A program made the translations under genes and the position numbers. A DNA stretch of 64,000 nucleotides, taken from the NCBI GenBank assembly GCA_040388375.1, contig JAZKBU010000005.1, positions 281,273 through 345,272 of the forward strand. Direction: 5' to 3'. Of the stretch, positions 1 through 64,000 are shown in pieces. The DNA is from Bacteroidota bacterium. Its GTDB lineage: Bacteria > Bacteroidota > Bacteroidia > UKL13-3. The notes under the pieces are model-generated. The model was given only the letters and a program-made list of their open reading frames with translations, had not been told where the DNA came from and made no database searches. How positions within the stretch are numbered: position 1 is the first letter of the stretch; the number at the start of each line of letters is the position of its first letter.

Positions 1-105
1 TCTCAGCTCCATCACAACACCTCTCAACCATCTTTCAAGTCCTCTCCACAAAATTTAATAACCATCCACTAAACCTCAATAGTAGGCGCGCGCTGGGCAG
101 ACAAT

Positions 106-121
106 CCCGATAGTTATCGGG
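106..121. repeat. 16-bp palindrome CCCGATAGYTATCGGG
   Basis: CCCGATAGTTATCGGG is a near-perfect palindrome with one mismatch at its centre. A perfect version lies at 58458-58473, in both cases next to GGGAGCGG-type sequence, which makes this one module of a dispersed repeat. Confidence 0.8.
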
Positions 122-149
122 ACGGGAGCGGGCTTCCCACTTCTGTCCC

Positions 150-342
150 TTGTTGTGTCTCCCGACCAACAAGCAGTCTAGCGTTTTTGGATACTTTTTT
201 GGCAATGCAAAAAGTATCGAAACAAAAAAAAGAAAACATTGATTGCAGGCGAGGACGCCTGCAATGGCATAAGGTAACGCGGAACGAGCGAGACACTCGC
301 ACCAGCAGAGGCTAAATAGTTGTTGGTCGGGAGACACAACAA
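150..342. repeat. 23-bp perfect inverted repeat pair
   Basis: The 23 bases at 150-172 are the exact reverse complement of those at 320-342. Each arm contains GTCGGGAGAC (or its complement), which can itself fold into a small hairpin with a GGGA loop. A related copy is present at 58441-58456. Confidence 0.85.
241..311 (+). repeat. Direct repeat unit, copy 1 (about 71 bp)
   Basis: The unit begins with a GCAGGCG-AGGA-CGCCTGC hairpin and continues through GGTAACGCGGAACGAGCG and a GAGCG-AGA-CACTC hairpin. It differs from the copy at 361-432 by two substitutions and one single-base indel. Confidence 0.9.
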
Positions 343-360
343 CGGCAAAAGGGCGGAACT

Positions 361-432
361 GATTACAGGCGAGGACGCCTGCAATGGCATTAAGGTAACG
401 CGGAACGAGCGAGACACTCGCACCAGCGGAGG
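361..432 (+). repeat. Direct repeat unit, copy 2 (about 72 bp)
   Basis: Second copy of the unit at 241-311, same orientation, 120 bases downstream. A partial third copy of its hairpin arm (GCCTGCAATGGC) follows at once. The near-identity suggests recent duplication or gene conversion. Confidence 0.9.
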
Positions 433-589
433 AAATGCCTGCAATGGCGGGAAAGCTTTTTAATGACATAGCAGCAACTACTAATTTATAAACCATATAA
501 ATAATACCTCCATGCCATCATTTTAGCACAAAAACATTCACATGTTTATAAAACTTCTTAATAATCTCTTAATTGTACCTGTAAATGTA

Positions 590-597
590 TATTTTTG
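590..597 (+). promoter_or_regulatory. Putative -7 element of the kinase/regulator operon
   Basis: TATTTTTG at 590-597 matches the Bacteroidota -7 consensus TAnnTTTG and lies 52 bases before the kinase start. The nearest upstream TTG is only 14 bases away, shorter than usual, so the -33 element is uncertain. Confidence 0.45.
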
Positions 598-649
598 GTA
601 AGTAAACCCAACAACAACTATTTAAATGGATAAAAAACTACAGAACTAA

Positions 650-2587
650 ATGTATATAAAACAGATTGGCATATTTCTTTTCTTACTCAATTCATTGTTA
701 TATACTGCTGCTGCGCAAACTAAAAACGCTACTGAAAAACGCGAGCTGGACTCATTGCAGCAAGTTTATTTACACACCAAAGTTGATACCGACCGCGTAA
801 AGCTGAGCTACTTAATTGGTGAGCGGTTAAAAAATCCCAGCGTAGCATATTGGGAGGTTTTGCTGAACGATGCCCGCCAGTATAATATGCTGGTGTACGA
901 GGCTAAAATACTTGCGCATATTGGGTTGGCCTACATGGCACAAGGCAATGTACATAAAGCCATTGATTTTAATAACAGGGCTTTGCTCATAGCGGAAGTA
1001 AACGGGTTTAAGAAAGAGCAGGTAAACATTATTAAAATTTTAGAGCACCTGTATGCCGGGCAGTTTGACAGGAAGAAATCAATATTTTTAAGCTACAAAG
1101 GTTTAAAAATAGCAGAGGAGCTAAACGACAAGAAATCCATTATTGATTTTTATTCATCGCTGGCTTTGTTCTATTTAACATCGGGCGAGGTACGCAAGGC
1201 ATTGAAAATACATTTTGCCTGCCTTAAAATATGCAGGGAAATAAAATACGATTTTGGTATTTCGAGCGCGCTGGTTGATATAGGAAGCGATTACGGGGCA
1301 CTGAATGAAGAGGAAAAAGCAGTTCCTTATTATTTGGAAAGCTTACAGTATATAAAAGGACTGGAAGGAACCATATATGGTGTGCAGATATACAATTCGG
1401 TTTGTTCGGCCTATATTATTAAAAAGAATTACGACTCCGCTTATTACTATGCCAACAAAGCCTATACCATGGCGGAAGAAATTAGGGACAAAAGAGTAAT
1501 AGCAAGTACTATTAATTCATTGGCCTCCATCAGCTATTTAAAGGGCGATAATAAGCAGGCTAAAAAGGAAGCATTGCAGGCTTTAGCCATGGCGCAGTCC
1601 ATTCAATTTACCGCACAAATTCCGGCACTGGCGGGTTTGCTTAAAAAAATATATTTAAAAGAAGGTAACTATAAAGAAGCTTTAAAAATATATGAATTGT
1701 ATATAGTTACCAAAGACACACTCTCTAACGAAAAAGTGCAAAAAGAAGCATTGGAAAAAGAGTTTGCCTATAACTTAGAAGAGAAGGAAAACCAGTATAA
1801 GCTGCTGGCACAGGAAAACGAAATTCAAACCCTGCAACTGAACCAAAGCAGGTATTTTGTGATGGTGTTGGGCATACTACTCGTAGCCATATTAATCATC
1901 ACTTATTTGTTGGGCAGGCAAAAGGGACTGAAGGCCGAACACCAACGTGTTAAGCTGGAGCAAAAGCTATTGATTTCGCAAATGAACCCGCACTTTATGT
2001 TTAACTGCTTAAACTCCATACAGCAGTTTATAATGAGCGGACAAAACAACCAGGCAGAAATTTATTTGTCAAAGTTTTCGAAGCTGATAAGGGAACTATT
2101 GGAAAGCAGCGCTAGGGATAATTTAACGGTAAAGGAAGACCTGAATATATTGAAAGCGTATCTGGAAATGGAATCGTTGCGCTTTGGCCCCAGCTTTTAT
2201 TATTCCATTAAAATGGATAGTAAAATTGATATTGACAATACTTACATACCGCATTTAATGATTCAGCCTTTTGTAGAGAATGCCATATGGCATGGCTTGC
2301 TGGCTAAAAACGATGACGGACATTTGCAGATAAGATTTGAATATGTTTCCGACAAAACCATTAAATGTATTATAGACGATAATGGGGTAGGGCGCGATGC
2401 CAGCTTGCATAAAGAAACTACTTTTAAGAAAAACTCACTGGCACTTAGTTTTGTAAAACAACGTATAGAGCTCATTAAGAAAACCTATAAAATAGAGGGT
2501 AGGGTTGATATTATAGATAAGAAGGATGCTAACGGAGCAAGCTTGGGTACTACTGTAATTATTATTTTACCTATATTGAAAAGCTAA
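650..2587 (+). CDS. TPR-containing sensor histidine kinase, LytS/YehU type
   Basis: Predicted membrane sensor kinase of 645 residues that should phosphorylate the LytTR regulator encoded 3 bases downstream. Visible in order: a signal peptide (about 1-22), TPR-like helical repeats (about 60-370) on the periplasmic side, a charged coiled coil (about 365-400), one membrane segment (about 401-421), and a cytoplasmic His_kinase domain. The phosphoacceptor box reads QMNPHFMFNCLNSIQ with His near 447. The N-box LMIQPFVENAIWHG is near 536, followed by a glycine-rich DDNGVGRDAS ATP-lid motif. This layout is common in Bacteroidota. The signal sensed is unknown and no target gene is evident next to the pair. 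Family assignment is firm; the pairing is inferred from adjacency. Confidence 0.93.
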   Translation: MYIKQIGIFLFLLNSLLYTAAAQTKNATEKRELDSLQQVYLHTKVDTDRVKLSYLIGERLKNPSVAYWEVLLNDARQYNMLVYEAKILAHIGLAYMAQGNVHKAIDFNNRALLIAEVNGFKKEQVNIIKILEHLYAGQFDRKKSIFLSYKGLKIAEELNDKKSIIDFYSSLALFYLTSGEVRKALKIHFACLKICREIKYDFGISSALVDIGSDYGALNEEEKAVPYYLESLQYIKGLEGTIYGVQIYNSVCSAYIIKKNYDSAYYYANKAYTMAEEIRDKRVIASTINSLASISYLKGDNKQAKKEALQALAMAQSIQFTAQIPALAGLLKKIYLKEGNYKEALKIYELYIVTKDTLSNEKVQKEALEKEFAYNLEEKENQYKLLAQENEIQTLQLNQSRYFVMVLGILLVAILIITYLLGRQKGLKAEHQRVKLEQKLLISQMNPHFMFNCLNSIQQFIMSGQNNQAEIYLSKFSKLIRELLESSARDNLTVKEDLNILKAYLEMESLRFGPSFYYSIKMDSKIDIDNTYIPHLMIQPFVENAIWHGLLAKNDDGHLQIRFEYVSDKTIKCIIDDNGVGRDASLHKETTFKKNSLALSFVKQRIELIKKTYKIEGRVDIIDKKDANGASLGTTVIIILPILKS

Positions 2588-2590
2588 TAT

Positions 2591-3307
2591 ATGTTACGAG
2601 CTATTATTATAGATGATGAAACGGCAGGTATTGAAACACTGAAAATACTTGCAGCCAGAAACCCTGATACGATACGTGTAGTGGCCACTACTTTAAACGC
2701 AGCCGAAGGTATTGTACTGATTGAAGATTATAAACCCGATGTGGTTTTTTTAGATATAAGCATGCCTACGATGAGTGGTTTTGAATTATTGGAAAGGCTT
2801 CATTTTAAAGACTTTAAGCTGGTGTTTACTACTGCTCACAAGGAGTATGCCATACAGGCTATTAAAAACAAAGCTTTTGATTATTTACTGAAACCGATAG
2901 ACGATGCTGACTTTAGAACCTGCTTAAAAAACATTATGGATGTGCACGATAAAACACCATCTTCAGCTAAGCACGATACTAATTTATTAATAGAAATACA
3001 GGTAAAGGATGGTATTATATTTTTAAAGCAAAAAGATATTGTAAGGCTGGAAGCATCGCGCAGCTATACGGAATTCCATATGGATAACGGGACTAAACAT
3101 ATAGCCTCTAAAAGCCTGAAAGATTTTGAAGCCAAGCTGGATAACAACTTGTTTTACCGCTGCCATAAATCGCATATTATAAACTTACAAAAGGTACAAA
3201 AGTTTATTAACCACGATGGTTTTTTTGCTTTGATGACTGACCAGTCTATGCCTGATATATCAAAGACTTTGAAGGAATCGTTTTTGGAACGCTTAAAAAC
3301 TTTATAA
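2591..3307 (+). CDS. LytTR-family response regulator
   Basis: A 238-residue DNA-binding response regulator. Residues 1-120 form a CheY-like receiver with the acidic pair D8/D9 in IIIDDE, the phosphoacceptor D55 in VVFLDISMP, a conserved Thr in the TTAH stretch and a Lys in LLKPIDD. Residues 135-238 form a LytTR DNA-binding domain with the typical DIVRLEASRSYTEFH and RCHKSHIINL motifs. It starts 3 bases after the kinase stop, so the two are surely co-transcribed. LytTR regulators bind paired direct repeats in target promoters; none could be assigned here. Confidence 0.95.
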   Translation: MLRAIIIDDETAGIETLKILAARNPDTIRVVATTLNAAEGIVLIEDYKPDVVFLDISMPTMSGFELLERLHFKDFKLVFTTAHKEYAIQAIKNKAFDYLLKPIDDADFRTCLKNIMDVHDKTPSSAKHDTNLLIEIQVKDGIIFLKQKDIVRLEASRSYTEFHMDNGTKHIASKSLKDFEAKLDNNLFYRCHKSHIINLQKVQKFINHDGFFALMTDQSMPDISKTLKESFLERLKTL

Positions 3308-3329
3308 GTGTTGTTTGATGGCTTTGTAA

Positions 3330-4121
3330 TTACTGCTTGGTGTCAATAATAATATTGCCTGCATCGGTAGTAACAGGTTTAAATGCATCAACAAAAGGAT
3401 AACCCAGCTTACCTTTTTGGGTGCAAAGCTCAATGGCTTCACCTTCGTTTACTTTATCAAAAAGTTGCAGCCCTACATCAAATCTTTCTTCTATGTTATT
3501 ATCCAGTTGTATATATAACCAGTAAGATGTATGTCTCCTGCCATTGCTAGTTTCTTTTTTGTTAATGATGTGCTTGTTACAAACAATATTTGGGTTGGCA
3601 AAATAATGATTGATAAAACTGGCAGCGCTGGGTATAAATAAAAAGAAACCTAAAAACAATCCGGCATGAACGGTAATGCGTCTGCTGCTTTCATCATACA
3701 CGCCTCTGTTTGCTTTTTTTAGTTTCCATGTTATAATGCCTGCTATTGCTAAACCTAAAAAGCCACTATACCAAAATAACTGCTTGCCATTAATGGTATT
3801 ATCCAGCTGCCTTATTTCAAAAATTATACATACGAGGCCAATAAAAAAGAAAAGTGCGGAACCTTTATATATAAACCGGTTAAAAGGGCTAGCCGATCTT
3901 TCAAATGGTTTACGTGGAGGGAAATAATCGTCAATTATATATTGCGCAGTGCTTATTAAAATAATGAGCTGGTACATGGCTAAGATAAACCCGGCTAATG
4001 CAATATATCTTTCAGGGCCACTTTTGTGCCAAACAGAAACTATGAGTAGAATTCCTGCAGTAATATATAGCAGGCGTTTGTAAAAGTCGTTACGTGTTTC
4101 GTTCGTTTGTTTTTTTGTCAT
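3330..4121 (-). CDS. Multi-pass membrane protein of unknown function
   Basis: Unrecognised protein of about 263 residues. The N-terminal two thirds hold four to five hydrophobic membrane segments (for example LLYITAGILLIVSVW and LFLGFFLFIPSAASF). The last 90 residues are soluble, with a YWLYIQLDNN stretch that could be a small beta domain. The ATG at 4121 (protein begins MTKKQTNE) is preferred to the in-frame ATG at 4136, because the latter lies inside the hairpin terminator of the gene upstream on this strand. It converges with the response regulator gene, 22 bases apart. Confidence 0.7.
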   Translation of the reverse strand: MTKKQTNETRNDFYKRLLYITAGILLIVSVWHKSGPERYIALAGFILAMYQLIILISTAQYIIDDYFPPRKPFERSASPFNRFIYKGSALFFFIGLVCIIFEIRQLDNTINGKQLFWYSGFLGLAIAGIITWKLKKANRGVYDESSRRITVHAGLFLGFFLFIPSAASFINHYFANPNIVCNKHIINKKETSNGRRHTSYWLYIQLDNNIEERFDVGLQLFDKVNEGEAIELCTQKGKLGYPFVDAFKPVTTDAGNIIIDTKQ

Positions 4122-4129
4122 GCAACTTA

Positions 4130-4168
4130 AAAACAATAGCGTACAGTTTATACAACCGTACGCTATTG
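4130..4168 (-). terminator. Rho-independent terminator of the 4186-5166 gene
   Basis: CAATAGCGTAC at 4134-4144 pairs perfectly with GTACGCTATTG at 4158-4168. Read on the minus strand the hairpin is followed by TTTTTAA. It sits 18 bases after the stop codon of the minus-strand gene. Confidence 0.85.
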
Positions 4169-4185
4169 CGTTGTATTTTTAATCA

Positions 4186-5166
4186 TTAATCGTTAGCATC
4201 TTCAATACGTATATTCTTATAAGGAGCCGATTCTCTGAAGGCTACCGTATCTACTTTATCGGGTATTACATCAGCTACAAACACACTTAGTTTACCATTG
4301 GTAAAACTATCGTTGTGTATAGTTCCGGGTAATATAGCCACAGCGGAACCATCAGCCGGAACCCTGAAAGTAGTAAAGGTAAACTGCGGATTTTTAGGAT
4401 CGAATTTTACGCTCTTGCGGCCTAAAGTAACTTTGGCTTCGCAATACACTTCTTTACCTTCATCAGGTCTTGGATGAAAAATATGCGGGAACTCGTGATG
4501 CTCCACAAACATACCACCTCCGCTAAAAGGCTGCATAGCATAGTTTCTTATATAATCAGGTAAGCTCGTATCGTATTCCACACCAAACAAAGGTAAATCA
4601 AAACCTACGTTAAAGGCCTCACCGGGTTTTAATAAAACACCTCCGTAAAAAGCAAGCGTATCTTTATAAGCGTCATTGCTTGGATCAAGTACGGGTATAA
4701 CCACATCGGACTGGTTGATGAACAAAGAGCCTGTGCCACCAAATACATTTGATGAAGATGATAAGCCGGGTATGCCTCCACCGTCCTTACCGCTTACCCA
4801 ATTGGCATTAATGGTATTGGCGTGTTTTGCATCGGGTGTATTGTTGTGTTGTAAATGATGTAACCTGTCAATCAAGGTTGTTTCCTGTCCGCTTGAAGGA
4901 ACTTCTTCCACGCCTGTACCTACACCGTAAGTTAATTTAACAGTAGTACCGGGTTTAATGGGGCCGAAAATACCGGTGGTGGTCATTAAAGGAACACCTT
5001 CAGCACTGCTTCTTAAAACGACAGCATCGTTTAAAAAATCGAAGTACTTTTCAAAATCATCTTTTGTAAGTGCCACTCTAACGGTTTTCCATTTTCGTGC
5101 TTTTAAGCGGTCGGCCTTGCTTTTTGGAGCCTCCCGGCCAAGGGTTTGTCTAACTACGTGACTCAT
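4186..5166 (-). CDS. Unrecognised 326-residue protein with cupin-like C-terminal half
   Basis: I do not recognise this family. There is no signal peptide and no membrane segment; the N-terminus is basic (MSHVVRQTLGREAPKSKADR). The middle is rich in Gly, Ser and Asn. The C-terminal third has a His/Glu cluster VEHHEFPHIFHPRP near 215-230 and later PGTIHND near 280. These resemble the two metal-binding motifs of a cupin barrel, but the spacing is imperfect, so this is tentative. The gene is monocistronic, ends in a strong terminator and is followed by an unrelated gene. A phage or secreted-matrix origin is possible but unsupported. Confidence 0.7.
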   Translation of the reverse strand: MSHVVRQTLGREAPKSKADRLKARKWKTVRVALTKDDFEKYFDFLNDAVVLRSSAEGVPLMTTTGIFGPIKPGTTVKLTYGVGTGVEEVPSSGQETTLIDRLHHLQHNNTPDAKHANTINANWVSGKDGGGIPGLSSSSNVFGGTGSLFINQSDVVIPVLDPSNDAYKDTLAFYGGVLLKPGEAFNVGFDLPLFGVEYDTSLPDYIRNYAMQPFSGGGMFVEHHEFPHIFHPRPDEGKEVYCEAKVTLGRKSVKFDPKNPQFTFTTFRVPADGSAVAILPGTIHNDSFTNGKLSVFVADVIPDKVDTVAFRESAPYKNIRIEDAND

Positions 5167-5361
5167 GTTGTTTTGGGGTAAATAGGTTTAAAATTATGTT
5201 TTTAAATAGGCAGTATTGTTTAGCCATAGGTTTTGCTACGCAACACTTGTTTAACAAATATAGGAGGAAATATAACTTTGCCAAATAAAATGGCATGCGC
5301 TCACAGGTCTGTTTATGTAAGCTTAACAAACAACAGTAGCATTGTAAATAAACAACCAGTG

Positions 5362-7479
5362 TTAAATACCTTTCATACTTAAAGCAATGCGTTTGCGTGC
5401 TTTATCAACCTCCGTTACCTTTACTTGTATACGTTGGTTTAACTGCACTACTTCGTTAGGGCTTTTAATAAATTTATCGGCCATTTGCGATATATGAACG
5501 AGGCCATCCTGGTGCACACCTATATCCACAAAACAACCAAAAGCAGTTATATTGGTTACAATGCCGGGCAGCACCATTCCTTCTACCAAATCATCAATGC
5601 TGTTTACATTGCCAAAAGCAAATTCAGCCAATGGTTCGCGTGGGTCGCGGCCTGGTTTAGCCAGCTCATTTATAATATCAGTTAAAGTAGGTAAGCCAAT
5701 TTGTGCGTTTACATATTTAGGTAAATCAATACCATTGCGCAGCGAAGGATTGCTTATTAAATCGTTTACACTTACGTTTAAATCCTTTGCCATTTGCTCT
5801 ACTATAACATACGTTTCAGGATGCACGGCTGAGTTATCCAACGGGTTTTTAGCCCCATGAATACGTAAAAAACCAGCAGCCTGCTCAAATGCTTTCTCAC
5901 CCAAACGGGGTACTTTTTTCAATTGCGCACGCGAACTAAACTTTCCTTTTTCGCTTCGGTAATCTATAATGTTTTGTGCCAGTACAGGCCCTAAGCCCGA
6001 TACGTAACTGAGTAAATGTTTACTGGCGGTATTCAGCTCAACACCTACCTGGTTTACACAACTAATTACAACCTGATCCAAACTTTCTTTCAGTAATTTA
6101 TTATTTACATCGTGTTGGTATTGTCCCACCCCAATTGATTTTGGATCAATTTTTACCAACTCTGCCAATGGGTCTTTAAGCCTGCGTCCAATAGATACCG
6201 CGCCACGGACTGTTATATCTTTATCAGGAAATTCATCACGTGCTATGGGCGAAGCAGAGTAAATAGATGCTCCCTGTTCTGATACCATATGCACTTGTAT
6301 AGGCTTAAAGGCTTCGTTGTTTTTAATTAAATCTCTTACAAAACTTTCCGTTTCGCGTCCGCCTGTTCCGTTGCCTATGGCTATGGCTTCAATTTTATAT
6401 TCGCTTAGTAAATGCTTTAAAGCATAAATACTTTCCTGTTGTTTTTGTAACGGGTAAATAACTGTTTCGCGCAGTAAATCGCCCAGCTCATTTAATACAA
6501 CGGTTTTGCAACCTGTTCTGAAACCTGGGTCAATAGCCACAATACGTTTTTGCCCTAAAGGAGCACTTAACAATAATTGCCTTAAGTTGGTGCTAAAAAT
6601 AACAATGGCTTCCTTATCGGCTTTCTCTTTTGATAGGTTTTCAAACTCTGTTTCAATGCTTGGCAATAACAACCTATCGTAAGCATCTTCAATGGCTAAG
6701 CTTACCTGCTTTTGTGCAGCACCATTTCCTTTTACGAGTTGCCTTACCAAACTATCAATAGCTTGTTCCGCTACTATATCAATATGTACTTTTAAAAAGC
6801 CTTCCTCTTGTCCGCGCCTGATGGCCAATAAACGGTGCGAAGGAATTTTCTTTAGCTCTTCAGCAAAGTTAAAGTAGTCGCTATACTTAGCTGCTTCTGT
6901 TTCTTTACCTTTTTTTAGTTTTGAATATAATACTGCATCACGCTCAAAATACCGTCTGATACTATTACGCACCGCTACATTTTCATTAACCCATTCCGCT
7001 ATAATATCTCTTGCACCTGCCAAAGCTTCATCTATATCTTTTACATCGGCATTGATATAGCGGGCAGCCAGTGTATCTATATTTTTTTCGTTTTGTAAAT
7101 AAATGGTTTTAGCCAAAGGCTCTAATCCTTTTTCAATAGCTATAGTTGCCCTTGTTTTGCGTTTTTGTTTATAGGGTAAATAAATATCTTCTAACTCTTG
7201 TAAGCTGCTTGCATTGTTTAATTGTGCCTGTAAAGCAGGTGTCAATTTACCTTGTTGTTCAATGGCTTTTAAAATGGTTATCCTGCGTTTATCCATCTCA
7301 ATCAAATCATCAAGCAAGCTTTTTATCTCCGCTATCTTTATTTCATCTAAACTGCCTGTTGCTTCTTTACGGTAACGGGCTATAAACGGAATGGTAGCAC
7401 CCTCTTCCAATAATTGAACCACACTGGCTACCTGCTTTTCGTTTACATGTATACGTTGGGCTATACTTTTAATATGCAT
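5362..7479 (-). CDS. tex: Tex family RNA-binding/transcription accessory protein
   Basis: Cytosolic nucleic-acid-binding protein of 705 residues, the usual length for Tex/YhgF. Visible in order: N-terminal helical Tex domain including the VPFIARYRKEATG-type motif (here TIPFIARYRKEATGS, about 30-44), a YqgF/RuvC-like domain around 320-450 (IVAIDPGFRTGCKT and IGNGTGGRETE), tandem helix-hairpin-helix segments around 490-560, and a C-terminal S1 RNA-binding domain around 628-703 (GMVLPGIVTNITAFGCFVDIG). Known family members bind RNA and DNA and influence transcription. The gene stands alone on the minus strand. Confidence 0.97.
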   Translation of the reverse strand: MHIKSIAQRIHVNEKQVASVVQLLEEGATIPFIARYRKEATGSLDEIKIAEIKSLLDDLIEMDKRRITILKAIEQQGKLTPALQAQLNNASSLQELEDIYLPYKQKRKTRATIAIEKGLEPLAKTIYLQNEKNIDTLAARYINADVKDIDEALAGARDIIAEWVNENVAVRNSIRRYFERDAVLYSKLKKGKETEAAKYSDYFNFAEELKKIPSHRLLAIRRGQEEGFLKVHIDIVAEQAIDSLVRQLVKGNGAAQKQVSLAIEDAYDRLLLPSIETEFENLSKEKADKEAIVIFSTNLRQLLLSAPLGQKRIVAIDPGFRTGCKTVVLNELGDLLRETVIYPLQKQQESIYALKHLLSEYKIEAIAIGNGTGGRETESFVRDLIKNNEAFKPIQVHMVSEQGASIYSASPIARDEFPDKDITVRGAVSIGRRLKDPLAELVKIDPKSIGVGQYQHDVNNKLLKESLDQVVISCVNQVGVELNTASKHLLSYVSGLGPVLAQNIIDYRSEKGKFSSRAQLKKVPRLGEKAFEQAAGFLRIHGAKNPLDNSAVHPETYVIVEQMAKDLNVSVNDLISNPSLRNGIDLPKYVNAQIGLPTLTDIINELAKPGRDPREPLAEFAFGNVNSIDDLVEGMVLPGIVTNITAFGCFVDIGVHQDGLVHISQMADKFIKSPNEVVQLNQRIQVKVTEVDKARKRIALSMKGI

Positions 7480-7533
7480 AGAGTTTTAAATTTAGGCTGT
7501 TGGGTTTGTTAATGAATAAAGTTAACAACATAA

Positions 7534-7562
7534 AAAAATCCGCTGTTTAAGCAACGGATTTT
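7534..7562 (-). terminator. Rho-independent terminator of lpdA
   Basis: AAAATCCG and CGGATTTT form the outer stem, with a short inner TG/CA pair. Read on the minus strand the hairpin ends in TTTTTTTATG. It lies about 22 bases past the lpdA stop. Confidence 0.85.
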
Positions 7563-7584
7563 CTATCATGGATTGAATAAAAAA

Positions 7585-8979
7585 TTATACGTGTAAAGCG
7601 CGGTTTTCTGTAGCTGCTAAACAAGCTTCTTTTACTGCTTCTGAGTAAGTAGGATGTGGATGGCTCATACGGGCTACATCCTCTGCACTGGCTCTGAATT
7701 CCATAGCCACTACACCTTCTATAATTAAATCGGCCACGCGTGGTCCAATCATATGCATACCTAATATTTCATCGGTTTCAGCATCGGCTATTACCTTTAC
7801 CAAACCATCTATATCCATACTGGCTCTGGCTCTGCCCAAAGCACGCATAGGGAAACTACCTACTTTGTATTTAGCGCCTGCTTTTTTCAATTCTTCTTCC
7901 GTAGCACCAACACCTGCTACCTCAGGCCATGTATACACTACACCCGGTATTAAGTTATAATTGATATGTGGTTTTTGTCCGGCAATGGTTTCTGCTACAA
8001 ATACACCTTCTTCTTCGGCTTTGTGTGCCAACATAGCACCTTTTACCACATCGCCAATAGCGTATATACCTTTTATGCTTGTTTCCAAATGAGCATCGGT
8101 TTCTATACGTCCGCGTTCATCTGTTTTTAAGCCAATATTTTCTAAACCTAATCCGTCAGTATATGCTTTACGACCTACTGAAACTAAACAATAGTCGCCT
8201 GTAAAAGTTACCTCTTCGCCTTTTTCATTATCAGCAGTAATGGTAACTTCTTTACCTTTACTTGTTGCCGATTTTACTTTATGGCTAAAGAAAAACTCAA
8301 AGCCTAATTTGCGTAAGCTGCGTTGTAACTCTTTACCCAAAGTACCATCCATAGTTGGTATAATGGTATTGGTATATTCAATTACTGAAACCTTTGAACC
8401 TAAGCGTGCATATACCGAACCTAACTCTAAGCCAATTACACCACCACCAATAATTACCAAGTGTTTTGGTATTTCAGTCATGTTAAGTGCTTCGGTACTG
8501 GTTATAATTCTTTTTTTATCAATAGTAATGCCCGGTAATGAAGTAGGTTTTGAACCGGTAGCTATAATTACTTTATCGGTATCAATTACTTGTTCCGTTT
8601 CACCACTAATTTTGATTTGATTTTTGGTAACAAATGAACCCAAACCTTTGTATACATCTACTTTGTTTTTTTTCATCAAAAAGTCAATGCCATCGCAGGT
8701 AACTTTTACCACACCGTTTTTACGGTCGATCATTTGTTTTAAATTTACTTTTAGTCCTTTTACTTCTATACCATGTGTTTCAAAAGTATGGGTAGCATTG
8801 TGGTAATGTTCCGAGCTATCCAATAATGCTTTGGAAGGAATACAACCTACATTTAAGCAAGTACCTCCAAGGGTACTGTATTTTTCAATAAGGGCCGTTT
8901 TAAAACCCAATTGTGCACAACGGATGGCAGCAACGTATCCACCGGGACCAGAACCAATAACTGTTATATCGTATTTCAT
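7585..8979 (-). CDS. lpdA: Dihydrolipoyl dehydrogenase
   Basis: E3 flavoenzyme of the 2-oxoacid dehydrogenase complexes and glycine cleavage system; it reoxidises dihydrolipoamide with NAD+. At 464 residues it has normal family length. The FAD-binding motif GSGPGGYVAA is near 9-18, the redox disulfide C41/C46 lies in GGTCLNVGCIPSK, the NAD-binding motif GGGVIGLELGSVYARLG is near 180, and the catalytic dimer-interface His-Glu motif is HPHPTYSE at about 440-447. No E1 or E2 genes are adjacent, so this is a separately encoded E3. It has its own promoter and terminator. Confidence 0.97.
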   Translation of the reverse strand: MKYDITVIGSGPGGYVAAIRCAQLGFKTALIEKYSTLGGTCLNVGCIPSKALLDSSEHYHNATHTFETHGIEVKGLKVNLKQMIDRKNGVVKVTCDGIDFLMKKNKVDVYKGLGSFVTKNQIKISGETEQVIDTDKVIIATGSKPTSLPGITIDKKRIITSTEALNMTEIPKHLVIIGGGVIGLELGSVYARLGSKVSVIEYTNTIIPTMDGTLGKELQRSLRKLGFEFFFSHKVKSATSKGKEVTITADNEKGEEVTFTGDYCLVSVGRKAYTDGLGLENIGLKTDERGRIETDAHLETSIKGIYAIGDVVKGAMLAHKAEEEGVFVAETIAGQKPHINYNLIPGVVYTWPEVAGVGATEEELKKAGAKYKVGSFPMRALGRARASMDIDGLVKVIADAETDEILGMHMIGPRVADLIIEGVVAMEFRASAEDVARMSHPHPTYSEAVKEACLAATENRALHV

Positions 8980-9037
8980 ATAAGTGATAAAATGTAAATT
9001 GTTTTACAAATAAACATAAGCCGTTTATTTGCGGTGA

Positions 9038-9066
9038 CAAATGTAATTGTTTAGGCTAAATACAAA
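9038..9066 (-). promoter_or_regulatory. Bacteroidota-type promoter of lpdA
   Basis: On the minus strand TTTG (9063-9066), a 17-base spacer and TACATTTG (9038-9045) match TTTG-N17-TAnnTTTG. The start codon is about 58 bases downstream of the -7 box. The TTTG overlaps the T-tract of the terminator of the preceding minus-strand gene. Confidence 0.75.
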
Positions 9067-9108
9067 AAAAATAGCTGTAAATCTTAATATGATAGTTTAC
9101 AGCTATTT
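9064..9108 (-). terminator. Rho-independent terminator of the TonB-like gene
   Basis: AAATAGCTGTAAA at 9069-9081 pairs perfectly with TTTACAGCTATTT at 9096-9108. On the minus strand it is followed by a run of T residues. It lies 25 bases after the stop codon. Confidence 0.88.
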
Positions 9109-9132
9109 GGTTATATGTTTAATAGAAAGGTA

Positions 9133-9972
9133 CTACTCAAAAGAAAAATTAACAGTCATGGTTCCGTATTGTTCTTCTGGTCCATCAGGTTTTGGCGAAA
9201 ACTTGGTTGATAAAGCCGCTTGTTTTGCTTTTTCTATTTTATCGGCTACCAGGGTTGTGCTTCCTCTTGCAGGAGCTTCTGCTTTGGTTACATTACCATT
9301 TCTGTCAACAGTAATGTTTACAATTACAATACCTACATCGTTAGAGGTAGATGATATATTGGGTTTACGTGAAATACGTCTGCCATATAAACTATAAGAA
9401 AAACCTTTGCCTCCGGTACCTGTTCCTGAGGTGCCTGTTCCTGAGGTGCCTGTTCCTGTCCCGCCCGGTACTCCGTTAGGGTCACCATTTGGGTCGCCTT
9501 CATTGCCCGGTACAGGACCATCGCCACGGCCACCTTGGTTATCGCTGGCAGTTGTATTTCTTTTAAATATAGATCGGGCAGTGGGCTTTTTAGGTAATTC
9601 TATTTGCTCCTTTGGTCTTTCCACAGGAGGTTCAACCGCTGGTTTCTTATCTGGTTTTTTCGGTACATCCTTCGCCACTACGTCTACCTCTGGGTCCGTA
9701 CTTTGGCTTAATTCAGGCTGTTCCGTTTGCTCCGTAATGGGTGTGTACGTTTCGTTGGGTTGCGGATTTTCAATAGGTGTTTCACTTGGTCCACCCATGT
9801 TGGGTTCACCCAAGCTCATCATCATACCTTGTTCTTCCCAAGGTGGATTAGGTGGAACCAAAATAAAAAAGTACAATGCTAACAGTATAATAGCATGGAA
9901 TATAAAAGAACCTGCTATCCCTATCCAATTGTGTTTATTGGTTTGGTTATGTACATAATAGGTTTGTTGCAT
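9133..9972 (-). CDS. TonB-family energy transducer
   Basis: Inner-membrane protein of about 279 residues that probably couples proton-motive force to outer-membrane transport or a related envelope process. The ATG at 9972 is chosen because the protein then begins with a short cytoplasmic stretch and a single membrane segment (WIGIAGSFIFHAIILLALYFF, about 12-32), as in TonB. A Pro/Glu/Thr-rich periplasmic linker (about 40-150), a Gly/Thr-rich stretch with GTGTS repeats, and a C-terminal TonB-like fold (about 200-279, with GIVIVNITVDRNGNV) follow. An in-frame upstream start at 10065 would add a second hydrophobic segment and looks less likely. ExbB/ExbD genes are not adjacent. Confidence 0.85.
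   Translation of the reverse strand: MQQTYYVHNQTNKHNWIGIAGSFIFHAIILLALYFFILVPPNPPWEEQGMMMSLGEPNMGGPSETPIENPQPNETYTPITEQTEQPELSQSTDPEVDVVAKDVPKKPDKKPAVEPPVERPKEQIELPKKPTARSIFKRNTTASDNQGGRGDGPVPGNEGDPNGDPNGVPGGTGTGTSGTGTSGTGTGGKGFSYSLYGRRISRKPNISSTSNDVGIVIVNITVDRNGNVTKAEAPARGSTTLVADKIEKAKQAALSTKFSPKPDGPEEQYGTMTVNFSFE
9419..9463. repeat. 15-bp tandem repeat inside the TonB-like gene
   Basis: CCTGTTCCTGAGGTG occurs twice in tandem (9419-9433 and 9434-9448), with a diverged third unit at 9449-9463. The units encode GTGTS, GTGTS and GTGTG in the flexible linker. Being a multiple of three, copy changes would keep the frame. Confidence 0.9.
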
Positions 9973-10165
9973 AAAAAATATAATTACAAGCAAAAGTATT
10001 AACGAAACAGTTAAGTATTTATTTTTTAGTAAACAAAAAAATGTGCTTTGTATGTTATATAGCACATGCTTTTGATAAGCGGATTATGTTTTTCGATAAA
10101 TACTTTTATTATTGAATAAAATAAAAACAAGATTAAAATATTGGTAGCCCCAATCCTATGAAAGA

Positions 10166-11626
10166 ATGAATAAAATAAAATTTGGTATTGTATTGGTTTT
10201 GTTGAGTGTGTGGCATCAGTCAAACGCGCAACTGAAAATTAGTTTGTTAGAAGCCGTACAAATGGCTAAAGACAAGAGTTTGCAGGCCAGCATTAATTTA
10301 AACACATTTTATGCTGCGCAGTTTAATTACAAATCGGCATATACCAATTTATTGCCTTCCATTAATGCCAATATCAATGCACCCGGACTGGACCGGTCTA
10401 TTGGAATAGTACCACAACCCGATGGAACCATTAAATTTATTGAGCGTACCCAAGCGCAGTCAAACGCCAATTTAACATTACAACAAAACATATTGGCTAC
10501 AGGCGGAACTGTGTATGTTTCATCGGCTTTAAACAGGTTTGATTTGTTAAGCTCAGGTGGTTATACCAACTGGCAGGCATCGCCTTTATTGGTAGGAGTA
10601 ACACAACCCTTGTTGCGTTTTAACGAGTTAAAGTTTCAGTGGCAATTAGCCAAGCTTCGTTACAAACAAACCTCCAGACAATATGCTGAGCGCACAGAAG
10701 AATTGTCTATGCAAATAACACAAACCTATTTTGATGCGGTAAATGCCGAAGCTGAATATAATTTAGCCAGTTTCAATTTAGCCGTAAACGATACCCTGTT
10801 GCGCTTAGCCAGAGGGCGCTATAATTTAGGTAAAATAGGGGAGGATGATTTATTGCAAACCGAATTGCGTTTAATGAATGCGCAAAATAGTTTTGACCAG
10901 GCTACCTTGAATTATAGCAATAACATGAACCAGCTCAAAATTATTTTAGGCCTTTCAAAGGAAACCCAGATTGAGTTACGACCGGAAACCAACTTGCCCT
11001 TTTTTGAGCCGGATATTACTAAAGCTGTAGCCAATGCAGTAAGAAGTCGAAGCGATTTTTTACAAATAAACATAGAGCAAAAACAAATAGAAGCCAGTTT
11101 AAAACGTGCACAGTTAAATAAATTACCCAATGCCGAATTAAATGCTACTTACGGTTTAAGTAATACGGCCGATAATATAGAAGGTAGTTATAAAAACCCC
11201 TTAGACCAGCAACGAGTGAGTATAGGTTTAAATGTACCATTAATGAACTGGGGGCGTTACCGCAATGATTACAAAGCCGCTAAACACCAGTTTAAAGCCA
11301 AAGATGCCGAATTACAATTAGCCTATTTAAATTTAGAGCAGGAAGTAGTTTTTCAGGTAATGCAATACAAACAATTAAAACAACGTGTATTCATTAGTGC
11401 CAAAGCCGATACCATAGCTCAAAAACGGTATGAAGTAGCCAAAAACCGCTATTTTATTGGTAAAATTGACAATACCAATTTAAATATAGCCCAAACCGAA
11501 AAAGACTTAGCGCGTAATAATTATTACCAAACCCTGAAAGAATATTGGATGAGCTACTATCGCTTGCGTAGAACCACCCTGTACGATTTTGAAAAACAAA
11601 CCAGCTTGTTTACCGAACAAAAATAA
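10166..11626 (+). CDS. TolC-family outer membrane efflux protein
   Basis: Outer-membrane factor of 486 residues with a signal peptide (MNKIKFGIVLVLLSVWHQSNAQ). It has the two-fold repeated helical hairpin organisation of OEP/TolC proteins. The first OEP repeat spans roughly 30-240, including LAKLRYKQTSRQYAERTEELSMQ and LARGRYNLGKIGEDDLLQ. The second spans roughly 265-470, including VAKNRYFIGKIDNTNLNIAQ. The trimer would form the exit duct of an efflux or type I secretion system. No inner-membrane pump or adaptor gene adjoins it, so its partner is unknown. It is transcribed divergently from the TonB-like gene. Confidence 0.92.
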   Translation: MNKIKFGIVLVLLSVWHQSNAQLKISLLEAVQMAKDKSLQASINLNTFYAAQFNYKSAYTNLLPSINANINAPGLDRSIGIVPQPDGTIKFIERTQAQSNANLTLQQNILATGGTVYVSSALNRFDLLSSGGYTNWQASPLLVGVTQPLLRFNELKFQWQLAKLRYKQTSRQYAERTEELSMQITQTYFDAVNAEAEYNLASFNLAVNDTLLRLARGRYNLGKIGEDDLLQTELRLMNAQNSFDQATLNYSNNMNQLKIILGLSKETQIELRPETNLPFFEPDITKAVANAVRSRSDFLQINIEQKQIEASLKRAQLNKLPNAELNATYGLSNTADNIEGSYKNPLDQQRVSIGLNVPLMNWGRYRNDYKAAKHQFKAKDAELQLAYLNLEQEVVFQVMQYKQLKQRVFISAKADTIAQKRYEVAKNRYFIGKIDNTNLNIAQTEKDLARNNYYQTLKEYWMSYYRLRRTTLYDFEKQTSLFTEQK

Positions 11627-11708
11627 ACGGAGACTATTGCTGAAAATTGATTTTTTGCAAAGAAAAGTCTGCTTCCTGTCATAGCATAATAGAAAATCAG
11701 GTTAGAAA

Positions 11709-11743
11709 TTTGTACGCAAAAAATTCAAAAAAAATTATCTTTG
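11709..11743 (+). promoter_or_regulatory. Promoter of trhO with very short leader
   Basis: TTTG at 11709-11712 and TATCTTTG at 11736-11743 are 23 bases apart and fit the Bacteroidota consensus. The trhO ATG begins at 11753, only 9 bases after the -7 box. If initiation occurs at the usual distance, the mRNA is nearly leaderless. Confidence 0.65.
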
Positions 11744-11752
11744 CGCCCGTTT

Positions 11753-12682
11753 ATGACAGATTCACTTAATTACTTAGTACTAGCATATTACAATTACACC
11801 CGTATTGACGATGCCGAAGATATGGTTGCAAAACACATGGCTTATTGTAAAAGCTTAAAGCTACGTGGGCGCATATATATTGCCCATGAAGGTATTAATG
11901 GAACCATTAGTGGTACCCGCGAAGCATGCGAACAATACATGAAAGATTTAAAAGCCGATGTCCGTTTTAGCTCAACCGAGTTTAAAATAGACGAAGTGGC
12001 GGAACATGCTTTTCAGCGCATGCATGTAAGGTATAAAACAGAAATAGTATACAGTGGTTTGCGCGACCCTAAAGTAATAGACCCTACCAAAGAAACTGGT
12101 AAACATTTAAAAGGTCAGGAATTTTTGGATTTAAAAGATCAGGAAGATGTAATTATTTTAGATGTACGTAGCAATTACGAAACCCGCTTAGGCAAATTTA
12201 AAAATGCCATAACGCTTGATATAGAAAATTTTAGAGAGTTTCCTGAAAAAATAGCCGAACTGGAACAATACAGAGATAAAAAAATAATTACCTGCTGCAC
12301 AGGTGGTATCAAATGCGAAAAAGCATCGGCACTATTAATTAAAGAAGGTTTTAAAGATGTATACCAGTTACACAATGGAATAATTGGTTATGCTAAAGAA
12401 ACTGGTGGAAAAGATTTTGAAGGCGTATTGTATGTATTTGATGGTCGTGTGAGTGTTCCCGTTAATGAAATAAATCCTACCGTTATTTCAGCCTGCAAAA
12501 AATGTGGTGGCCCCGCTCCGCGTAATTTAAATTGTGCCAATGTGGAGTGTAATGACCAATTCAATATGTGCGAAAGCTGTGCAGATGAAATGGAAGGCGC
12601 TTGCAGTGATGCTTGCAAAGCACACCCACGCAAACGCGCTTACAACGGAACAGGTTACTATACCCGCTTTGCTATAGATTAG
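11753..12682 (+). CDS. trhO: tRNA uridine(34) hydroxylase, rhodanese family
   Basis: Enzyme of the TrhO/YceA family, which hydroxylates uridine 34 of certain tRNA anticodons in an oxygen-dependent reaction. The N-terminal acylphosphatase-like UPF0176 domain (about 1-95, with GRIYIAHEGINGTISG) is followed by a rhodanese domain with the Cys loop ITCCTGGIKCEKAS near 180-193. A C-terminal Cys cluster (CKKCGG, CANVEC, CESCADEMEGACSDAC) probably binds zinc. The ATG at 11753 is used rather than an in-frame TTG at 11741, which overlaps the promoter. Confidence 0.95.
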   Translation: MTDSLNYLVLAYYNYTRIDDAEDMVAKHMAYCKSLKLRGRIYIAHEGINGTISGTREACEQYMKDLKADVRFSSTEFKIDEVAEHAFQRMHVRYKTEIVYSGLRDPKVIDPTKETGKHLKGQEFLDLKDQEDVIILDVRSNYETRLGKFKNAITLDIENFREFPEKIAELEQYRDKKIITCCTGGIKCEKASALLIKEGFKDVYQLHNGIIGYAKETGGKDFEGVLYVFDGRVSVPVNEINPTVISACKKCGGPAPRNLNCANVECNDQFNMCESCADEMEGACSDACKAHPRKRAYNGTGYYTRFAID

Positions 12683-12868
12683 TTATAGCCATTTTACTTT
12701 CTGTATTTTTAAACATTTTAGCAGAGCATACTTGTTGCTTATATTTTAACAGTTTTTTCAGAAACTAATCACCACCCATTATACGTTGGTTAAATTTTGT
12801 TTGAGCGGTATTTTTTTACGTAAAAATTTCCCGTCTAACCTTATATTCGACCAAATTTTTAAAGCATA

Positions 12869-15307
12869 ATGAATAATAACGTGATTAAAAAAGCCATACC
12901 CCATTTAGTGGCTGTTGGAGTAATTTTACTCTGTATGTTTATTTACTTTCAACCATTTTTTAGTGGCAAAGTATTAAAACAATATGATGTAAGCCAATGG
13001 CGTGCTACCTACGAAGAAACAGCTAAATTTGAGAAGGCCTCAGGCGAAAGAACCTATTGGACCAATAGTATTTTTGGTGGAATGCCCAATTATTTAATAG
13101 GTGCTTCCTATACGGGTAACTGGACTTACGATTGGTATTTTAAATTTCAGCAGGTATTTAAAAATCCAATGGATACCATATTCCTGTTGTTTATATGCTC
13201 ATACATTATGCTCTTGGTATTTGATGTAAATGCATGGCTGGCCATTATAGGGGCGCTGGCATTTACCTTTAGTTCGTTCAATTTTCTCAATATAGATGCT
13301 GGGCATATGACCAAGGGCAACGCCATTGCCTTTATTCCGCTGGTTATTGCGGGTATACAAATGACCTTTCATAAAAACCGTTTAATAGGGGCTTTGCTCA
13401 CAGGTATAGCCCTGTCATTACAGTTAGCAGCTAACCATTTACAAATAACCTATTATATCATATTTGTTATTATAGCTTGGGTTATAGTAGAGTTAATAGA
13501 TGCCATTAAACGAAACAACCTAAAGAACTTAATTTTAAGCGGAGCCTTTTTAATGGTTGCTGCTTTGGTAGCAGTAGGAACAGATATAACAGGTTTATTA
13601 GCTACCGAAGAGTATGGTAAATACAGTTTACGTTCACCAAGTGAATTAACCGTTGCTGCCGATGGAAAACAAACAGCCGATAATGGCAGCACTGGATTAG
13701 ACAAAGACTATGCTTTGGCCTGGAGTAATGGTGTTACAGAACCAATGACGTTATTGATTCCAAATTTTTACGGAGGTTCAAGTGCCGGTGAATTAAGTAC
13801 CAAAAGTGAAACCTATAAATTGTTTCAAAATGCAGGTTATCCCAATGCCAAAGAAGTAATAAAACAAATGCCAACCTATTGGGGCGATCAGCCTTATACA
13901 GCAGGTCCTATTTATTATGGTGCTATTATTTGCTTCCTGTTTATATTCGGAATGATAGTAGTAAAATCAAATGCCAAATGGTGGATTTTAGCTGCTTCCG
14001 TATTGGCCATATTTTTATCAATGGGGCGTAACTTTATGCCTTTAACCAATATATTCTTCGACTATTTCCCCTTCTATAATAAATTCAGGTCGGTAACATT
14101 TATTTTATGCCTTACCCAAACCTTGTTCCCTTTAATGGCCATATTAGGTTTACGGGAGTTAATCAGTGGTAAAATGACCAAAAAAGACCTGATGAATGGT
14201 TTAAAATATGGAGGAGGTATTACCGCTGCTATTTGTTTAATAATGGCTATGGCTCCCGGTATGTTTGCCAGCTTTACAGGTATGGGCGATGATAGAATGG
14301 ATAAAGGTTTAGTAGCTGCATTAATGGCCGATAGGGAAAGCTTAATGCAAATGGATGCCTTACGTTCATTCGCTTTAATAGTAGCAGCAGGTGCTTTAAT
14401 ATGGGCTTTTTACAATAAGAAAATAAAAGAAAACGTATTCATGATAGTAATAGGTTTATTAATACTTGGCGATTTATGGCAAGTAGATAAACGTTACTTA
14501 AACGAGCGCGATTTTGAAAAGAAAAAAGCGGAAGTATTATTTGAAAAAAGCACTGCTGACGAAATTATTTTACAAGATACAGATCCTAATTACAGGGTTT
14601 ATAACAACACTACTGATTTTGATAAAGATGCTATTACAGCCTATTACCATAAAAGTATAGGCGGTTACCATGGGGCTAAAATGCGCAGATTCCAGGAGTT
14701 AATAGAATGGCAGTTGGCAAAAAATAACATGGAGTGTTTCAATATGCTTAATGTTAAATATTTTATCCTTGGCGATTCAACAGGACAAAAGTTTGCACAA
14801 CGTAACCCCGATGCCAATGGCAATGCATGGTTTGTACCAAACTATAAAATTGTAGCCAATGCAGATGAAGAAATAAAAGCACTAACAGGATTTAAATCAA
14901 AAGAGTTAGCCTTTATTGACAAACGTTTTGAAAAAGACTTAGCTAATTTTAAAAGCAGTTACGATAGTACCGGTACTATAAAATTAACAAGCTATGTGCC
15001 TAATAAATTGGTTTATGAAAGCAATACAACTACACCGCAGTTAACCCTGTTCAGCGAAATATTTTACGATAAAGGTTGGAATGCATACGTTGATGATAAA
15101 CTAGTACCACACTTCAGAGCTGATTATGTTTTACGTGCTATGATAGTACCCGAAGGTAAACATACTATAACCTTTAAATTTGAACCTGAGGTAGTAGAAA
15201 AAGGACAAAAAATTGCCTTGGCTTCATCAGCTACTTTATACCTTGGTTTAATAGCCGTATTGGGTTTTTACTATGTGAAAAAACGCAAAGGAGAAGAAAC
15301 AGTATAA
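12869..15307 (+). CDS. YfhO-family polytopic membrane protein
   Basis: An 812-residue membrane protein of the YfhO family, related to GT-C glycosyltransferases. About a dozen hydrophobic segments span residues 10-560, beginning with HLVAVGVILLCMFIYFQPFF. A large soluble domain (about 565-780) is followed by a final membrane segment (LASSATLYLGLIAVLGFYYV). The loop after the first segment carries KQYDVSQW, resembling the acidic-residue loop typical of GT-C enzymes. YfhO proteins have been linked to lipoteichoic acid glycosylation in Bacillus; the substrate in Bacteroidota is unknown. A possible -7 box, TATATTCG, lies at 12842-12849. A terminator follows the gene. Confidence 0.9.
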   Translation: MNNNVIKKAIPHLVAVGVILLCMFIYFQPFFSGKVLKQYDVSQWRATYEETAKFEKASGERTYWTNSIFGGMPNYLIGASYTGNWTYDWYFKFQQVFKNPMDTIFLLFICSYIMLLVFDVNAWLAIIGALAFTFSSFNFLNIDAGHMTKGNAIAFIPLVIAGIQMTFHKNRLIGALLTGIALSLQLAANHLQITYYIIFVIIAWVIVELIDAIKRNNLKNLILSGAFLMVAALVAVGTDITGLLATEEYGKYSLRSPSELTVAADGKQTADNGSTGLDKDYALAWSNGVTEPMTLLIPNFYGGSSAGELSTKSETYKLFQNAGYPNAKEVIKQMPTYWGDQPYTAGPIYYGAIICFLFIFGMIVVKSNAKWWILAASVLAIFLSMGRNFMPLTNIFFDYFPFYNKFRSVTFILCLTQTLFPLMAILGLRELISGKMTKKDLMNGLKYGGGITAAICLIMAMAPGMFASFTGMGDDRMDKGLVAALMADRESLMQMDALRSFALIVAAGALIWAFYNKKIKENVFMIVIGLLILGDLWQVDKRYLNERDFEKKKAEVLFEKSTADEIILQDTDPNYRVYNNTTDFDKDAITAYYHKSIGGYHGAKMRRFQELIEWQLAKNNMECFNMLNVKYFILGDSTGQKFAQRNPDANGNAWFVPNYKIVANADEEIKALTGFKSKELAFIDKRFEKDLANFKSSYDSTGTIKLTSYVPNKLVYESNTTTPQLTLFSEIFYDKGWNAYVDDKLVPHFRADYVLRAMIVPEGKHTITFKFEPEVVEKGQKIALASSATLYLGLIAVLGFYYVKKRKGEETV

Positions 15308-15331
15308 ACCATAACTTAAACAATATAACAG

Positions 15332-15364
15332 AACGTCCAAAGTCAAAAACTTTGGGCGTTTTTT
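15332..15364 (+). terminator. Rho-independent terminator after the YfhO-family gene
   Basis: AACGTCCAAAGT at 15332-15343 pairs with ACTTTGGGCGTT at 15349-15360 (one G-T pair) around a 5-base loop, followed by TTTTATT. Confidence 0.9.
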
Positions 15365-15493
15365 ATTGGTTACTTAAGCCAATAAAACTAGTATGTTAAT
15401 TTTTAAAAACCAAGTATCGTATTTTTCAATCACAAATCCTTTATCCAGTGTAAAGTTTTTATAGATGCGAAGAAGCAAAATACAAGCATAGTC

Positions 15494-15538
15494 AAAGGCT
15501 TTTATAAACACATTTTCAATTATGCTATAAAAGCCTTT
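15494..15538. repeat. 13-bp perfect inverted repeat upstream of the lipoprotein gene
   Basis: AAAGGCTTTTATA at 15494-15506 is mirrored exactly by TATAAAAGCCTTT at 15526-15538, 28 bases before the lipoprotein start. It could be a weak terminator, an mRNA 5' structure or an operator; the sequence does not decide. Confidence 0.7.
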
Positions 15539-15565
15539 AATTTGATATTTCAAAATACAACATAT

Positions 15566-15769
15566 ATGCGTAAAGTTATAGCCATAGCCGCCTTCGTAAG
15601 TTTAGTAATGAGCAGTTGCTCAAACGATGCACCTTTAAACAAGCAGGAAGAGAAAACGGTAGATAGTTTAGTAACCAACGAGCAGGACGCAATGGATTCG
15701 TTAGAAGCAGCTATAAAAGCCCAAATAGGCACAGACTCATTGAGCGATGATTCTATTGATATGGACTAA
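15566..15769 (+). CDS. Small acidic lipoprotein
   Basis: A 67-residue predicted lipoprotein. It begins MRKVIAIAAFVSLVMSSCSN, a signal peptide ending in a lipobox with Cys at residue 18. The mature part is short and strongly acidic (for example TVDSLVTNEQDAMDSLEAA), probably one helix. The residues after the Cys (SNDA) would fit the surface-export signals described for Bacteroidota, but this is uncertain. Function unknown. The ATG at 15566 is chosen because it opens the signal peptide; an upstream TTG frame has no support. Confidence 0.75.
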   Translation: MRKVIAIAAFVSLVMSSCSNDAPLNKQEEKTVDSLVTNEQDAMDSLEAAIKAQIGTDSLSDDSIDMD

Positions 15770-15777
15770 ACAAGGGT

Positions 15778-16698
15778 TTATTTTACCCTTGCCACCATAC
15801 GCTGGTTCGATGTTTTGCTGAATAGTTTAAGCAATACATCCATACAAGTAACGGCACCTGTTACCAATAAATTATTAAGCGTAAAGAATTTGTTTAAGCT
15901 ACTTTTTTTATCGTAAAAGTAATGGTGCATAGATTGTACCCAGAAAGCAGGCGACAGTAAAAACTCCTGTTTTACCACAGTAAAATTGTTTTTCTCTACA
16001 TGCAGCTTAAGCGTTTTATCGCTGTATATATTAAAGTGCCTTGGAATATGATAGCCTCCCCAATACTTGTTTTTAAATAAGCGATGGTCCAGTGAATCAT
16101 AATTAGGCGTTTCAATAATTATAATGCCATTAGGATTTAAAATGCTGTGGCAGCGTTTTAATATTTTATCAGGGTCATACAAATGCTCAATTAATTGATT
16201 CATGATGATGACATCGTATTTCTCTTCAAACTCAATCGTTTCAAAATTACCCAGCTTAAAATGAATGCCTTTACCTTCTAAACGGCTTAAGCGTTTCATT
16301 TCAAATTCGTTGGCTGTTAGCTTCCATGTATCAGGGCCAAAACGTTTCAACGATTCAATTAAAATACCTGAGCCGGCACCAATTTCAATAATATTGGCTT
16401 TAGCGGGAATGTGTTTTTTATAATCCTTTACCTTGGCCAATTGTACACGGTCTCTAAACCAACGCACAACAGGGTTTAAATCTGTTTCAAATAAATAAGG
16501 CTGGTAATTATCCGGGTAAATAACGGGCAACTCCTCCATATCAGGCACATTTTGTAAATACAAATGTTGGCAAGCATTACAGGTAACTAGGTTAAAAGTA
16601 TCAAAAGTAGTTTGGTATTCAAAATCGTAACCTTGCGTATGCGGAGTATATGATTTGTTGCCGCAAACATTGCAGCTTTCAATCAGTTTTATTTTCAT
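15778..16698 (-). CDS. Class I SAM-dependent methyltransferase with N-terminal zinc ribbon
   Basis: A 306-residue methyltransferase. The N-terminus carries two CxxC pairs (CNVCGN near 9-14, CNACQH near 41-46) that should bind zinc, as in several sugar or lipid-linked methyltransferases. The SAM fold follows, with motif I IIEIGAGSGILIESL near 105-119, MNQLIEHLYDP near 165, and ETPNYDSLDHRLFKNKYWGG, typical of the Methyltransf_23 group. It is 3 bases from the desaturase gene in a minus-strand operon, facing the glycosyltransferase cluster, so a lipid or glycan substrate is inferred. Confidence 0.88.
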   Translation of the reverse strand: MKIKLIESCNVCGNKSYTPHTQGYDFEYQTTFDTFNLVTCNACQHLYLQNVPDMEELPVIYPDNYQPYLFETDLNPVVRWFRDRVQLAKVKDYKKHIPAKANIIEIGAGSGILIESLKRFGPDTWKLTANEFEMKRLSRLEGKGIHFKLGNFETIEFEEKYDVIIMNQLIEHLYDPDKILKRCHSILNPNGIIIIETPNYDSLDHRLFKNKYWGGYHIPRHFNIYSDKTLKLHVEKNNFTVVKQEFLLSPAFWVQSMHHYFYDKKSSLNKFFTLNNLLVTGAVTCMDVLLKLFSKTSNQRMVARVK

Positions 16699-16701
16699 TA
16701 T

Positions 16702-17637
16702 TTATTTAGATAATATAGGAAGATGAGAAAAGAAATACTTGATATGCGACCAATAGCTAAGTCTTATATGTTCCACATAACCGTTATCAGCTTGCATCAA
16801 AAGTTTCTTTAATTGAGGCAATTGATAATAAGGAACGTACATATATTCATGGTGCTCATAATGGTAATTCATATTATGAGGCGCAATAATAAATGATTCT
16901 AAAAAATTAGATTCAAAAGTATAAAGCCTGTTCGTGGCACTATCATCAGGTTCAGGTATAGAGTGCTCACAAAAACTACGGATAGTATTTAATGGAATAA
17001 ACACCCCAAATACAGCTACTACCCAAATAATAAAATAATACATCCAACCCAGAGTAAAATAAAAAATGGTCAGTATAATCAACTGTGTAATGGCAAAAGC
17101 CATAAAATCTTTCATTAAACCTTCTAATTTGTTATTGGCAGCTTTTTTCTGAATGGCATCCGTTTTTTTACCAAATAATAATTTATGCGCAATTTTAAAC
17201 ACAAAGCCAAAACCAATTACATTGGCCCACCACATATAAAATTTCGATTTAGTATTTTTATCACTCGCTTGGTAATATTGCCAATCAGCATCTTCACTGG
17301 TAGCAAATTTACCATGATGGTTTAAATGGTTGGTTCTGTTTAAACTCATTGGGGTGAATTGTGGTGACAATAAAATATAGCGGGTAATGAAATCGTTTAC
17401 CGATTTGTTTTCAGCCAAAGCGTAATGCAAACCATCGTGCCCTATAATTTGCAGGCGGTAAATAAAAATACCGGTTAAAATAATGGCCGCTATCAGCGAT
17501 ACTATATTTTGAAAATAGCCATATTGCGCAATGGATAATACAATACCTAAATAGTCCAAACCAATGTCTCTTAGGGGAATAAGGATATTTTTTTCTTTTA
17601 TTTCTTTAGGTAAAGCAATTCTTTTAGAGGCTTGCAT
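16702..17637 (-). CDS. Membrane fatty acid desaturase/hydroxylase
   Basis: A di-iron membrane enzyme of 311 residues that introduces a double bond or hydroxyl into an acyl chain. The three His boxes are present: HDGLH near 68-72, HLNHH near 104-108, and HNMNYHYEHH near 255-264. Hydrophobic segments surround residues 30-60 and 185-225. It shares a minus-strand operon with the methyltransferase downstream. A divergent glycosyltransferase begins 134 bases away, which suggests that the cluster builds or modifies a lipid. The substrate chain and regiochemistry cannot be read from the sequence. Confidence 0.9.
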   Translation of the reverse strand: MQASKRIALPKEIKEKNILIPLRDIGLDYLGIVLSIAQYGYFQNIVSLIAAIILTGIFIYRLQIIGHDGLHYALAENKSVNDFITRYILLSPQFTPMSLNRTNHLNHHGKFATSEDADWQYYQASDKNTKSKFYMWWANVIGFGFVFKIAHKLLFGKKTDAIQKKAANNKLEGLMKDFMAFAITQLIILTIFYFTLGWMYYFIIWVVAVFGVFIPLNTIRSFCEHSIPEPDDSATNRLYTFESNFLESFIIAPHNMNYHYEHHEYMYVPYYQLPQLKKLLMQADNGYVEHIRLSYWSHIKYFFSHLPILSK

Positions 17638-17771
17638 GTTTTTTCTCTTTTCCGTTTATTTTGGTGCCCAAAGTTATTAAATCATTTGCTTTAACAAAAC
17701 AAGACAATAAATTAAATGCATGATAGCAATATTTTTATATTTTCGCACACCATCATTCATTTTTAAACAAT

Positions 17772-18932
17772 TTGGAAAATAAAGAAAACGTAGAGTTAAG
17801 TATAGTAATGCCTTGTTTAAACGAAGCGGAAACGCTTAAAATATGTATAGACAAAGCCATGAAATATTTAAAGGAAAATAATATAAAAGGCGAAGTAGTT
17901 ATTGGCGATAATGGCAGTACAGATGGAAGTCAGGCTATTGCTATACAGGCAGGTGCGCGCGTAATTGACGTGCCACGTAAAGGCTATGGCAGTGCTTTAA
18001 TGGCAGCTATCGAAGCTAGCTATGGTAAATACGTAATTATGGGCGATAGTGACGATAGTTACGATTTTAGCCGTTTAGGATTATTTGTAGAAAAACTACG
18101 CGAAGGACATGATTTGGTAATGGGTAACCGTTTTAAAGGTGGAGTAGCCAAAGGAGCCATGCCTTTTTTACACCGTTATTTAGGCAATCCTGTTTTATCA
18201 TTTATTGGACGTTTGTTTTTTGGTAGTAAAGCACGTGATTTTCATTGCGGCTTAAGAGGATTCAGGCAAGACATAGTAAGCCTACTAAACCTGCAAACTA
18301 CTGGAATGGAGTTTGCCAGCGAAATGGTGGTAAAAGCCACCATATTTAAGTTAAATATTACCGAAGTACCTACAACCTTATCACCGGACGGACGTTCGCG
18401 TCCGCCACATTTACGAACCTGGCGCGATGGATGGCGTCATTTACGCTTTTTATTATTATACAGCCCTAAATGGTTATTTTTAATACCGGGCATATTCTTA
18501 ATGTTGGTTGGGGGTATTATGGGTTTATGCATTATGCAAGGTCCTGTACATTTATTCAATATATATTTCGACACGAACACTTTATTATACGCAGCAGCTC
18601 TTGTCATTACGGGTTTTCAGGCCATTAATTTTGCCATATTTACCCGAACTTATGCCATACAAATGGGCTTTTTACCCCAAAACCAAACTTTAAACAAAAT
18701 GTATAAATATGTAAACCTCGAATCGTCATTGATAGTAGGTTTACTCGTAACCGCTATAGGCATTGGTGGTTCCATTTATTCAGTTATGTTGTGGAATAAA
18801 GTAAATTTTGGATATTTAGATTATTCATCCATTCTTAGGGTGGTAATACCCTCAGTAGTTTGTATCATTATTGGATTACAAATTATATTATCCAGCTTTT
18901 TCTTAAGCGTATTGGGGGTTAACAAAAAATAA
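17772..18932 (+). CDS. Family 2 glycosyltransferase, dolichyl-phosphate sugar synthase-like, membrane-anchored
   Basis: A 386-residue protein with an N-terminal GT2 catalytic domain (about 1-235) and a C-terminal membrane region. The catalytic part shows LSIVMPCLNEAETL, GDNGSTDGSQ, MGDSDDSYDF (the metal-binding acidic motif) and the DFHCGLRGFR loop of polyprenyl-phosphate glycosyltransferases. Four hydrophobic segments follow (about 238-385). Such enzymes load a sugar onto an undecaprenyl carrier that GT-C enzymes then use; a GT-C protein lies two genes downstream. The start is TTG at 17772, since no ATG precedes the GT2 core; TATTTTCG near 17740 may be the -7 box. Confidence 0.9.
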   Translation: MENKENVELSIVMPCLNEAETLKICIDKAMKYLKENNIKGEVVIGDNGSTDGSQAIAIQAGARVIDVPRKGYGSALMAAIEASYGKYVIMGDSDDSYDFSRLGLFVEKLREGHDLVMGNRFKGGVAKGAMPFLHRYLGNPVLSFIGRLFFGSKARDFHCGLRGFRQDIVSLLNLQTTGMEFASEMVVKATIFKLNITEVPTTLSPDGRSRPPHLRTWRDGWRHLRFLLLYSPKWLFLIPGIFLMLVGGIMGLCIMQGPVHLFNIYFDTNTLLYAAALVITGFQAINFAIFTRTYAIQMGFLPQNQTLNKMYKYVNLESSLIVGLLVTAIGIGGSIYSVMLWNKVNFGYLDYSSILRVVIPSVVCIIIGLQIILSSFFLSVLGVNKK

Positions 18933-18936
18933 ACAC

Positions 18937-19485
18937 ATGAAAAAATTAGACATATACCTACAAGACGTTAGAATTTCAAAAGCGAAACAATTTATAAAAA
19001 AAGGAAGTAGTGTATTAGATATTGGTACCGATGATGGTATTATGTTTGAAAAATTAAGCCACTTAATTGATAAAGGAGTTGGGATAGAACCAACCGTTGA
19101 AATCGTTATAAATAAAGGGAAATACAGTATTTTACCAGGATACTTTCCCGAAGCAATGGGTAGTTCAACAGAACAGTTTGATGCCATTACCATGTTAGCC
19201 GTTTTAGAGCATGTACCAACGGAACAGCAAAAAACATTAGGTGCTAACTGTGCTAAATATTTAAAAAAAGGAGGCAAAGTAATTATCACAGTGCCTTCGC
19301 CTCAGGTAGATTTAATATTAGATGTTTTGGGTAAATTGAAATTAATTGATGGCATGCAATTGCACGAACATTATGGGTTTAAGCCAAGCGATACCGAAAC
19401 CATATTTGCTGACGGATTTAAACTGCATACCAAAAAGACATTTCAATTGGGTTTAAATAATTTATTTGTTTTCGAAAAGATTTAA
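18937..19485 (+). CDS. Small SAM-dependent methyltransferase
   Basis: A 182-residue class I methyltransferase, 4 bases after the glycosyltransferase stop. Motif I is SSVLDIGTDDGIMFEKL (about 24-40), with Thr-Asp where most relatives have Gly-x-Gly. An acidic residue at strand 2 (GIEPTVE), the strand 4 segment FDAITMLAVLEHVP and the KGGKVIITVPSP motif follow. These fit a Methyltransf_11/23-type fold acting on a lipid or sugar. Its position between two glycosyltransferases suggests that it modifies their product. The 3' end lies a few bases before the next start. Confidence 0.87.
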   Translation: MKKLDIYLQDVRISKAKQFIKKGSSVLDIGTDDGIMFEKLSHLIDKGVGIEPTVEIVINKGKYSILPGYFPEAMGSSTEQFDAITMLAVLEHVPTEQQKTLGANCAKYLKKGGKVIITVPSPQVDLILDVLGKLKLIDGMQLHEHYGFKPSDTETIFADGFKLHTKKTFQLGLNNLFVFEKI

Positions 19486-19492
19486 AGAATTA

Positions 19493-22462
19493 ATGATGGA
19501 AAAACGCGTTTTAAACGAATCAAAAATTTCATTGCTTTTACAAGTTAGCGGACAAGCGACTGACGAAAAAGCCATCGAACATATTTGCCAATATACACTT
19601 AAATCAAAAACCGATTTAGAAGTAATTTTTATAGCACAAAATGCGGCAGCTCAAACAAAAGTAGAAGGCAATAAAGCGTACGCAGAGTTAGCTGCAAAAA
19701 ATAAATCGTTTATAGTTTATAACCAGAAAAAACAAGCATTAGGAGCCGGCTATGCGCAAGCATTACAACAAGCTACCGGAGCCAATAGTGTTTTAGTTGA
19801 AAACATAGATGAAGTAAATATAAATAATATAGTAACCTGGGTTAATGCCAATAAACGCACTGTAAAAGCCGATGCTATAGGTTATACTACACAAGCATAT
19901 ACAAAGCTAAGTACATTGCAAAATTGGGGATTAAAGTTTTATAGTTCAGCAGTACGTTTTTTTACCCCTTTACAAACAAAACAAACATCAGGCGAAATAT
20001 TAATAGTAAAAACCGAAGAAGCGCAACCCCTGTTTAGCCAACAATTATTAGCAGCCAATAGTCATTTAGCTCTGTTGTATACTGCCCATTGCAATGGTAT
20101 AAACACAGTTGACTATACCATAGTAGCCCAAAATAAAGTACCCAAAACAGGTATTGTACAAGGATTATTATTCCCCATTAAAGCAATTGCCGTACGCTGG
20201 AATTATTTTGTAAGTGCAGCCTTGGCCGAATTAAAATTACCCAATAAAGTAAGCTTTAAAAATGGCAATCATCCGTTGTACCGTTTGGTGTTTTTTGCTT
20301 TGATTGTATTGTCAACATTTGCCATGCCTTTTTTTAGTGGCGATTTTGGAATGACTTGGGATGAGCGTCAGCACAACGATTACTCACAACTTTCTTATAA
20401 ATGGTTTGCCAGCATGGGTAGCGATACCAGTGCCATTGCCGATCCAAAAGGCAATGCCGATTATGTACGCCAAGCCTACCGTTATTATGGTGAACAAATC
20501 AATACTGTAGCCGCCATTGTTTATACTACTTTCGATTTACCTCCATTTGAAACACGCCATTTTATCAATTCATTATATGGCTTAATAGGCATTATATTTT
20601 GTGGTTTAGCCGTTAAGCAATTAGTAGGCTGGCGAGGTGGAATATTAGCCATATTATTTATGGTTTTTAATCCGGGGTGGTTTGGTAATTCCATGAATAA
20701 TCCTACCGATATTCCTTTTGCTTCCAGCTTTGCCATGTCGTTATACTTTTTTATTAAAATATTAAAGTCAATGCCAAAGCCATCGCGCAGCAATTTAGTA
20801 TGGTTGGCATTAGCAGTTGGTTTAGGTATAGGCTCACGTATAGGTGCATTATTGATACTGGCTTATTTTGCTTTATTTATAGGTATACAATGGCTTTGGC
20901 TGTTTAAAGATAAAACACAAAAGCCAATGGGTTTAATACCTAATTACCTGAAAATATTTTTAACAGTAGCCGTATTAGGTTACATATTCGGTATTTTATT
21001 ATGGCCTTACGGATTAAGTAATCCACTTAAAAATCCATTTATCGCTTTTGCCAAAGCATCAGATAATTCATTTTATACCAATAATGTAGAAATATTTGAA
21101 GGCAAGCGTATGTATATGCTTTTACAAGCACCTTGGTATTATGTAGTTAAATTTTTAGCTATAGGAAACCCGCTATACCTGTTAGCAGGCTTAGGTTTAT
21201 TTATAGTATTAATAAAATGGATTAAAGATAAAATACGTATTGGTATTGCACTCATGTTATTGTTTATGGTTGCTTTTCCAATAGCTTATGCCGAGTATTC
21301 AAACATTAATTATTACAACGGTTGGCGACATTATTTATTCATTGTTCCATCGTTGGTGGCAATTGCAGCCGTTGCTTTCGATTATTTAATTGGCAATAAC
21401 AATAAAATAGTACAGTATGTTTCCTTAGTTGTTTTACTAGGTTTATTTGCCAAGCCAACCTATTGGTTTGTAAAAAATCATCCAAACCAGTATGTATATT
21501 TTAACGAGTTAGTAGGAGGTATAAATGGTGCTTACGGTAATTACGAAACCGATTATTACTCTAACTCGTGCCGTGAAGCAGCCGAGTGGATTGCCAAACA
21601 AGAGCCTAGCAAAAAAGCATTGGTTTGTATCAATAACGAGCCATTAACAGCTTCGTATTATGCCAATAAAATCAATCCTGATTTGCAGTTTCAATGGGTG
21701 AGAGAGTACGAAGAGCAAAAGCCTGAATGGGATTATTTAATATTAACAACCCGTACCTATTCAAAAAACGAATTGTTAAATGGTGCATTTCCTCCGCGTG
21801 GCACCGTTTATACTGTTATGGCTGATAATGTTCCATTGGCTGCAGTAGTAAAACGTGAAGTTAATTATATGCCAATGGGATATAAAACAATAGATGGCAA
21901 ACAACTTGACTCTTCGGTTATGTACTTTAAAAAAGCAGTAGAGTGGGAGCCTAAGAGCGAAGAAGCGCATCGTATGTATGGCTTTGCCTTAATGTTAACC
22001 AACCAGTTTGATGCAGCCGATAAAGAATTTGATCAAGCCATTGCTTTATTCCCTGAAAACTATTCAGCATACTCCAATAAAGCCTTATTGTACTTTAACA
22101 AAAAAGAGTACCAAAAATGTATTGATGCCAGTATAAAAGCCACTACCTATAAAAACAATACCACAGAGGCCTATTATTATTCAGCTTTAGCCTATTTAAA
22201 TATGAATAATTATAATGGAGCTATTGAGCGTTTAGAAACAGCTCTAAAGTTTAACGGACAAACACCGGAAATTTATTACTATTTAGGTAAGTCGTACGAG
22301 GCAGTGAACAATGCAACACAGGCTGCTTCTAATTACGAATACTGCTTGGGTATGAATCCAAACTTTAAGCAAGCTTGGGCTGATTTAGCCAACCAGTATA
22401 AAATATTAGGAAAAATGGATGGTTACGAATATTGCATGCAGAAGTTCAACAGCACGCCTTAA
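19493..22462 (+). CDS. Three-part membrane protein: degenerate GT2-like domain, GT-C (PMT/ArnT-like) domain, TPR tail
   Basis: A 989-residue protein starting at the ATG pair 19493/19496, 7 bases after the methyltransferase stop. Residues 1-235 resemble a GT2 fold but have no clear DxD motif (SVLVENIDEVN stands in its place). Residues about 265-690 hold roughly ten membrane segments, with the acidic-loop motif MTWDERQHNDYS near 287-298, as expected for a GT-C enzyme using a polyprenyl-phosphate sugar donor. Residues about 790-985 are TPR repeats (WEPKSEEAHRMYGFALMLTN and similar), probably periplasmic. Together with the upstream GT2 synthase this suggests donor synthesis and then transfer to a protein or lipid. 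The substrate is unknown. Confidence 0.85.
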   Translation: MMEKRVLNESKISLLLQVSGQATDEKAIEHICQYTLKSKTDLEVIFIAQNAAAQTKVEGNKAYAELAAKNKSFIVYNQKKQALGAGYAQALQQATGANSVLVENIDEVNINNIVTWVNANKRTVKADAIGYTTQAYTKLSTLQNWGLKFYSSAVRFFTPLQTKQTSGEILIVKTEEAQPLFSQQLLAANSHLALLYTAHCNGINTVDYTIVAQNKVPKTGIVQGLLFPIKAIAVRWNYFVSAALAELKLPNKVSFKNGNHPLYRLVFFALIVLSTFAMPFFSGDFGMTWDERQHNDYSQLSYKWFASMGSDTSAIADPKGNADYVRQAYRYYGEQINTVAAIVYTTFDLPPFETRHFINSLYGLIGIIFCGLAVKQLVGWRGGILAILFMVFNPGWFGNSMNNPTDIPFASSFAMSLYFFIKILKSMPKPSRSNLVWLALAVGLGIGSRIGALLILAYFALFIGIQWLWLFKDKTQKPMGLIPNYLKIFLTVAVLGYIFGILLWPYGLSNPLKNPFIAFAKASDNSFYTNNVEIFEGKRMYMLLQAPWYYVVKFLAIGNPLYLLAGLGLFIVLIKWIKDKIRIGIALMLLFMVAFPIAYAEYSNINYYNGWRHYLFIVPSLVAIAAVAFDYLIGNNNKIVQYVSLVVLLGLFAKPTYWFVKNHPNQYVYFNELVGGINGAYGNYETDYYSNSCREAAEWIAKQEPSKKALVCINNEPLTASYYANKINPDLQFQWVREYEEQKPEWDYLILTTRTYSKNELLNGAFPPRGTVYTVMADNVPLAAVVKREVNYMPMGYKTIDGKQLDSSVMYFKKAVEWEPKSEEAHRMYGFALMLTNQFDAADKEFDQAIALFPENYSAYSNKALLYFNKKEYQKCIDASIKATTYKNNTTEAYYYSALAYLNMNNYNGAIERLETALKFNGQTPEIYYYLGKSYEAVNNATQAASNYEYCLGMNPNFKQAWADLANQYKILGKMDGYEYCMQKFNSTP

Positions 22463-22488
22463 ACATATTTTGATAAATAAAACCTATT

Positions 22489-22517
22489 AAAAAAGACCTC
22501 CGAAGAAGGTCTTTTTT
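22489..22517 (+). terminator. Rho-independent terminator of the glycosyltransferase cluster
   Basis: AAAAAAGACCT pairs with AGGTCTTTTTT around a 7-base loop, 27 bases after the stop codon of the GT-C/TPR gene. Confidence 0.9.
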
Positions 22518-22638
22518 AATGAGCTATACAGTTAATTATAAAGCAATTATTAATATTTTACCATTTGATTGTAAAAAAAATAGTACTTACTTGTGAAATA
22601 AATAAAATTCAAGAAAGAAAACTTATTATTGTATAATT

Positions 22639-23025
22639 ATGCCAACAGCTATATCAAACGATATTAAAATTAGTGTTGAAACATCTTATCAAAACGATAA
22701 GGTAAACAACGCAGAAGGACACCATATGTTTGCTTATAGAATTACTATTGAAAACAAAGGAGAGTATACTATAAAGCTTTTAAGACGACATTGGGATATT
22801 ATAGACTCCTTAGATGGGTTTAGTGAAGTAGAAGGTGATGGAGTAGTTGGTCAGCAACCGGTATTAGAACCCGGAGAGCAATATACTTACGTTTCGGGTT
22901 GTGCTTTACAAGGAGAGTTTGGTAAAATGTTTGGCTACTATACCATGCAACGCCAAATGGATGGAAAAGAATTTGAAGTATTAATACCGGAGTTCATCAT
23001 GATTGCTCCATTTAAATTCAATTAG
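22639..23025 (+). CDS. apaG: ApaG domain protein
   Basis: A 128-residue protein covering the whole ApaG/DUF525 beta-sandwich. It shows FAYRITIENKGEYTIKLLRRHW, EVEGDGVVGQQPVLEPGE (the conserved Gly-rich loop and PxLxPGE motif) and GKMFGYYTMQ. ApaG proteins are linked to cobalt resistance and diadenosine tetraphosphate levels in enterobacteria, but their biochemical role is unsettled. The coding region converges with the next minus-strand gene and the two overlap by 8 bases. Confidence 0.95.
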   Translation: MPTAISNDIKISVETSYQNDKVNNAEGHHMFAYRITIENKGEYTIKLLRRHWDIIDSLDGFSEVEGDGVVGQQPVLEPGEQYTYVSGCALQGEFGKMFGYYTMQRQMDGKEFEVLIPEFIMIAPFKFN

Positions 23026-23773
23026 TTTTTTCCTCAAAAGTTAAAACCATTTTTAAATTACCATTATTTTTAATTAGCCAAAAATTGTCAGCATTGGCTA
23101 AAAATGCTTCTTCAACAGGCTTAGGCATATTCAGCTTAGCATATTTTCTGTAATCCTGTTTACTTATTATAAATTCAATAGGAGTGCTTTCGTCAATAGT
23201 TTTAAATCCGATCTTTTTAAAACTATCCCCGTCACTAAAATCCTTGTCAATATAAGTCATTATATCACCTGCTGTTTTTTCATTGGCAAAATGATTGATT
23301 AACTTACTAAGCCCGCCCACAACCGTATAATTACATTTATTGCAATACCTGATTAATTCAAATGAGCGCTTGTCTTCGCTTAACCTGTTCATACGCCTGC
23401 CTTTGCTAAAAAGGGCCAATGCTACCAATTTATCCTTATAGTATAACCCAATTTTATATGCTCCCGTAACATTGCCCAGCAAATGGTTTTCTTCAAAAAA
23501 TAAACCCGATTCGTTGGCATCAATGTGTTTAATTACACATTGTCTGGCATGTATTTTAGTATTAAAACCTAAAATGGATTGTACCCTGGCTTTAATTAAA
23601 TGAGGCTTGTAAACGAGTTCATCTAAAGTAAATACTAACTGAATAGGGGGTTTACTGTTGTTATTTATAATTGCTACATGAAGCTGATAGCTGATAATAT
23701 TTAATTGAAATATTGTTATACTATCAATAGCAATAAGCATTTTATGCAGAGTATTTAAAGCTTTTGTATGCAT
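23018..23773 (-). CDS. GNAT-like protein resembling phage/homing-endonuclease-associated domains
   Basis: A 251-residue protein with no signal peptide. Its central segment (about 95-215) has the order FFEENHLLGN, KIGLYYKDKLVALALFSKG, FELIRYCNKCNYTVVGGLSKL, IMTYIDKDFSDGDSFKKIGF. This is the pattern I associate with a domain common in phage-encoded proteins, often next to HNH or homing nuclease parts and probably GNAT-like in fold. No nuclease motif is evident here, and the N-terminal 90 residues are not recognised. It lies 2 bases from the MBL lipoprotein gene upstream on the same strand, so the two are probably co-transcribed. Function unknown. Confidence 0.72.
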   Translation of the reverse strand: MHTKALNTLHKMLIAIDSITIFQLNIISYQLHVAIINNNSKPPIQLVFTLDELVYKPHLIKARVQSILGFNTKIHARQCVIKHIDANESGLFFEENHLLGNVTGAYKIGLYYKDKLVALALFSKGRRMNRLSEDKRSFELIRYCNKCNYTVVGGLSKLINHFANEKTAGDIMTYIDKDFSDGDSFKKIGFKTIDESTPIEFIISKQDYRKYAKLNMPKPVEEAFLANADNFWLIKNNGNLKMVLTFEEKTN

Positions 23774-23775
23774 AC

Positions 23776-24867
23776 CTAGTAATAGAAATTAATCATAGTA
23801 CCCGGTCTTGGCATAAAAAACTTATCGCTTAATTTTTCAAATGGCCATTCTGGTTTAATAGCAGTGGCCCGGTCAAAAAATACATTAAAATTAGTAAGCG
23901 GTATTGTTTTAATATTTTGTTTACCATAAGGCTTGAAAAAATTTTCCCAATGCCCTATAATAACCTGTTTTGGCTTGGTTTGTGTGAGTAAATTTTGAGG
24001 TACACAATTGGTAAAATTAGAAGAAGCAATTTGCATTAAAGCAATATCAACAGGATGTTCTTCCAGTAATTTAGCATCTATCAAACCATTGTTTAATTCA
24101 CACCCATTTGTTTTATTTAGTATTCGGCATACTACCTTATTGTTTTCCATTATATCAATCAAAAAAGAATAATTCTGCCCCTCTTTAAACCGATGCGCAT
24201 TCACTTTTTGGCAAGCATTGGTAAAACCTTTAAAATAATTACTATCGCAATTACCCTTCATAATATGTATTTTTTTGTAGTGCGAAGCATGGGTAGAAGG
24301 AATAATAAGTATCCTTAAATTACTGCTAATATAAACCCATTTATTCACAGAGTCTTTTTTGACCCAATTTTCAGCATTTATAAATTGATTAGGTTTTAAA
24401 AAATTTTGCAAAACGGTTTTACTGGAATTATCGCCATATATTTTTACATCTGGTTTTACCGAATCAGTTTGCAATAAATAAGGTAAATCAAAAATATGGT
24501 CGTAGTGTGAGTGGCTGATAAAAAAGGCATCAATATCTTTAAAGCTGATATTGTTTTTATTGATGTAAGAAGCGCCTATATTAAAATACTTCTGTTTAAA
24601 TTGAATATTGCCACTACTTGTTTTTATAAAACTGTTGTTCGAAAAAAACGGATCAATGCAAATAACATCCGTACCATATTTAATAATGTAATTATTACAG
24701 CCTAAATACTGAATACTTACTTTATTATCCTTTGCCTTACCTATGCTGTATTCTTTTAAAGTGTCTTTTGAGAATATTCCTAGCTTTTCGTATTTTTTAG
24801 GATAACGTGAGCTGGCACATTGCGAGTAAACAAATACAATAACTAAAAATAAAATTATGTTTCTCAT
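23776..24867 (-). CDS. Metallo-beta-lactamase-fold lipoprotein
   Basis: A predicted lipoprotein hydrolase of about 363 residues. The signal peptide MRNIILFLVIVFVYSQCASS ends in a lipobox with Cys at 17; the ATG at 24867 is preferred to one four codons upstream because it directly opens this signal. The metal-binding motif HSHYDH lies near 125-130 (ISHSHYDHIFDLPYL), followed by STHASHY and an IIGHWENFF segment near the C-terminus. It most resembles the UlaG/RomA-like Lactamase_B_2 group, including N-acyl-phosphatidylethanolamine phospholipase D relatives. The substrate is unknown; a periplasmic lipid or phosphodiester is a guess. Confidence 0.85.
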   Translation of the reverse strand: MRNIILFLVIVFVYSQCASSRYPKKYEKLGIFSKDTLKEYSIGKAKDNKVSIQYLGCNNYIIKYGTDVICIDPFFSNNSFIKTSSGNIQFKQKYFNIGASYINKNNISFKDIDAFFISHSHYDHIFDLPYLLQTDSVKPDVKIYGDNSSKTVLQNFLKPNQFINAENWVKKDSVNKWVYISSNLRILIIPSTHASHYKKIHIMKGNCDSNYFKGFTNACQKVNAHRFKEGQNYSFLIDIMENNKVVCRILNKTNGCELNNGLIDAKLLEEHPVDIALMQIASSNFTNCVPQNLLTQTKPKQVIIGHWENFFKPYGKQNIKTIPLTNFNVFFDRATAIKPEWPFEKLSDKFFMPRPGTMINFYY

Positions 24868-25038
24868 TAGGGCTGGCAAAGATATTTTGTTTTAGGCTTA
24901 ACTAATTGCCACTAATCAAATATTATACCATATAAGTGTAAAATTTACAGCGATTTGCATAAAGTACAAAAAAAATTAAAATAGATTAGGTAGTGTGGTT
25001 AAATGTCATTTATTCGCAATACTAAAAAATTTAACTAT

Positions 25039-26088
25039 ATGAGCATTCAATCAATGATGGAAGAGATGACCAAAACAAGTGAAAAGCTTGTAAAAGGTTA
25101 CGAAGTATTACAAAAAATAAAAGAAGTTGAAATAGGTATGACACCTAAAGATTTGGTATGGGAAAACGATTTAGTTAAATTATACCATTATAAGCGTGAT
25201 ACCCCGGCAAAAGTAAAAACACCCGTTTTGGTTTCTTTTGCTATTATGAATCGCCATGATGTATTGGATTTACAACCCGACAGAAGTTTAATGAAAAAAT
25301 TGTTAGACGAAGGATTGGATATTTATATAATGGATTGGGGTTACCCTAAGCAACAACATAAATACCTGACCATGGAAGACTATATTTTAGGTTTTATGGA
25401 TGGCGCGGTTGATTATATACGCAAAACCACCAAAAGCGATAAAATACATAAAATGGGCATTTGCCAGGGTGGAACATTCAGTACCATTTATGCAGCTTTA
25501 CATCCTGAAAAACTAAAATCATTAACTGTTTATGTAACACCTTACGATTTTAGCGATAAAGGCGTTTGTATGCTTTACAAATGGACAAAAGATATCAATG
25601 TAGATGCGATGGTTGATAATTTAGGTATTATTCCTGCAGATATGTTAAATGCAGGCTTTAGCTCATTGAAACCAAGTATGGATGTAAGCAAATATTTTGG
25701 TGTAATGGATATGATGGATGATGAAGCTAAAATGTTAAACTTTTTACGCATGGAAAAATGGAAAGCAGATTGCCCGGATTTAGCAGGCGAAATGTTTAGA
25801 AAATACATTAAAGATTTATGGAGAGATAATAAATTAATTAAAGGAGAGTTCGAATTAGATGGTCGTAAAGTGGATTTGAAAAATGTAACCATGCCATTTT
25901 TAAATATTTATGCTACCGAAGACAATATTATTCCTAATAATTCAACCATTCCGGTAAATGATTTAATAGGTTCAAAAGACAAAGAACTTTATGCTTTCCC
26001 TGGCGGGCATATCGGTGTGTTTGTAGGAGCAAAATCGCAAAAAGAATTAGCACCTAAAGTAGCTGCTTGGGTAGCCTCTAAAAACTAA
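25039..26088 (+). CDS. phaC: Class III poly(3-hydroxyalkanoate) synthase catalytic subunit-like protein
   Basis: An alpha/beta-hydrolase of about 349 residues matching the short class III PhaC subunit. The lipase-like box is GICQGG with Cys 142 as nucleophile in place of Ser. The Asp of ATEDNIIPNN and the His of FPGGHIGVFVG complete the triad. The N-terminus (LVKGYEVLQKIKEVEIGMTPKD) also follows the class III pattern, which favours the ATG at 25039, although an in-frame ATG at 25003 is possible. Class III enzymes normally need a PhaE partner; neither PhaE nor PhaA, PhaB or phasin is in the window. It could therefore be a related acyltransferase. Confidence 0.85.
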   Translation: MSIQSMMEEMTKTSEKLVKGYEVLQKIKEVEIGMTPKDLVWENDLVKLYHYKRDTPAKVKTPVLVSFAIMNRHDVLDLQPDRSLMKKLLDEGLDIYIMDWGYPKQQHKYLTMEDYILGFMDGAVDYIRKTTKSDKIHKMGICQGGTFSTIYAALHPEKLKSLTVYVTPYDFSDKGVCMLYKWTKDINVDAMVDNLGIIPADMLNAGFSSLKPSMDVSKYFGVMDMMDDEAKMLNFLRMEKWKADCPDLAGEMFRKYIKDLWRDNKLIKGEFELDGRKVDLKNVTMPFLNIYATEDNIIPNNSTIPVNDLIGSKDKELYAFPGGHIGVFVGAKSQKELAPKVAAWVASKN

Positions 26089-26108
26089 ACATTTATAATT
26101 TAATTTAG

Positions 26109-26145
26109 AAAGGCTTTGCTCTGTATTAAGAGTGAAGCCTTTTTT
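26109..26145 (+). terminator. Rho-independent terminator of phaC
   Basis: AAAGGCTT and CTCT pair with AGAG and AAGCCTTT, with a mismatched pair of bases between, followed by TTTT. It lies 21 bases after the phaC stop. Confidence 0.85.
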
Positions 26146-26230
26146 ATTTAATTCCGGCCAATAAATAATTGGAGGGATGCTGGTTAATTATTGAAAAAAG
26201 ACCGTAACAGGCTCATAACAAATTAAATAA

Positions 26231-26265
26231 AAAAAAGGCCAAAACTGATAAAGTTTTGGCCTTTT
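26231..26265 (-). terminator. Rho-independent terminator of the 44-residue gene
   Basis: AAAAGGCCAAAACT at 26233-26246 pairs perfectly with AGTTTTGGCCTTTT at 26252-26265. Read on the minus strand it is followed by TTTTATTT. It lies 19 bases after the small gene on that strand. Confidence 0.9.
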
Positions 26266-26283
26266 AGAAATAATGTATAAAAA

Positions 26284-26418
26284 TTAGTCGATAATAACTG
26301 TACGCTCAGCGTTAGGCGATTTTACTTTAACTAATTGCGTATTTAATTTTATGCGTTGGTTACGTAAATCCGATTTAGTTTTATTTCTTCTGTCTTTTCT
26401 TTTTAAACGTGTGAACAT
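26284..26418 (-). CDS. Very small, highly basic protein (44 residues)
   Basis: A short coding region starting at ATG 26418. The protein begins MFTRLKRKDRRNKTKSDLRN and ends SPNAERTVIID; about a third of its residues are Lys or Arg, concentrated in the first 30. It has a strong dedicated terminator 19 bases downstream, which supports a real transcript. Size and charge fit a ribosome-associated or nucleic-acid-binding protein, and small basic proteins with a KRKDRRNK core occur in other Bacteroidota as far as I recall. I cannot name the family with certainty. Confidence 0.7.
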   Translation of the reverse strand: MFTRLKRKDRRNKTKSDLRNQRIKLNTQLVKVKSPNAERTVIID

Positions 26419-26488
26419 GGTAGTTTTATTTTTATTGGGGGCAAATATAAGTTTATTTCTCTTATTGTCAATTTAGTTTGCAAAAAAA

Positions 26489-27052
26489 TTATTCTAAATA
26501 AAAGTCTGCAATTTGTTTGTAATGGTCTGTTTCATAGCGAAATAGTGAAAAGTTGTTGGCAATGAAGTGTACATTGAACTCAAAATCTTGTAATTTTTGT
26601 ACTAATTTCCTGGTGCCAAGCTTTGACTTTTTGCTAAAAGCTAAATCTAAATAAGGGTGGTATATTTCAGGTTCACTTGGTCCGTAAATTAACTTTAAAT
26701 GCATATCTAAATGAAATTTGAGCTGTTTTTGAATTTCATTTAAAACAGGTTTTTCTAAAATATTTAATTGCACGGCTTTTTCGTTATTCGAAAAACCATT
26801 CACCTCAATTTCAACCGAGAAATGATTGTGTGCAAATTTCTTTAAAGCATCAGTCAATAAATATTCCTTTTTATTATCCCAAATAAAAGGCTCAATTAAC
26901 AAAATACAAGGTTGAAAATTTTGATTACAGGGGATTTTATATAATGAAGCTAAATCGGTCTGTAATTGCTTTAATTTACCCAGTGAAGGTTCGGGAGGAA
27001 CCAACGCAATACAATAGGAGAATGCATGCCGGTTAATAATATTTGAGTTCAA
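26489..27052 (-). CDS. 2'-5' RNA ligase/2H phosphoesterase-like protein with an altered first motif
   Basis: A 187-residue protein with the overall layout of the 2H phosphoesterase superfamily (LigT/YjcG-like). The second catalytic motif appears as YHPYLDLAFS near 131-140, matching HxL/HxT. Where the first His motif is expected (about 46-54) the sequence reads QPCILLIEP, with no His. The fold-level call rests on this arrangement and on the N-terminal YCIALVPPEP strand. If the first His is truly absent the protein may not be a phosphodiesterase and could act as an RNA- or nucleotide-binding protein. It stands alone on the minus strand. Confidence 0.65.
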   Translation of the reverse strand: MNSNIINRHAFSYCIALVPPEPSLGKLKQLQTDLASLYKIPCNQNFQPCILLIEPFIWDNKKEYLLTDALKKFAHNHFSVEIEVNGFSNNEKAVQLNILEKPVLNEIQKQLKFHLDMHLKLIYGPSEPEIYHPYLDLAFSKKSKLGTRKLVQKLQDFEFNVHFIANNFSLFRYETDHYKQIADFYLE

Positions 27053-27247
27053 GGAAAGCTTAAATTTTGTTCATTGCAATAATCCATCTTTTTAGCATAG
27101 GAATGGATTATTTTATTTCAATCAGCATTAAAATTAGTGTGGTTTTTATTAATTAATAGTGACTTACTGATAACAAATGTGAATAAAAGGTAAATGCATA
27201 AATTTTTACAAGAAGTAATTTGCGTACCTATAAATATTTTTAGCACA

Positions 27248-28585
27248 ATGAACATTCATTTTATTTCAATAGGCGGTGCGGTAATGCATAATTTAGCCAT
27301 TGCACTTCACAAAAAAGGATATCATATTACAGGTAGCGATGATGAGATATATGAACCCGCTAAATCAAGATTAGATAAATATGGATTACTTCCGGCTGAA
27401 ATGGGTTGGAATTTGAATAATATTCATGAAGGTTTAGATGCAGTAATTTTGGGTATGCATGCCCGAAAAGACAATCCGGAAATGCTTAAAGCGCAGGAAT
27501 TAGGATTAAAAATATACTCATTTCCGGAGTATATGTACGAGCAAACTAAAGATAAATTACGTATTATAATAGGAGGTAGTCATGGTAAAACTACTACCAC
27601 CGCTATGATTTTACATGTACTTAACAAGTGCAATGTGGAGTTTGATTATTTGGTTGGTTCCATGTTAGAAGGTTTTGAAACCATGGTTGGTTTAAGCGAT
27701 AAGGCTAAAATTGCCGTTTTTGAAGGTGATGAATATTTAACATCAGCCCTTGACTTAAGACCCAAATTCCATGTATATAAAGCAAATATTGGTATTATAA
27801 CCGGTATTGCCTGGGATCATATCAATGTGTTTCCAACGTTTGAAAATTATATTGAGCAGTTTAAAATTTTTGTGGAGGATATAGATAGTACTGGTTCTAT
27901 TATTTATTCAGCCAATGATAATGAAGTAAATAAACTGATAGACTCAGCCGATGTTAAAGCAAAAAAAATACCTTATGTAACGCCTCCTTTTGAAGTAAAG
28001 GAAGGGGTAGTAAGCATTACGTATAAAGATAAAAGCATAGACTTAAAAATATTTGGCACCCATAATTTACAAAATATGATGGCAGCAATGCATGCTTGTG
28101 AAGCTGCAGGTGTTAGCAATGATGATTTTATGGAAGCCATACAGTCATTTACCGGAACAGCAAAACGCTTAGAAAAATTATTTGAGAACCATGACTCACT
28201 TGTAATCCGCGATTTTGCACATGCGCCTTCCAAACTGAAAGCAACGGTAAATGCCGTAAGGGAATTAAACCCGGATAGGAAATTAATAGCTGTTTATGAG
28301 CTCCATACTTTTAGTAGTTTAAACAAAGCTTTTTTACCCCATTATTTAAATACCATGCAATTGGCCGATGTAAGTGCTGTTTTGTTTAGTAAGCATGCTT
28401 TGGAAATGAAAAAAATGCCTATGCTTTCCAACGAAGAAGTAGCTGCTGGTTTTGGCAATAATGTAAAAGTATTTACCGATAAAAATGAATTACGCAGTTT
28501 TATTGAACAACATTATACCAAAAAAGAAAATTTGTTGTTAATGAGTAGTGGTACTTTTGATGGAATGGATTTAAATTTTAATTAG
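27248..28585 (+). CDS. mpl: UDP-N-acetylmuramate:L-Ala-gamma-D-Glu-meso-DAP ligase (murein peptide ligase)
   Basis: A cytosolic Mur-ligase-family enzyme of peptidoglycan recycling. It joins recovered tripeptide to UDP-MurNAc. From ATG 27248 (MNIHFISIGGAVMHNLAIAL) it has about 445 residues, with the N-terminal nucleotide-sugar-binding strand at once, the ATP-binding loop IIGGSHGKTTTTAM near 107-120, FEGDEYLTS near 160, and DFAHAPSKLKATVNAV near 320, a hallmark that separates Mpl from MurC. An in-frame ATG at 27194 would add an unrelated 18-residue extension and is rejected. TATTTTTAG just upstream could be a degenerate -7 box. With lysA in the same window it implies a meso-DAP cell wall. Confidence 0.95.
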   Translation: MNIHFISIGGAVMHNLAIALHKKGYHITGSDDEIYEPAKSRLDKYGLLPAEMGWNLNNIHEGLDAVILGMHARKDNPEMLKAQELGLKIYSFPEYMYEQTKDKLRIIIGGSHGKTTTTAMILHVLNKCNVEFDYLVGSMLEGFETMVGLSDKAKIAVFEGDEYLTSALDLRPKFHVYKANIGIITGIAWDHINVFPTFENYIEQFKIFVEDIDSTGSIIYSANDNEVNKLIDSADVKAKKIPYVTPPFEVKEGVVSITYKDKSIDLKIFGTHNLQNMMAAMHACEAAGVSNDDFMEAIQSFTGTAKRLEKLFENHDSLVIRDFAHAPSKLKATVNAVRELNPDRKLIAVYELHTFSSLNKAFLPHYLNTMQLADVSAVLFSKHALEMKKMPMLSNEEVAAGFGNNVKVFTDKNELRSFIEQHYTKKENLLLMSSGTFDGMDLNFN

Positions 28586-28617
28586 GCTAATTTAAATGGG
28601 ATAACGTTATGGGTACT

Positions 28618-29460
28618 ATGCGGTTTTTTTATATACTTATAATGATTGGTTTATTATTGGGAAGTAACAGATCATTAGCACAACAACAAGCACCTTTTTC
28701 GTGTAGTAGTATTGAAAATAATATACCTGTTCCTTGGCCTCATTTAAGAGAAGGCGATGTTGATTTTAGTAAGAGAATAGTGCGTATTATTGATTTACGT
28801 GAAAAACAAAATCAAGTATTACAATACCCACATAATGCCATTGCTGTATTGTTGTATAATGCAGTTAAAAACAAAAAACTCACTCCTTACAAAAATGATA
28901 GTTGTACTTCTATTTATACCGTAGAAGATTTTTTAAAATTGGGCTCCGATACCGAGTTTGTAGAAAATCCGACAGACCCAAACAATCCTGATATAACCCA
29001 AATAGATACTGTAATCAATCAATTTGACCCATTGCGCAGTGTATATAAATTACGTGTGGTGGAAGATTGGTATTTTGATAAAAAACACAGCACTTATAAT
29101 ATTCGTGTAATTAGTATTGCACCCGTATTTAAAATGAAAGTAAGCGGTATTGATTTAGGCGATCAGGATTTGTGTGTATTGCGTTATTATTACAATACAC
29201 CCAATAAGAAAAATGACATCAGAAATTTGCTGGCTTCAAAATGTGTTTATAACCGGAAAAACGATGTTGCTTTAATGAGCTTTGATGCCTTTTTTGAAGG
29301 ACGTTATTTTTCCAGTTATATTATTAAAGTAAGTAACCATCGCGATATTTTTATTAAAGAGCAATCTGAATATAAAGATAACGGAGTAGGGGCTATTTTA
29401 GAAAACCAACTACACCAAGAGGAGTTGATGAAAAGAGAAAGTGATAATTATGAAAACTAA
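28618..29460 (+). CDS. gldN: Gliding motility/type IX secretion protein GldN (PorN)
   Basis: A periplasmic component of the type IX secretion and gliding machinery, about 280 residues. It has a signal peptide (MRFFYILIMIGLLLGSNRSLAQ) and the GldN hallmark DVDFSKRIVRIIDLREKQNQ near 45-65, followed by NAIAVLLYNAVKNKKLTPY and VVEDWYFDKKHSTYNIRVISIAP. In known systems GldN works with GldK to form an outer-membrane-associated ring and is normally encoded with gldK, gldL and gldM. Here it follows mpl and none of those genes is present. An ATG nine bases upstream is possible. It converges with the next gene, 12 bases apart. Confidence 0.9.
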   Translation: MRFFYILIMIGLLLGSNRSLAQQQAPFSCSSIENNIPVPWPHLREGDVDFSKRIVRIIDLREKQNQVLQYPHNAIAVLLYNAVKNKKLTPYKNDSCTSIYTVEDFLKLGSDTEFVENPTDPNNPDITQIDTVINQFDPLRSVYKLRVVEDWYFDKKHSTYNIRVISIAPVFKMKVSGIDLGDQDLCVLRYYYNTPNKKNDIRNLLASKCVYNRKNDVALMSFDAFFEGRYFSSYIIKVSNHRDIFIKEQSEYKDNGVGAILENQLHQEELMKRESDNYEN

Positions 29461-29472
29461 TAGACTATCACA

Positions 29473-30906
29473 TTAGTCAGCTTCGTAAGCGCCAATACTT
29501 GTATTGGGATTATTCCTGAATTTATTAGTTACATCTACCTGAAATGTATTGATAAATAAACCGGCTCCGATACAAGGCGAGCCTGCTTTTAGTCTGAAAT
29601 TCTTTTTGTTGAAGTCCACAAATAATGGGTCAGAATCAATTTGATTATTGCTGATGTCGGCTGTGTTTTGTAATATTTCATCTCTGAATAATACACTACG
29701 AATATTATTAAAACTAATTTTGCGTGTTCCAAATATCCCATTTTCATCTCTTACAAAATCTATTTCATCCTCATTGCTACCCCAAATAATATTATTACGT
29801 AAGTTATAGCTCAATGAAAATTTGGTTACCACATTGTTCACATCAACGTAAGGTGTATTGCTTAGTACCACACTGGCATTTCGTCTGGCTTGCGAACCAC
29901 CTAAGCCTGCAAAAGTGTTAAAGGTTAGTTCATAGTCGCCACCGTATTCACCAATAAAATTGTATTGTCCGCAATGGCTTACCACATTATTATCTAATTT
30001 AACCTGAGCCGAATAACATAATACACCCACAGCACTCATGTCTTGCACAATGGTTTGACTCATGGTTAGTTTAGGATTGGCATTTTGCGAAAGCGAGTCA
30101 ACTCTTACCCCAATAAATCCGTTTTTTATAACGGCCCCTTTAATTTTATTATTCTTACTTAATGATAATAAGTGGACGCCTTGCCATTGTCCAGCTACTT
30201 CTTTATAATCATCGTCTAACCTATCGCCTTGTAATACCACCGGATTATCGGCAGTACCATCAATGTTTAAAGAGCCATTTACAAATATGCTGGAGCCAAC
30301 ATGGCTATATACTTTTACGCCCGGATTTATTTTTAAGGTTGATGTATTAGGTACCAGAATGGAGTTATAAATTACATAAGGCTTATCATCGTTCCAGGTA
30401 ATAGTGGTGTTTTCGGGTAAAATAGAATCACGTAAAAAATGAGCATCTTGTCCCCAAGCCACTAAGTTTACATTTTGTGCTTTACCATTGGTATTAAACA
30501 AAATATTATCGTACACCACAAAAGGCGTATTCTGGTTGTTTTGATTGATGTAAGCTTGTACAAAAATATAAATACTATCTTTTCCTCTTATCTCTACATC
30601 GTTAATGCTTTGCGATATGCCACTTCCTGAAATTCCGTCTGCATTTAACTTGAACACACCATATTGATTGCCTGCTAAACTAATATTTGTTTTGACTGCA
30701 TTTTCATTTGGATTAGTTACTCTTACCTGTAATGTAATTGATTTGGGTAAGCCAATCATGGCACTATCTTTCAATGAGAAAATAGTATCAAAATTTAAAG
30801 TATCGGTACTAAAATTAAGTGAAACAGGTGACGATGTAAATTCATCATCTTTACGACAGCTGTTGATGATCAGTATTAAAAAGAAAAAATAAATTATATA
30901 TTTCAT
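29473..30906 (-). CDS. Beta-helix/pectate-lyase-like surface lipoprotein
   Basis: A 477-residue predicted lipoprotein. It starts MKYIIYFFFLILIINSCRKD, a signal peptide with lipobox Cys at 17 followed by charged residues. The N-terminal half (about 30-150) is a beta-sandwich-like region. The C-terminal half repeats short strands rich in Val, Asn and Asp (for example PVVLQGDRLDD, GVHLLSLSKNNKIKGAVIKN) and ends with LKAGSPCIGAGLF and SIGAYEAD. That ending is typical of right-handed parallel beta-helix proteins. No catalytic motif of a polysaccharide lyase is evident, so enzymatic activity is not claimed. It lies 9 bases from the thioesterase gene upstream on this strand. Confidence 0.8.
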   Translation of the reverse strand: MKYIIYFFFLILIINSCRKDDEFTSSPVSLNFSTDTLNFDTIFSLKDSAMIGLPKSITLQVRVTNPNENAVKTNISLAGNQYGVFKLNADGISGSGISQSINDVEIRGKDSIYIFVQAYINQNNQNTPFVVYDNILFNTNGKAQNVNLVAWGQDAHFLRDSILPENTTITWNDDKPYVIYNSILVPNTSTLKINPGVKVYSHVGSSIFVNGSLNIDGTADNPVVLQGDRLDDDYKEVAGQWQGVHLLSLSKNNKIKGAVIKNGFIGVRVDSLSQNANPKLTMSQTIVQDMSAVGVLCYSAQVKLDNNVVSHCGQYNFIGEYGGDYELTFNTFAGLGGSQARRNASVVLSNTPYVDVNNVVTKFSLSYNLRNNIIWGSNEDEIDFVRDENGIFGTRKISFNNIRSVLFRDEILQNTADISNNQIDSDPLFVDFNKKNFRLKAGSPCIGAGLFINTFQVDVTNKFRNNPNTSIGAYEAD

Positions 30907-30915
30907 TGGCTAATT

Positions 30916-31329
30916 TTATAGGGAGTAACGTTCAATAATCCAATTTGGTACATTTTCACCTCGGCCTGTTTGTATATTAATCATGGTGTGGATGAAGTGA
31001 CCTGTGTAACTTTCCTTACCATTACCTTTCAGTATTTGAAAACATACTTTACAACTGTTGCCTTCCATACTTTCCAACCAGGTAATTATTTTACAGGTTT
31101 CGCCTAAAAGCAATGAACGTTTAAATTCCATTTGTGCGCTTTTAAGTACCCAGTTAAAACCACTTTTTAAAAACTCGTCCATACTCATTTTGTAGCAACG
31201 GTCCATTTGGTCAAAGCGGGCAAATAATACGTAATCCATATACTTGCTGCTGTGTACATGATTATTCATGTCAATGTCGTCAGGTCTTACAGTTAAAAGA
31301 GTTTCGTACTTATTGGTATTTAATGTCAT
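30916..31329 (-). CDS. Acyl-CoA thioesterase, hotdog fold (4HBT family)
   Basis: A 137-residue single hotdog domain that should hydrolyse acyl-CoA thioesters. The motif VRPDDIDMNNHVHSSKYMDY near 14-33 has the active-site Asp and the N-x-x-x-Y pattern of YbgC/FadM-like enzymes, and KSAQMEFKRSLLLGET is the usual central strand. It is in a minus-strand run with the lipoprotein gene downstream and the Cys-rich mini-protein and MBL genes upstream. The natural substrate is unknown. Confidence 0.88.
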   Translation of the reverse strand: MTLNTNKYETLLTVRPDDIDMNNHVHSSKYMDYVLFARFDQMDRCYKMSMDEFLKSGFNWVLKSAQMEFKRSLLLGETCKIITWLESMEGNSCKVCFQILKGNGKESYTGHFIHTMINIQTGRGENVPNWIIERYSL

Positions 31330-31383
31330 TAATTTTTACTGGAACTTAATTTTTATAATGTAAATGATTGACTCAATAATGGG

Positions 31384-31503
31384 TTATTTACAACCACAAT
31401 TACCTTCGCCACAGTTATTGCTTTTAACCGATTTACGCAATGATTTAAACATGTAGAATACAGCTAAACAAAACAGTACTCCAACTATTATGTATTGTAT
31501 CAT
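31384..31503 (-). CDS. FeoB-associated-type Cys-rich mini membrane protein (39 residues)
   Basis: A short gene that starts at ATG 31503, only 2 bases after the stop codon of the MBL hydrolase on the same strand. The product begins MIQYIIVGVLFCLAVFYMFK, one membrane helix, and ends in CGEGNCGCK, a tail with three Cys that may bind metal. Helix plus Cys-rich tail matches the FeoB-associated Cys-rich membrane protein family, although no feoA or feoB gene is nearby. Tight spacing and preserved layout support a real gene. Confidence 0.75.
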   Translation of the reverse strand: MIQYIIVGVLFCLAVFYMFKSLRKSVKSNNCGEGNCGCK

Positions 31504-31505
31504 GA

Positions 31506-32147
31506 TCAATTTTTTAAATAAGGATTGTTTTCTTTTTCCATTTTTACGGTGGTTTTTGGTCCGTGTCCGCTAAACAGCATTGTTTCGTTTGGCAAGGTAA
31601 ATATTTTTGTTCGAATACTTTGTAACAATGTAGTTAAATTACCTCCCGGCAAATCAGTTCTACCTATACTGTTTTGCATAATGGCATCGCCAACAATGGC
31701 AATATTGGCTTCTTTGCAGTAAAATGTTAAACTGGCTATGGAATGGCCGGGTGTAAGTAAACAGGTTAATTGTTGGTTGCCAAATGAAATAACACTGCTT
31801 TCATCAATAAATATTAAGTTTTCAGGAACCTGCAATGGAGGCACATTAAACATGGTTGTCCATCTCTTAGTATCATTGTAAGTAAATATTTCATCCTTGT
31901 GTAAATACAGGCTCAAGTTAAACCTGTTAAGTAAATAATCATTCCCTAAAACATGATCAATATGGCAATGGGTATTGAGTATTTTTACCGGGTTTAATTC
32001 TTTCTGCTTAATGAATGAAAGCAACTCTTCCACTTCATTTTTATAATAACATCCCGGATCTATAATTACGGCTTCTTTGGTTTCGTCAAATAATACATAA
32101 GTATTTTCTGCAAAGTCATTAAAGGTAAATTGTTTAAGCGATAACAT
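31506..32147 (-). CDS. Metallo-beta-lactamase-fold hydrolase, glyoxalase II-like
   Basis: A cytosolic 213-residue hydrolase. All metal ligands are visible: THCHIDHV near 59-66, a His in LLTPGHSIASL near 135, an Asp in IAIVGDAI near 154, and a His in LFSGHGPKT near 199. The order and short length fit the glyoxalase II-like group of small MBL enzymes common in bacteria, which act on thioesters. It is followed 2 bases later by the Cys-rich mini-protein and preceded by a glycosyltransferase gene 9 bases away, implying an operon of mixed function. Confidence 0.9.
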   Translation of the reverse strand: MLSLKQFTFNDFAENTYVLFDETKEAVIIDPGCYYKNEVEELLSFIKQKELNPVKILNTHCHIDHVLGNDYLLNRFNLSLYLHKDEIFTYNDTKRWTTMFNVPPLQVPENLIFIDESSVISFGNQQLTCLLTPGHSIASLTFYCKEANIAIVGDAIMQNSIGRTDLPGGNLTTLLQSIRTKIFTLPNETMLFSGHGPKTTVKMEKENNPYLKN

Positions 32148-32156
32148 AAGTAAATT

Positions 32157-33266
32157 TTAGTAAGTGCGTTGTTTCCAAATCATTTTTACAGGTAAAACAA
32201 AAAATACCATGGTACTGAAAGTATTAATTATTGAATACAATTCAAACGAAATAAACCCTTTCCAATGGAGCTTATATTTTACCCTGTAACTTAAAAATAA
32301 AATAAGCATAGTTTGTAATGCCAGCTTACAAACCCAAAGTGTTAAAGCATTTTTTATATTGAATAAAAATAACACAATCAGTAAAGGGTAAAATGAGGCT
32401 AGCAAACCAAAAATAGCTTGCCAGATAAAAGGCAATTCTTTGGCTCCGATAAGCCAGCGTTTACGTTGGTGTAAAAACGGAATCAGTTGTGGCTGCGGCT
32501 TTGAAATATTTAAGCTGTTTGCTTCCATTACATTTATACTTTCAAAACCTTTGGAACGTATTTGGGTAAAAAGCTTAAAATCTTCTGTTACACTAAAATC
32601 AAAGTTTTCGTAACCACCGGTGGCCATATAGGCTTGTTTGGTAAAAGCCATGTTGTTGCCTACTGCCGTACTCTTTAATCCTAAGTTATCAAAAGCAATG
32701 AGCAAGCCCGAAAAATATAACCAGTCAATACCTTGTAGCTGACCAAACCAGGTTTTTGACTGTACTACTGTACTACCTGAAACAATGCCTACTTTTTCGT
32801 TTTTAAAGTGCGGCAACAGGCCTTTTATCCAACTCGGTTTTACTATAATATCAGCATCGGTAACAAAAATAATTTCGCTTTGGCTTTGGTGTACCAAATG
32901 AGCTAAAACATTGGCTTTGGCTCGAGCTTTACCTATATTTTTATGAATATTTATGAGTTTAAAGTTGGGTTTATCCGCAATAAATGTTTCAACCAGTTGA
33001 GCTGTTTCATCCGTTGACTGGTCATTGCCTATGAGCACTTCATATCTATCAACAGGATAATTTATTTTATCAATGGATTTTAAACAAGCTATGATATTGG
33101 CCGCTTCGTTACGCGCAGGAATTAAAATAGAAACGAATGGTAAAGGTTCTTTTGTGTAAAATCTATGTTTGTTTAAATCTATATTTACTAATGAAATGAC
33201 CAGCGCTATTTGCAAGCAAACAAAGCCAAAAAGTAAACAGGTTGCAGTTATTTCCACTGGTTGCAA
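32157..33266 (-). CDS. Membrane-bound family 2 glycosyltransferase
   Basis: A 369-residue processive-type GT2. An N-terminal membrane helix (about 5-27) is followed by the catalytic domain, with VSILIPARNEAANI, GNDQSTDETAQ, the DxD-like TDADI near 135, VTEDFKLF (the acidic acceptor motif) and HQRKRWLIGA, the QxxRW-type motif. Two or three C-terminal membrane segments complete the protein. QRKRW suggests a polymerising or lipid glycosyltransferase. It opens a minus-strand run of five genes, but the glycan made is unknown. Confidence 0.9.
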   Translation of the reverse strand: MQPVEITATCLLFGFVCLQIALVISLVNIDLNKHRFYTKEPLPFVSILIPARNEAANIIACLKSIDKINYPVDRYEVLIGNDQSTDETAQLVETFIADKPNFKLINIHKNIGKARAKANVLAHLVHQSQSEIIFVTDADIIVKPSWIKGLLPHFKNEKVGIVSGSTVVQSKTWFGQLQGIDWLYFSGLLIAFDNLGLKSTAVGNNMAFTKQAYMATGGYENFDFSVTEDFKLFTQIRSKGFESINVMEANSLNISKPQPQLIPFLHQRKRWLIGAKELPFIWQAIFGLLASFYPLLIVLFLFNIKNALTLWVCKLALQTMLILFLSYRVKYKLHWKGFISFELYSIINTFSTMVFFVLPVKMIWKQRTY

Positions 33267-33353
33267 ATAAAATAAATTTTACAATCTATTTTGTTTTTAT
33301 TTAATGTACTGAAAATGTGTGTGTTTTGTGCTTTCCCCTTTCTATTATAAAAC

Positions 33354-33383
33354 TTGGCAGCCTGCTTAAAATTTATATTTTTG
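33354..33383 (+). promoter_or_regulatory. Bacteroidota-type promoter of the parvulin operon
   Basis: TTG at 33354-33356 and TATTTTTG at 33376-33383 are separated by 19 bases, an excellent match to the consensus. The first gene starts 47 bases downstream of the -7 box. Confidence 0.75.
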
Positions 33384-33430
33384 CAATCCTTTACTAGTAA
33401 ACTAATTTAAAAACGAATAATTATAATAAC

Positions 33431-35434
33431 ATGAAGAAAATTGCATCAGTAACACTGTCAATTCTTACCTTATCTATTTCAACTCAACTTGTTGCTCAAA
33501 AAAGTAAAAAAGCCACTCCTGTTGTTACTGCTCCAAAAGAAGTAGCGGTGGTAAAGCCTAATCCAGTTGTTTTTACTTATGGCTCAGATACTGTTTTTAA
33601 AAATGAATTTGAAAGATTACTTTATAAAAACAAACCCAATAAAGAAAAACCAACAGAAAAGGACGTTCGTGAATATTTAGATTTATACATTAATTTTAAA
33701 CTAAAAGTAAAAGAAGCTAAGTTAATGCAATTGGATACCAACCCTAATTTTAAAAGTGAGTTGGGCGGCTACAGAAAACAATTAGCTAATCCATATTTAA
33801 CTGATAAAAAAGTAAGCGAATCGTTAATGAAAGAAGCATACGAACGTATGAAGACAGAAATTAATGGTAGCCATATATTGCTGTTTTGTAATGAAAATGC
33901 AAGCCCTGCTGATACCTTAGCCGCTTACAATAAATTAATAGATTTAAGAAAACGTGCATTGAAAGGTGAAAATTTTGATTCATTGGCAAGCAAATATTCT
34001 GACGATCCATCAGCTAAAAAGCAAGGTGCTAAATTAGGCTGGTACACCGTATTCCAAATGGTTTATCCTTTCGAAAACCAATCTTACAAAACCAATAAAG
34101 GCGATATTTCGATGCCGTTCCGTACACAGTTTGGTTACCACATTTTGAAAATTAACGATAAACGTGCTGCCAGAGGTGAAGTAAAGTTAGCACATATTAT
34201 GATTCGTACTTCATACGAAGCGGCACCGGAACAAGTAATGGATGCACAACATAAAATTGATTCAGTTTATGCGCAATTAAACAGTGGCGAAAATTTTGGT
34301 GTATTGGCTGAAAAATATAGCCAAGACGAAGGAAGTAGTAAAAATAAAGGAGAAATGAACTGGATTGCCAGTTTAAGCGGTTACCCGGAAGAATTTAAGG
34401 ATGTAGCTTTTGCTTTAACAGTTAACCAGATTTCAAAACCATTTAAAACTAACTTTGGATGGCATATTATTAAATTATTAGAGACACGTCCTTTGGGAGA
34501 GTATAAAGATGTATTGGATGTAATTAAACAAAAAACAAATAAAGATACACGCTCAGAAAGCTCAAAAGCAGCAGTAGTGGCACGTGTTAAAAAAGAAAAC
34601 AATTACAAAGAAAATCCGGCTAATTTAAAAGCATTTGCAGCTACTTTAGATTCAAGCTTTATCAATGCAACATGGAATTATGATGAAGATAAAATAAGCA
34701 CCAGCCCATTATTTACTATTGGTACTGCTACTTACAGCGTTAAAGATTTTGCCTCTTATGTAAAAGCCAATCAACAACCATTAGAAAAAGCGTCTATACA
34801 AATGACTGTAGCAAATATGTTCCGTCAGTGGGCCGATAATAAATGTATTGCTTACGAAGAAAGTATCTTGGATAACAAATACGAAGATTTCAGAAATGTA
34901 ATGCAAGAGTATAATGATGGTATTTTATTGTTTGATTTAACTGATAAAAAAGTATGGACTAAAGCAGTAGCTGACACTATTGGTTTAGATAAGTTTTATG
35001 AAAGCAATAAAAACAATTATAAATGGAAAGACAGAGTTTCATATACTGTTTATACTTGTATTGACGATAAAACAAAAAAAGAAGCTGTTAAAATGCTTTC
35101 TAAAGGAAAATCTCGTGATGAGGTATTGACAAAACTGAACAAAAAAGTAGCTAATTCTGTAATTGTGAAAGATGTGAAATCAGAAAGAAACGATGCCACT
35201 GCTGATAAATTATGGGAGCAAAAAGGCGTTGTTGATATTGCCAATATGGATAACAATTTTAAATTCTATTATGTAAATGGTGTTGTTGGTAGCGAAGTTA
35301 AAACTTTAAAAGAAGCAAGAGGAGCTGTTACCAGCGAATACCAAAACCAATTAGAAAAAGATTGGATTAAAGAATTGCGTAATAAATACAATATTACTGT
35401 TGACGAAACAATAGTAAAAAGTTTATACCAGTAA
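33431..35434 (+). CDS. Peptidyl-prolyl isomerase with two parvulin (PpiC) domains
   Basis: A periplasmic folding factor of 667 residues. A signal peptide (MKKIASVTLSILTLSISTQLVAQ) and an N-terminal SurA/PpiD-like helical region are followed by two parvulin domains. The first (about 135-245) has INGSHILLF, GAKLGWYTVFQMVYPFE and FGYHILKIND. The second (about 255-355) has VKLAHIMIRT, GEMNWIASLSGYPEEFKDVAF and FGWHIIKLLE. The C-terminal 300 residues are helical and not recognised. With the SurA-like gene 49 bases downstream it probably forms an outer-membrane-protein chaperone operon. Confidence 0.92.
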   Translation: MKKIASVTLSILTLSISTQLVAQKSKKATPVVTAPKEVAVVKPNPVVFTYGSDTVFKNEFERLLYKNKPNKEKPTEKDVREYLDLYINFKLKVKEAKLMQLDTNPNFKSELGGYRKQLANPYLTDKKVSESLMKEAYERMKTEINGSHILLFCNENASPADTLAAYNKLIDLRKRALKGENFDSLASKYSDDPSAKKQGAKLGWYTVFQMVYPFENQSYKTNKGDISMPFRTQFGYHILKINDKRAARGEVKLAHIMIRTSYEAAPEQVMDAQHKIDSVYAQLNSGENFGVLAEKYSQDEGSSKNKGEMNWIASLSGYPEEFKDVAFALTVNQISKPFKTNFGWHIIKLLETRPLGEYKDVLDVIKQKTNKDTRSESSKAAVVARVKKENNYKENPANLKAFAATLDSSFINATWNYDEDKISTSPLFTIGTATYSVKDFASYVKANQQPLEKASIQMTVANMFRQWADNKCIAYEESILDNKYEDFRNVMQEYNDGILLFDLTDKKVWTKAVADTIGLDKFYESNKNNYKWKDRVSYTVYTCIDDKTKKEAVKMLSKGKSRDEVLTKLNKKVANSVIVKDVKSERNDATADKLWEQKGVVDIANMDNNFKFYYVNGVVGSEVKTLKEARGAVTSEYQNQLEKDWIKELRNKYNITVDETIVKSLYQ

Positions 35435-35483
35435 CAAAATGCTCCTTGTGAGCGTTTGAATGATGAAATAAAAAAAAGTAAGC

Positions 35484-36863
35484 GTGTTTAAAATAATAAA
35501 ATTTAATTTTCTTTTTGCATTTATTGTACTGGCTGCAATAAGTAAGGCACAACCCGGAAGTGGCGAAACCATTGATGGGATTGTGGGTGTTTTTGCTGAT
35601 AAAATTATTTTGCATTCAGAAATTGAATTTGAATACCAACAATTCAGAAAAGAATACCCTGAGCGTGTTACCGATACCTTACGTTGCGATATTTTAAGAC
35701 AAAAATTAACGGAGAAGCTATTGGCTACAAAAGCCGAGGTTGATAGTTTGCCTTTAAGCGAAGAGCGTATAGAAGGAGAGTTGGAACAACGCATTCAGTA
35801 TTTTGCCAGGCAGTTTGGAGGCGATAGAGGTTTGGAGGAATTTTACGGTAAAAGTATCAGTGAAATAAAAGCAAACTACCGTGAAAAAATAAAAACCAGT
35901 TTATTGGTGCAGGAAATGCAACAAAAAATACTGAAGGATATAAAAATTTCGCCTACCGACATAAAAACATTTTTTAACTCGTTAGAGAAAGACAGTTTGC
36001 CTTATTACAGTGCCGAAGTTGAAGTGGCGCAAATAATAATAGAGCCTAAAGTATCGAAGGAGGCAAAGGACATTGCTTTACAAAAAGCTACCGAGTTAAG
36101 AGATCGTTTACTCAATGGCGATAATTTTAGAACCATTGCCAAAATTTATAGCGATGATAAAGGAAGTGCTGTTCAGGGTGGTGAGTTAGGATTTTTTGGA
36201 AGAGGAATGATGGTGCCGGAGTTTGAAGCAGCCGCTTTTAAAACACCACAGGATAGTATTTCGCGTATTGTGGAGACCAAGTTTGGTTACCACATTATTC
36301 AACCTATTAAACGTAGGGGAGAAGAAGTAAATGCACGTCACGTGCTTATTCGTCCACAAATTTATAGAGCCGATATTGATTTGGCTAAACAACGTATTGA
36401 TTCTGTTATTAACCTGATAAAAATAGACACCATTACTTTTGCTGATGCAGCTAAAAAATTCAGTACCGATAAACGTTCAGGTGCCCGTGGTGGTTATTTA
36501 ACAGATGGTTCAGCGGGTAATACCAAAATTCCGGTTGATGAATTACCTAAAGATATATTTTTAAATATACAGGGTTTAAAACCCGGTGACATGACCGAGC
36601 CTGAATTAACAACCATACAAAGCCAGACAGGTGAACCAATAAAAGTATGGCGTGTTTTGTACTTAAAATCGGAAAGCCTGCCACACGTAGCCAACTTAAA
36701 AGACGATTATCAGAAAATGCAAACAGCAGCCGAAGAGGATAAGAAAAATAAAACACTGGCACGCTGGATTGATAAAAACCGTAAACAGTTTTACGTTCAC
36801 ATTGCCGATGAATATAAAACATGCCCAAGTTTAGAAGCTTGGCAAAGTAAAACAACTCAATAA
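35484..36863 (+). CDS. SurA-like periplasmic chaperone/peptidyl-prolyl isomerase
   Basis: A 459-residue secreted chaperone. GTG at 35484 is the start, because it directly opens the signal peptide (FKIIKFNFLFAFIVLAAISKAQ); the nearest upstream ATG is out of frame or stops at once. A SurA N-domain (DGIVGVFADKIILHSEIEFE, about 32-150) is followed by a parvulin domain (about 170-285, with GGELGFFGRGMMVPEFEAAAF and FGYHIIQPI). A second parvulin domain (about 288-410, with VNARHVLIRPQ and RGGYLTD) is less canonical. It would escort outer-membrane proteins across the periplasm. A MoxR gene follows 12 bases after the stop. Confidence 0.92.
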   Translation: MFKIIKFNFLFAFIVLAAISKAQPGSGETIDGIVGVFADKIILHSEIEFEYQQFRKEYPERVTDTLRCDILRQKLTEKLLATKAEVDSLPLSEERIEGELEQRIQYFARQFGGDRGLEEFYGKSISEIKANYREKIKTSLLVQEMQQKILKDIKISPTDIKTFFNSLEKDSLPYYSAEVEVAQIIIEPKVSKEAKDIALQKATELRDRLLNGDNFRTIAKIYSDDKGSAVQGGELGFFGRGMMVPEFEAAAFKTPQDSISRIVETKFGYHIIQPIKRRGEEVNARHVLIRPQIYRADIDLAKQRIDSVINLIKIDTITFADAAKKFSTDKRSGARGGYLTDGSAGNTKIPVDELPKDIFLNIQGLKPGDMTEPELTTIQSQTGEPIKVWRVLYLKSESLPHVANLKDDYQKMQTAAEEDKKNKTLARWIDKNRKQFYVHIADEYKTCPSLEAWQSKTTQ

Positions 36864-36875
36864 AACCATAGCAAC

Positions 36876-37838
36876 ATGCAATTTAATAACGATGTAGAAG
36901 CTGCAAATGCTTTGCACCAAAAATATACCGAGTTAAAAAAAGAAATTGGGAAAGTAATTGTTGGGCAAGATTACGTAGTTGAATCATTGCTTATTTCCAT
37001 TTTTAGTAATGGACATACCTTAATGATTGGTTTACCCGGTTTAGCTAAAACATTATTGGTTAAAACCCTAAGCCAGGTTTTAGATTTGGAGTTTAACCGT
37101 ATTCAGTTTACACCGGATTTAATGCCGAGTGATATAACCGGGTCGGAAATTTTGAATGAAAAACGCGAATTTCAATTTTTGCGTGGTCCTATATTTGCTA
37201 ATATTATTTTAGCTGATGAAATAAACCGTACACCTCCTAAAACGCAGGCCGCTTTGTTAGAGGCTATGCAGGAAAAGTCGGTTACTATCAATGGACAATT
37301 GCATCATTTACCCAATCCATTTTTTGTATTGGCAACGCAAAACCCTATTGAACAAGAAGGAACGTATGCACTTCCAGAAGCACAGTTAGACCGTTTTATG
37401 TTTAATGTATTATTAGACTATCCTAGTTTTGCTGAAGAGGTTGAAATTATAAAATCAACCACAAGCAATAAAACTGTAGAGTTAAATAAAATATTACATG
37501 GTCAGGAAATATTAGCATTTCAGAACTTGGTGCGTAAAACACCGGTGGCTGATAATGTAATTGACTATGCGGTTAAGCTGGTAAGTAAAACCCGTCCGCA
37601 AAGTGAGTGGGCTACTGATGAGATAAAAAAATACATTGACTTTGGAGCCGGCCCGCGTGCAGGACAGTTTTTAATCATTGGTGCCAAAGCCCATGCTTTA
37701 ATACACGGCAAATACTCACCAGATATTGAAAATGTAAAAGCCGTAGCATTAAATATACTACGCCACCGTATGATTAAGAATTACCGAGCCGAGGCAGAAG
37801 GTATTAAAATAGAAAAGCTAATAGAAGGAATTTTATAG
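36876..37838 (+). CDS. MoxR-family AAA+ ATPase
   Basis: A cytosolic AAA+ chaperone of 320 residues. The Walker A loop is GLPGLAKTLLVKTL near 49-62, Walker B is ILADEINRTPPKTQAALLEAMQE near 112-134, sensor 1 is VLATQNPIEQEGTYALPEAQ and the arginine-finger region is LDRFMF. A helical lid with ASPRA-like GPRAGQFL near 270 is present. MoxR proteins usually act with DUF58 and von Willebrand factor A proteins, none of which follow; a terminator comes next. Placement after two parvulin genes suggests an envelope-related role. Confidence 0.95.
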   Translation: MQFNNDVEAANALHQKYTELKKEIGKVIVGQDYVVESLLISIFSNGHTLMIGLPGLAKTLLVKTLSQVLDLEFNRIQFTPDLMPSDITGSEILNEKREFQFLRGPIFANIILADEINRTPPKTQAALLEAMQEKSVTINGQLHHLPNPFFVLATQNPIEQEGTYALPEAQLDRFMFNVLLDYPSFAEEVEIIKSTTSNKTVELNKILHGQEILAFQNLVRKTPVADNVIDYAVKLVSKTRPQSEWATDEIKKYIDFGAGPRAGQFLIIGAKAHALIHGKYSPDIENVKAVALNILRHRMIKNYRAEAEGIKIEKLIEGIL

Positions 37839-37839
37839 T

Positions 37840-37868
37840 AAAAAAGAGCACCGTGAGGTGCTCTTTTT
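37840..37868 (+). terminator. Rho-independent terminator after moxR
   Basis: AAAAAGAGCACC pairs with GGTGCTCTTTTT around GTGA, directly after the stop codon. Confidence 0.92.
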
Positions 37869-37926
37869 GTTTATTATTATCAGTTCAATAATTGTGACTA
37901 TTCACATTATTTTCTGCTAATAAATA

Positions 37927-37934
37927 TACTTTTG
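37927..37934 (+). promoter_or_regulatory. Putative -7 element of the ddl operon
   Basis: TACTTTTG matches TAnnTTTG exactly and lies 30 bases before the ddl start. No good TTG is found at the expected upstream distance. Confidence 0.5.
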
Positions 37935-37964
37935 TTCCTCAAATTCAATTAGGTTTGAAGCAAT

Positions 37965-40649
37965 ATGAAAGTAGGCATTTTTTTTGGAGGCAATAGCCGC
38001 GAACGTGAGGTATCATTTGCCGGAGGGCGCACTGTTTATGATAACTTAGATAAAACGCTATTTGAAGCTATTCCCATTTTTGTTGATAGTTTCAATAACT
38101 TTATTTTGTTGGATTGGCAGTTCATTTACAAAGGCTCCATCCGCGACTTTTATCCGCCCGTATCTGCTTTAAAAAAACAAGAACACGATATTCAGATTTA
38201 TGCTGAAAACATTCCTGCTGCGCATAAAGACAATGGTGAATCATTGATAAAAAAGATAGGCAAACGTGTTAAAACAGAAGAGCTGAAATCAATGATTGAT
38301 TTTGCTTTTTTAGCTTTACATGGAGCCAATGGTGAAGATGGAACGATACAAGGTTTATTGGAGTTTTTAGATATACCTTATAGCGGATCTGGTATTATGC
38401 CAAGTGCTTTGGGCATGAACAAACGTTTACAAAAATCGTTGATGCAAAGTGCAGGAATGAATATACCCAAGTATTTTTCGTTCCATAAAAGTGAATTAAG
38501 TAACCTTAAAAAAATATACAGTAGCGTAAAAGAGCAGGTAGGTTTACCATTTGTAGTAAAGCCCGCTAATCAAGGTAGTTCGGTTGGTGTAAGTGTTATC
38601 AGCCATGATGATTTTACTACTTTTGAAGATGCTGTTTTAAAATCATTTTTTATTCAAGACATTGTAAAAACGGATTGGATAGGTAAAGATGAAAGACAAA
38701 AAATACAGTTTATTCAAAAAATTACTGATGTAAAAGAAGGTATTGGTTTACCTGCCCTGCATAACAAAGAAATTATATACCATCCCGATGAGTTATGGGC
38801 TTTACTGGATGAAACATTTGTTCCAAAAGCTAAATCAACCAATCAAGCAGCAACCATTCGCTTAGAAAGTATTTATAGCGAAACGGAATGTTTAATTGAA
38901 AGCTTTATTGAAGGTAGAGAGTTTAGTTGTATAGTCCTGAAAAATGAAGATGGTTCAGCAGTAGCATTACCACCCACAGAGATTGTAAAAGGAAAAGAAG
39001 TATATGACTACCGCAGTAAATATTTACCTGGCTTAAGCCGTAAAATTACCCCTATTGATATTGAAGAGAAAAAGATAGAAGAGATAAGAAAAGCATGTGC
39101 TAATTTGTTTAGCTTTTTCAGTTTTCATGTGTATGCACGTATAGATGGATTCATTAATAAAGAAGGAAAAATATTTTTAAACGACCCCAATACCACCAGT
39201 GGTATGATGCCTTCCAGTTTCTTTTTTCATCAGGCAGCAGAAATAGGTTTAAACCCATCGCAGTTTTTAACTTATATTATCCGTACATCTCTTGCTGAAA
39301 GAGCAGAGTCGCAACAAGTGCATTTTCATCACCGTACTTTGTTACAATATTTAGATGCAAAAATTGCAGCTAATAAGAGCCAGAAATCAAATAAAAAACG
39401 TGTAGCTGTATTTATGGGCGGTTACTCAACAGAGCGTCATATATCAGTGGAGAGTGGTCGTAATATTTATGAAAAATTAGCATCATCCACCAAGTACCAA
39501 CCATTTCCTGTGTTTGTAACAGGTAATGATAAAGCACACGAATTATGGTTGTTGCCCATTAACGTAATGTTGAAAGACAATGCAGATGATATTAAAGAGA
39601 AGCTATCGCATTTTAAACGTGCAGCCATCATTGATAAAATAATTAAAGAATGCGATGCCATTATAAAAAAATATGGAGATGCGGAGGCGCAATTATTTGC
39701 TCCACGTAAAATTGATTATAAGGAATTGAAAAAAATGGCCGATGCTGTATTTATAGCTTTGCATGGCCGTCCGGGTGAAGATGGAACCGTTCAAACTTAT
39801 TTGAATAAATTGAAGATTCCATACAACGGAAGCGATGTAGAAAGCAGCAGGATTACCATTAATAAATACGATACCAACGAGCTATTGAAAAAACACAAAA
39901 TACTGATAGCTGAACATATGTTGGTGCAGCAAAAAGACTGGAAAAAAGACAAGGCTCAAGTTATTAAACAAATTGAAAAGATTGGTTTTCCTTTAATTGC
40001 AAAGCCTGCCGATGATGGTTGTAGCAGTGCGGTTAAAAAAATTAAATCGGTTGATGATTTAGTAAATTACGCAGAAGGTGTTTTTAGAAATGCCGAAATA
40101 ATGGATGCTTTGTTGGCTGATAAATTAGGTTTAAAACCTAAAGAAGAGTTTCCGATGAAATCGTACTTTTTGGTGGAGAAATTTGTAGAGAAAGGTAATG
40201 CAAAACACTTTTTAGAAGTAACAGGCGGTTTAATTACGCACTATAAAAAAGGAAAGCTGGAATATGAAATGTTTGAGCCTAGCGAAACATTGGCCGAAGG
40301 TGAAATACTTTCATTAGAAGAGAAGTTTTTAGCAGGGCAAGGCCAAAACATTACACCAAGCAGGTTTAGCACCAATGTTAAAAGCCAGGCAGAAATAAGC
40401 TTAAAAGTACGGGAGGTTTTAAAGAAAACAGCCAAGGTTTTAAATGTAGAAGGTTATTGCCGTATAGATGCATTTGTGAAAATATTTGAAAAAAACAGGG
40501 TAGAAGTAGTCATTATTGAAATTAACTCGTTACCGGGTATGACACCTGCTACCGCTATTTTTCACCAATGTGCTTTAAACAATTATAAGCCGTATGAGTT
40601 TATAGATGGTATATTGGAGTTTGGCGCAAAACGAATGGGTATTAAATAA
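37965..40649 (+). CDS. ddl: Tandem (fused) D-alanine-D-alanine ligase
   Basis: An 894-residue protein made of two complete Ddl-type ATP-grasp units; a standard Ddl is roughly 300-370 residues. Unit 1 starts GIFFGGNSREREVSFAGG and contains FLALHGANGEDGTIQG, FVVKPANQGSSVGVS and, near 406, NDPNTTSGMMPSS. Unit 2 starts near 477 with RVAVFMGGYSTERHIS and contains FIALHGRPGEDGTVQT, LIAKPADDGCSSAV and, near 851, EINSLPGMTPAT. The last motif is canonical for metal and D-Ala binding in unit 2. Unit 1 has Asp for Glu and Thr-Ser for Pro, so its activity is uncertain. The protein supplies the wall dipeptide, or part of the tandem may be structural. pdxH follows 8 bases later. Confidence 0.93.
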   Translation: MKVGIFFGGNSREREVSFAGGRTVYDNLDKTLFEAIPIFVDSFNNFILLDWQFIYKGSIRDFYPPVSALKKQEHDIQIYAENIPAAHKDNGESLIKKIGKRVKTEELKSMIDFAFLALHGANGEDGTIQGLLEFLDIPYSGSGIMPSALGMNKRLQKSLMQSAGMNIPKYFSFHKSELSNLKKIYSSVKEQVGLPFVVKPANQGSSVGVSVISHDDFTTFEDAVLKSFFIQDIVKTDWIGKDERQKIQFIQKITDVKEGIGLPALHNKEIIYHPDELWALLDETFVPKAKSTNQAATIRLESIYSETECLIESFIEGREFSCIVLKNEDGSAVALPPTEIVKGKEVYDYRSKYLPGLSRKITPIDIEEKKIEEIRKACANLFSFFSFHVYARIDGFINKEGKIFLNDPNTTSGMMPSSFFFHQAAEIGLNPSQFLTYIIRTSLAERAESQQVHFHHRTLLQYLDAKIAANKSQKSNKKRVAVFMGGYSTERHISVESGRNIYEKLASSTKYQPFPVFVTGNDKAHELWLLPINVMLKDNADDIKEKLSHFKRAAIIDKIIKECDAIIKKYGDAEAQLFAPRKIDYKELKKMADAVFIALHGRPGEDGTVQTYLNKLKIPYNGSDVESSRITINKYDTNELLKKHKILIAEHMLVQQKDWKKDKAQVIKQIEKIGFPLIAKPADDGCSSAVKKIKSVDDLVNYAEGVFRNAEIMDALLADKLGLKPKEEFPMKSYFLVEKFVEKGNAKHFLEVTGGLITHYKKGKLEYEMFEPSETLAEGEILSLEEKFLAGQGQNITPSRFSTNVKSQAEISLKVREVLKKTAKVLNVEGYCRIDAFVKIFEKNRVEVVIIEINSLPGMTPATAIFHQCALNNYKPYEFIDGILEFGAKRMGIK

Positions 40650-40657
40650 AAGCTGTG

Positions 40658-41296
40658 ATGAATGTAGCAGATATAAGAGTAGACTATACTTTAAAAAGTT
40701 TTGATGAAAGCGATTTAGAAAAAAATCCTTTTGGTCAGTTTAAGTTATGGTTTGATGAAGCATTGAAAGCAGAGGTAATGGAGCCTAATGCCATGACTTT
40801 AGCAACTATCGGAGAAAATGATTTTCCGGCCGCCAGAATTGTTTTATTAAAAGGAATTGAAGAAAATGGGTTGGTATTTTTTACCAATTTTGAAAGCAAT
40901 AAAGGCGCTCAATTGGCCAAACACAACAAAGCTGCATTGGTGTTTTTCTGGCCCGAATTACAAAGACAGGTACGTATTGTTGGCCATGTGGCTAAAATAC
41001 AGGATGAACAATCAGATTTATATTTTAACAGCCGCCCATTGGGAAGCAGGATAGGTGCACATGCTTCTCCACAGAGCAAAGTCATTGCCAACCGTAAATT
41101 ACTGGAAGAAAGCGTAAAAAAAATGGAAGCCTTATTTGCCAAAGAACCTCTTTTACGCCCAAGCAATTGGGGTGGTTATATAGTAACACCTATCAGCTTT
41201 GAGTTTTGGCAAGGCCGTAACAGTCGTTTACACGACAGGTTTTTGTTTGAATTAATTTCCTCTAATAATTGGAAAGTAAGCAGGCTGGCTCCTTAA
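40658..41296 (+). CDS. pdxH: Pyridoxine/pyridoxamine 5'-phosphate oxidase
   Basis: An FMN-dependent oxidase of about 212 residues that makes pyridoxal 5'-phosphate. The sequence has the full family pattern: NPFGQFKLWFDEAL near 22, ARIVLLKGIEENGLVFFTNFES near 55, RQVRIVGHVAKI, SRPLGSRIGAHASPQS near 125, and the C-terminal EFWQGRNSRLHDRF signature near 188. ATG 40658 is used; a GTG one codon earlier is equally possible. It lies 8 bases after ddl. PLP is needed for alanine racemase and LysA, so a link to wall precursor synthesis is plausible but inferred. Confidence 0.96.
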   Translation: MNVADIRVDYTLKSFDESDLEKNPFGQFKLWFDEALKAEVMEPNAMTLATIGENDFPAARIVLLKGIEENGLVFFTNFESNKGAQLAKHNKAALVFFWPELQRQVRIVGHVAKIQDEQSDLYFNSRPLGSRIGAHASPQSKVIANRKLLEESVKKMEALFAKEPLLRPSNWGGYIVTPISFEFWQGRNSRLHDRFLFELISSNNWKVSRLAP

Positions 41297-41326
41297 TTAG
41301 GTAATATGCATCTTTAGACGAACAAA

Positions 41327-41359
41327 TTTGTTTTACAGCAAATACTTCACCTATATTTG
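41327..41359 (+). promoter_or_regulatory. Bacteroidota-type promoter of queD/fabD
   Basis: TTTG at 41327-41330, a 21-base spacer and TATATTTG at 41352-41359. The queD start lies 22 bases downstream of the -7 box. Confidence 0.75.
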
Positions 41360-41381
41360 CCAAGTTTTTTAAAAAGATTAA

Positions 41382-41810
41382 ATGGCTGATAATAAGCAAA
41401 AAATAGTTTATATAACTCGAAGAGAGCGTTTTAATGCCGCTCACAAGTTATACAATCCTAATTGGACAGAGCAGGAAAATGAAGATTTTTTTGGCAAATG
41501 TTCCAACAAATATTACCACGGACATAATTTTGAGTTATTTGTAACTATAAAAGGAATAGCCAACCCAGATACGGGTATGGTGATGGATTTAAAGCAACTG
41601 AAATCTTTGATCAAAGATGAAATAGTTGAGAAGATAGACCACCGTAATTTAAACGAAGATGTGGAGTTTATGAAAGGTATTTTACCCTCTATTGAAAACA
41701 TCATAGTAGAGATATGGAATATTTTGGAGCCTAAAATTCAGAATGGTAAACTGCATTATATTAAGTTGGTGGAAACCGAAAATAACTACGTAGAATACTG
41801 GGGAGAATAG
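41382..41810 (+). CDS. queD: 6-carboxy-tetrahydropterin synthase/6-pyruvoyl-tetrahydropterin synthase family
   Basis: A 142-residue T-fold enzyme. Zinc ligands are visible in RFNAAHKLYN (about 14-23) and YYHGHNFEL (about 45-53), and the catalytic Cys in FGKCSNKYYHGH. GMVMDLKQLKSLI, DHRNLN and the C-terminal KLVETENNYVEYWGE complete the family signature. Such proteins make 6-carboxy-tetrahydropterin for queuosine or pyruvoyl-tetrahydropterin; the length and motifs fit either. No other queuosine gene is nearby, so the pathway is inferred. fabD follows 43 bases later. Confidence 0.92.
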   Translation: MADNKQKIVYITRRERFNAAHKLYNPNWTEQENEDFFGKCSNKYYHGHNFELFVTIKGIANPDTGMVMDLKQLKSLIKDEIVEKIDHRNLNEDVEFMKGILPSIENIIVEIWNILEPKIQNGKLHYIKLVETENNYVEYWGE

Positions 41811-41853
41811 TATTTTTAGTCTAAGTAATTAATCAATAAACAAAATTTATTTT

Positions 41854-42735
41854 ATGAAAAACGCATACATATTTCCGGGGCAAGGTGCGCAATTTGTGGG
41901 CATGGGTAAAGATTTATATGAATCAAACCCTGACGCAAAAGCACTATTTGACAGAGCAAATGAAATAATAGGATTTAACATTACTGATTTAATGTTTTCG
42001 GGTACTGATGAGGATTTAAAACAAACTAGGGTAACCCAACCTGCTGTATTTTTACATTCAGTTATTAAAGCATTGAGTGCTGGCGAAAGCTTTAAACCGG
42101 ATATGGTTGCAGGCCACAGTTTAGGTGAGTTTTCTGCCTTAGTTGCCAATAAAGTTTTAACTTTTGATGATGCTTTGCGTTTGGTTTATGCACGTGCTAT
42201 GGCTATGCAAAAAGCCTGTGAGTTGCAACCATCAACCATGGCAGCGGTATTGGGTTTAGAAGATGCTAAAGTAGAAGAAATTTGTGCAGGTATTACTGAT
42301 GAAGTAGTAGTTGCAGCCAATTATAACTGCCCGGGCCAATTGGTTATTTCGGGTTCAATAGAAGGTGTAAACAAAGCCTGCGAATTATTAAAAGCTGCAG
42401 GTGCTAAACGTGCTTTGGTATTACAGGTTGGTGGAGCATTTCACTCTCCATTAATGGAACCTGCCCGCCAGGAATTAGCGGCAGCCATTATGAATACACA
42501 GTTTAGCGAGCCTATTTGCCCTATCTACCAAAATTATGTAGCCAAAGCGGTCAATAATGTAGAAGAAATAAAAAGCAATTTAATAGCTCAGTTAACAGCG
42601 CCTGTTAAATGGACTCAATCGGTACAAGCTATGGTGGCAGATGGTGCTAGTACCTTTTATGAGTGTGGTCCCGGAACTGTTTTACAAGGTTTGGTTAAAA
42701 AAATAGCTAAAGAAGCAAACGCACAAAGTATTTAA
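41854..42735 (+). CDS. fabD: Malonyl-CoA:acyl carrier protein transacylase
   Basis: A 293-residue cytosolic enzyme that loads malonyl groups onto ACP for fatty acid synthesis. It starts with YIFPGQGAQFVGMG; the nucleophile elbow is VAGHSLGEFSALV with Ser 89; the catalytic His lies in VGGAFHSPLMEPAR near 195; and QLTAPVKWTQSVQAM and FYECGPGTVLQGLVKK close the protein. Length and motif order are normal. It ends in a strong shared terminator. No other fab gene is adjacent. Confidence 0.97.
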   Translation: MKNAYIFPGQGAQFVGMGKDLYESNPDAKALFDRANEIIGFNITDLMFSGTDEDLKQTRVTQPAVFLHSVIKALSAGESFKPDMVAGHSLGEFSALVANKVLTFDDALRLVYARAMAMQKACELQPSTMAAVLGLEDAKVEEICAGITDEVVVAANYNCPGQLVISGSIEGVNKACELLKAAGAKRALVLQVGGAFHSPLMEPARQELAAAIMNTQFSEPICPIYQNYVAKAVNNVEEIKSNLIAQLTAPVKWTQSVQAMVADGASTFYECGPGTVLQGLVKKIAKEANAQSI

Positions 42736-42750
42736 TATACCAAGTGTTAT

Positions 42751-42789
42751 AAAAAAAGCCATTGTAGTTTTAACTGCAATGGCTTTTTT
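42751..42789. terminator. Bidirectional terminator between fabD and the GNAT gene
   Basis: AAAAAAGCCATTG pairs with CAATGGCTTTTTT, with an inner AGTT/AACT stem. T-runs flank it on both strands, so it can end both converging genes. Confidence 0.92.
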
Positions 42790-42810
42790 GTTATGAGTAA
42801 TTAAATAGAT

Positions 42811-43299
42811 TTATTTTACTAACAACTGCATTAAGTGTACATCCAATACCTGATTAAATTTTACACCTACTTGTTTCATGGTTCCTACCATAAAAAAACC
42901 AAAATGCTCGTGTAGTTTTATACTAATTTGATTGCCTTCGGTAATGCGGGCTAATATGGCTTTTACACCATGTTGCTGGCCTTGTTGTATGCAAGCAGCC
43001 ATTAAGGGTTTGCTTAGTTTTTTGCCCTTATAATCGGGGTGAAAATAAATACTAAACTCGGCTGTTCTGTCGTAGGCAATTCTATCGCTGTAACGGGTTA
43101 AACTTGCCCAGCCTGCAATTTCATTGTTTACTTCACACACTATTACACAATATTTTTCATCGTGTGCCTGTAGCCATGCTAACATTTGATTGTTACTTTT
43201 TATGTCAATATCAAATGTAGCAACGGTATTAATTACTGCATCATTGTATATATCCGTAATGGCTCTGATGTCGTTAATATTGGCTTGGCGTAGTAACAT
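42811..43299 (-). CDS. GNAT N-acetyltransferase, phosphinothricin acetyltransferase-like
   Basis: A 162-residue acetyl-CoA-dependent transferase. It opens LLRQANINDIRAITDIYNDAV, the pattern of the PAT/MnaT subgroup. EFSIYFHPDYKGKKLSKPLM is the strand 4 to helix 3 acetyl-CoA-binding region (R/Q-x-x-G-x-G/A variant), followed by ARITEGNQISIKLHEHFGFFMVGTMKQVGVKF, typical of the group. It lies 2 bases after the HMG-CoA lyase gene on the same strand. The acceptor is unknown; known relatives acetylate methionine derivatives or phosphinothricin. Confidence 0.9.
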   Translation of the reverse strand: MLLRQANINDIRAITDIYNDAVINTVATFDIDIKSNNQMLAWLQAHDEKYCVIVCEVNNEIAGWASLTRYSDRIAYDRTAEFSIYFHPDYKGKKLSKPLMAACIQQGQQHGVKAILARITEGNQISIKLHEHFGFFMVGTMKQVGVKFNQVLDVHLMQLLVK

Positions 43300-43301
43300 A
43301 T

Positions 43302-44162
43302 TTAGTGTGCGTTGGCAAATATTTTATCGGCTAGTAACATTGCATTAAAGAATGCATCTTGATTGATATTTGTTTGCTCATTTAAGTCGTTAAAACGAAT
43401 AAACATGTTTTCCGTAGGCATATTGCCAGTTAGTTTATCGGAGGCCATCGGGCAGCCTCCAAAACCTTTTAAAGCACCATCAAAACGCTTGCATCCATTT
43501 TGGTAAGCGGCATCTATTTTTTCCTGCCAAGTATTTGGTGTGGTGTGTAAGTGTGCACCAAACTCTATAGTAGGAAACGCAGGTATTAAATGTTTAAATA
43601 AATAACTGATTGAGTCTGGATTGGCAATACCAATGGTATCGCTTAACGATATTATTTTAATGCCTAACGCATGCATTTCCTGTACCCATTTTTCTACTAT
43701 TTCAGTATTCCACACATCGCCATAAGGATTACCAAAGCCCATAGAAATATATAGCACCAATTCTTTATTGTTTTTAACACATAAAGCCTGAATGGCTTTT
43801 ACGGTTTCTAAGCTTTGTGCTATGCTGCTGTTGGTATTGCGTTGCTGAAAGGTTTCGCTGATAGAAAATGGAAAGCCTATGTATTTTATTTCCGGGTGTT
43901 GAACTGCTGTTTCTGCACCTTTTACATTGGCTACAATGGCTAACAGCTTACTGGTGGTATTGGCTAAATCTAAATTGGCTAAAACCTCTGCTGTATCTAC
44001 CAGCTGGGGAATAGCTTTAGGCGATACAAAGCTTCCAAAATCAATGGTATCAAAGCCTACTTTTAACAGTTGGTTGATGTATTCAATTTTGGTAGCGGTT
44101 GGAATAAAATCGTGGAGGCCTTGCATGGCATCGCGCGGACATTCAATTATTTTAATAGCCAT
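43302..44162 (-). CDS. Hydroxymethylglutaryl-CoA lyase-like protein
   Basis: A 286-residue TIM-barrel aldolase that should cleave 3-hydroxy-3-methylglutaryl-CoA to acetyl-CoA and acetoacetate in leucine degradation. The metal and catalytic motifs are IECPRDAMQG near 6-15 (Arg-Asp), GAHLHTTPN near 195 (HxH) and GALKGFGGCPMASDKLTGN near 225, with the catalytic Cys in the GGCP loop. FVSPKAIPQL and LSDTIGIANP also match. It is slightly shorter than mitochondrial enzymes but normal for bacteria. It is in a three-gene operon with 2-base gaps between YraN and the acetyltransferase. Confidence 0.92.
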   Translation of the reverse strand: MAIKIIECPRDAMQGLHDFIPTATKIEYINQLLKVGFDTIDFGSFVSPKAIPQLVDTAEVLANLDLANTTSKLLAIVANVKGAETAVQHPEIKYIGFPFSISETFQQRNTNSSIAQSLETVKAIQALCVKNNKELVLYISMGFGNPYGDVWNTEIVEKWVQEMHALGIKIISLSDTIGIANPDSISYLFKHLIPAFPTIEFGAHLHTTPNTWQEKIDAAYQNGCKRFDGALKGFGGCPMASDKLTGNMPTENMFIRFNDLNEQTNINQDAFFNAMLLADKIFANAH

Positions 44163-44164
44163 TT

Positions 44165-44533
44165 TTAATAGGTTGTATATGGATAAAATGCATCTTCAAA
44201 ATGCATAATTTCTGTTTCTGTTTTCGATTTAACAACAGCAATAATGTCAAACCTCATTTCACAAGTTAACTGTTTGCTTTCTTGATATAACAACGCAGCC
44301 TCCGTTAATGTTTTTTGTTTGCTTTTGCTAACTGCATTTTCCGGGTTTATAAAATTGCTGCTCCTTGTTTTTACTTCGACTATTACCAAACAATTCTGGT
44401 ATTTGGCAATAATATCAATTTCTGTTTTTAGCTGTGTATAGTTGCGTTCTACTATTTCGTAACCCTTATTAAGCAAAAAGTCACAAGCTAATTGCTCTCC
44501 AATTTCACCTGTGACTTTATTGTTATTTTTCAT
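44165..44533 (-). CDS. YraN/UPF0102 family nuclease-like protein
   Basis: A 122-residue protein with the restriction-endonuclease-like fold of the UPF0102 family. The signature GEIGEQLACDFLLNKGYEIVERNYTQLKTEIDIIAKYQNCLVIVEVKTRS (read in parts, about 9-60) contains the E-I-D-I and V-E-V-K acidic/Lys residues of a PD-(D/E)XK site. Family members are widespread and their role is not established. It heads the operon with HMG-CoA lyase and the acetyltransferase. Confidence 0.93.
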   Translation of the reverse strand: MKNNNKVTGEIGEQLACDFLLNKGYEIVERNYTQLKTEIDIIAKYQNCLVIVEVKTRSSNFINPENAVSKSKQKTLTEAALLYQESKQLTCEMRFDIIAVVKSKTETEIMHFEDAFYPYTTY

Positions 44534-44587
44534 TTCTTTTGGTTATGAAATGGCTTTATCTATGGTCCATGGTCTATCGACCAACGA

Positions 44588-45589
44588 CTATTTACTCATA
44601 AACTCCACTACTTTATTCACCATGTTTTTTGAACCCATAATAATAGGCACACGTTGGTGTATAGCAGTTGGTTCTACATCTAAAATGCGGGTTGTGCTTG
44701 TAGTAGCTAATCCTCCGGCTTGTTCAGCAATATAGCTCATTGGAATACCTTCAAATAACAAGCGTAATTTACCATTAGGGCTTTTAGCTGTTGGCGGGTA
44801 TATAAACACACCACCTTTTAATAAATTACGGTGGAAATCGGCCACCATAGAACCAATATAACGGGCTGTGTAAGGACGATTGGTTGCTTTATCGCTTTCT
44901 TTTACCCATGCTAAATAATCTTTTACGCCTTGTGGAAACTCAGCAGCATTACCTTCGTTGATAGAATACATTTTTCCATCATCAGGTGTTTTTACATCGG
45001 CATGACTTAAACAGAACTCACCGATAGAAGTATCTAAAGTAAATGCATTTACGCCTTTACCAGTGCTAAATACCAACATGGTTGATGAACCATAAATTAC
45101 ATATCCGGCAGCTATTAATTTGTTTCCTGCCTGTAATACATCAGCATCGGTTGGTTCAGTACCCGGCTCTGATAACCTACGGTAAATAGAAAATATAGTA
45201 CCAATGGAAACATTTACATCAATGTTTGATGAGCCATCTAACGGATCAATACAAACTACGTATTTGCCATTTTTTGAGTAAGTACCTTGTAGTGGAATAA
45301 TACCATCGTTTTCTTCGCTGGCCAATACACAAACTTCGCCACCTTTACTCAAGGTTGAAATAAACATTTCATTACCTATAATATCCAGTTTCTTTACATC
45401 TTCTCCCTGTACATTCACGCTTCCGTGGTCGCCTAATATACTTGTTAAACCGGCTTTGTTAACCTCACGACTAATTACTTTTGCAGCTATTCCAATATCG
45501 CGTAATAAGCGAGAAAGCTCACCTTTTGCGAAAGGAAAATCCTTTTGTTTTTCAATAATAAATTGTCCGAGGGTAGTAACGTTTTCCAT
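44588..45589 (-). CDS. fbp: Class I fructose-1,6-bisphosphatase
   Basis: A 333-residue gluconeogenic enzyme that hydrolyses fructose 1,6-bisphosphate to fructose 6-phosphate. Metal ligands are in ASEENDG near 95 and [19 protein letters not shown] near 115-133. [23 protein letters not shown] near 240 and [21 protein letters not shown] near 270 provide substrate contacts. Length is normal. It is monocistronic on the minus strand, 54 bases from yraN. Confidence 0.97.
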
Positions 45590-45731
45590 AAATGTATTTA
45601 AAATTTCAGCAATAGTAATAAATTATGCCTAAAGTGTAATAAGGTTTGACTAAAAGCAGCCTTTTTGTGTATCATTTCTATGCTTTGGTTTTTAATAATT
45701 CAGTGCCGAACGCCATATCTGTTAAATTTTG

Positions 45732-45739
45732 TACTTTTG
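45732..45739 (+). promoter_or_regulatory. Putative -7 element of the HipA-like/DUF3037 pair
   Basis: TACTTTTG matches TAnnTTTG and lies 60 bases upstream of the first start codon. The -33 element is unclear. Confidence 0.45.
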
Positions 45740-45799
45740 GCGCTGGTATTAGAGTTGTTTATTGTTTGATAGCTTTTAGTTGGTGATACCATTCATAAC

Positions 45800-46597
45800 A
45801 TGACAGTAGAAAAAATTTCGTTACGGACAATAGAAGTAACCCGGTATATAACTCCTTTGCGTGAAGGAGGCTCCTTACCTGCTTTAGCCGAAGCAGCTGA
45901 TGATTTTAAGTATGTGCTTAAATTCAGAGGTTCGGGGCAAGGGCCAAAGGTTTTAATTGCAGAATTAGTAGGGGGGGAGATAGCCCGTGCACTGGGATTA
46001 AAAATACCTGAGTTGGTTTTTGCCAACTTGGATGAAGCTTTTGGGCAAACAGAAGCTGATCAGGAAATTCAGGATTTACTGAAAGCGAGTAAAGGGTTAA
46101 ACTTAGCATTACATTTTTTATCGGGCTCTATTAATTTTGATCCCGTTGTTACACCTATTGCTCCAAAACTGGCTTCGCAAATTGTATGGCTAGATGCTTT
46201 TATTATGAACGTGGACAGAACCGTTAGAAATACCAATATGCTTATCTGGTATAAAGAGTTGTGGTTAATTGACCATGGCGCATGTTTGTATTTTCATCAC
46301 TCATTTACCGATTGGGAAACTCATGCCAAAAGCCGTTTTGCTTTGGTAAAAGACCATGTTTTATTACCTAAGGCCGAGTTACTGGAAGAGGTAAACGAGG
46401 CGTTTAAAAAGATTTTAACAGCAGAAAAAATAAAGGAAATAGTAATGCTTATTCCCGATGAATGGCTGAATTGGGAAGATACCAATGAGAGCCCGGAAGC
46501 ATTGAGAGAAATATATTACCAATTTTTAGTTACTAGATTAGGTCATTCAGATACTTTTATAAACGAAGCGCAAGATGCAAGAAAAACACTTATATGA
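45800..46597 (+). CDS. HipA-family kinase-like protein
   Basis: A 265-residue protein with a HipA-like protein-kinase core and no N-terminal HipA subdomain 1. Seen: the nucleotide-binding Lys in YVLKFRGSGQGPKVLIAELVGGEIARALGL (about 37-70), the catalytic loop FIMNVDRTVRNTNMLIW near 134-150 with Asp and Asn, and the metal-binding LIDHGACLYFHHS near 155. Its 3' end overlaps the start of the DUF3037 gene by 23 bases, so translation is probably coupled. The HipA-like/DUF3037 pairing is known in other bacteria, as far as I recall; its function is not established. A toxin-antitoxin role is possible but not shown. Confidence 0.85.
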   Translation: MTVEKISLRTIEVTRYITPLREGGSLPALAEAADDFKYVLKFRGSGQGPKVLIAELVGGEIARALGLKIPELVFANLDEAFGQTEADQEIQDLLKASKGLNLALHFLSGSINFDPVVTPIAPKLASQIVWLDAFIMNVDRTVRNTNMLIWYKELWLIDHGACLYFHHSFTDWETHAKSRFALVKDHVLLPKAELLEEVNEAFKKILTAEKIKEIVMLIPDEWLNWEDTNESPEALREIYYQFLVTRLGHSDTFINEAQDARKTLI

Positions 46598-46958
46598 GTA
46601 CGCTGTTATTCGCGTGTTACCAATAGTTGAGCGAGAAGAATTCGTGAATGTTGGTATTATTCTTTTTTGCAAAAAAGCAAAATTTATCAAAGTGCATTAT
46701 ACCGTTGATGAAGCTAAATTATTGGTATTTTCTAAGGAGCTGGACATCGACCAGATTAAATTGAATTTACAATCGTTGGAAGGAATAGCCAGTGGTAATA
46801 AAAAATGTGGGCCTATTGCACAATTAGACGTGCCATCACGTTTCAGGTGGCTAAGTGCAGTAAGAAGCTCCGCTATCCAACTGTCAAGACCACACCCAGG
46901 TTTATGTAATGATTTAGAGCAAACAGCTAAGCGTTTGTTTGAAGAATTGGTTTTGTAA
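46575..46958 (+). CDS. DUF3037 family protein
   Basis: A 127-residue soluble protein partner of the HipA-like kinase. The N-terminus YEYAVIRVLPIVEREEFVNVGIILFCKKAKF (read in parts) is the DUF3037 hallmark, and the C-terminus RFRWLSAVRSSAIQLSRPHPG with two Arg-rich turns is also characteristic. Its ATG lies inside the last codons of the kinase gene. There is no helix-turn-helix typical of HipB, so it is not a classical antitoxin. Role unknown. Confidence 0.88.
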   Translation: MQEKHLYEYAVIRVLPIVEREEFVNVGIILFCKKAKFIKVHYTVDEAKLLVFSKELDIDQIKLNLQSLEGIASGNKKCGPIAQLDVPSRFRWLSAVRSSAIQLSRPHPGLCNDLEQTAKRLFEELVL

Positions 46959-46969
46959 AAATTGATTTA

Positions 46970-48226
46970 TTATTTACTCCTGATAGCATCAACAGGGTTT
47001 AAGCGAGAGGCTGTTAATGCGGGTAAAAAACCGGAAATAACACCAATAACAATACTGGTGACAACACCTATTACAATGTTTTTGAAGCTGAGGTAAAATA
47101 CAAAATCAAAAGCACTGCCTAATATGGTTACAATGCCCCATACCAGTAATAAACCGGTGGCACAACCCAACAAGCAAAGTATAATGGCTTCAATTAAAAA
47201 CTCAATTAAAATAAAGTAGTTTTTAGCGCCTAAGCTTTTTTGAATACCTATTTGGTTGGTTCTTTCTTTTACGCTTACAAACATAATATTGGCTATGCCG
47301 AAACCCCCTACAAGCATGGCAAATAAGCCTATTATCCAACCGGCTATGTTAACGGTTGCAAAAGTTTGATCCAGTTGTTGGGTAATTAAAGTGGTTTTAT
47401 TCAAAGCAAAGTTTTCTTCCTGTCCGGGTTTTAGTTTCCGTTTGCTCCTCATAATTCCATTTATTTCCTGTTCCAGTGCTGGTATTCCACTTAAGCCTGC
47501 TTTTACATGTATGCGGCTATTGGCCATATCGCTATTGATACGTACAAAACGGGCCGCGGCATTTACGGGTAAAATGGCTATGTTATCTAAACTGTTGCCT
47601 ATTAAGCTTTCGCCTTCTTTACCAAATACACCAATTACCGTAAAGTTAATACCCGAAATTTTTATGTTTTTGTCAATTGGGCTGATACTGGGAAATAAAG
47701 ATTGGGCTAAATTGTAACCAATTAAACAAACATTGTTTCCATTTTCCGATTCATTTTCGGTAAAGTACCTGCCATTGGCTATATCGAAATTGCGTACCAA
47801 ATAATAATCGTGGGTTACACCTTGTATATCAATACCACTTGCGCTATTGTTTCCATTTTTTAAAGTTTTACCTCCTATATTAATGGTTAACATTTGCCCT
47901 GACGATAGCTGCGATTTCTCGCTAATGGTTTCCATTTCATCAATAGAAGCGTTAGGTCTGTTCATGAATTTCCACCATTTATAATCAGGGCCAAAGGTCC
48001 AGGGCCATTTTTCTACAAATATTACATCGTTACCCAAGCTTTCTACACTTTGGTGCAAGCTGGTTTCAAAGCTTTCAACCACAGCCAGTACGGCTATAAT
48101 ACAAAATATACCAATGGTAATACCAAGGGTAGAAAGGAGCGTGCGTACCTTGTTTAAATACATGGTATAAAAAGCCGCTATAGCACTTTCTTTTATTTGT
48201 GTAAATATGATTAGAAAGTTTTTCAT
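46970..48226 (-). CDS. MacB/FtsX-type ABC transporter permease
   Basis: A 418-residue inner-membrane protein. One N-terminal membrane segment (TLGITIGIFCIIAVLAVVESF, about 35-55) is followed by a large periplasmic MacB-PCD domain (about 60-270) and three C-terminal segments of the FtsX domain (about 285-410, with FGIANIMFVSVKERTNQIGIQKSLGA). MacB-type permeases act with a separate ATPase in mechanotransmission rather than transport through the membrane. Here neither ATPase nor membrane-fusion protein is adjacent. The periplasmic loop carries WKFMNRPNASIDEME, typical of the Bacteroidota branch. Confidence 0.92.
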   Translation of the reverse strand: MKNFLIIFTQIKESAIAAFYTMYLNKVRTLLSTLGITIGIFCIIAVLAVVESFETSLHQSVESLGNDVIFVEKWPWTFGPDYKWWKFMNRPNASIDEMETISEKSQLSSGQMLTINIGGKTLKNGNNSASGIDIQGVTHDYYLVRNFDIANGRYFTENESENGNNVCLIGYNLAQSLFPSISPIDKNIKISGINFTVIGVFGKEGESLIGNSLDNIAILPVNAAARFVRINSDMANSRIHVKAGLSGIPALEQEINGIMRSKRKLKPGQEENFALNKTTLITQQLDQTFATVNIAGWIIGLFAMLVGGFGIANIMFVSVKERTNQIGIQKSLGAKNYFILIEFLIEAIILCLLGCATGLLLVWGIVTILGSAFDFVFYLSFKNIVIGVVTSIVIGVISGFLPALTASRLNPVDAIRSK

Positions 48227-48299
48227 TTATTTAATATTCAAAATATGAATTATAATGAGCTAATAACAAATAGTATTTGATAAGAGGTTGTATTGTTTG

Positions 48300-49229
48300 T
48301 TAATACGCTGTTTCCACGTTTTCGCTTATTTCCCAAAGCATAATTGTTTTATCGTCACTACCGGTTAATAACTGGTTGTTGTTAAGCCATACTACTTTGT
48401 TAATAGAAGTAATATGGGCATCGTTGCGTGCTTTGTCAATTACTTTTATTAAATCAAAAGTATTGCCATCCCAAATTTTGAGTGTTTTATCCATGCTTAC
48501 CGTAGCAAATAAATTTCCATCAGGGCTAAACTGTATGGAGTTTATATGTAAAGTATGTGCCGGAATATCTTTTATTAATTCATAGTTTTTGGTAGCATCA
48601 AAAAACTTTAAAAATACATCGCGCCCACCACTTAATAAGTGTTTATCGTGGTGGCAATAGCTCAATGCAAATACAGAATTGATATGGTATTGTAGGGTGT
48701 TTTTTAAAGTGAAAGTATTTAAATCAAAAATGCGTATAGCGTGGTCAGAATAACCAATAGCCATTTCGTTCCGGGTGGTATTTAAAGCAACTGCACGGGC
48801 ACTTTTATTTGATTCATTAATAGTGTGCAGTAAAGCAAAAGTATGCCTGTCAAAAATATTTACTTTACCATCTCCTCCTGTAGTTATAATGGTTTCGTTG
48901 TGGAGCTTAATATCAAAAATACCCAATTGATGGGCTTCAATATTTCTTATTTCTTTGTTATTTCTTAAATCTATTACATGTAAATTTCCTTGGGCTGAAC
49001 CTACCAATAGCTGTTGCTGTTCTTTTAATAGTAACAAACTGTATACGGGACGATGAACCTGACATATGAGTTTACCATCTGCTTTGGTTTTGTAATTCCA
49101 TTCTACCACATAACCTTCGCCTGCTCCGGAGTAAAAACAATCGGCATGTAAGGAAGGGATTACGGTATAAATACAATCCTTGTGTCCGCTAAACTGATGT
49201 AACTTTTGTACGTTTATTTTTTTTATCAT
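48300..49229 (-). CDS. WD40 repeat protein
   Basis: A cytosolic 309-residue beta-propeller scaffold. Seven blade-like repeats are visible, each with a GH or H and ending near D/W, for example LLSGGRDVFLKFFDA, HINSIQFSPDGNLFATVSMDKTLKIWD (read in parts) and LTGSDDKTIMLWE. No extra domain, signal peptide or enzymatic motif is present. Such single-propeller proteins mediate protein-protein contacts; the partner is unknown. The gene stands alone on the minus strand, facing the phosphopantetheinyl transferase gene. Confidence 0.92.
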   Translation of the reverse strand: MIKKINVQKLHQFSGHKDCIYTVIPSLHADCFYSGAGEGYVVEWNYKTKADGKLICQVHRPVYSLLLLKEQQQLLVGSAQGNLHVIDLRNNKEIRNIEAHQLGIFDIKLHNETIITTGGDGKVNIFDRHTFALLHTINESNKSARAVALNTTRNEMAIGYSDHAIRIFDLNTFTLKNTLQYHINSVFALSYCHHDKHLLSGGRDVFLKFFDATKNYELIKDIPAHTLHINSIQFSPDGNLFATVSMDKTLKIWDGNTFDLIKVIDKARNDAHITSINKVVWLNNNQLLTGSDDKTIMLWEISENVETAY

Positions 49230-49309
49230 GCTTAAGCAAAATGCTTTTTTTATAAAGCTTTACATTTATTATTGCAAAGCAACGATAAATAAAACGAGCT
49301 AAAAATATT

Positions 49310-49936
49310 TTGCCAATTATTTCTTTACAAAATATAACCAATGAGGTGCTACTGGGTATCTGGCAGATTACTGAAACAAAAGCAGAACTGGAAGAAATAC
49401 TGAGTCAAAACTTTCATGATACTTCCAAGCCTGTTAACCCGGCAGAGAGTGTAGGCTTACATTGGTTTGCAAGCAGGGTATTGGTGCAACATTTATTTAG
49501 CAGCCATAAAATAGAAATTCATAAGGATATACATAACAAACCTACTTTATACATTGATGGAGAAAAATATTTTATCAGTATTTCACACTCTCATTTATAT
49601 GTAGGTGTAATGGTATGTAAAACCCACGAAATTGGTTTGGATATTGAACAAATAGACGATAGAATTAATAGGGTAGCACACAAATTTATGAATGAGCCTG
49701 AAAAACAATTTGGCCATACCATTGAACATAAAACACTTATTTGGAGTGCCAAAGAAGCCGTGTATAAATGGTATGGGAAACGGGAATTGGATTTCAGGGG
49801 AAATATGGAAGTACAGCCTTTTGTTGCAAACAACGAGGGAACATTTAATTGTAAACTGAATAAGAACGAAACGCAACAGGTATTGCCGGTACATTATTAC
49901 CAATTGGATAATTACTTTATTGCTTACTGCTTTTAA
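49310..49936 (+). CDS. 4'-phosphopantetheinyl transferase superfamily protein
   Basis: A 208-residue transferase of the Sfp/AcpT type that would attach phosphopantetheine to carrier proteins. The metal-binding motif IGLDIEQIDDR near 110-120 and the WSAKEAVYKWYGKRELDF motif near 145-162 are both present, and VSISHSHLYVGVMV-like text (here ISISHSHLYVGVMV) gives the usual His. The only in-frame start in the upstream region is TTG at 49310, so the exact N-terminus is uncertain. TATTTTG overlaps it and may be a -7 box, in which case translation would begin at a nonstandard codon downstream. Confidence 0.85.
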   Translation: MPIISLQNITNEVLLGIWQITETKAELEEILSQNFHDTSKPVNPAESVGLHWFASRVLVQHLFSSHKIEIHKDIHNKPTLYIDGEKYFISISHSHLYVGVMVCKTHEIGLDIEQIDDRINRVAHKFMNEPEKQFGHTIEHKTLIWSAKEAVYKWYGKRELDFRGNMEVQPFVANNEGTFNCKLNKNETQQVLPVHYYQLDNYFIAYCF

Positions 49937-49966
49937 CAATCAAAATAATATAACAATATAAGAAAC

Positions 49967-50371
49967 ATGCTTAACAACATAGAACATATAGGTATAGCTG
50001 TAAAGGATGCTGATGTCAGCAGCAAATTATTCAATGCATTATTGGGTACTACCCCTTATAAGGAAGAGGCTGTAGTGAGTGAAAATGTAAAAACTTTATT
50101 TTACAAAACGGGTGAAACCAAAGTAGAGCTTTTACAAGCCACGCATGAAGACAGTGCCATTGCCAAATTTATAGAGAAAAAAGGGGAGGGCATGCACCAT
50201 ATAGCTTTTGCTGTAGATGATATTTATGCGGAAATTAGCCGATTGAAAGCAGAAGGTTTTGTATTTATTAATGAAACACCCAAGCAAGGTGCCGATAATA
50301 AGCTGATTGTTTTCCTGCATCCTAAAAATAGCAATGGTGTATTGATAGAATTGTGCCAGGAGATTCAATAA
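49967..50371 (+). CDS. mce: Methylmalonyl-CoA epimerase
   Basis: A 134-residue VOC-fold enzyme that interconverts the two methylmalonyl-CoA epimers in propionate metabolism. Metal ligands are in IEHIGIAVKDAD (about 5-16), ETKVELLQATHEDS near 50, GEGMHHIAFAVDD near 76-88 and the C-terminal GVLIELCQE. Length and motifs are normal. Methylmalonyl-CoA mutase genes are not in the window. The gene ends in a strong terminator shared with clpC. Confidence 0.95.
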   Translation: MLNNIEHIGIAVKDADVSSKLFNALLGTTPYKEEAVVSENVKTLFYKTGETKVELLQATHEDSAIAKFIEKKGEGMHHIAFAVDDIYAEISRLKAEGFVFINETPKQGADNKLIVFLHPKNSNGVLIELCQEIQ

Positions 50372-50380
50372 ACGAGTTTA

Positions 50381-50420
50381 AAAAGAAAAGGCTTTGCAAT
50401 GTTGCAAAGCCTTTTCTTTT
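50381..50420. terminator. Bidirectional terminator between mce and clpC
   Basis: A 19-bp perfect stem, AAAAGAAAAGGCTTTGCAA with its complement, around a TG loop. Tracts rich in T on both strands can end both converging genes. Confidence 0.93.
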
Positions 50421-50435
50421 ATGGTTTGAAAGTAA

Positions 50436-53024
50436 TTACTCTTCTGTTGTTTTGTCAACAGTGGTATCTTTTTTCTTTCTCTCTTTCTTTTTAACGGTTG
50501 TAATTTTCAACTCTTCAGGATTGGCTTCTTTGTCAAAATCAACCTCAATGGTTTCTCCGTCTCCGGTATGTTGTAATAACAATTGTTCTGCTATTCCGTC
50601 TTCCACATATTTTTGAATGGTTCTTGCCAAAGGCCTTGCACCTAAGTCTGCATCAAATCCTTTTTCAATTAAGAACTCTTTTGCACTGTCTGTAATGTTA
50701 AATTTAAATCCTAACTCTTCAATACGTTTAACCAATTTTGATAAGTTAATATCTAAAATTTTAGTAATCGCTTCTTTGTTTAATGAGTTAAATACAATTA
50801 CATCATCAACCCTGTTTAAAAACTCAGGTGAGAAGAAACGTTTCAATGCATTTTCTATTACCAACTTAGAGTCTTTTTGGAAACCTGCATCTTTACTAGG
50901 TGTACTAAAGCCAACTCCTGCACCAAAATCTTTTAACTGACGACTTCCAATGTTTGAAGTCATAATGATAATGGTGTTTCTAAAGTCTATTTTACGGCCT
51001 AAGCTATCAGTTAAAAAGCCTTCGTCCAATACTTGTAACAATAAGTTAAATACATCCGGATGCGCTTTTTCTACCTCATCTAATAATATAACTGAATAAG
51101 GTTTTCTACGTATTTTTTCAGTTAACTGACCACCTTCTTCGTAACCAATATATCCCGGAGGGGCTCCCACCAAACGGCTTACCGCAAATTTTTCCATGTA
51201 TTCACTCATGTCAATACGAATCATCGCATCGTCTGAGTCGAATAAATATCTGGCTAATACTTTAACCATTTCGGTTTTACCTACACCGGTTGGTCCTAAG
51301 AATATAAATGAACCAATTGGTTTATTAGGGTTTTTAAGTCCTGAACGGCTACGTTGAACAGCTTTGGCTAATTTTTTAATTGCATCATCCTGCCCAATTA
51401 CTTTTCCGTTTAACTCTTCGCCCATTTTTAGTAAACGCTCACCTTCGCTTTGTGCAATACGTTTAACAGGAACACCGGTCATCATAGCTATTACTTCTGC
51501 TACATCATCTTCAGTAACATTGTAACGGTGTGTTTTGGCTTCTTCTTCCCACTTGGCTTTTTCAGTTTCAAGTTGCTCTAATAAGTGTTTTTCTTTATCG
51601 CGTAGTTTTGCAGCCTCTTCATATTTCTGGCTTTTTACTACCTGATTTTTTTCTAACTTAATTTCTTCAACTTGTTTTTCCAGTTCAATTACATTGGTTG
51701 GTACGTGTATATTGCTTAAGTGAACTCTTGCGCCTACCTCATCCATTACATCAATGGCTTTGTCTGGTAAATGTCTGTCAACCATGTAACGAGTACTCAT
51801 GCTTACACAAGCGTTTAACGCTGCTTGCTCATAAGTTACACTATGATGGGTTTCGTATTTATCTTTTATATTGTTTAATATCTGAACGGTTTCTTCAGGA
51901 GTAGTAGGCTCCACCATTACTATCTGAAACCTGCGTTCTAATGCACCGTCTTTTTCAATATACTGTCTGTACTCGTTTAAAGTAGTAGCACCAATACATT
52001 GTATTTCGCCTCTGGCTAAAGCAGGTTTAAACATGTTTGAAGCATCTAAACTTCCACTTGCTCCACCGGCACCAACAATAGTATGTATTTCGTCAATGAA
52101 CAGAATAACGTCAGGACTTTTTTCCAGTTCGTTCATTACTGCTTTCATACGTTCTTCAAACTGTCCGCGGTATTTAGTACCTGCTACTAAGCTGGCTAAA
52201 TCAAGCATAACTACGCGTTTGTTAAACAATACACGGCTAACTTTACGTTGCATAATGCGTAAGGCCAAACCCTCGGCAATAGCAGTTTTACCAACTCCCG
52301 GCTCACCAATTAAAACAGGGTTGTTTTTCTTTCTGCGCGATAGAATTTGCGATACGCGCTCAATCTCTTTTTCTCTACCTACAATCGCATCTATTTTACC
52401 TTCTTCAGCCGCTTTTGTTAAGTCTCTTCCAAAGTTATCTAAAACAGGTGTTTTTGATTTAGGATCGCTTTTACGGGTAGGCTCCTGACGTCTTTCTTGC
52501 TCACGTCCGCTGCCTGCTCCTGCAAAATAATCATCATCCTCCGGTGGTAATTCACTTCTTGGTTGTTTCTTTTGTGCGTCCACATCTTCATCTATCCTGT
52601 TTTCAATAGCCTGTTTAAATATATCGTAGTTTATTCCAAACTGCGATAGTATTTGCGATGCTAAATTATCTTCATCGCGCAGGATTGATAATAATAAATG
52701 TTCAGTACCGATAATATCCGTCTTAAAAATCTTAGCCTCTAAATAAGTAATTTTTAAAACCTTTTCGGCTTGTTTGGTCAAAGGTATATTAACAAAGTTT
52801 GTATTGTTGCTGGCAGTACTTCTTATAGAGTCTTCAATGGTTCGTTTAAGTTTAGTGCTATCAACGCCAAGTGCTTTCAGCATTTTTAAAGCTTTGCCTT
52901 CGCCTTCTCTAATGAGGCCAAGTAATAAGTGTTCTGTGCCTATATAGTCATGCCCCAACCGAATTGCTTCTTCGCGGCTATAACTAATTACATCTTTAAC
53001 ACGTGGTGAAAATTTCGCTTCCAT
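50436..53024 (-). CDS. clpC: ATP-dependent Clp protease ATPase subunit ClpC
   Basis: A hexameric AAA+ unfoldase of about 862 residues that feeds substrates to ClpP. Visible in order: double Clp_N domain (about 1-145, with DVISYSREEAIRLGHDYIGTEHLL), a disordered Pro/Arg-rich linker (about 155-195), first AAA+ module with GEPGVGKTAIAEGLA near 238, a UVR-motif coiled-coil insertion (EEIKLEKNQVVKSQKYEEAAKLRDKE, read in parts, near 450), second AAA+ module with GPTGVGKTEM near 576, and a C-terminal D2-small domain. A short Lys/Arg-rich tail ends the protein. ATG 53024 (MEAKFSPRV) is chosen over 53048. ClpP is not adjacent. Confidence 0.96.
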   Translation of the reverse strand: MEAKFSPRVKDVISYSREEAIRLGHDYIGTEHLLLGLIREGEGKALKMLKALGVDSTKLKRTIEDSIRSTASNNTNFVNIPLTKQAEKVLKITYLEAKIFKTDIIGTEHLLLSILRDEDNLASQILSQFGINYDIFKQAIENRIDEDVDAQKKQPRSELPPEDDDYFAGAGSGREQERRQEPTRKSDPKSKTPVLDNFGRDLTKAAEEGKIDAIVGREKEIERVSQILSRRKKNNPVLIGEPGVGKTAIAEGLALRIMQRKVSRVLFNKRVVMLDLASLVAGTKYRGQFEERMKAVMNELEKSPDVILFIDEIHTIVGAGGASGSLDASNMFKPALARGEIQCIGATTLNEYRQYIEKDGALERRFQIVMVEPTTPEETVQILNNIKDKYETHHSVTYEQAALNACVSMSTRYMVDRHLPDKAIDVMDEVGARVHLSNIHVPTNVIELEKQVEEIKLEKNQVVKSQKYEEAAKLRDKEKHLLEQLETEKAKWEEEAKTHRYNVTEDDVAEVIAMMTGVPVKRIAQSEGERLLKMGEELNGKVIGQDDAIKKLAKAVQRSRSGLKNPNKPIGSFIFLGPTGVGKTEMVKVLARYLFDSDDAMIRIDMSEYMEKFAVSRLVGAPPGYIGYEEGGQLTEKIRRKPYSVILLDEVEKAHPDVFNLLLQVLDEGFLTDSLGRKIDFRNTIIIMTSNIGSRQLKDFGAGVGFSTPSKDAGFQKDSKLVIENALKRFFSPEFLNRVDDVIVFNSLNKEAITKILDINLSKLVKRIEELGFKFNITDSAKEFLIEKGFDADLGARPLARTIQKYVEDGIAEQLLLQHTGDGETIEVDFDKEANPEELKITTVKKKERKKKDTTVDKTTEE

Positions 53025-53214
53025 ATTATAATTCCAAAATTTTTTCATTTTGACTATTAGTAAGTCAAAATCAGTTCCAAATTTGTTGTATGCAATTTAG
53101 CATTGCATTTATTAATTATTCATCAATTTATAAACATGCCTTATTTTGCTTGGGTAAAAGTAAAATAATCAATTCATTATTGAAACTATTAACGGTAAAA
53201 TAACGGGTATTGTT

Positions 53215-54432
53215 TTACCAGTTCATGGCTACTTCATTTTGGGTAATATCTGCCATTGTTTCTCGTTTTCTAATCAGGTGCACTTCATTTTTATAAATGA
53301 GTACTTCTGCTGGCCTGAAACGCGCATTGTAATTACTGCTCATGGTAATACCGTAGGCACCGGCATTCATAAAGCATAAAATATCGCCTTCCTGCACTTC
53401 GTTTAACTTTCTATCCCAAGCAAATGTATCTGTTTCACATATATAACCCACTACCGTATAAATACGTTCTTTACCATTGGTATTGCTCAGGTTAATAATA
53501 TGGTGGTATGAGTCATATAGCATTGGGCGTATTAAATGATTCAATCCGCTGTTAACACCCACAAAAACGGTAGCGGTAGTTTGCTTAATAACGTTGGCTT
53601 TTACTAAAAAGTAACCGCTTTCGCTTACCAGGAATTTACCGGGTTCAAACCAAAGCTCCAGCTTTTTTCCGTACTCATCGCAAAACTCGTTAAAACGATG
53701 GCTCAGGCTTTTGCCCAGCTCTTCTATATCTGTAGTAATATCGTTTGGTTTATAAGCTACTTTAAAGCCGCTGCCAAAATCAATAAAATCAAGTTCGGTA
53801 AAGTCTTTTGCGGCATCAAATAATATTTCGGCACCCTGTAAAAATACTCCTGCATCTAATATATCGCTTCCGGTGTGCATGTGTAATCCGTTTACATGTA
53901 TATTATGTGTTTTTATAACACGTAATACATGGCGTAGCTGGTACACTGAAATACCGAATTTTGAATCGATATGGCCGGTAGAAATTTTGGTATTTCCGCC
54001 TGCTAAAATATGTGGGTTTAATCGAATACAACAAGGAACAGAGTGGCCATATTTGCTGCCAAATTGCTCAAGAATGGAAATATTGTCTATATTTATATGT
54101 ACACCTAATTCAACGGCTTGCTCTATTTCTTCAAATCCTACACAGTTGGGTGTAAAAATAATTTCGTTTGGTAAAAAACCTGCCTGTAATCCCAATAAAA
54201 CCTCATTGATAGAAACGGTATCTAAACCGCTTCCCTGTTGTTTTAGCAACTGTAGAATAGCAGTGTTGTTTAATGCTTTACAAGCATACTTTATCTTTAT
54301 CTTTAATGGCTTAAACGCGTTAATTAATTTGTTGTATTGGTTAATAATTGTTTCTGCATGGTACACATACACAGGCGCCTCATAAGTTTGCGCAATACTT
54401 AATAATTGTTCGTTTAATTGCTCTGTTATCAT
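53215..54432 (-). CDS. lysA: Diaminopimelate decarboxylase
   Basis: A PLP-dependent fold-III enzyme of about 405 residues that makes lysine from meso-diaminopimelate. The PLP Lys is in KIKYACKALNN near 45, HMHTGSDI near 180, DFGSGFKV near 210 and the GEPG-like FEPGKFLV near 260. The partner-subunit Cys lies in GYICETDTFAWDR near 325, followed by NAGAYGITMSSNYNARFRP. ATG 54432 begins MITEQLNEQLLS; an upstream in-frame start at 54480 adds a hydrophobic extension with no family match. It stands alone on the minus strand. Bases 53025-53214, before clpC, show no gene. Confidence 0.96.
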   Translation of the reverse strand: MITEQLNEQLLSIAQTYEAPVYVYHAETIINQYNKLINAFKPLKIKIKYACKALNNTAILQLLKQQGSGLDTVSINEVLLGLQAGFLPNEIIFTPNCVGFEEIEQAVELGVHINIDNISILEQFGSKYGHSVPCCIRLNPHILAGGNTKISTGHIDSKFGISVYQLRHVLRVIKTHNIHVNGLHMHTGSDILDAGVFLQGAEILFDAAKDFTELDFIDFGSGFKVAYKPNDITTDIEELGKSLSHRFNEFCDEYGKKLELWFEPGKFLVSESGYFLVKANVIKQTTATVFVGVNSGLNHLIRPMLYDSYHHIINLSNTNGKERIYTVVGYICETDTFAWDRKLNEVQEGDILCFMNAGAYGITMSSNYNARFRPAEVLIYKNEVHLIRKRETMADITQNEVAMNW

Positions 54433-54584
54433 TAAAATAAAGTTTATATAAGCCTGCAATATGCTGTATTTTTTAAACACCCGAAAACTTTTTGCTTAAA
54501 AACTTTGTTGGACTTATTGACTTATGATTTGCTAAGGCATAGTTATTGATTTTATTAAATCACTTAACAAAAGGAATAGTTTAA

Positions 54585-55142
54585 ATGACATACAATGAAT
54601 ATAGAGCCTTAACGGACGAGTTAATGGCAGAGGGAAAAACAACAGGGCCTAATCAATCAACAGATTTAACACACTATACTGAACTGAATATTCAACGCAT
54701 GAAAAGGTTGGATAAAACTACCGTTTTGCTGGATGAATGGAACGCAATTTTTGATAGTATTACAGAACCGCTTCAATGGACAGTTTTAGCAGAAGCCTGG
54801 TGTGGCGATGCCGCACAAATAGTTCCGGTTATGAATAAGATTGTGGAGGCCTCGAATGGTAAAATAAGCATGGATATATTACTGCGTGATGAAAACCTAG
54901 AGTTAATGGATCAATACTTAACCAATGGGAGCAGGGGCATACCTAAATTAATTTGTTACAACGCTAACCACGATGTATTATGGAACTGGGGCCCACGACC
55001 GAAAGCTGTACAAGATTTAATGAATGAATTAAAAGCACTAGGTAAACCCATGGATGATATTAAAACGGAATTGCATTTATGGTATACCAAGGATAAAACG
55101 GAACAAACACAAAAAGAGTTATTGGCTCAATTCAGGGCATAG
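54585..55142 (+). CDS. Thioredoxin-fold protein with a single active-site Cys
   Basis: A 185-residue cytosolic protein of the Thioredoxin_9 type. The position of the CxxC site reads AEAWCGDAAQIVPVMNKI with Cys near 73 and Ala where the second Cys should be. The cis-Pro loop is GSRGIPKLICYN near 120. With one Cys it cannot form the usual disulfide and may reduce by a monothiol mechanism, act as a chaperone or form mixed disulfides. It lies 66 bases upstream of the ABC exporter start and may share its transcript. Confidence 0.85.
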   Translation: MTYNEYRALTDELMAEGKTTGPNQSTDLTHYTELNIQRMKRLDKTTVLLDEWNAIFDSITEPLQWTVLAEAWCGDAAQIVPVMNKIVEASNGKISMDILLRDENLELMDQYLTNGSRGIPKLICYNANHDVLWNWGPRPKAVQDLMNELKALGKPMDDIKTELHLWYTKDKTEQTQKELLAQFRA

Positions 55143-55208
55143 TAAATAAAATATATAATGGCTGTATTATTGCAGCCATTTTTATTTTGTAAAAATAAAT
55201 ATTACTAC

Positions 55209-56963
55209 ATGAAATTATTATTAAACTACTTAGGACGATATAAAAAATTAGTATTTATAGCCCTGTTACTGGCTATTGTAAACCAGGTATTCTCATTGCT
55301 TGACCCAATGATTTATGGTAAGTTAATTGACAGGTTTGCTACCAGACCTGCTGACTACTCGGGCAGCGAATTTATAAAAGGCGCGGGCTTATTAATATTA
55401 GCTTCTATTGGTGTAGCCATGGTTAGTAGAATAGCCAAAGCTTTTCAAGATTATTTTGTGAGTTTGGTTATTCAAAAATTTGGTGCCGATATATACACGG
55501 ATGGATTGAAACATACTTTGCAGGTTTCGTTCAGCGAGTTTGAAGACCAAAGAAGTGGCGAAACTTTAAATATTTTACAAAAGGTAAGAACGGATACAGA
55601 GAAATTTATTTCCAACTTTATCAATATATTATTTTTCTCATTAGTGGGTATTGTATTTGTAATTATATATGCGGTACAAATACACGCAGGTTTAATATTG
55701 GTTTATTTGGTAGCCAGTGTTTTGTTAACTACGCTGATTAATTTTTTATCGAAAAAAATAAAGAAAGTACAAACGGCTATTGTAGCTGAAACAAAACAAT
55801 TAGCAGGCTCAACTACCGAAAGCTTACGCAATATTGAGCTGGTTAAAAGTTTGGGATTAACCAACCAGGAAACGAATAGATTAAACGTAACTACACAGAA
55901 AATTTTATTGTTGGAATTAAAGAAAGTACGCAGCATACGCAGTATATCGTTTGTGCAAGGTACTTTGGTTAATTTGTTACGTCAGAGTATATTGTTTTTC
56001 TTATTGTACTTAATATTTAAAGGTGAGTTAACGGTTGGGCAAATTATAACTTTACAGTTTTATTCATTCTTTATTTTTGGACCTTTACAGGAAATAGGTA
56101 ATGTTATTTTAAGTTACAGAGAAGCGGAAGCATCGTTAATTAATTTTCAAAACATATTGAATATGCCTGTTGAAGTGAAACCAGCTAATCCTAAACCATT
56201 AAACAAAATTGAAAAGCTGCATTTTGAAGATGTGGTTTTTAAACACAATACTGCCAATTACAATGCGCTTAACAATATAAACTTTACGGTAAATACAGGT
56301 GAGACAATTGCCTTTGTAGGGCCGAGTGGTAGTGGTAAAAGTACTTTGGTTAAGCTGTTGGTTGGTTTATACCAACCTTTGCATGGTAAGGTATTGTATA
56401 ATGATATCCGTTACGATGAAATAGACATGGATGAGTTAAGAACCCAATTGGGTTTTGTAACGCAGGATACTCAATTGTTTAGTGGTACTATTAAAGAAAA
56501 CTTGTTGTTTGTAAAACCTGATGCTACCGATGCTGAAATTAATGATGTATTGGAAAAATCAAGCTGCGCTGGTTTATTGGCAAGAAGCGAACATGGCTTG
56601 CAAACAGTGATAGGTGAAGGAGGAATGAAATTAAGTGGTGGTGAAAAACAACGTTTATCAATAGCACGTGCTTTATTGCGTAATCCTAAGTTAATGGTAT
56701 TTGATGAAGCAACTTCTGCTCTAGATTCTATTACCGAAGAAGAAATATCGAATACGATACAACAAATAGGTAACAGGAAAGAACATATAACGGTGTTAAT
56801 AGCCCATCGTTTATCAACCATTATGCATGCCGATAAAATATTTGTATTGGAAAAAGGCGAGATAATAGAAACAGGTAAACACGAAGAGTTGTTGCAGGAA
56901 AAAGGATTGTATTATGCTATGTGGCGTCAGCAAATTGGCGAACGCAAAAAGATTACAGCATAA
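55209..56963 (+). CDS. ABC exporter, fused permease-ATPase half-transporter
   Basis: A 584-residue half-transporter of the MsbA/lipid-drug exporter type. Six membrane segments (about 1-315, beginning MKLLLNYLGRYKKLVFIALL) precede the nucleotide-binding domain. That domain shows Walker A FVGPSGSGKSTLVKLL near 370, Q-loop FVTQDTQLFSG, signature LSGGEKQRLSIARALL near 475 and Walker B LMVFDEATSALD near 497. ATG 55209 is used; the longer frame to 55158 begins with unrelated residues. The substrate is unknown. Repeat DNA begins 2 bases after the stop codon. Confidence 0.95.
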   Translation: MKLLLNYLGRYKKLVFIALLLAIVNQVFSLLDPMIYGKLIDRFATRPADYSGSEFIKGAGLLILASIGVAMVSRIAKAFQDYFVSLVIQKFGADIYTDGLKHTLQVSFSEFEDQRSGETLNILQKVRTDTEKFISNFINILFFSLVGIVFVIIYAVQIHAGLILVYLVASVLLTTLINFLSKKIKKVQTAIVAETKQLAGSTTESLRNIELVKSLGLTNQETNRLNVTTQKILLLELKKVRSIRSISFVQGTLVNLLRQSILFFLLYLIFKGELTVGQIITLQFYSFFIFGPLQEIGNVILSYREAEASLINFQNILNMPVEVKPANPKPLNKIEKLHFEDVVFKHNTANYNALNNINFTVNTGETIAFVGPSGSGKSTLVKLLVGLYQPLHGKVLYNDIRYDEIDMDELRTQLGFVTQDTQLFSGTIKENLLFVKPDATDAEINDVLEKSSCAGLLARSEHGLQTVIGEGGMKLSGGEKQRLSIARALLRNPKLMVFDEATSALDSITEEEISNTIQQIGNRKEHITVLIAHRLSTIMHADKIFVLEKGEIIETGKHEELLQEKGLYYAMWRQQIGERKKITA

Positions 56964-56964
56964 T

Positions 56965-56990
56965 GTAGAGACGTTGCACGCAACGTCTTC
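56965..56990. repeat. Palindromic repeat, form A, copy 1
   Basis: GTAGAGACGTTGCACGCAAC and the following bases to 56990 form a palindrome around TTGCACGCAA, with one mismatch (C for T) in the centre. It directly follows the ABC exporter stop codon. Confidence 0.9.
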
Positions 56991-57000
56991 ATAATAAATT

Positions 57001-57031
57001 AAAAGGCCGATGTTATTCATCGGCCTTTTTT
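57001..57031 (+). terminator. Rho-independent terminator of the ABC exporter
   Basis: AAAAGGCCGATG pairs with CATCGGCCTTTT around TTATT, followed by more T. It lies within the repeat-rich interval. Confidence 0.92.
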
Positions 57032-57045
57032 ATTTTGTGGGTGGT

Positions 57046-57143
57046 TGGTGAGGTAACCAACCTTTGATAGCATTTTTGCCAATGCAGGCATCCTCGCCTG
57101 CATTGTTTCGTTTGTTTAAAGACGTTGCATGCAACGTCTCTAC
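57046..57143. repeat. Composite of hairpin repeats: GGTTGGTG-type, CAGGC-type and palindrome form B
   Basis: In order: a GGTTGG...CCAACC hairpin (57046-57065, loop TGAGGTAA), a 25-bp hairpin at 57081-57105 (AATGCAGGC-TCCT-type loop-GCCTGCATT) and a palindrome at 57121-57143 ending in CTCTAC. Bases 57144-57206, up to the next start codon, hold nothing recognisable. This, with the repeat at 56965, is copy 1 of the A-to-B composite also seen at 58342-58560. Confidence 0.85.
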
Positions 57144-57206
57144 ATGCCAACCTTATAGTATTTTTAAATATTTTTTATATCATTGAAGTAAGATAATCAA
57201 TGTAAT

Positions 57207-57722
57207 ATGAAAGAATGTTTTACCCCAACCATTACTAAACTCATTGTATGCTTATGTATAATTATACCTATTACAGGTATGGCATACGGAGTGTTTACCG
57301 GCAAACTAAGCCCGGTACAGCCAACAAATAACAACTTAACTATTGCCACCGAAAAAGCATTTGCACCTGCAGATACCGGTTATGAGCAAATCATTAAAAA
57401 TATAAAAACTGTTTTTGATGGATATGTAAAGTATAAGGAGACCACCGACTCAAAAGCCAACAAAGATTTAATGCGTAAAAGTTTAGAGTCGTTGGGTGTG
57501 GTTACCAACCAAAAAGACTTAATTATTTTAATCAATGTATGGATGTATTACGACCCGACTGATTTTCCAAGCCGACAATTGGTATATGCTATTTTAGAAC
57601 GCAACAAATTGGAAAGCATAAAGGCAGTAAACAAAAGATTAGACCATAAAATAAAAGGAGAAACAGATGAAACTGTTCCTTATGTGGAGTTAAATAATTT
57701 ATTGAAAAAGCTGGAGAGTTAA
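57207..57722 (+). CDS. Small exported protein of unknown function
   Basis: Unrecognised 171-residue protein with an N-terminal hydrophobic segment (KLIVCLCIIIPITGMAYGVF, about 11-30), either a signal peptide or a membrane anchor. The rest is helical and charged, with no motif I can name. It follows the composite repeat and is followed 8 bases later by a membrane protein, so both may form a two-gene unit. Presence of the repeats on both sides suggests a locus subject to rearrangement. Confidence 0.72.
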   Translation: MKECFTPTITKLIVCLCIIIPITGMAYGVFTGKLSPVQPTNNNLTIATEKAFAPADTGYEQIIKNIKTVFDGYVKYKETTDSKANKDLMRKSLESLGVVTNQKDLIILINVWMYYDPTDFPSRQLVYAILERNKLESIKAVNKRLDHKIKGETDETVPYVELNNLLKKLES

Positions 57723-57730
57723 TACCATAC

Positions 57731-58345
57731 ATGAAGAACATAGGTAATTTTACCATACACCAAACAGGCAATGTTCTTGTTATTGATTATACCCGAAGTT
57801 TAAAAGACTGGATAGATACGATTATAGCACTGGCTATTGGTTTAGGCTGTGTTGTTGGTGTTGTTTTTATAGCTTCTATGATGTTTGAAAAGTTTGATTG
57901 GATTTTACTGTTACCCCTTGGTTCATTTGGCTTTGTTGCTTTTTTAAAATTAACCGATGGTATAGAAAAACTTTTTCAAAAAACAGGTGCTGTTATTACC
58001 ATTGATAAAGATGCGGACCTGTTAATAGCCAATTATTTTTGGGGCAAATCTCGCTCCCTGCCATTCGAAACTATTAAATGTATACAACTGAACGGACAAG
58101 TTGATAATATTAAAACGGGCAAGTATTTGCAAAGGAGGGTGTTTTGTAAAGTAGAAGTACAAACAAAAGACGATAAAATAGAAAGCCTCGTGTATATTAA
58201 CCCAACACAAATAGTAAGAATATCTGATGCGGAAATAGATGCAGATGTATATACTATAGGAAGTAAACTGGCTAAATTTATAGCTGAAAAAACGGGCATA
58301 CCATATCAATGGACAGGCTTTCATGAGCAGGATACAGCGATGTAG
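57731..58345 (+). CDS. Membrane protein with a PH-like C-terminal domain (unknown)
   Basis: A 204-residue protein. Two hydrophobic segments at about 28-50 and 55-75 (IIALAIGLGCVVGVVFIASM and WILLLPLGSFGFVAFLKL) are followed by a beta-rich region of about 120 residues (AVITIDKDADLLIANYF, RSLPFETIKCIQLNGQ), which resembles a bacterial PH-like domain. No function is assigned. The stop codon TAG at 58343-58345 lies inside the first bases of the next palindromic repeat (GTAGAGACG), so the repeat appears to end the reading frame. The C-terminus may therefore be altered relative to homologues. Confidence 0.72.
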   Translation: MKNIGNFTIHQTGNVLVIDYTRSLKDWIDTIIALAIGLGCVVGVVFIASMMFEKFDWILLLPLGSFGFVAFLKLTDGIEKLFQKTGAVITIDKDADLLIANYFWGKSRSLPFETIKCIQLNGQVDNIKTGKYLQRRVFCKVEVQTKDDKIESLVYINPTQIVRISDAEIDADVYTIGSKLAKFIAEKTGIPYQWTGFHEQDTAM

Positions 58346-58560
58346 AGACGTTGCATACAACGTCTTGATAAATAATACGCATTACGCTGCCCAAGGTTGG
58401 TGTCCTCATCAACCTTATACTTATTCTACACATTTAGCGGTTGGTCGGGAGACACATCCCGATAGCTATCGGGAGCGGACTGCAGATATATTGCATTTAG
58501 CCAATGCAGGCGTCCTCGCCTGCATTGTTTGTTTAAAGACGTTCCATGCAACGTCTCTAC
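58342..58560. repeat. Composite repeat, copy 2 (palindrome A, hairpins, palindrome B)
   Basis: The interval begins with palindrome form A (58342-58366), then a GGTTGGTG-TCCT-type hairpin (58395-58414), a GTCGGGAGAC segment (58444-58453), the perfect palindrome CCCGATAGCTATCGGG (58458-58473), an AATGCAGGCG-TCCT-CGCCTGCATT hairpin (58503-58527) and palindrome form B (58538-58560). Its ends and several internal modules match 56965-57143, but the spacers differ in sequence and length. Confidence 0.88.
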
Positions 58561-58621
58561 GTACCATACACACATTTGCATAATTCATTTATATTACAAG
58601 CCATAAAATGGTAAATAATAT

Positions 58622-60199
58622 ATGGATATATCAAATATAAAAACACCGGGTGTGTATATACAGGAAATTAACGCTTTTCCTAATTCTGTAGTGCCCGTGG
58701 CAACTGCCGTACCTGCCTTTATTGGTTATACACCAATGGCTATGTACGAGGGTAAATCATACACCAACGTAGCTCAAAAAATAACTTCGTTTGCCGAGTT
58801 CCAGGCCATTTATTGTTTGCCAGATGCACCGCCACCTGCGGCTCCTACCAAGCAATACAGTCCTGAGTATTATCTGGTAAAGCAAAAAAGCCAACCAACC
58901 ACTGGCGATTATATGTTAATTGACAATGCTTATTATTCCATATTGCCCGACCCCAATACCATTTATTATATGTACAATAGCATTCAGTTATTTTACCAGA
59001 ATGGGGGAGCCGATGCCTATATAGTTTCTGTAGGCTCTTATGGTCCACCGTCTAAAAATCCGATGCCTGCCGGGGAGCAACATATAGTAAACCCCAATGT
59101 GCAGTTAACTGATTTAATGAATGGATTGGCATTGCTGCGCAATGAGCAGGAACCCACTATGTATATTTGTCCAGATGCTACATTGCTTTCCATTGACAAC
59201 AATGGAACACTGATGCAGCAAATGTTATTGCAGTGTACCGAAATGCAAACGGCTGTTGCTGTTTTTGATATTATAGGTGGCCGCAATCCTGACCCTATTA
59301 TGTACACCAACGATATTACTACCTTTAGAAACAATACAGGTACAACAGGTTTAGATTATGGTGCGGCTTATTACCCATTTGTAGGCACTACCATTATGCA
59401 AAATTCGGATATTGACTATACCAATTTATTTGGTGGCGATACCGCGCAGCTTGCAGCTTTACTAAATCCGGCAGATAATCCTAACCTGGCTGTGGCAAGT
59501 ATTTTTGCTACTATTAATAACCCCGCTTCCACCTTAACCGTTACCCAAAACAATAATGCTTTACTGGTAGCCAGTAAAACATATGGCTTAATAATAAAGC
59601 ATGTATTAACCGATGCCAATATATTACCACCAAGCGGTGCTATGGCCGGGGTTATAACTACCATTGATAACCAGGATGGTGTTTGGCAGGCACCTGCCAA
59701 TACCTCTATTGTTGGAGCTGCCTCATTACCCATCAGGTTGTCAGAAAGCCAGCAGGGTAATTTAAACATGGATCCTGTGTCGGGTAAATCAATCAATGCC
59801 ATTCGCTTTTTTAACGGGCAGGGTATTTTAGTATGGGGCGCACGCACTTTAGATGGCAATAGTTTGGACTGGAAATACCTTCCGGTAAGGCGAACCATGA
59901 CTTTTTTAGAGCAATCGTGTAAGCTGGCAGCAAGGGCTTATGTGTTTGAGCCCAATACTGCTAATACATGGGCAAGTGTAAAAGCTATGATTAGCAGCTT
60001 CCTGACCACCATCTGGAAAGAAGGAGGTTTAATGGGCGCTTCGGCTTCTGATGCTTTTTCAGTGGAGTGCGGCTTAGGAACTACCATGACGGCAGATGAT
60101 ATATTAAATGGTATAATGATTGTTAGTATAAAAGTAGCCGTAGTGCGTCCGGCTGAGTTTATAGTAATAACCTTTCAGCAACAGATGCAGACCAGTTAA
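58622..60199 (+). CDS. Contractile tail sheath family protein (orphan)
   Basis: A 525-residue sheath protein of contractile injection systems (phage tails, eCIS, T6SS subtype iii). The N-terminus KTPGVYIQEINAFPNSVVP and FIGYTPMA are conserved across eCIS sheaths. The C-terminal sheath domain (about 395-525) has INAIRFFNGQGILVWGARTL, LPVRRTMTFLEQS, VFEPNTANTWASVKAMISSFL and VRPAEFIVITFQQ (read in parts). No tube, baseplate, spike or AAA+ gene lies upstream or downstream in the window, and the gene is bounded by repeats. It could be a relic, a translocated copy, or part of a system encoded elsewhere. Confidence 0.9.
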   Translation: MDISNIKTPGVYIQEINAFPNSVVPVATAVPAFIGYTPMAMYEGKSYTNVAQKITSFAEFQAIYCLPDAPPPAAPTKQYSPEYYLVKQKSQPTTGDYMLIDNAYYSILPDPNTIYYMYNSIQLFYQNGGADAYIVSVGSYGPPSKNPMPAGEQHIVNPNVQLTDLMNGLALLRNEQEPTMYICPDATLLSIDNNGTLMQQMLLQCTEMQTAVAVFDIIGGRNPDPIMYTNDITTFRNNTGTTGLDYGAAYYPFVGTTIMQNSDIDYTNLFGGDTAQLAALLNPADNPNLAVASIFATINNPASTLTVTQNNNALLVASKTYGLIIKHVLTDANILPPSGAMAGVITTIDNQDGVWQAPANTSIVGAASLPIRLSESQQGNLNMDPVSGKSINAIRFFNGQGILVWGARTLDGNSLDWKYLPVRRTMTFLEQSCKLAARAYVFEPNTANTWASVKAMISSFLTTIWKEGGLMGASASDAFSVECGLGTTMTADDILNGIMIVSIKVAVVRPAEFIVITFQQQMQTS

Positions 60200-60245
60200 A
60201 GAGCCATGAAACTATTTGTTCGTAAGCTTATACGGTTTTTGTCCG

Positions 60246-60305
60246 TGGTTGGTGTCCTCACCAATCACAGACAGTAACGTAGAGACGTTGCATGCAACGT
60301 CTTAC
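60246..60305. repeat. Hairpin plus palindrome form A downstream of the sheath gene
   Basis: A GGTTGGTG-TCCT-CACCAATC hairpin near 60248-60267 is followed by the palindrome GTAGAGACGTTGCATGCAAC and its remaining bases to 60305. The order hairpin-then-palindrome differs from the composites upstream. Confidence 0.85.
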
Positions 60306-60375
60306 TTTTTTTGCAAGATTAAAAAAGAATGGTATTTTGCTGAAGCAATGTTTTAACAATTCAACAATACTAATA

Positions 60376-60711
60376 ATGATGAAAAGATTGAGCTATTACT
60401 ACTGGGCGTTTATTTTGCTTTTGCAGGTAGTCATTATTGTACAAAAAATACAAAACGAAAGCATTTATATATGGAATGTGGTGGCTTTAATAAGTGCCGT
60501 TTTTTTTCTATACCACAGGCTTATCAAAAACAAAGTATATCAGAGTGCCGAAATATCCATGGCACTATTGATAGCCATTAACGGCATAACCGCAGGCTTG
60601 GCTCAAATAATAAACCTAAACAGCTTATTGGTACTGGTAACAAGCTTAGCGGTAACAGCTATATCCATTTTTATGGCCTATTTTATTTGGAAACAGGAAG
60701 GTGAAAAATAA
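60376..60711 (+). CDS. Small membrane protein of unknown function
   Basis: A protein of about 111 residues with three or four hydrophobic segments (YYYWAFILLLQVVIIVQKI, WNVVALISAVFFLYHRL, VLVTSLAVTAISIFMAYFI) and almost no soluble part. ATG 60376 (or the next codon 60379) is chosen; an in-frame ATG at 60292 lies inside the palindrome and is unlikely. The stop overlaps closely with the next gene (TAATATG). No function can be assigned. Confidence 0.65.
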   Translation: MMKRLSYYYWAFILLLQVVIIVQKIQNESIYIWNVVALISAVFFLYHRLIKNKVYQSAEISMALLIAINGITAGLAQIINLNSLLVLVTSLAVTAISIFMAYFIWKQEGEK

Positions 60712-60712
60712 T

Positions 60713-61300
60713 ATGAAATGGACTTATAGGAGATATCGGTTATGGGTTATTAATACGCCAACAGAAGCAAACCTATACTTATGGGATAAATGGAACCTGC
60801 TCATGCCCGCTATTAATAAGCTTGTTAATATAACTAAAGAGGAAGCGTTTATTCGTTCTTTCCAAAGTTATGAACAAGAGAATAGCTGGCTTGGCTTTGG
60901 TCGCATGCCATGGAACGAAGACAATAATATTAAATGGACTACAAAATATAGGAACATAGCTTCGGAAGATAAAATACTTAACTTTTTTAGTACCGAGGTT
61001 TGGGCTCCGGATTGGAATAAAGTTTCCAAAGAAAACATACCACCGGATATATTTATTAAGCTGTATAATTACTCCAATGCGCAAACAGTAAAAGAGGGTT
61101 TTGTTATAGCTATGCCTAAAGCTATGTATAAAAAAAACAAAACGCTGGTTGATGTCGAAATAACAAAATTGGTTAACCACATTCCCAATGCCAGCTTAAA
61201 TACTTTAACCAGATTGTGGCAACCTGTATGGAAATTTAGCAACCGTATAGAGAATATAAACTTTCACGAAATACAAGAAATAATTAAACAGAAAAACTAA
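60713..61300 (+). CDS. Unrecognised 195-residue protein
   Basis: Starts at ATG 60713, one base after the stop of the preceding gene, which indicates coupling. The protein is rich in Trp (WTYRRYRLWVI, LWDKWNLLM, TEVWAPDWNKV) and Asn, with no signal peptide or membrane segment. I recognise no domain. With the small membrane protein upstream it may form a two-gene unit. The palindrome repeat lies 14 bases after its stop. Confidence 0.65.
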   Translation: MKWTYRRYRLWVINTPTEANLYLWDKWNLLMPAINKLVNITKEEAFIRSFQSYEQENSWLGFGRMPWNEDNNIKWTTKYRNIASEDKILNFFSTEVWAPDWNKVSKENIPPDIFIKLYNYSNAQTVKEGFVIAMPKAMYKKNKTLVDVEITKLVNHIPNASLNTLTRLWQPVWKFSNRIENINFHEIQEIIKQKN

Positions 61301-61314
61301 CCAATTACAATAGC

Positions 61315-61340
61315 GTAGAGACGTTGCATGCAACGTCTCA
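61315..61340. repeat. Palindromic repeat, form A, last copy
   Basis: GTAGAGACGTTGCATGCAAC followed by GTCTCA. The copy lies between two small genes of unknown function. From 61341 to 61452 no gene or further repeat is seen. Confidence 0.9.
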
Positions 61341-61452
61341 TTTTTGCATCATGATAAAAGAAATGTATTTTGCTAATGGAATGAAAAACACTGCGCATTT
61401 TGAGGTATATATTTAAGCTAATATTTTAAACAAGAATTAATAGAGACAATCA

Positions 61453-62361
61453 ATGAAGCAATTTATAATTATAGTTATGCTCTATTTTTTCACAACTCAT
61501 TTGTTTGGGCAAGCAAATTTTTTAGTAGAAGGTAAGATTGTTAATGTTGGAAGCATGAATAAAACATACAATTTCGCATATCAATACAAGGACAGTATTA
61601 GCTTGTATTTTATGGATAGTACGGTAGAATTTATTAACCCAACAAAAACAATTATTAAAGAAACACATTACTCCATAATGGATTCACAACCCAATGTTAG
61701 AATACAATATCTTAAAACCAATGGAGAGGATAGTATTGAAAAACATTTTATAGGCGAAAACTTAAAAACGGTTCATGAAACAAAGGTTGATAGCTTGAGT
61801 AGAATAATTTATAGCGCAATGACAGATGTTATGAATAATAATAAGACTTTTGAATGGACTTATGAATATACTGATAGTATTATTAGCAAGGGTAAAATAG
61901 CGATACAAACTGTTTTTATTAATGATTTTTATGGCTGTAAAAGATTTCAATTTAGAGTTTTGGAAGAATACAGTCAGAAGAGTTTGATGATAAAAAGGAT
62001 TTTAGAAAGTAAATTAAATGATCCAACTCCTATAGTTAGTGAATACAAATACGATACAAACAATAAATTAATTAGTGAGGAAGAAGATGGGATTGAAGAT
62101 ATATTTCCTATAAAACATGTTAACACAACCTGTGACATAGAATTAGAAAAGGTTTTAACTGTTTCGAACTTTAAAGACATAAATAATCTTGTCAAACAAT
62201 TACTTTTAAAAAACAAGAAGATGCTTACAACCAATAAATGTAAAAATTATGTGTGTAAATACATTTCTCCTGACAAGCAGAATACATTAGTCATAATAAA
62301 ACGAGAGCCTTATTGGTGCGGTGGCCGAACGGTAATATTTACAATGAGTAAAACCTATTAG
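61453..62361 (+). CDS. Exported protein of unknown function
   Basis: A 302-residue protein with a signal peptide (MKQFIIIVMLYFFTTHLFGQ). The mature region is charged and beta-rich with no recognised domain. A C-terminal cluster of Cys (CKNYVCKY, WCGGRTVIF) suggests one or two disulfides. Base use is more AT-rich than in the core genes upstream, and spacing to the next gene is about 100 bases. It may be part of an acquired accessory stretch. Confidence 0.7.
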   Translation: MKQFIIIVMLYFFTTHLFGQANFLVEGKIVNVGSMNKTYNFAYQYKDSISLYFMDSTVEFINPTKTIIKETHYSIMDSQPNVRIQYLKTNGEDSIEKHFIGENLKTVHETKVDSLSRIIYSAMTDVMNNNKTFEWTYEYTDSIISKGKIAIQTVFINDFYGCKRFQFRVLEEYSQKSLMIKRILESKLNDPTPIVSEYKYDTNNKLISEEEDGIEDIFPIKHVNTTCDIELEKVLTVSNFKDINNLVKQLLLKNKKMLTTNKCKNYVCKYISPDKQNTLVIIKREPYWCGGRTVIFTMSKTY

Positions 62362-62462
62362 CAAGTATCTACAAACGGGACGAAAGATGTTCGGATTTAT
62401 TTAATGAAGCAATCAGCTCTGTTTAATTTTCAATAACAATATATAACAATTATAAAATAGAT

Positions 62463-63128
62463 ATGTGGAAGTTTTTTAAGAACCTATTTAGTCATATTAG
62501 TAAGCAAAAAGCAAAAGAATTTACCCAACAAGAATATGAAATAGATTATGAACTAAAATCGCAAGGACTTGAAAGTATTCTGGGCAAAATGAACGACTTG
62601 GTTGGACACGCTATCATATCATTTGCTGTTGGTGGGGCTGTTGATATGTATTATTTTTCGAATCATATTAAAGGGACGGGCTTTGCAACAATGGAGCTTT
62701 TGGAACCAGACGGAACAGGACCATTACCAAATAGACTTGGAACTTATGAACTTGTTGCATTTACAAAACATGATTATAATACTGGTGAAGATAAACAAAC
62801 TCCTTTTAACTTAATTGAACGAAAGATTTGTGGATTTTTTACTACAATTGGATTTTATTCGCGAGAAGCAGTATTAAGTCCAAATGAAACTTGTGAAGTA
62901 CCTAATGGTGACAACCAAGAAAATATATGCTTGGTTTTTGATTTGTATAAACCAGACAATAAAATATTTAAGGTTGGAGAAAGAGAACATCATTTGCTAT
63001 TATGCATTGAAGTGTTCAGAAGCGAAATGGAATATGCAAGAGCAAATGGGAGTATAAAATTATTTGATAAACTGAAACAAGCTGGGCATTATCCATATTC
63101 TGACTTGGATAGACAACCTGTTATATAA
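62463..63128 (+). CDS. Probable suppressor-of-fused (SUFU) domain protein
   Basis: A 221-residue soluble protein. The pattern FATMELLEPDG near 74, GTYELVAFTKHD near 95, and the C-terminal LLLCIEVFRSEMEYARANG followed by LFDKLKQAGHYPYSDLDRQPVI matches the SUFU-type fold, including the terminal YPYxDLDR-like ending. Such bacterial proteins are frequent immunity factors in polymorphic toxin systems. No toxin gene is visible upstream in the window, so the cognate partner, if any, is elsewhere or has been lost. Family call is by eye and moderate. Confidence 0.65.
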   Translation: MWKFFKNLFSHISKQKAKEFTQQEYEIDYELKSQGLESILGKMNDLVGHAIISFAVGGAVDMYYFSNHIKGTGFATMELLEPDGTGPLPNRLGTYELVAFTKHDYNTGEDKQTPFNLIERKICGFFTTIGFYSREAVLSPNETCEVPNGDNQENICLVFDLYKPDNKIFKVGEREHHLLLCIEVFRSEMEYARANGSIKLFDKLKQAGHYPYSDLDRQPVI

Positions 63129-63141
63129 AACCTAAAAATAA

Positions 63142-64000
63142 ATGCTAATGACAAGACTGTTAATATTTACAATAATTTGTTCGACATTTTTTACTCAGTT
63201 AAAGGCTGATTCTTGGATTGACCCCTCTTGGAAAAGAATGTTGGATAGTTCTGATATGATTGCATTAATTCAATACACCTCAAACGGAGACTTTAGAGCA
63301 AGTGCTAAAATTACTAGTATTTACAAAGGGCAGCTTAAAGTAGGAGATGAAATTTGGGTTTCTGGTTTTAGCAATCATTATGGACCAATTGATAAAATGA
63401 AAGTAGGAGATCAATATTTAGTTTTTTTAAATCTCTCTGAACTTACTGAACAAAGAATTGAATATTGGAATAATGAATTGTTAAAAAAAACTGAACTTAA
63501 AGACTATATAGAATCATTAAAAAACAAAAGAGCATTTTATGTATGTACTCCAACTTCTGGTGACTTAAAAGTGAATAACAACAAAGTTCAATACGATTTA
63601 ATTCAAACAACATTTTATAGTAAACAGAACTTTTATTCATTGCAAGTATTTGAATTTTTTTTGAAAGCTTACAACGACAGCACAATGAAAAATAATTTAT
63701 CAAAAGAACTTTTGAATAAAATAAAGAAGGGGAAAGAAAGTGAATCTAGTTCACAAGACTTAATGATGCTATCTCTTTTAAAGTATAATCAGTATGATAA
63801 TGCATTTGACAAATATGCAAAAGTTAAAGATCCTTCTACTAAGTATGCATTAGCGCAGTTGATGGGAAACATGAATAGCGAAAAATCAAAACAAATTTTA
63901 TTAGTTTTAATTAAAGATAAACATAGCTTAGTTCAAGGTGAAGCCGTGCGGCAACTTTCAAACGGATTTCCAAATGAAGTGGGAGCTGTTTTATTAAAGC
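63142..64000 (+). CDS. Exported protein with HEAT-like repeats, truncated by the window edge
   Basis: An open reading frame with no stop before the window ends, so it is partial at the 3' side. It starts ATG at 63142 (or at 63148, two codons later) with a signal peptide (MTRLLIFTIICSTFFTQLKA) that follows the SUFU-domain gene by 13 bases. Residues about 30-120 contain ASAKITSIYKGQLKVGDEIWV, a pattern seen in secreted NTF2- or TIMP-like domains that sit before repeat regions. The last residues (LAQLMGNMNSEKSKQILLVL, KHSLVQGEAVRQLSNGF) look like HEAT repeats. Function unknown. Confidence 0.7.
   Translation, partial: MLMTRLLIFTIICSTFFTQLKADSWIDPSWKRMLDSSDMIALIQYTSNGDFRASAKITSIYKGQLKVGDEIWVSGFSNHYGPIDKMKVGDQYLVFLNLSELTEQRIEYWNNELLKKTELKDYIESLKNKRAFYVCTPTSGDLKVNNNKVQYDLIQTTFYSKQNFYSLQVFEFFLKAYNDSTMKNNLSKELLNKIKKGKESESSSQDLMMLSLLKYNQYDNAFDKYAKVKDPSTKYALAQLMGNMNSEKSKQILLVLIKDKHSLVQGEAVRQLSNGFPNEVGAVLLK

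What the first reader, a model, noticed from the sequence alone, without database searches (positions are those of the whole stretch)
19493..22462. Three-part fusion: GT2-like domain without DxD, GT-C membrane domain, TPR tail
A degenerate GT2-like domain lacking the metal-binding motif is fused to a GT-C membrane domain that keeps an acidic motif (WDERQHND), plus a C-terminal TPR array. The first domain may have become a regulatory or binding module. A canonical polyprenyl-phosphate sugar synthase (17772) and two methyltransferases are next to it, so the donor, the transferase and modifying enzymes are all in one place.
Basis: partly seen in the sequence, partly recalled or inferred. Interest (0 to 1): 0.55.

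Follow-up and report, generated by a model that had tools for sequence, protein, structure and literature searches.

The report
Dead sugar-synthase fused to membrane glycosyltransferase
A membrane enzyme that probably attaches sugars outside the inner membrane carries, on its inner side, the inactive remains of a second sugar enzyme that looks intact in related bacteria, while a separate enzyme of that kind is encoded beside it; this offers a natural series for studying how a two-in-one enzyme became a pseudoenzyme with an outside partner.

Summary
Residues 1-248 are a GT2 domain of the polyprenyl-phosphate sugar synthase type (predicted fold best matches DPM synthase, ArnC, GtrB) whose metal- and nucleotide-binding residues are gone. 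Residues about 261-789 are an ArnT/PMT-like GT-C domain with an invariant Asp after TM1; 790-989 are TPRs. New here: in Saprospiraceae/Chitinophagales MAGs the same GT-C-TPR protein carries an intact GT2 domain. The window's domain is kin to that fused GT2 (profile-profile 99.8%), not to the neighbouring synthase family (5%). Where the fused GT2 is dead (window-like set), a separate GT2 lies beside it in 30 of 32 loci; where intact, in 0 of 13. A methyltransferase is adjacent in 28 of 32 and 12 of 13. The dead domain is under purifying selection (dN/dS 0.06-0.24, 13 pairs). Most likely it is a retained pseudoenzyme that supports the GT-C and/or docks the separate synthase; docking is inferred, not shown. 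Against a strict rule: degenerate relatives outside this set rarely have an adjacent GT2 (2 of 15). Only one of the two methyltransferases is a conserved partner. Donor sugar and acceptor unknown. New variant of a known kind.

The parts
17772..18932 (+). Stand-alone GT2 polyprenyl-phosphate sugar synthase, 386 aa, DxD = DSD, C-terminal hydrophobic segments
   Evidence: PF00535 93.0 bits; TIGR04182 AglJ 125 bits, below its cut-off 325; DSD and hydrophobic windows
18937..19485 (+). Class I SAM methyltransferase, 182 aa, conserved partner
   Evidence: PF13489 48.6 bits; same family adjacent in 27 of 39 window-like loci
19493..22462 (+). Three-part protein, 989 aa
19493..20236 (+). Pseudo-GT2 domain, residues 1-248
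19799..19807 (+). Place of the DxD motif, here E-N-I (residues 103-105)
   Evidence: alignment of 19 intact and 39 degenerate domains
20273..21859 (+). GT-C membrane domain plus ArnT-like C-terminal part, residues 261-789
20357..20380 (+). Acidic motif WDERQHND (residues 289-296) just after TM1; D290 invariant
21860..22459 (+). TPR array, residues 790-989

Best explanation
An extracytoplasmic glycosylation unit in which donor synthesis is now done by a separate protein instead of by the fused domain. Inferred pathway: the stand-alone GT2 (17772) loads polyprenyl phosphate with a sugar at the cytoplasmic face; the lipid-linked sugar is flipped by an unidentified factor; the GT-C domain of 19493 transfers it on the periplasmic face to an acceptor chosen with help of the periplasmic TPRs; the methyltransferase (18937) may modify the sugar or the donor. 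Shown by computation: the N-terminal domain is a GT2 fold that lacks the catalytic residues, is kin to an intact GT2 domain fused at the same place in Saprospiraceae/Chitinophagales relatives, and is under purifying selection. Inferred: it is kept as a structural or docking piece that holds GT-C TM1 and/or receives the separate synthase, so that the donor is made next to the transferase.
For: Fold and profile evidence for GT2; intact fused form with profile match to the window domain over positions 15-251 (40.7 bits) and 99.8% profile-profile, against 5% to the 17772 family. Catalytic residues lost in 39 window-like domains. dN/dS 0.06-0.24 in 13 pairs. Separate same-strand GT2 within 2.5 kb in 30 of 32 window-like, 0 of 13 intact loci, 0 of 128 background centres; methyltransferase in 28 of 32, 12 of 13, 0 of 128. 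Three GT2 types fill the slot. Conservation kept best in the membrane-side helix JM2.
Against: No interaction data. Degenerate relatives outside the window-like set have an adjacent GT2 in only 2 of 15 loci, a methyltransferase in 2 of 15; some lineages lack the domain altogether and have an adjacent GT2 in 2 of 18. The window-like and intact sets are each mostly one clade, so the contrast rests on few independent events. Two window-like loci, L071 and L081, have no adjacent GT2. No flippase in the cluster.
Confidence: 0.6

Rival explanations
1. The dead domain is purely intramolecular: it helps insert, fold or orient the GT-C (its juxtamembrane helix runs into TM1) and has no partner protein. 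The neighbouring GT2 supplies the donor by diffusion in the membrane.
For: JM2 keeps most of its conservation (2.29 v 2.73 bits in intact); degenerate relatives outside the window-like set keep the domain without an adjacent GT2 (13 of 15).
Against: Some lineages dispense with the domain and keep the GT-C (23 of 104 loci), so it is not needed by every such GT-C.
Confidence: 0.3
2. The dead domain is a ligand sensor: it still binds a nucleotide sugar, polyprenyl phosphate or another ligand and regulates the GT-C.
For: Fold kept; several basic positions are fixed in the dead set but not in the intact set, e.g. K69 in 33 of 39 and K121 in 32 of 39, not the common residue in the 19 intact.
Against: The residues that hold nucleotide and metal are gone and no pocket residue is newly conserved that I could point to; no ligand was tested.
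Confidence: 0.12
3. The domain is still an active, metal-independent glycosyltransferase.
For: Passages of PMC5526996 report residual activity of DxD variants of an archaeal DPM synthase.
Against: Not only the DxD but also the N-terminal Glu, strand-2 Asps, GKG Lys, GSR Arg and acceptor-loop Lys are lost in nearly all 39; a separate GT2 is beside it.
Confidence: 0.03
4. 17772 and 19493 are merely neighbours; the GT-C uses a donor made elsewhere in the genome.
For: Outside the window-like set GT2 is rarely adjacent, and every one of the 64 genomes searched has other GT2 matches.
Against: The same GT-C is fused to an intact synthase of this kind in relatives; adjacency in 30 of 32 against 0 of 128 background centres; different GT2 genes fill the same slot.
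Confidence: 0.12

Closest known systems
Polyprenyl-phosphate sugar synthases of GT2 (DPM synthase, GtrB, ArnC)
   Same: Predicted fold of the N-domain including the two juxtamembrane helices
   Different: Catalytic residues lost; no TM helices of its own, it runs straight into GT-C TM1
GT-C enzymes of the ArnT / PMT kind
   Same: Fold of residues 260-789, Asp-Glu after TM1
   Different: GT2 domain in front and TPR array behind; donor and acceptor unknown
TMTC1-4 (O-mannosyltransferases with TPRs)
   Same: GT-C membrane part followed by TPRs on the non-cytoplasmic side (passages of PMC7801869)
   Different: No DUF1736 hit in the Pfam scan at E<=1; GT2 domain in front
Three-component periplasmic glycosylation systems (GtrA-GtrB-Gtr and kin)
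   Same: Polyprenyl-phosphate sugar synthase gene beside a GT-C gene (passages of PMC11127046)
   Different: No flippase gene in the cluster (only GtrA-family match on another contig); synthase fused in relatives and dead here; methyltransferase and TPRs added

Membership tests
GT2, DPM-synthase type (residues 1-248) | GT-A fold with juxtamembrane helices | tested here: met
   9ep0 Z 15.7, rmsd 4.2, 209 aligned; ArnC, GtrB
GT2, DPM-synthase type (residues 1-248) | DxD and nucleotide-binding acidic residues | tested here: not met
   DxD Asps 6 and 0 of 39, strand-2 Asps 4 and 2 of 39, N-terminal Glu 0 of 39; so it is a GT2 homologue, not a GT2 enzyme
GT2, DPM-synthase type (residues 1-248) | Pfam PF00535 over cut-off | tested here: not met
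   no hit for the window; L067, L068 over cut-off, half model; L069 16.6 bits, below; other 7 of 10 none
GT2, 17772 | PF00535 over cut-off and DxD | tested here: met
   93.0 bits; DSD at 92
GT-C superfamily (ArnT/PMT kind) | Multi-TM GT-C fold | tested here: met
   ArnT 5f15 Z 24.7, Pmt4 9i5l Z 24.6; PMT_2 26.4 bits v 26.1
GT-C superfamily (ArnT/PMT kind) | Acidic residue in the first outer loop after TM1 | tested here: met
   D290 in 21 of 21
GT-C superfamily (ArnT/PMT kind) | Use of a polyprenyl-phosphate sugar donor | not testable with these tools
   suggested by the intact fused synthase in relatives
TMTC | DUF1736 loop | tested here: not met
   no such family among Pfam hits at E<=1; that it defines TMTCs is from PMC7801869
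Three-component periplasmic glycosylation system | Synthase beside GT-C | tested here: met
   30 of 32 window-like loci
Three-component periplasmic glycosylation system | Dedicated flippase in the unit | tested here: inconclusive
   only GtrA-family match in the genome lies on contig C1, not here; MATE-type flippases were not searched

The most novel reading that the evidence does not exclude
The dead GT2 domain has become a docking adaptor: it recruits stand-alone GT2 synthases by a GT2-GT2 contact, so that one GT-C can change its donor sugar by swapping the neighbouring synthase gene (three GT2 types are seen in the slot) without rebuilding the transferase.
Probability: 0.3. Interest if true: 0.7.

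Novelty: new variant of a known kind. Interest (0 to 1): 0.5.

Why it matters
One orthologous family shows three states: an intact donor synthase fused to its transferase, a dead synthase domain with a separate synthase next door, and no domain at all. That makes two questions testable: why catalytically dead domains are kept, and whether making and using a lipid-linked sugar are physically coupled. The intact fusion is also genomic evidence that this uncharacterised Bacteroidota GT-C family uses a polyprenyl-phosphate sugar.

Tried and rejected
Pfam and NCBIfam scans of the window's own N-domain gave no GT2 hit; relatives, profiles and fold resolved it. The full-length fold search listed only GT-C and TPR matches, so the domain was folded alone. 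Idea that the dead domain is a duplicate of 17772: rejected, 5% against 99.8%. Idea that a dead domain always goes with an adjacent GT2: rejected outside the window-like set, 2 of 15. Degenerate domains of groups f60b and L213 could not be tied to GT2. A phylum-wide search with the GT-C of L141 matched 9 of 395 genomes; no further intact form was sought among them. The careful tree did not finish; quick trees were used, the root is unknown, and after dropping seven long rows the intact rows need two changes rather than one. Ten literature searches listed no title or abstract start that describes a fused or dead GT2 with GT-C and TPR; the library is open-access only. PMC7801869, PMC4728340, PMC5526996 and PMC11127046 were read as found passages, all others as listings.

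Weak points of method: in the GT2 seed alignment one of 12 rows (L148) was cut wrongly to its tail, and 11 of the intact loci are seeds, so their own scores are high by construction; Pfam confirmed intact GT2 only for the two I scanned, L141 and L138. The 'window-like set' (39 loci) joins loci of the window's family known by handle with loci assigned by sequence identity. Several positions scored as lost are gaps in the alignment (N-terminal Glu 36 of 39, acceptor-loop Lys 36 of 39). The dN/dS code is my own NG86; the 13 pairs are those printed with dS<1.3 out of 67 distinct (293 computed), and some share a locus. Loci with short flanks were dropped from the adjacency counts: 7 of 39 window-like, 6 of 19 intact, 4 of 19 other degenerate, 5 of 23 domain-less.

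Full report
What is there. The ORF at 19493-22462 (+) encodes 989 aa. It follows, on the same strand, a GT2 synthase (17772-18932) and a methyltransferase (18937-19485). In its own genome the three other matches cover only TPR residues.

N-domain. Pfam and NCBIfam do not recognise GT2 in residues 1-248 of the window protein. Three other routes show that it is GT2. First, relatives at 57% overall identity (L067, L068) pass the PF00535 cut-off over the first half of the model; of ten N-domains scanned these two passed, one (L069) scored below, seven gave no GT2 hit. Second, a profile of 21 degenerate domains against all PDB sequences gave 8 hits at E<=10, 7 of them GT2 enzymes including DPM synthase, at weak E-values of 0.0036-0.13. 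Third, a structure predicted from those same degenerate rows (pLDDT 87.6, pTM 0.86) best matches DPM synthase (9ep0, Z 15.7, rmsd 4.2, 209 aligned), then ArnC and GtrB.

An intact relative. A genome-contig scan kept 77 loci. In Saprospiraceae and Chitinophagales MAGs the same GT-C-TPR protein starts with a complete GT2 domain. Pfam confirms it for the two tested, L141 and L138: PF00535 over 1-168 of 168, 94.4 and 86.9 bits, plus PMT_2 and TPR. A profile of these domains hits the window's domain over positions 15-251 with 40.7 bits. Profile-profile comparison gives 99.8% between window-like degenerate and intact sets, 5% between the degenerate set and the 17772 family, and 0.3% to a methyltransferase control. 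Degenerate domains of other families join the window-like set at 99% (f53), 98% (L132, L196), 95% (f39, Flexithrix), 91% (f38), 85% (f60a), 78% (L194); f60b and L213 do not.

What was lost and kept. Of residues present in 19 of 19 intact domains, the 39 window-like degenerate ones keep: N-terminal Glu 0, strand-2 Asps 4 and 2, Lys of GKG 0, DxD Asps 6 and 0, Arg of GSR 3, acceptor-loop Lys 0. I match these motifs by position to residues named for GtrB (D94, D96, R122, D157, R200) and archaeal DPM synthase (DAD 89/91, Glu12, Arg117); no residue-level structural alignment was made. Kept: Asn in JM1 37, Asp of D-x-x-C-G 36, Gly before strand 4 36 of 39. The window itself has Ser and Gln at the first two, so it is more degenerate than most relatives. 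Conservation fell most in the DxD loop (4.14 to 1.20 bits) and little in the membrane-side helix JM2 (2.73 to 2.29). Purifying selection persists: dN/dS 0.06-0.24 in the N-domain against 0.01-0.06 in GT-C, in 13 pairs with dS<1.3.

GT-C and TPR. The full-length model (pLDDT 86.5, pTM 0.81) matches ArnT over 260-789 and Pmt4 over 254-686. D290 after TM1 is invariant in 21 of 21. My count of about 11 TM helices puts the TPRs outside the cytoplasm if the N-terminus is inside, as reported for TMTCs.

Neighbourhood. 138 loci, 104 after removal of near-copies at 97%: 58 degenerate, 19 intact, 23 without the domain, 4 cut by contig ends. With at least 2.5 kb on both sides, a separate same-strand GT2 is near in 30 of 32 window-like, 0 of 13 intact, 2 of 15 other degenerate and 2 of 18 domain-less loci; a methyltransferase in 28 of 32, 12 of 13, 2 of 15 and 2 of 18. 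In 128 background centres from 20 stretches of 20 kb of seven genomes both counts are 0. The 17772 family fills the slot in 32 of 39 window-like loci; a 225-aa GT2 does in L069, a 244-aa one in L082 and L083. Of the two exceptions, the genome of L071 has a 74% copy of 17772 on another contig, and that of L081 has no close copy.

Spread and history. In the window's family the N+GT-C query matches 51 of 64 genomes and the N-domain alone 46 of 64. In the class GT-C matches 75 of 395. On quick trees the labels are strongly clustered: intact rows are one group (support 52) or need two changes, degenerate rows six, domain-less rows seven or six. Domain-less L198, L200, L201 and L202 group with degenerate L210-L212 (100), so at least one loss is likely. 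The root is unknown; an intact fused ancestor is the simplest reading, not a proof.

Mechanism. That a polyprenyl-phosphate synthase supplies this GT-C is suggested by the intact fusion and by the gene order. The role of the dead domain is open: docking of the separate synthase, or support of the GT-C. Loss of the domain in some lineages and lack of a linked GT2 in others argue against any one strict role.

Verdict. Added here: the intact fused relative, the line of descent, the move of the synthase from fused to separate, and the evidence of selection. I rate it a new variant of known extracytoplasmic glycosylation systems, of moderate interest.

Noticed in passing
12869-15307 (+): 812-aa membrane protein of the YfhO family (PF09586, 48 bits) five genes upstream; possibly a second GT-C-like transferase.
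   Followed up: no
15778-17637 (-): Methyltransferase and fatty acid desaturase genes, divergent from the cluster; no counterpart in the 20 neighbourhoods.
   Followed up: partly
L080 6459-7889, L122 4532-5962: A 476-aa ORF sits between the methyltransferase and the fusion gene in these two loci; not identified.
   Followed up: no
L071 6538-7719 and relatives: A 390-aa ORF with a helix-turn-helix (HTH_DeoR/HTH_11) lies just downstream in 23 of 39 window-like loci.
   Followed up: partly
L197, L199: Two domain-less relatives have about 415 aa after the GT-C instead of about 205.
   Followed up: no
L150: A contig labelled Omnitrophus encodes a domain-less relative of this GT-C; transfer or contamination not resolved.
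   Followed up: no
window residues 37, 39, 69, 71, 121, 122 of the 19493 protein: Basic positions that are nearly fixed in the dead domains, some of them not common in intact ones; unexplained.
   Followed up: partly

Follow-up and report, generated by a model that had tools for sequence, protein, structure and literature searches.

The dispersed purine-loop hairpins in the 64,000-nucleotide stretch of Bacteroidota DNA analyzed here (the window) are very probably REP elements of a divergent Bacteroidota clade of RAYTs (Y1/HUH), constrained in foot, stem frame and loop alike and apparently orphaned in their present host. RAYTs, the REP-associated tyrosine transposases, are Y1/HUH nucleases and represent domesticated single-strand transposases. 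The REPs themselves would be short palindromes that are non-autonomous and depend on the cognate RAYT, which copies them in single-stranded form to other places on the chromosome. In each, a family-specific lower stem would be followed by an inner frame GG..CC and a loop of four bases, and an unpaired foot would read GG(R)C on one strand and G(Y)CC on the opposite one. In related genomes, such hairpins directly flank RAYT genes of this clade, in most cases as an inverted pair around the gene, and the stem differs from RAYT to RAYT.

Hairpin families in the window

Three hairpin families, A, B and C, are represented in the window (Table 1). RGGA hairpins do lie near the sites named in the original prediction, but several of them are imperfect: one mismatch each was found in the copy at 57080 and in both copies of stem B, which had been given as a perfect GGTTGGTG/CACCAACC pairing. 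Stem C, formerly read as 3 bp (GTC/GAC), actually spans about 10 bp with one bulged A in the copies at 149-173 and 319-343, and its right arm is broken at 58440. The stems had furthermore been called unrelated. This is wrong in part: the lower stems differ by family, but stems A and B share an inner GGYG/CRCC, and an unpaired 3' foot GG(R)C, absent from the earlier description, is common to stems A, B and C.

Table 1. REP copies and relics located in the window, with strand, arms and loop where given, and structural details.
Family	Position	Strand	Arm-loop-arm	Structure and foot
A	242..268	+	ATTGCAGGCG-AGGA-CGCCTGCAAT	10-bp stem (242-265), perfect; foot GGC 266-268
A	362..388	+	ATTACAGGCG-AGGA-CGCCTGCAAT	stem 362-385, 1 mismatch; foot GGC
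C	149..173	-	CTTGTTGGTC-GGGA-GACaCAACAAG	foot GGGAC, on the + strand immediately left of 149
C	319..346	+	GTTGTTGGTC-GGGA-GACaCAACAAC	hairpin 319-343; foot GGC 344-346
B, degenerate relic	57043..57062	+	GGTTGGTGAGGTAACCAACC	
A	57077..57105	-		hairpin 57080-57105, 1 mismatch at the loop-closing pair; + strand foot GCC 57077-57079
B	58389..58416	-	AAGGTTGATG-AGGA-CACCAACCTT	hairpin 58393-58416, 1 mismatch; foot GGGC
C, truncated	58440..58459	+	GTTGGTC-GGGA-GACACATCC	broken right arm
A	58499..58527	-	AATGCAGGCG-AGGA-CGCCTGCATT	11-bp stem (58502-58527), perfect; foot GGC
B	60240..60268	-	GTGATTGGTG-AGGA-CACCAACCAC	hairpin 60245-60268, 1 mismatch; foot GGACA

Other repeats and genes were observed nearby. 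Between 56965 and 61338 there are six copies of GTAG-AGACGTTGCATGCAACGTCT, some with CTAC at the other end; they resemble the double-foot GTAG REP of TnpAREP subclass 2.4, and no cognate RAYT for them was found in the loci examined. A dispersed GAGCGAGACACTCGCACCAG (286, 407) adjoins the REPs in the region 60-430, and the dispersed repeat TCCCGATAG(C/T)TATCGGGA is present at 105 and 58457. The REP-rich stretch also contains a phage tail sheath-like gene (58622-60199; Pfam Phage_sheath_1C), which is absent from nine sister genomes and might belong to a contractile injection system or be what is left of a prophage.

Abundance and placement in the host genome

The host genome, whose named relatives are Bacteroidota, has a size of 3.97 Mb with 35% GC (assembly 98% complete), and the statistics given here are based on an 864-kb sample of it together with whole-genome pattern searches. 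With at least 8 of 10 stem pairs required, the sample contains 23 RGGA hairpins, compared with 3–8 (mean 4.9) in ten first-order Markov shuffles. This is more than expected by chance. Directly 3' of the hairpin, GG is present in 21 of the 23 cases. A whole-genome search for the 12-nt core GGNGAGGACNCC, in which the outer stem was left unconstrained, returned 32 sites, whereas the reversed pattern gave a single one, and each of the ten genomes of the genus shows an excess of this core. Among the 31 distinct cores of the host's own genome, 29 possess the GG foot. Watson-Crick pairing at the six outer stem positions amounts to 74–94%, and most of these positions are occupied by several pair types.

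Although 85% of the DNA is coding, 20 of the 23 copies are intergenic, often near gene ends. Where neighboring genes are co-directional, the transcribed strand carries TCCT rather than AGGA by 12 to 3 in the own-genome sample; this may reflect a strand bias of insertion or selection. Inverted doublets with a spacing of 26–47 bp occur in a related genome (G003). In family B, pairing fails repeatedly at the fourth outer position of the stem, where A or T faces C; the RAYT-flanking copies show this as well, and it may be a functional irregularity by analogy with the bulge of E. coli REPs. No movement of a copy was caught. Nine sister genomes lack one stem A copy at the corresponding site; however, the adjoining and downstream sequence differs there too, so that the site is not a clean empty one. 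At the tail-sheath locus the empty-site comparison was uninformative because the sister genomes lack that gene.

Cognate RAYT genes in related genomes

Stem A, in the form RTTGCAGGCG-AGGA, is found on both sides of an intact RAYT gene of 175 aa in genome G002, with the foot pointing outward. In a sister genome of the host, G003, a RAYT is split over contig ends, and stem A hairpins are located at both ends of this gene. Stem B, of the GGTTGGTG-AGGA type, flanks RAYTs in two further genomes (G018 and G059), while stem C (GTTGTTGGTC-GGGA) lies upstream of RAYT L188 in G012; on the downstream side of this gene the partner hairpin is degenerate. The family C stem at 319..346 of the window differs from this upstream stem by nothing but the bulged A. 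Since each of the three stems occurs at RAYTs of one clade, all of them belong with that clade. The suggestion of a RAYT-like transposase, one of several made in the original prediction, is supported by these cognate genes.

Searching with the G002 protein revealed that the family possesses a clade of RAYTs, one of which is encoded by the host (G000:C3:49479-49964). When the clade alignment was run against the genome collection, 80 loci were obtained across the Bacteroidota, among them Mucilaginibacter, Pontibacter, Dyadobacter, Rufibacter, Arcicella, Pedobacter and other genera; a few records are labeled Ignavibacteria or Chlorobiota. In a set of 133 genes first scanned, which includes more distant RAYTs, matching hairpins were present both up- and downstream of 83, and for the other 50 no matching pair was found. 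An RNRA hairpin with GG lies within 300 bp of 55 of the 84 intact clade genes, whereas control windows of equal size gave 3/84 and 1/84. In G003 (L135 1-300, contig C10) a stem A REP was also observed in frame within the C-terminal part of a RAYT (WNFM-IAGEDACNG-GIYKHSS). REPs in frame inside the RAYT gene have been reported for subclass 2.4 genes.

The clade has a Y1/HUH fold with HxH and Y motifs, as judged from several types of evidence. Its members match the NCBIfam model NF047646 REP_Tyr_transpos with E values of 1e-17 to 1e-22, at 63–79 bits and hence below the cutoff of 80, and they conserve the motifs NHIH, YIHNNP/YIHQNP and a C-terminal SS. A profile of the clade has a single match in the PDB, namely 4er8, the E. 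coli TnpArep (RAYT). The same entry, a RAYT bound to a REP hairpin, is the best structural match of an AlphaFold model with a mean pLDDT of 94.8.

In the host assembly (98% complete), no RAYT is flanked by stem A, B or C; therefore, the host copies appear orphaned. Its sole RAYT of the clade carries a different REP with an AAGAA loop, and because of this we read families A, B and C as probable leftovers of lost or transient RAYTs. About ten copies of that REP, TTGTTGGTG-AAGAA-CACCAACAA, are gathered within approximately 11 kb around the gene (L209; G000:C3:44001-60000), and only one further copy occurs elsewhere in the 864-kb sample. The Pfam profile PF01797 alone is of limited use as a finder of cognate RAYTs, as it missed the host clade member (20 bits at a cutoff of 23). 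Four host genes that do match PF01797 (L001-L004) were rejected as cognates: they are flanked by other palindromes and lack the present hairpins. Each of them has palindromes of its own, for example the CAACTCCGAAGGAGTTG arrays around L003.

Constraints on loop, stem and foot

Parsimony on a RAYT tree was applied to 55 RAYT/REP pairs with four-base loops, across which the loop follows the rule R-N-R-A (T-Y-N-Y on the other strand). Position 4 is A in all 55 pairs and never changed. Positions 1 and 3 changed six and three times, respectively, between A and G only, whereas position 2 changed 15 times and takes any of the four bases. No change was found either at the G-C pairs of stem positions 3 and 7 or at the foot G, and around these fixed pairs the rest of the stem drifts with pairing kept. 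The foot rule is partly built into the selection of hairpins for this tree, and the unbiased figure for the foot is obtained without a foot filter: among 154 RNRA hairpins, 125 have GG within at most 3 nt on the 3' side and only 11 the mirrored CC on the 5' side. When perfect hairpins were collected with neither a loop nor a foot filter, 69 of 72 loops were RNRA or its complement (12.5% expected).

There are exceptions. Loops of 5 nt (AAGAA, AGGGA, GAAAA) or of 12–13 nt are found with some clade members, and one locus (L244), left out of the tree because its hairpin orientation is ambiguous, has a TTTT loop in one flank, which breaks RNRA. Loops of another kind, for example AGA or GCA, belong to more distantly related RAYTs of these genomes; thus, the RNRA rule is not general to all RAYTs. 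Three RAYTs about 25–30% identical to the query (L189, L190, L194) were seen with [AG]GGA loops, unlike stems (CCACGCGA.. / ..TCGCGCGG) and a tail AGC.

These data modify the claim that the loop is conserved and recognized while the stem varies freely. The loop is indeed confined to RNRA, and its final A never varies; yet invariant G-C pairs are retained in the stem, and GG in the foot. It is the whole pattern of foot, frame and loop that is constrained while the remainder drifts, and AGGA is just one of several permitted loops. The original prediction had also named an outcome that would speak against it, namely that the copies are diverged members of a single repeat family with independent mutations. 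The hairpins do form one REP superfamily, as diverged members. Their cognate RAYTs differ, however, and changes on one stem arm are matched by changes on the other, which goes beyond independent mutation.

Alternative explanations

That the loop alone is recognized, as DNA or as RNA, and that the stems are arbitrary seems rather unlikely to us. Throughout the clade few loop sequences are allowed, and specific loop bases are essential for the RAYTs of S. maltophilia and Marinomonas (PMC8266576). However, two stem positions and the foot G equal loop position 4 in invariance, loop position 2 is free, and AAGAA or long loops occur with other RAYTs of this clade. Very unlikely, too, is a loop shared by chance or plain common descent and free of constraint: families A and B have the 12-nt core in common and could have diverged recently, but neither the excess over the shuffles nor the uneven changes along the loop on the RAYT tree, from 15 at position 2 through transitions only at positions 1 and 3 to none at position 4, would then be expected.

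Two further explanations assign the hairpins a role in RNA. CsrA binds A(N)GGA in hairpin loops, and the short AGGA and GGGA loops resemble its consensus. Nevertheless, elements bound by a CsrA-like protein are hardly conceivable here: no PF02599 match exists anywhere in the host genome, the transcript bears TCCT and not AGGA in 12 of 15 co-directional settings, most loops of the clade (ACAA, ATAA, AAAA) have no GGA, and the window is without an Rfam match. Intergenic terminators or mRNA-stabilizing hairpins kept by the host, with loops alike because of stability, would fit the intergenic position frequently near gene ends, and purine loops may favor hairpin stability. Such a role is highly improbable as a general explanation, given that scattered copies are near-identical, that the GG foot is present and that RAYT genes are flanked; moreover, no T run follows the hairpin in the copies inspected, and at the single orthologous site checked the hairpin is not conserved in nine sister genomes. 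Some copies may still have been co-opted by the host.

How the REPs might be recognized

If the hairpins are REPs of this clade, GTAG REPs offer an analogy: their foot is 5', and the strand bound here would therefore probably read 5'-G(Y)CC-stem-TYNY-stem'. On that strand the invariant base would be the first T of the loop, presumably read together with the foot and perhaps comparable to the loop T contacted by the IS608 and ISDra2 transposases. The purine loop noticed originally would then lie on the unbound strand. Known RAYTs cut single-stranded REPs, and loop bases are essential in group 3, but not in E. coli (PMC8266576). Drift of the stem could give rise to separate, RAYT-specific REP families. 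One might extend this to a GTAG-free code of the whole Bacteroidota RAYT clade, consisting of the G(Y)CC foot, a T-first TYNY loop (RNRA) and two fixed pairs, with stem drift generating mutually separate families of which some outlast their RAYT; we consider the chances of this wider proposal to be evenly balanced.

The published work that we found on DNA recognition by RAYTs covers GTAG-type REPs only. An end tag GGC/GGRC combined with a restricted four-base loop suggests how a poorly studied group of transposases recognizes DNA. For one clade with 'atypical' repeats, an explicit and testable rule of foot, frame and loop is now available, and about 55 natural RAYT/REP pairs show which base changes are permitted. 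Consequently, the replacement of GTAG and the origin of separate REP families become directly testable.

Comparison with known systems

The kind of system is already known, while the literature searched was not found to contain the rule for foot and loop; a search for the repeat sequences themselves delivered unrelated short matches only. IS200/IS605 transposases such as those of IS608 and ISDra2 have the same fold, and they read subterminal hairpins and contact a loop T (PMC8266576). In contrast to these elements, the present repeats are dispersed to sites distant from the gene, and we observed no IS ends that have an insert in common. The GTAG and CGTC super-families of REPs (Di Nocera 2013, PMC3733652) likewise comprise short palindromes with an unpaired end tag and family-variable stems, and the CGTC types have loops of 4–5 nt. 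Neither tag occurs here, however, and CGTC REPs lack a transposase whereas the present REPs have one; membership among the CGTC REPs was rejected on both grounds.

With the RAYT/REP systems of E. coli, Stenotrophomonas and Pseudomonas (REPtrons, REPINs) the hairpins share a small HUH/Y1 gene between inverted REPs, as seen in the relatives at 83 of 133 genes and directly for stems A and B, as well as dispersed intergenic copies and inverted doublets. In Stenotrophomonas, REP classes also differ in stem, have similar loops and are each tied to their own RAYT (PMC3686654). The present elements differ from these systems by the foot, in which GG(R)C / G(Y)CC takes the place of GT[AG]G, and by a loop held to RNRA/TYNY; a GT[AG]G-like word is present in the flank of 7 of 154 hairpins, at no fixed position, and for the host copies of A, B and C the cognate RAYT is not in the same genome.

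Also among the closest is TnpAREP subclass 2.6 (RAYT group 5). It is described (Quentin et al. 2018, PMC6006769) as mostly from Bacteroidetes, with 'atypical secondary structures' without GT[AG]G and with the motifs NH[LIV]H, WQ, YIH[QN]NP and C-terminal SS; the repeats of the Bacteroidetes group are recorded there as 'atypical' and in need of manual inspection, and its main text, so far as consulted, was not found to give a foot or loop rule for them. The present clade, a possible member of this subclass, agrees with it in the bias toward Bacteroidota, in flanking repeats that are free of GTAG and in most of the motifs (NH[LIV]H, YIH[QN]NP and the C-terminal SS), but it has W-E in place of WQ.
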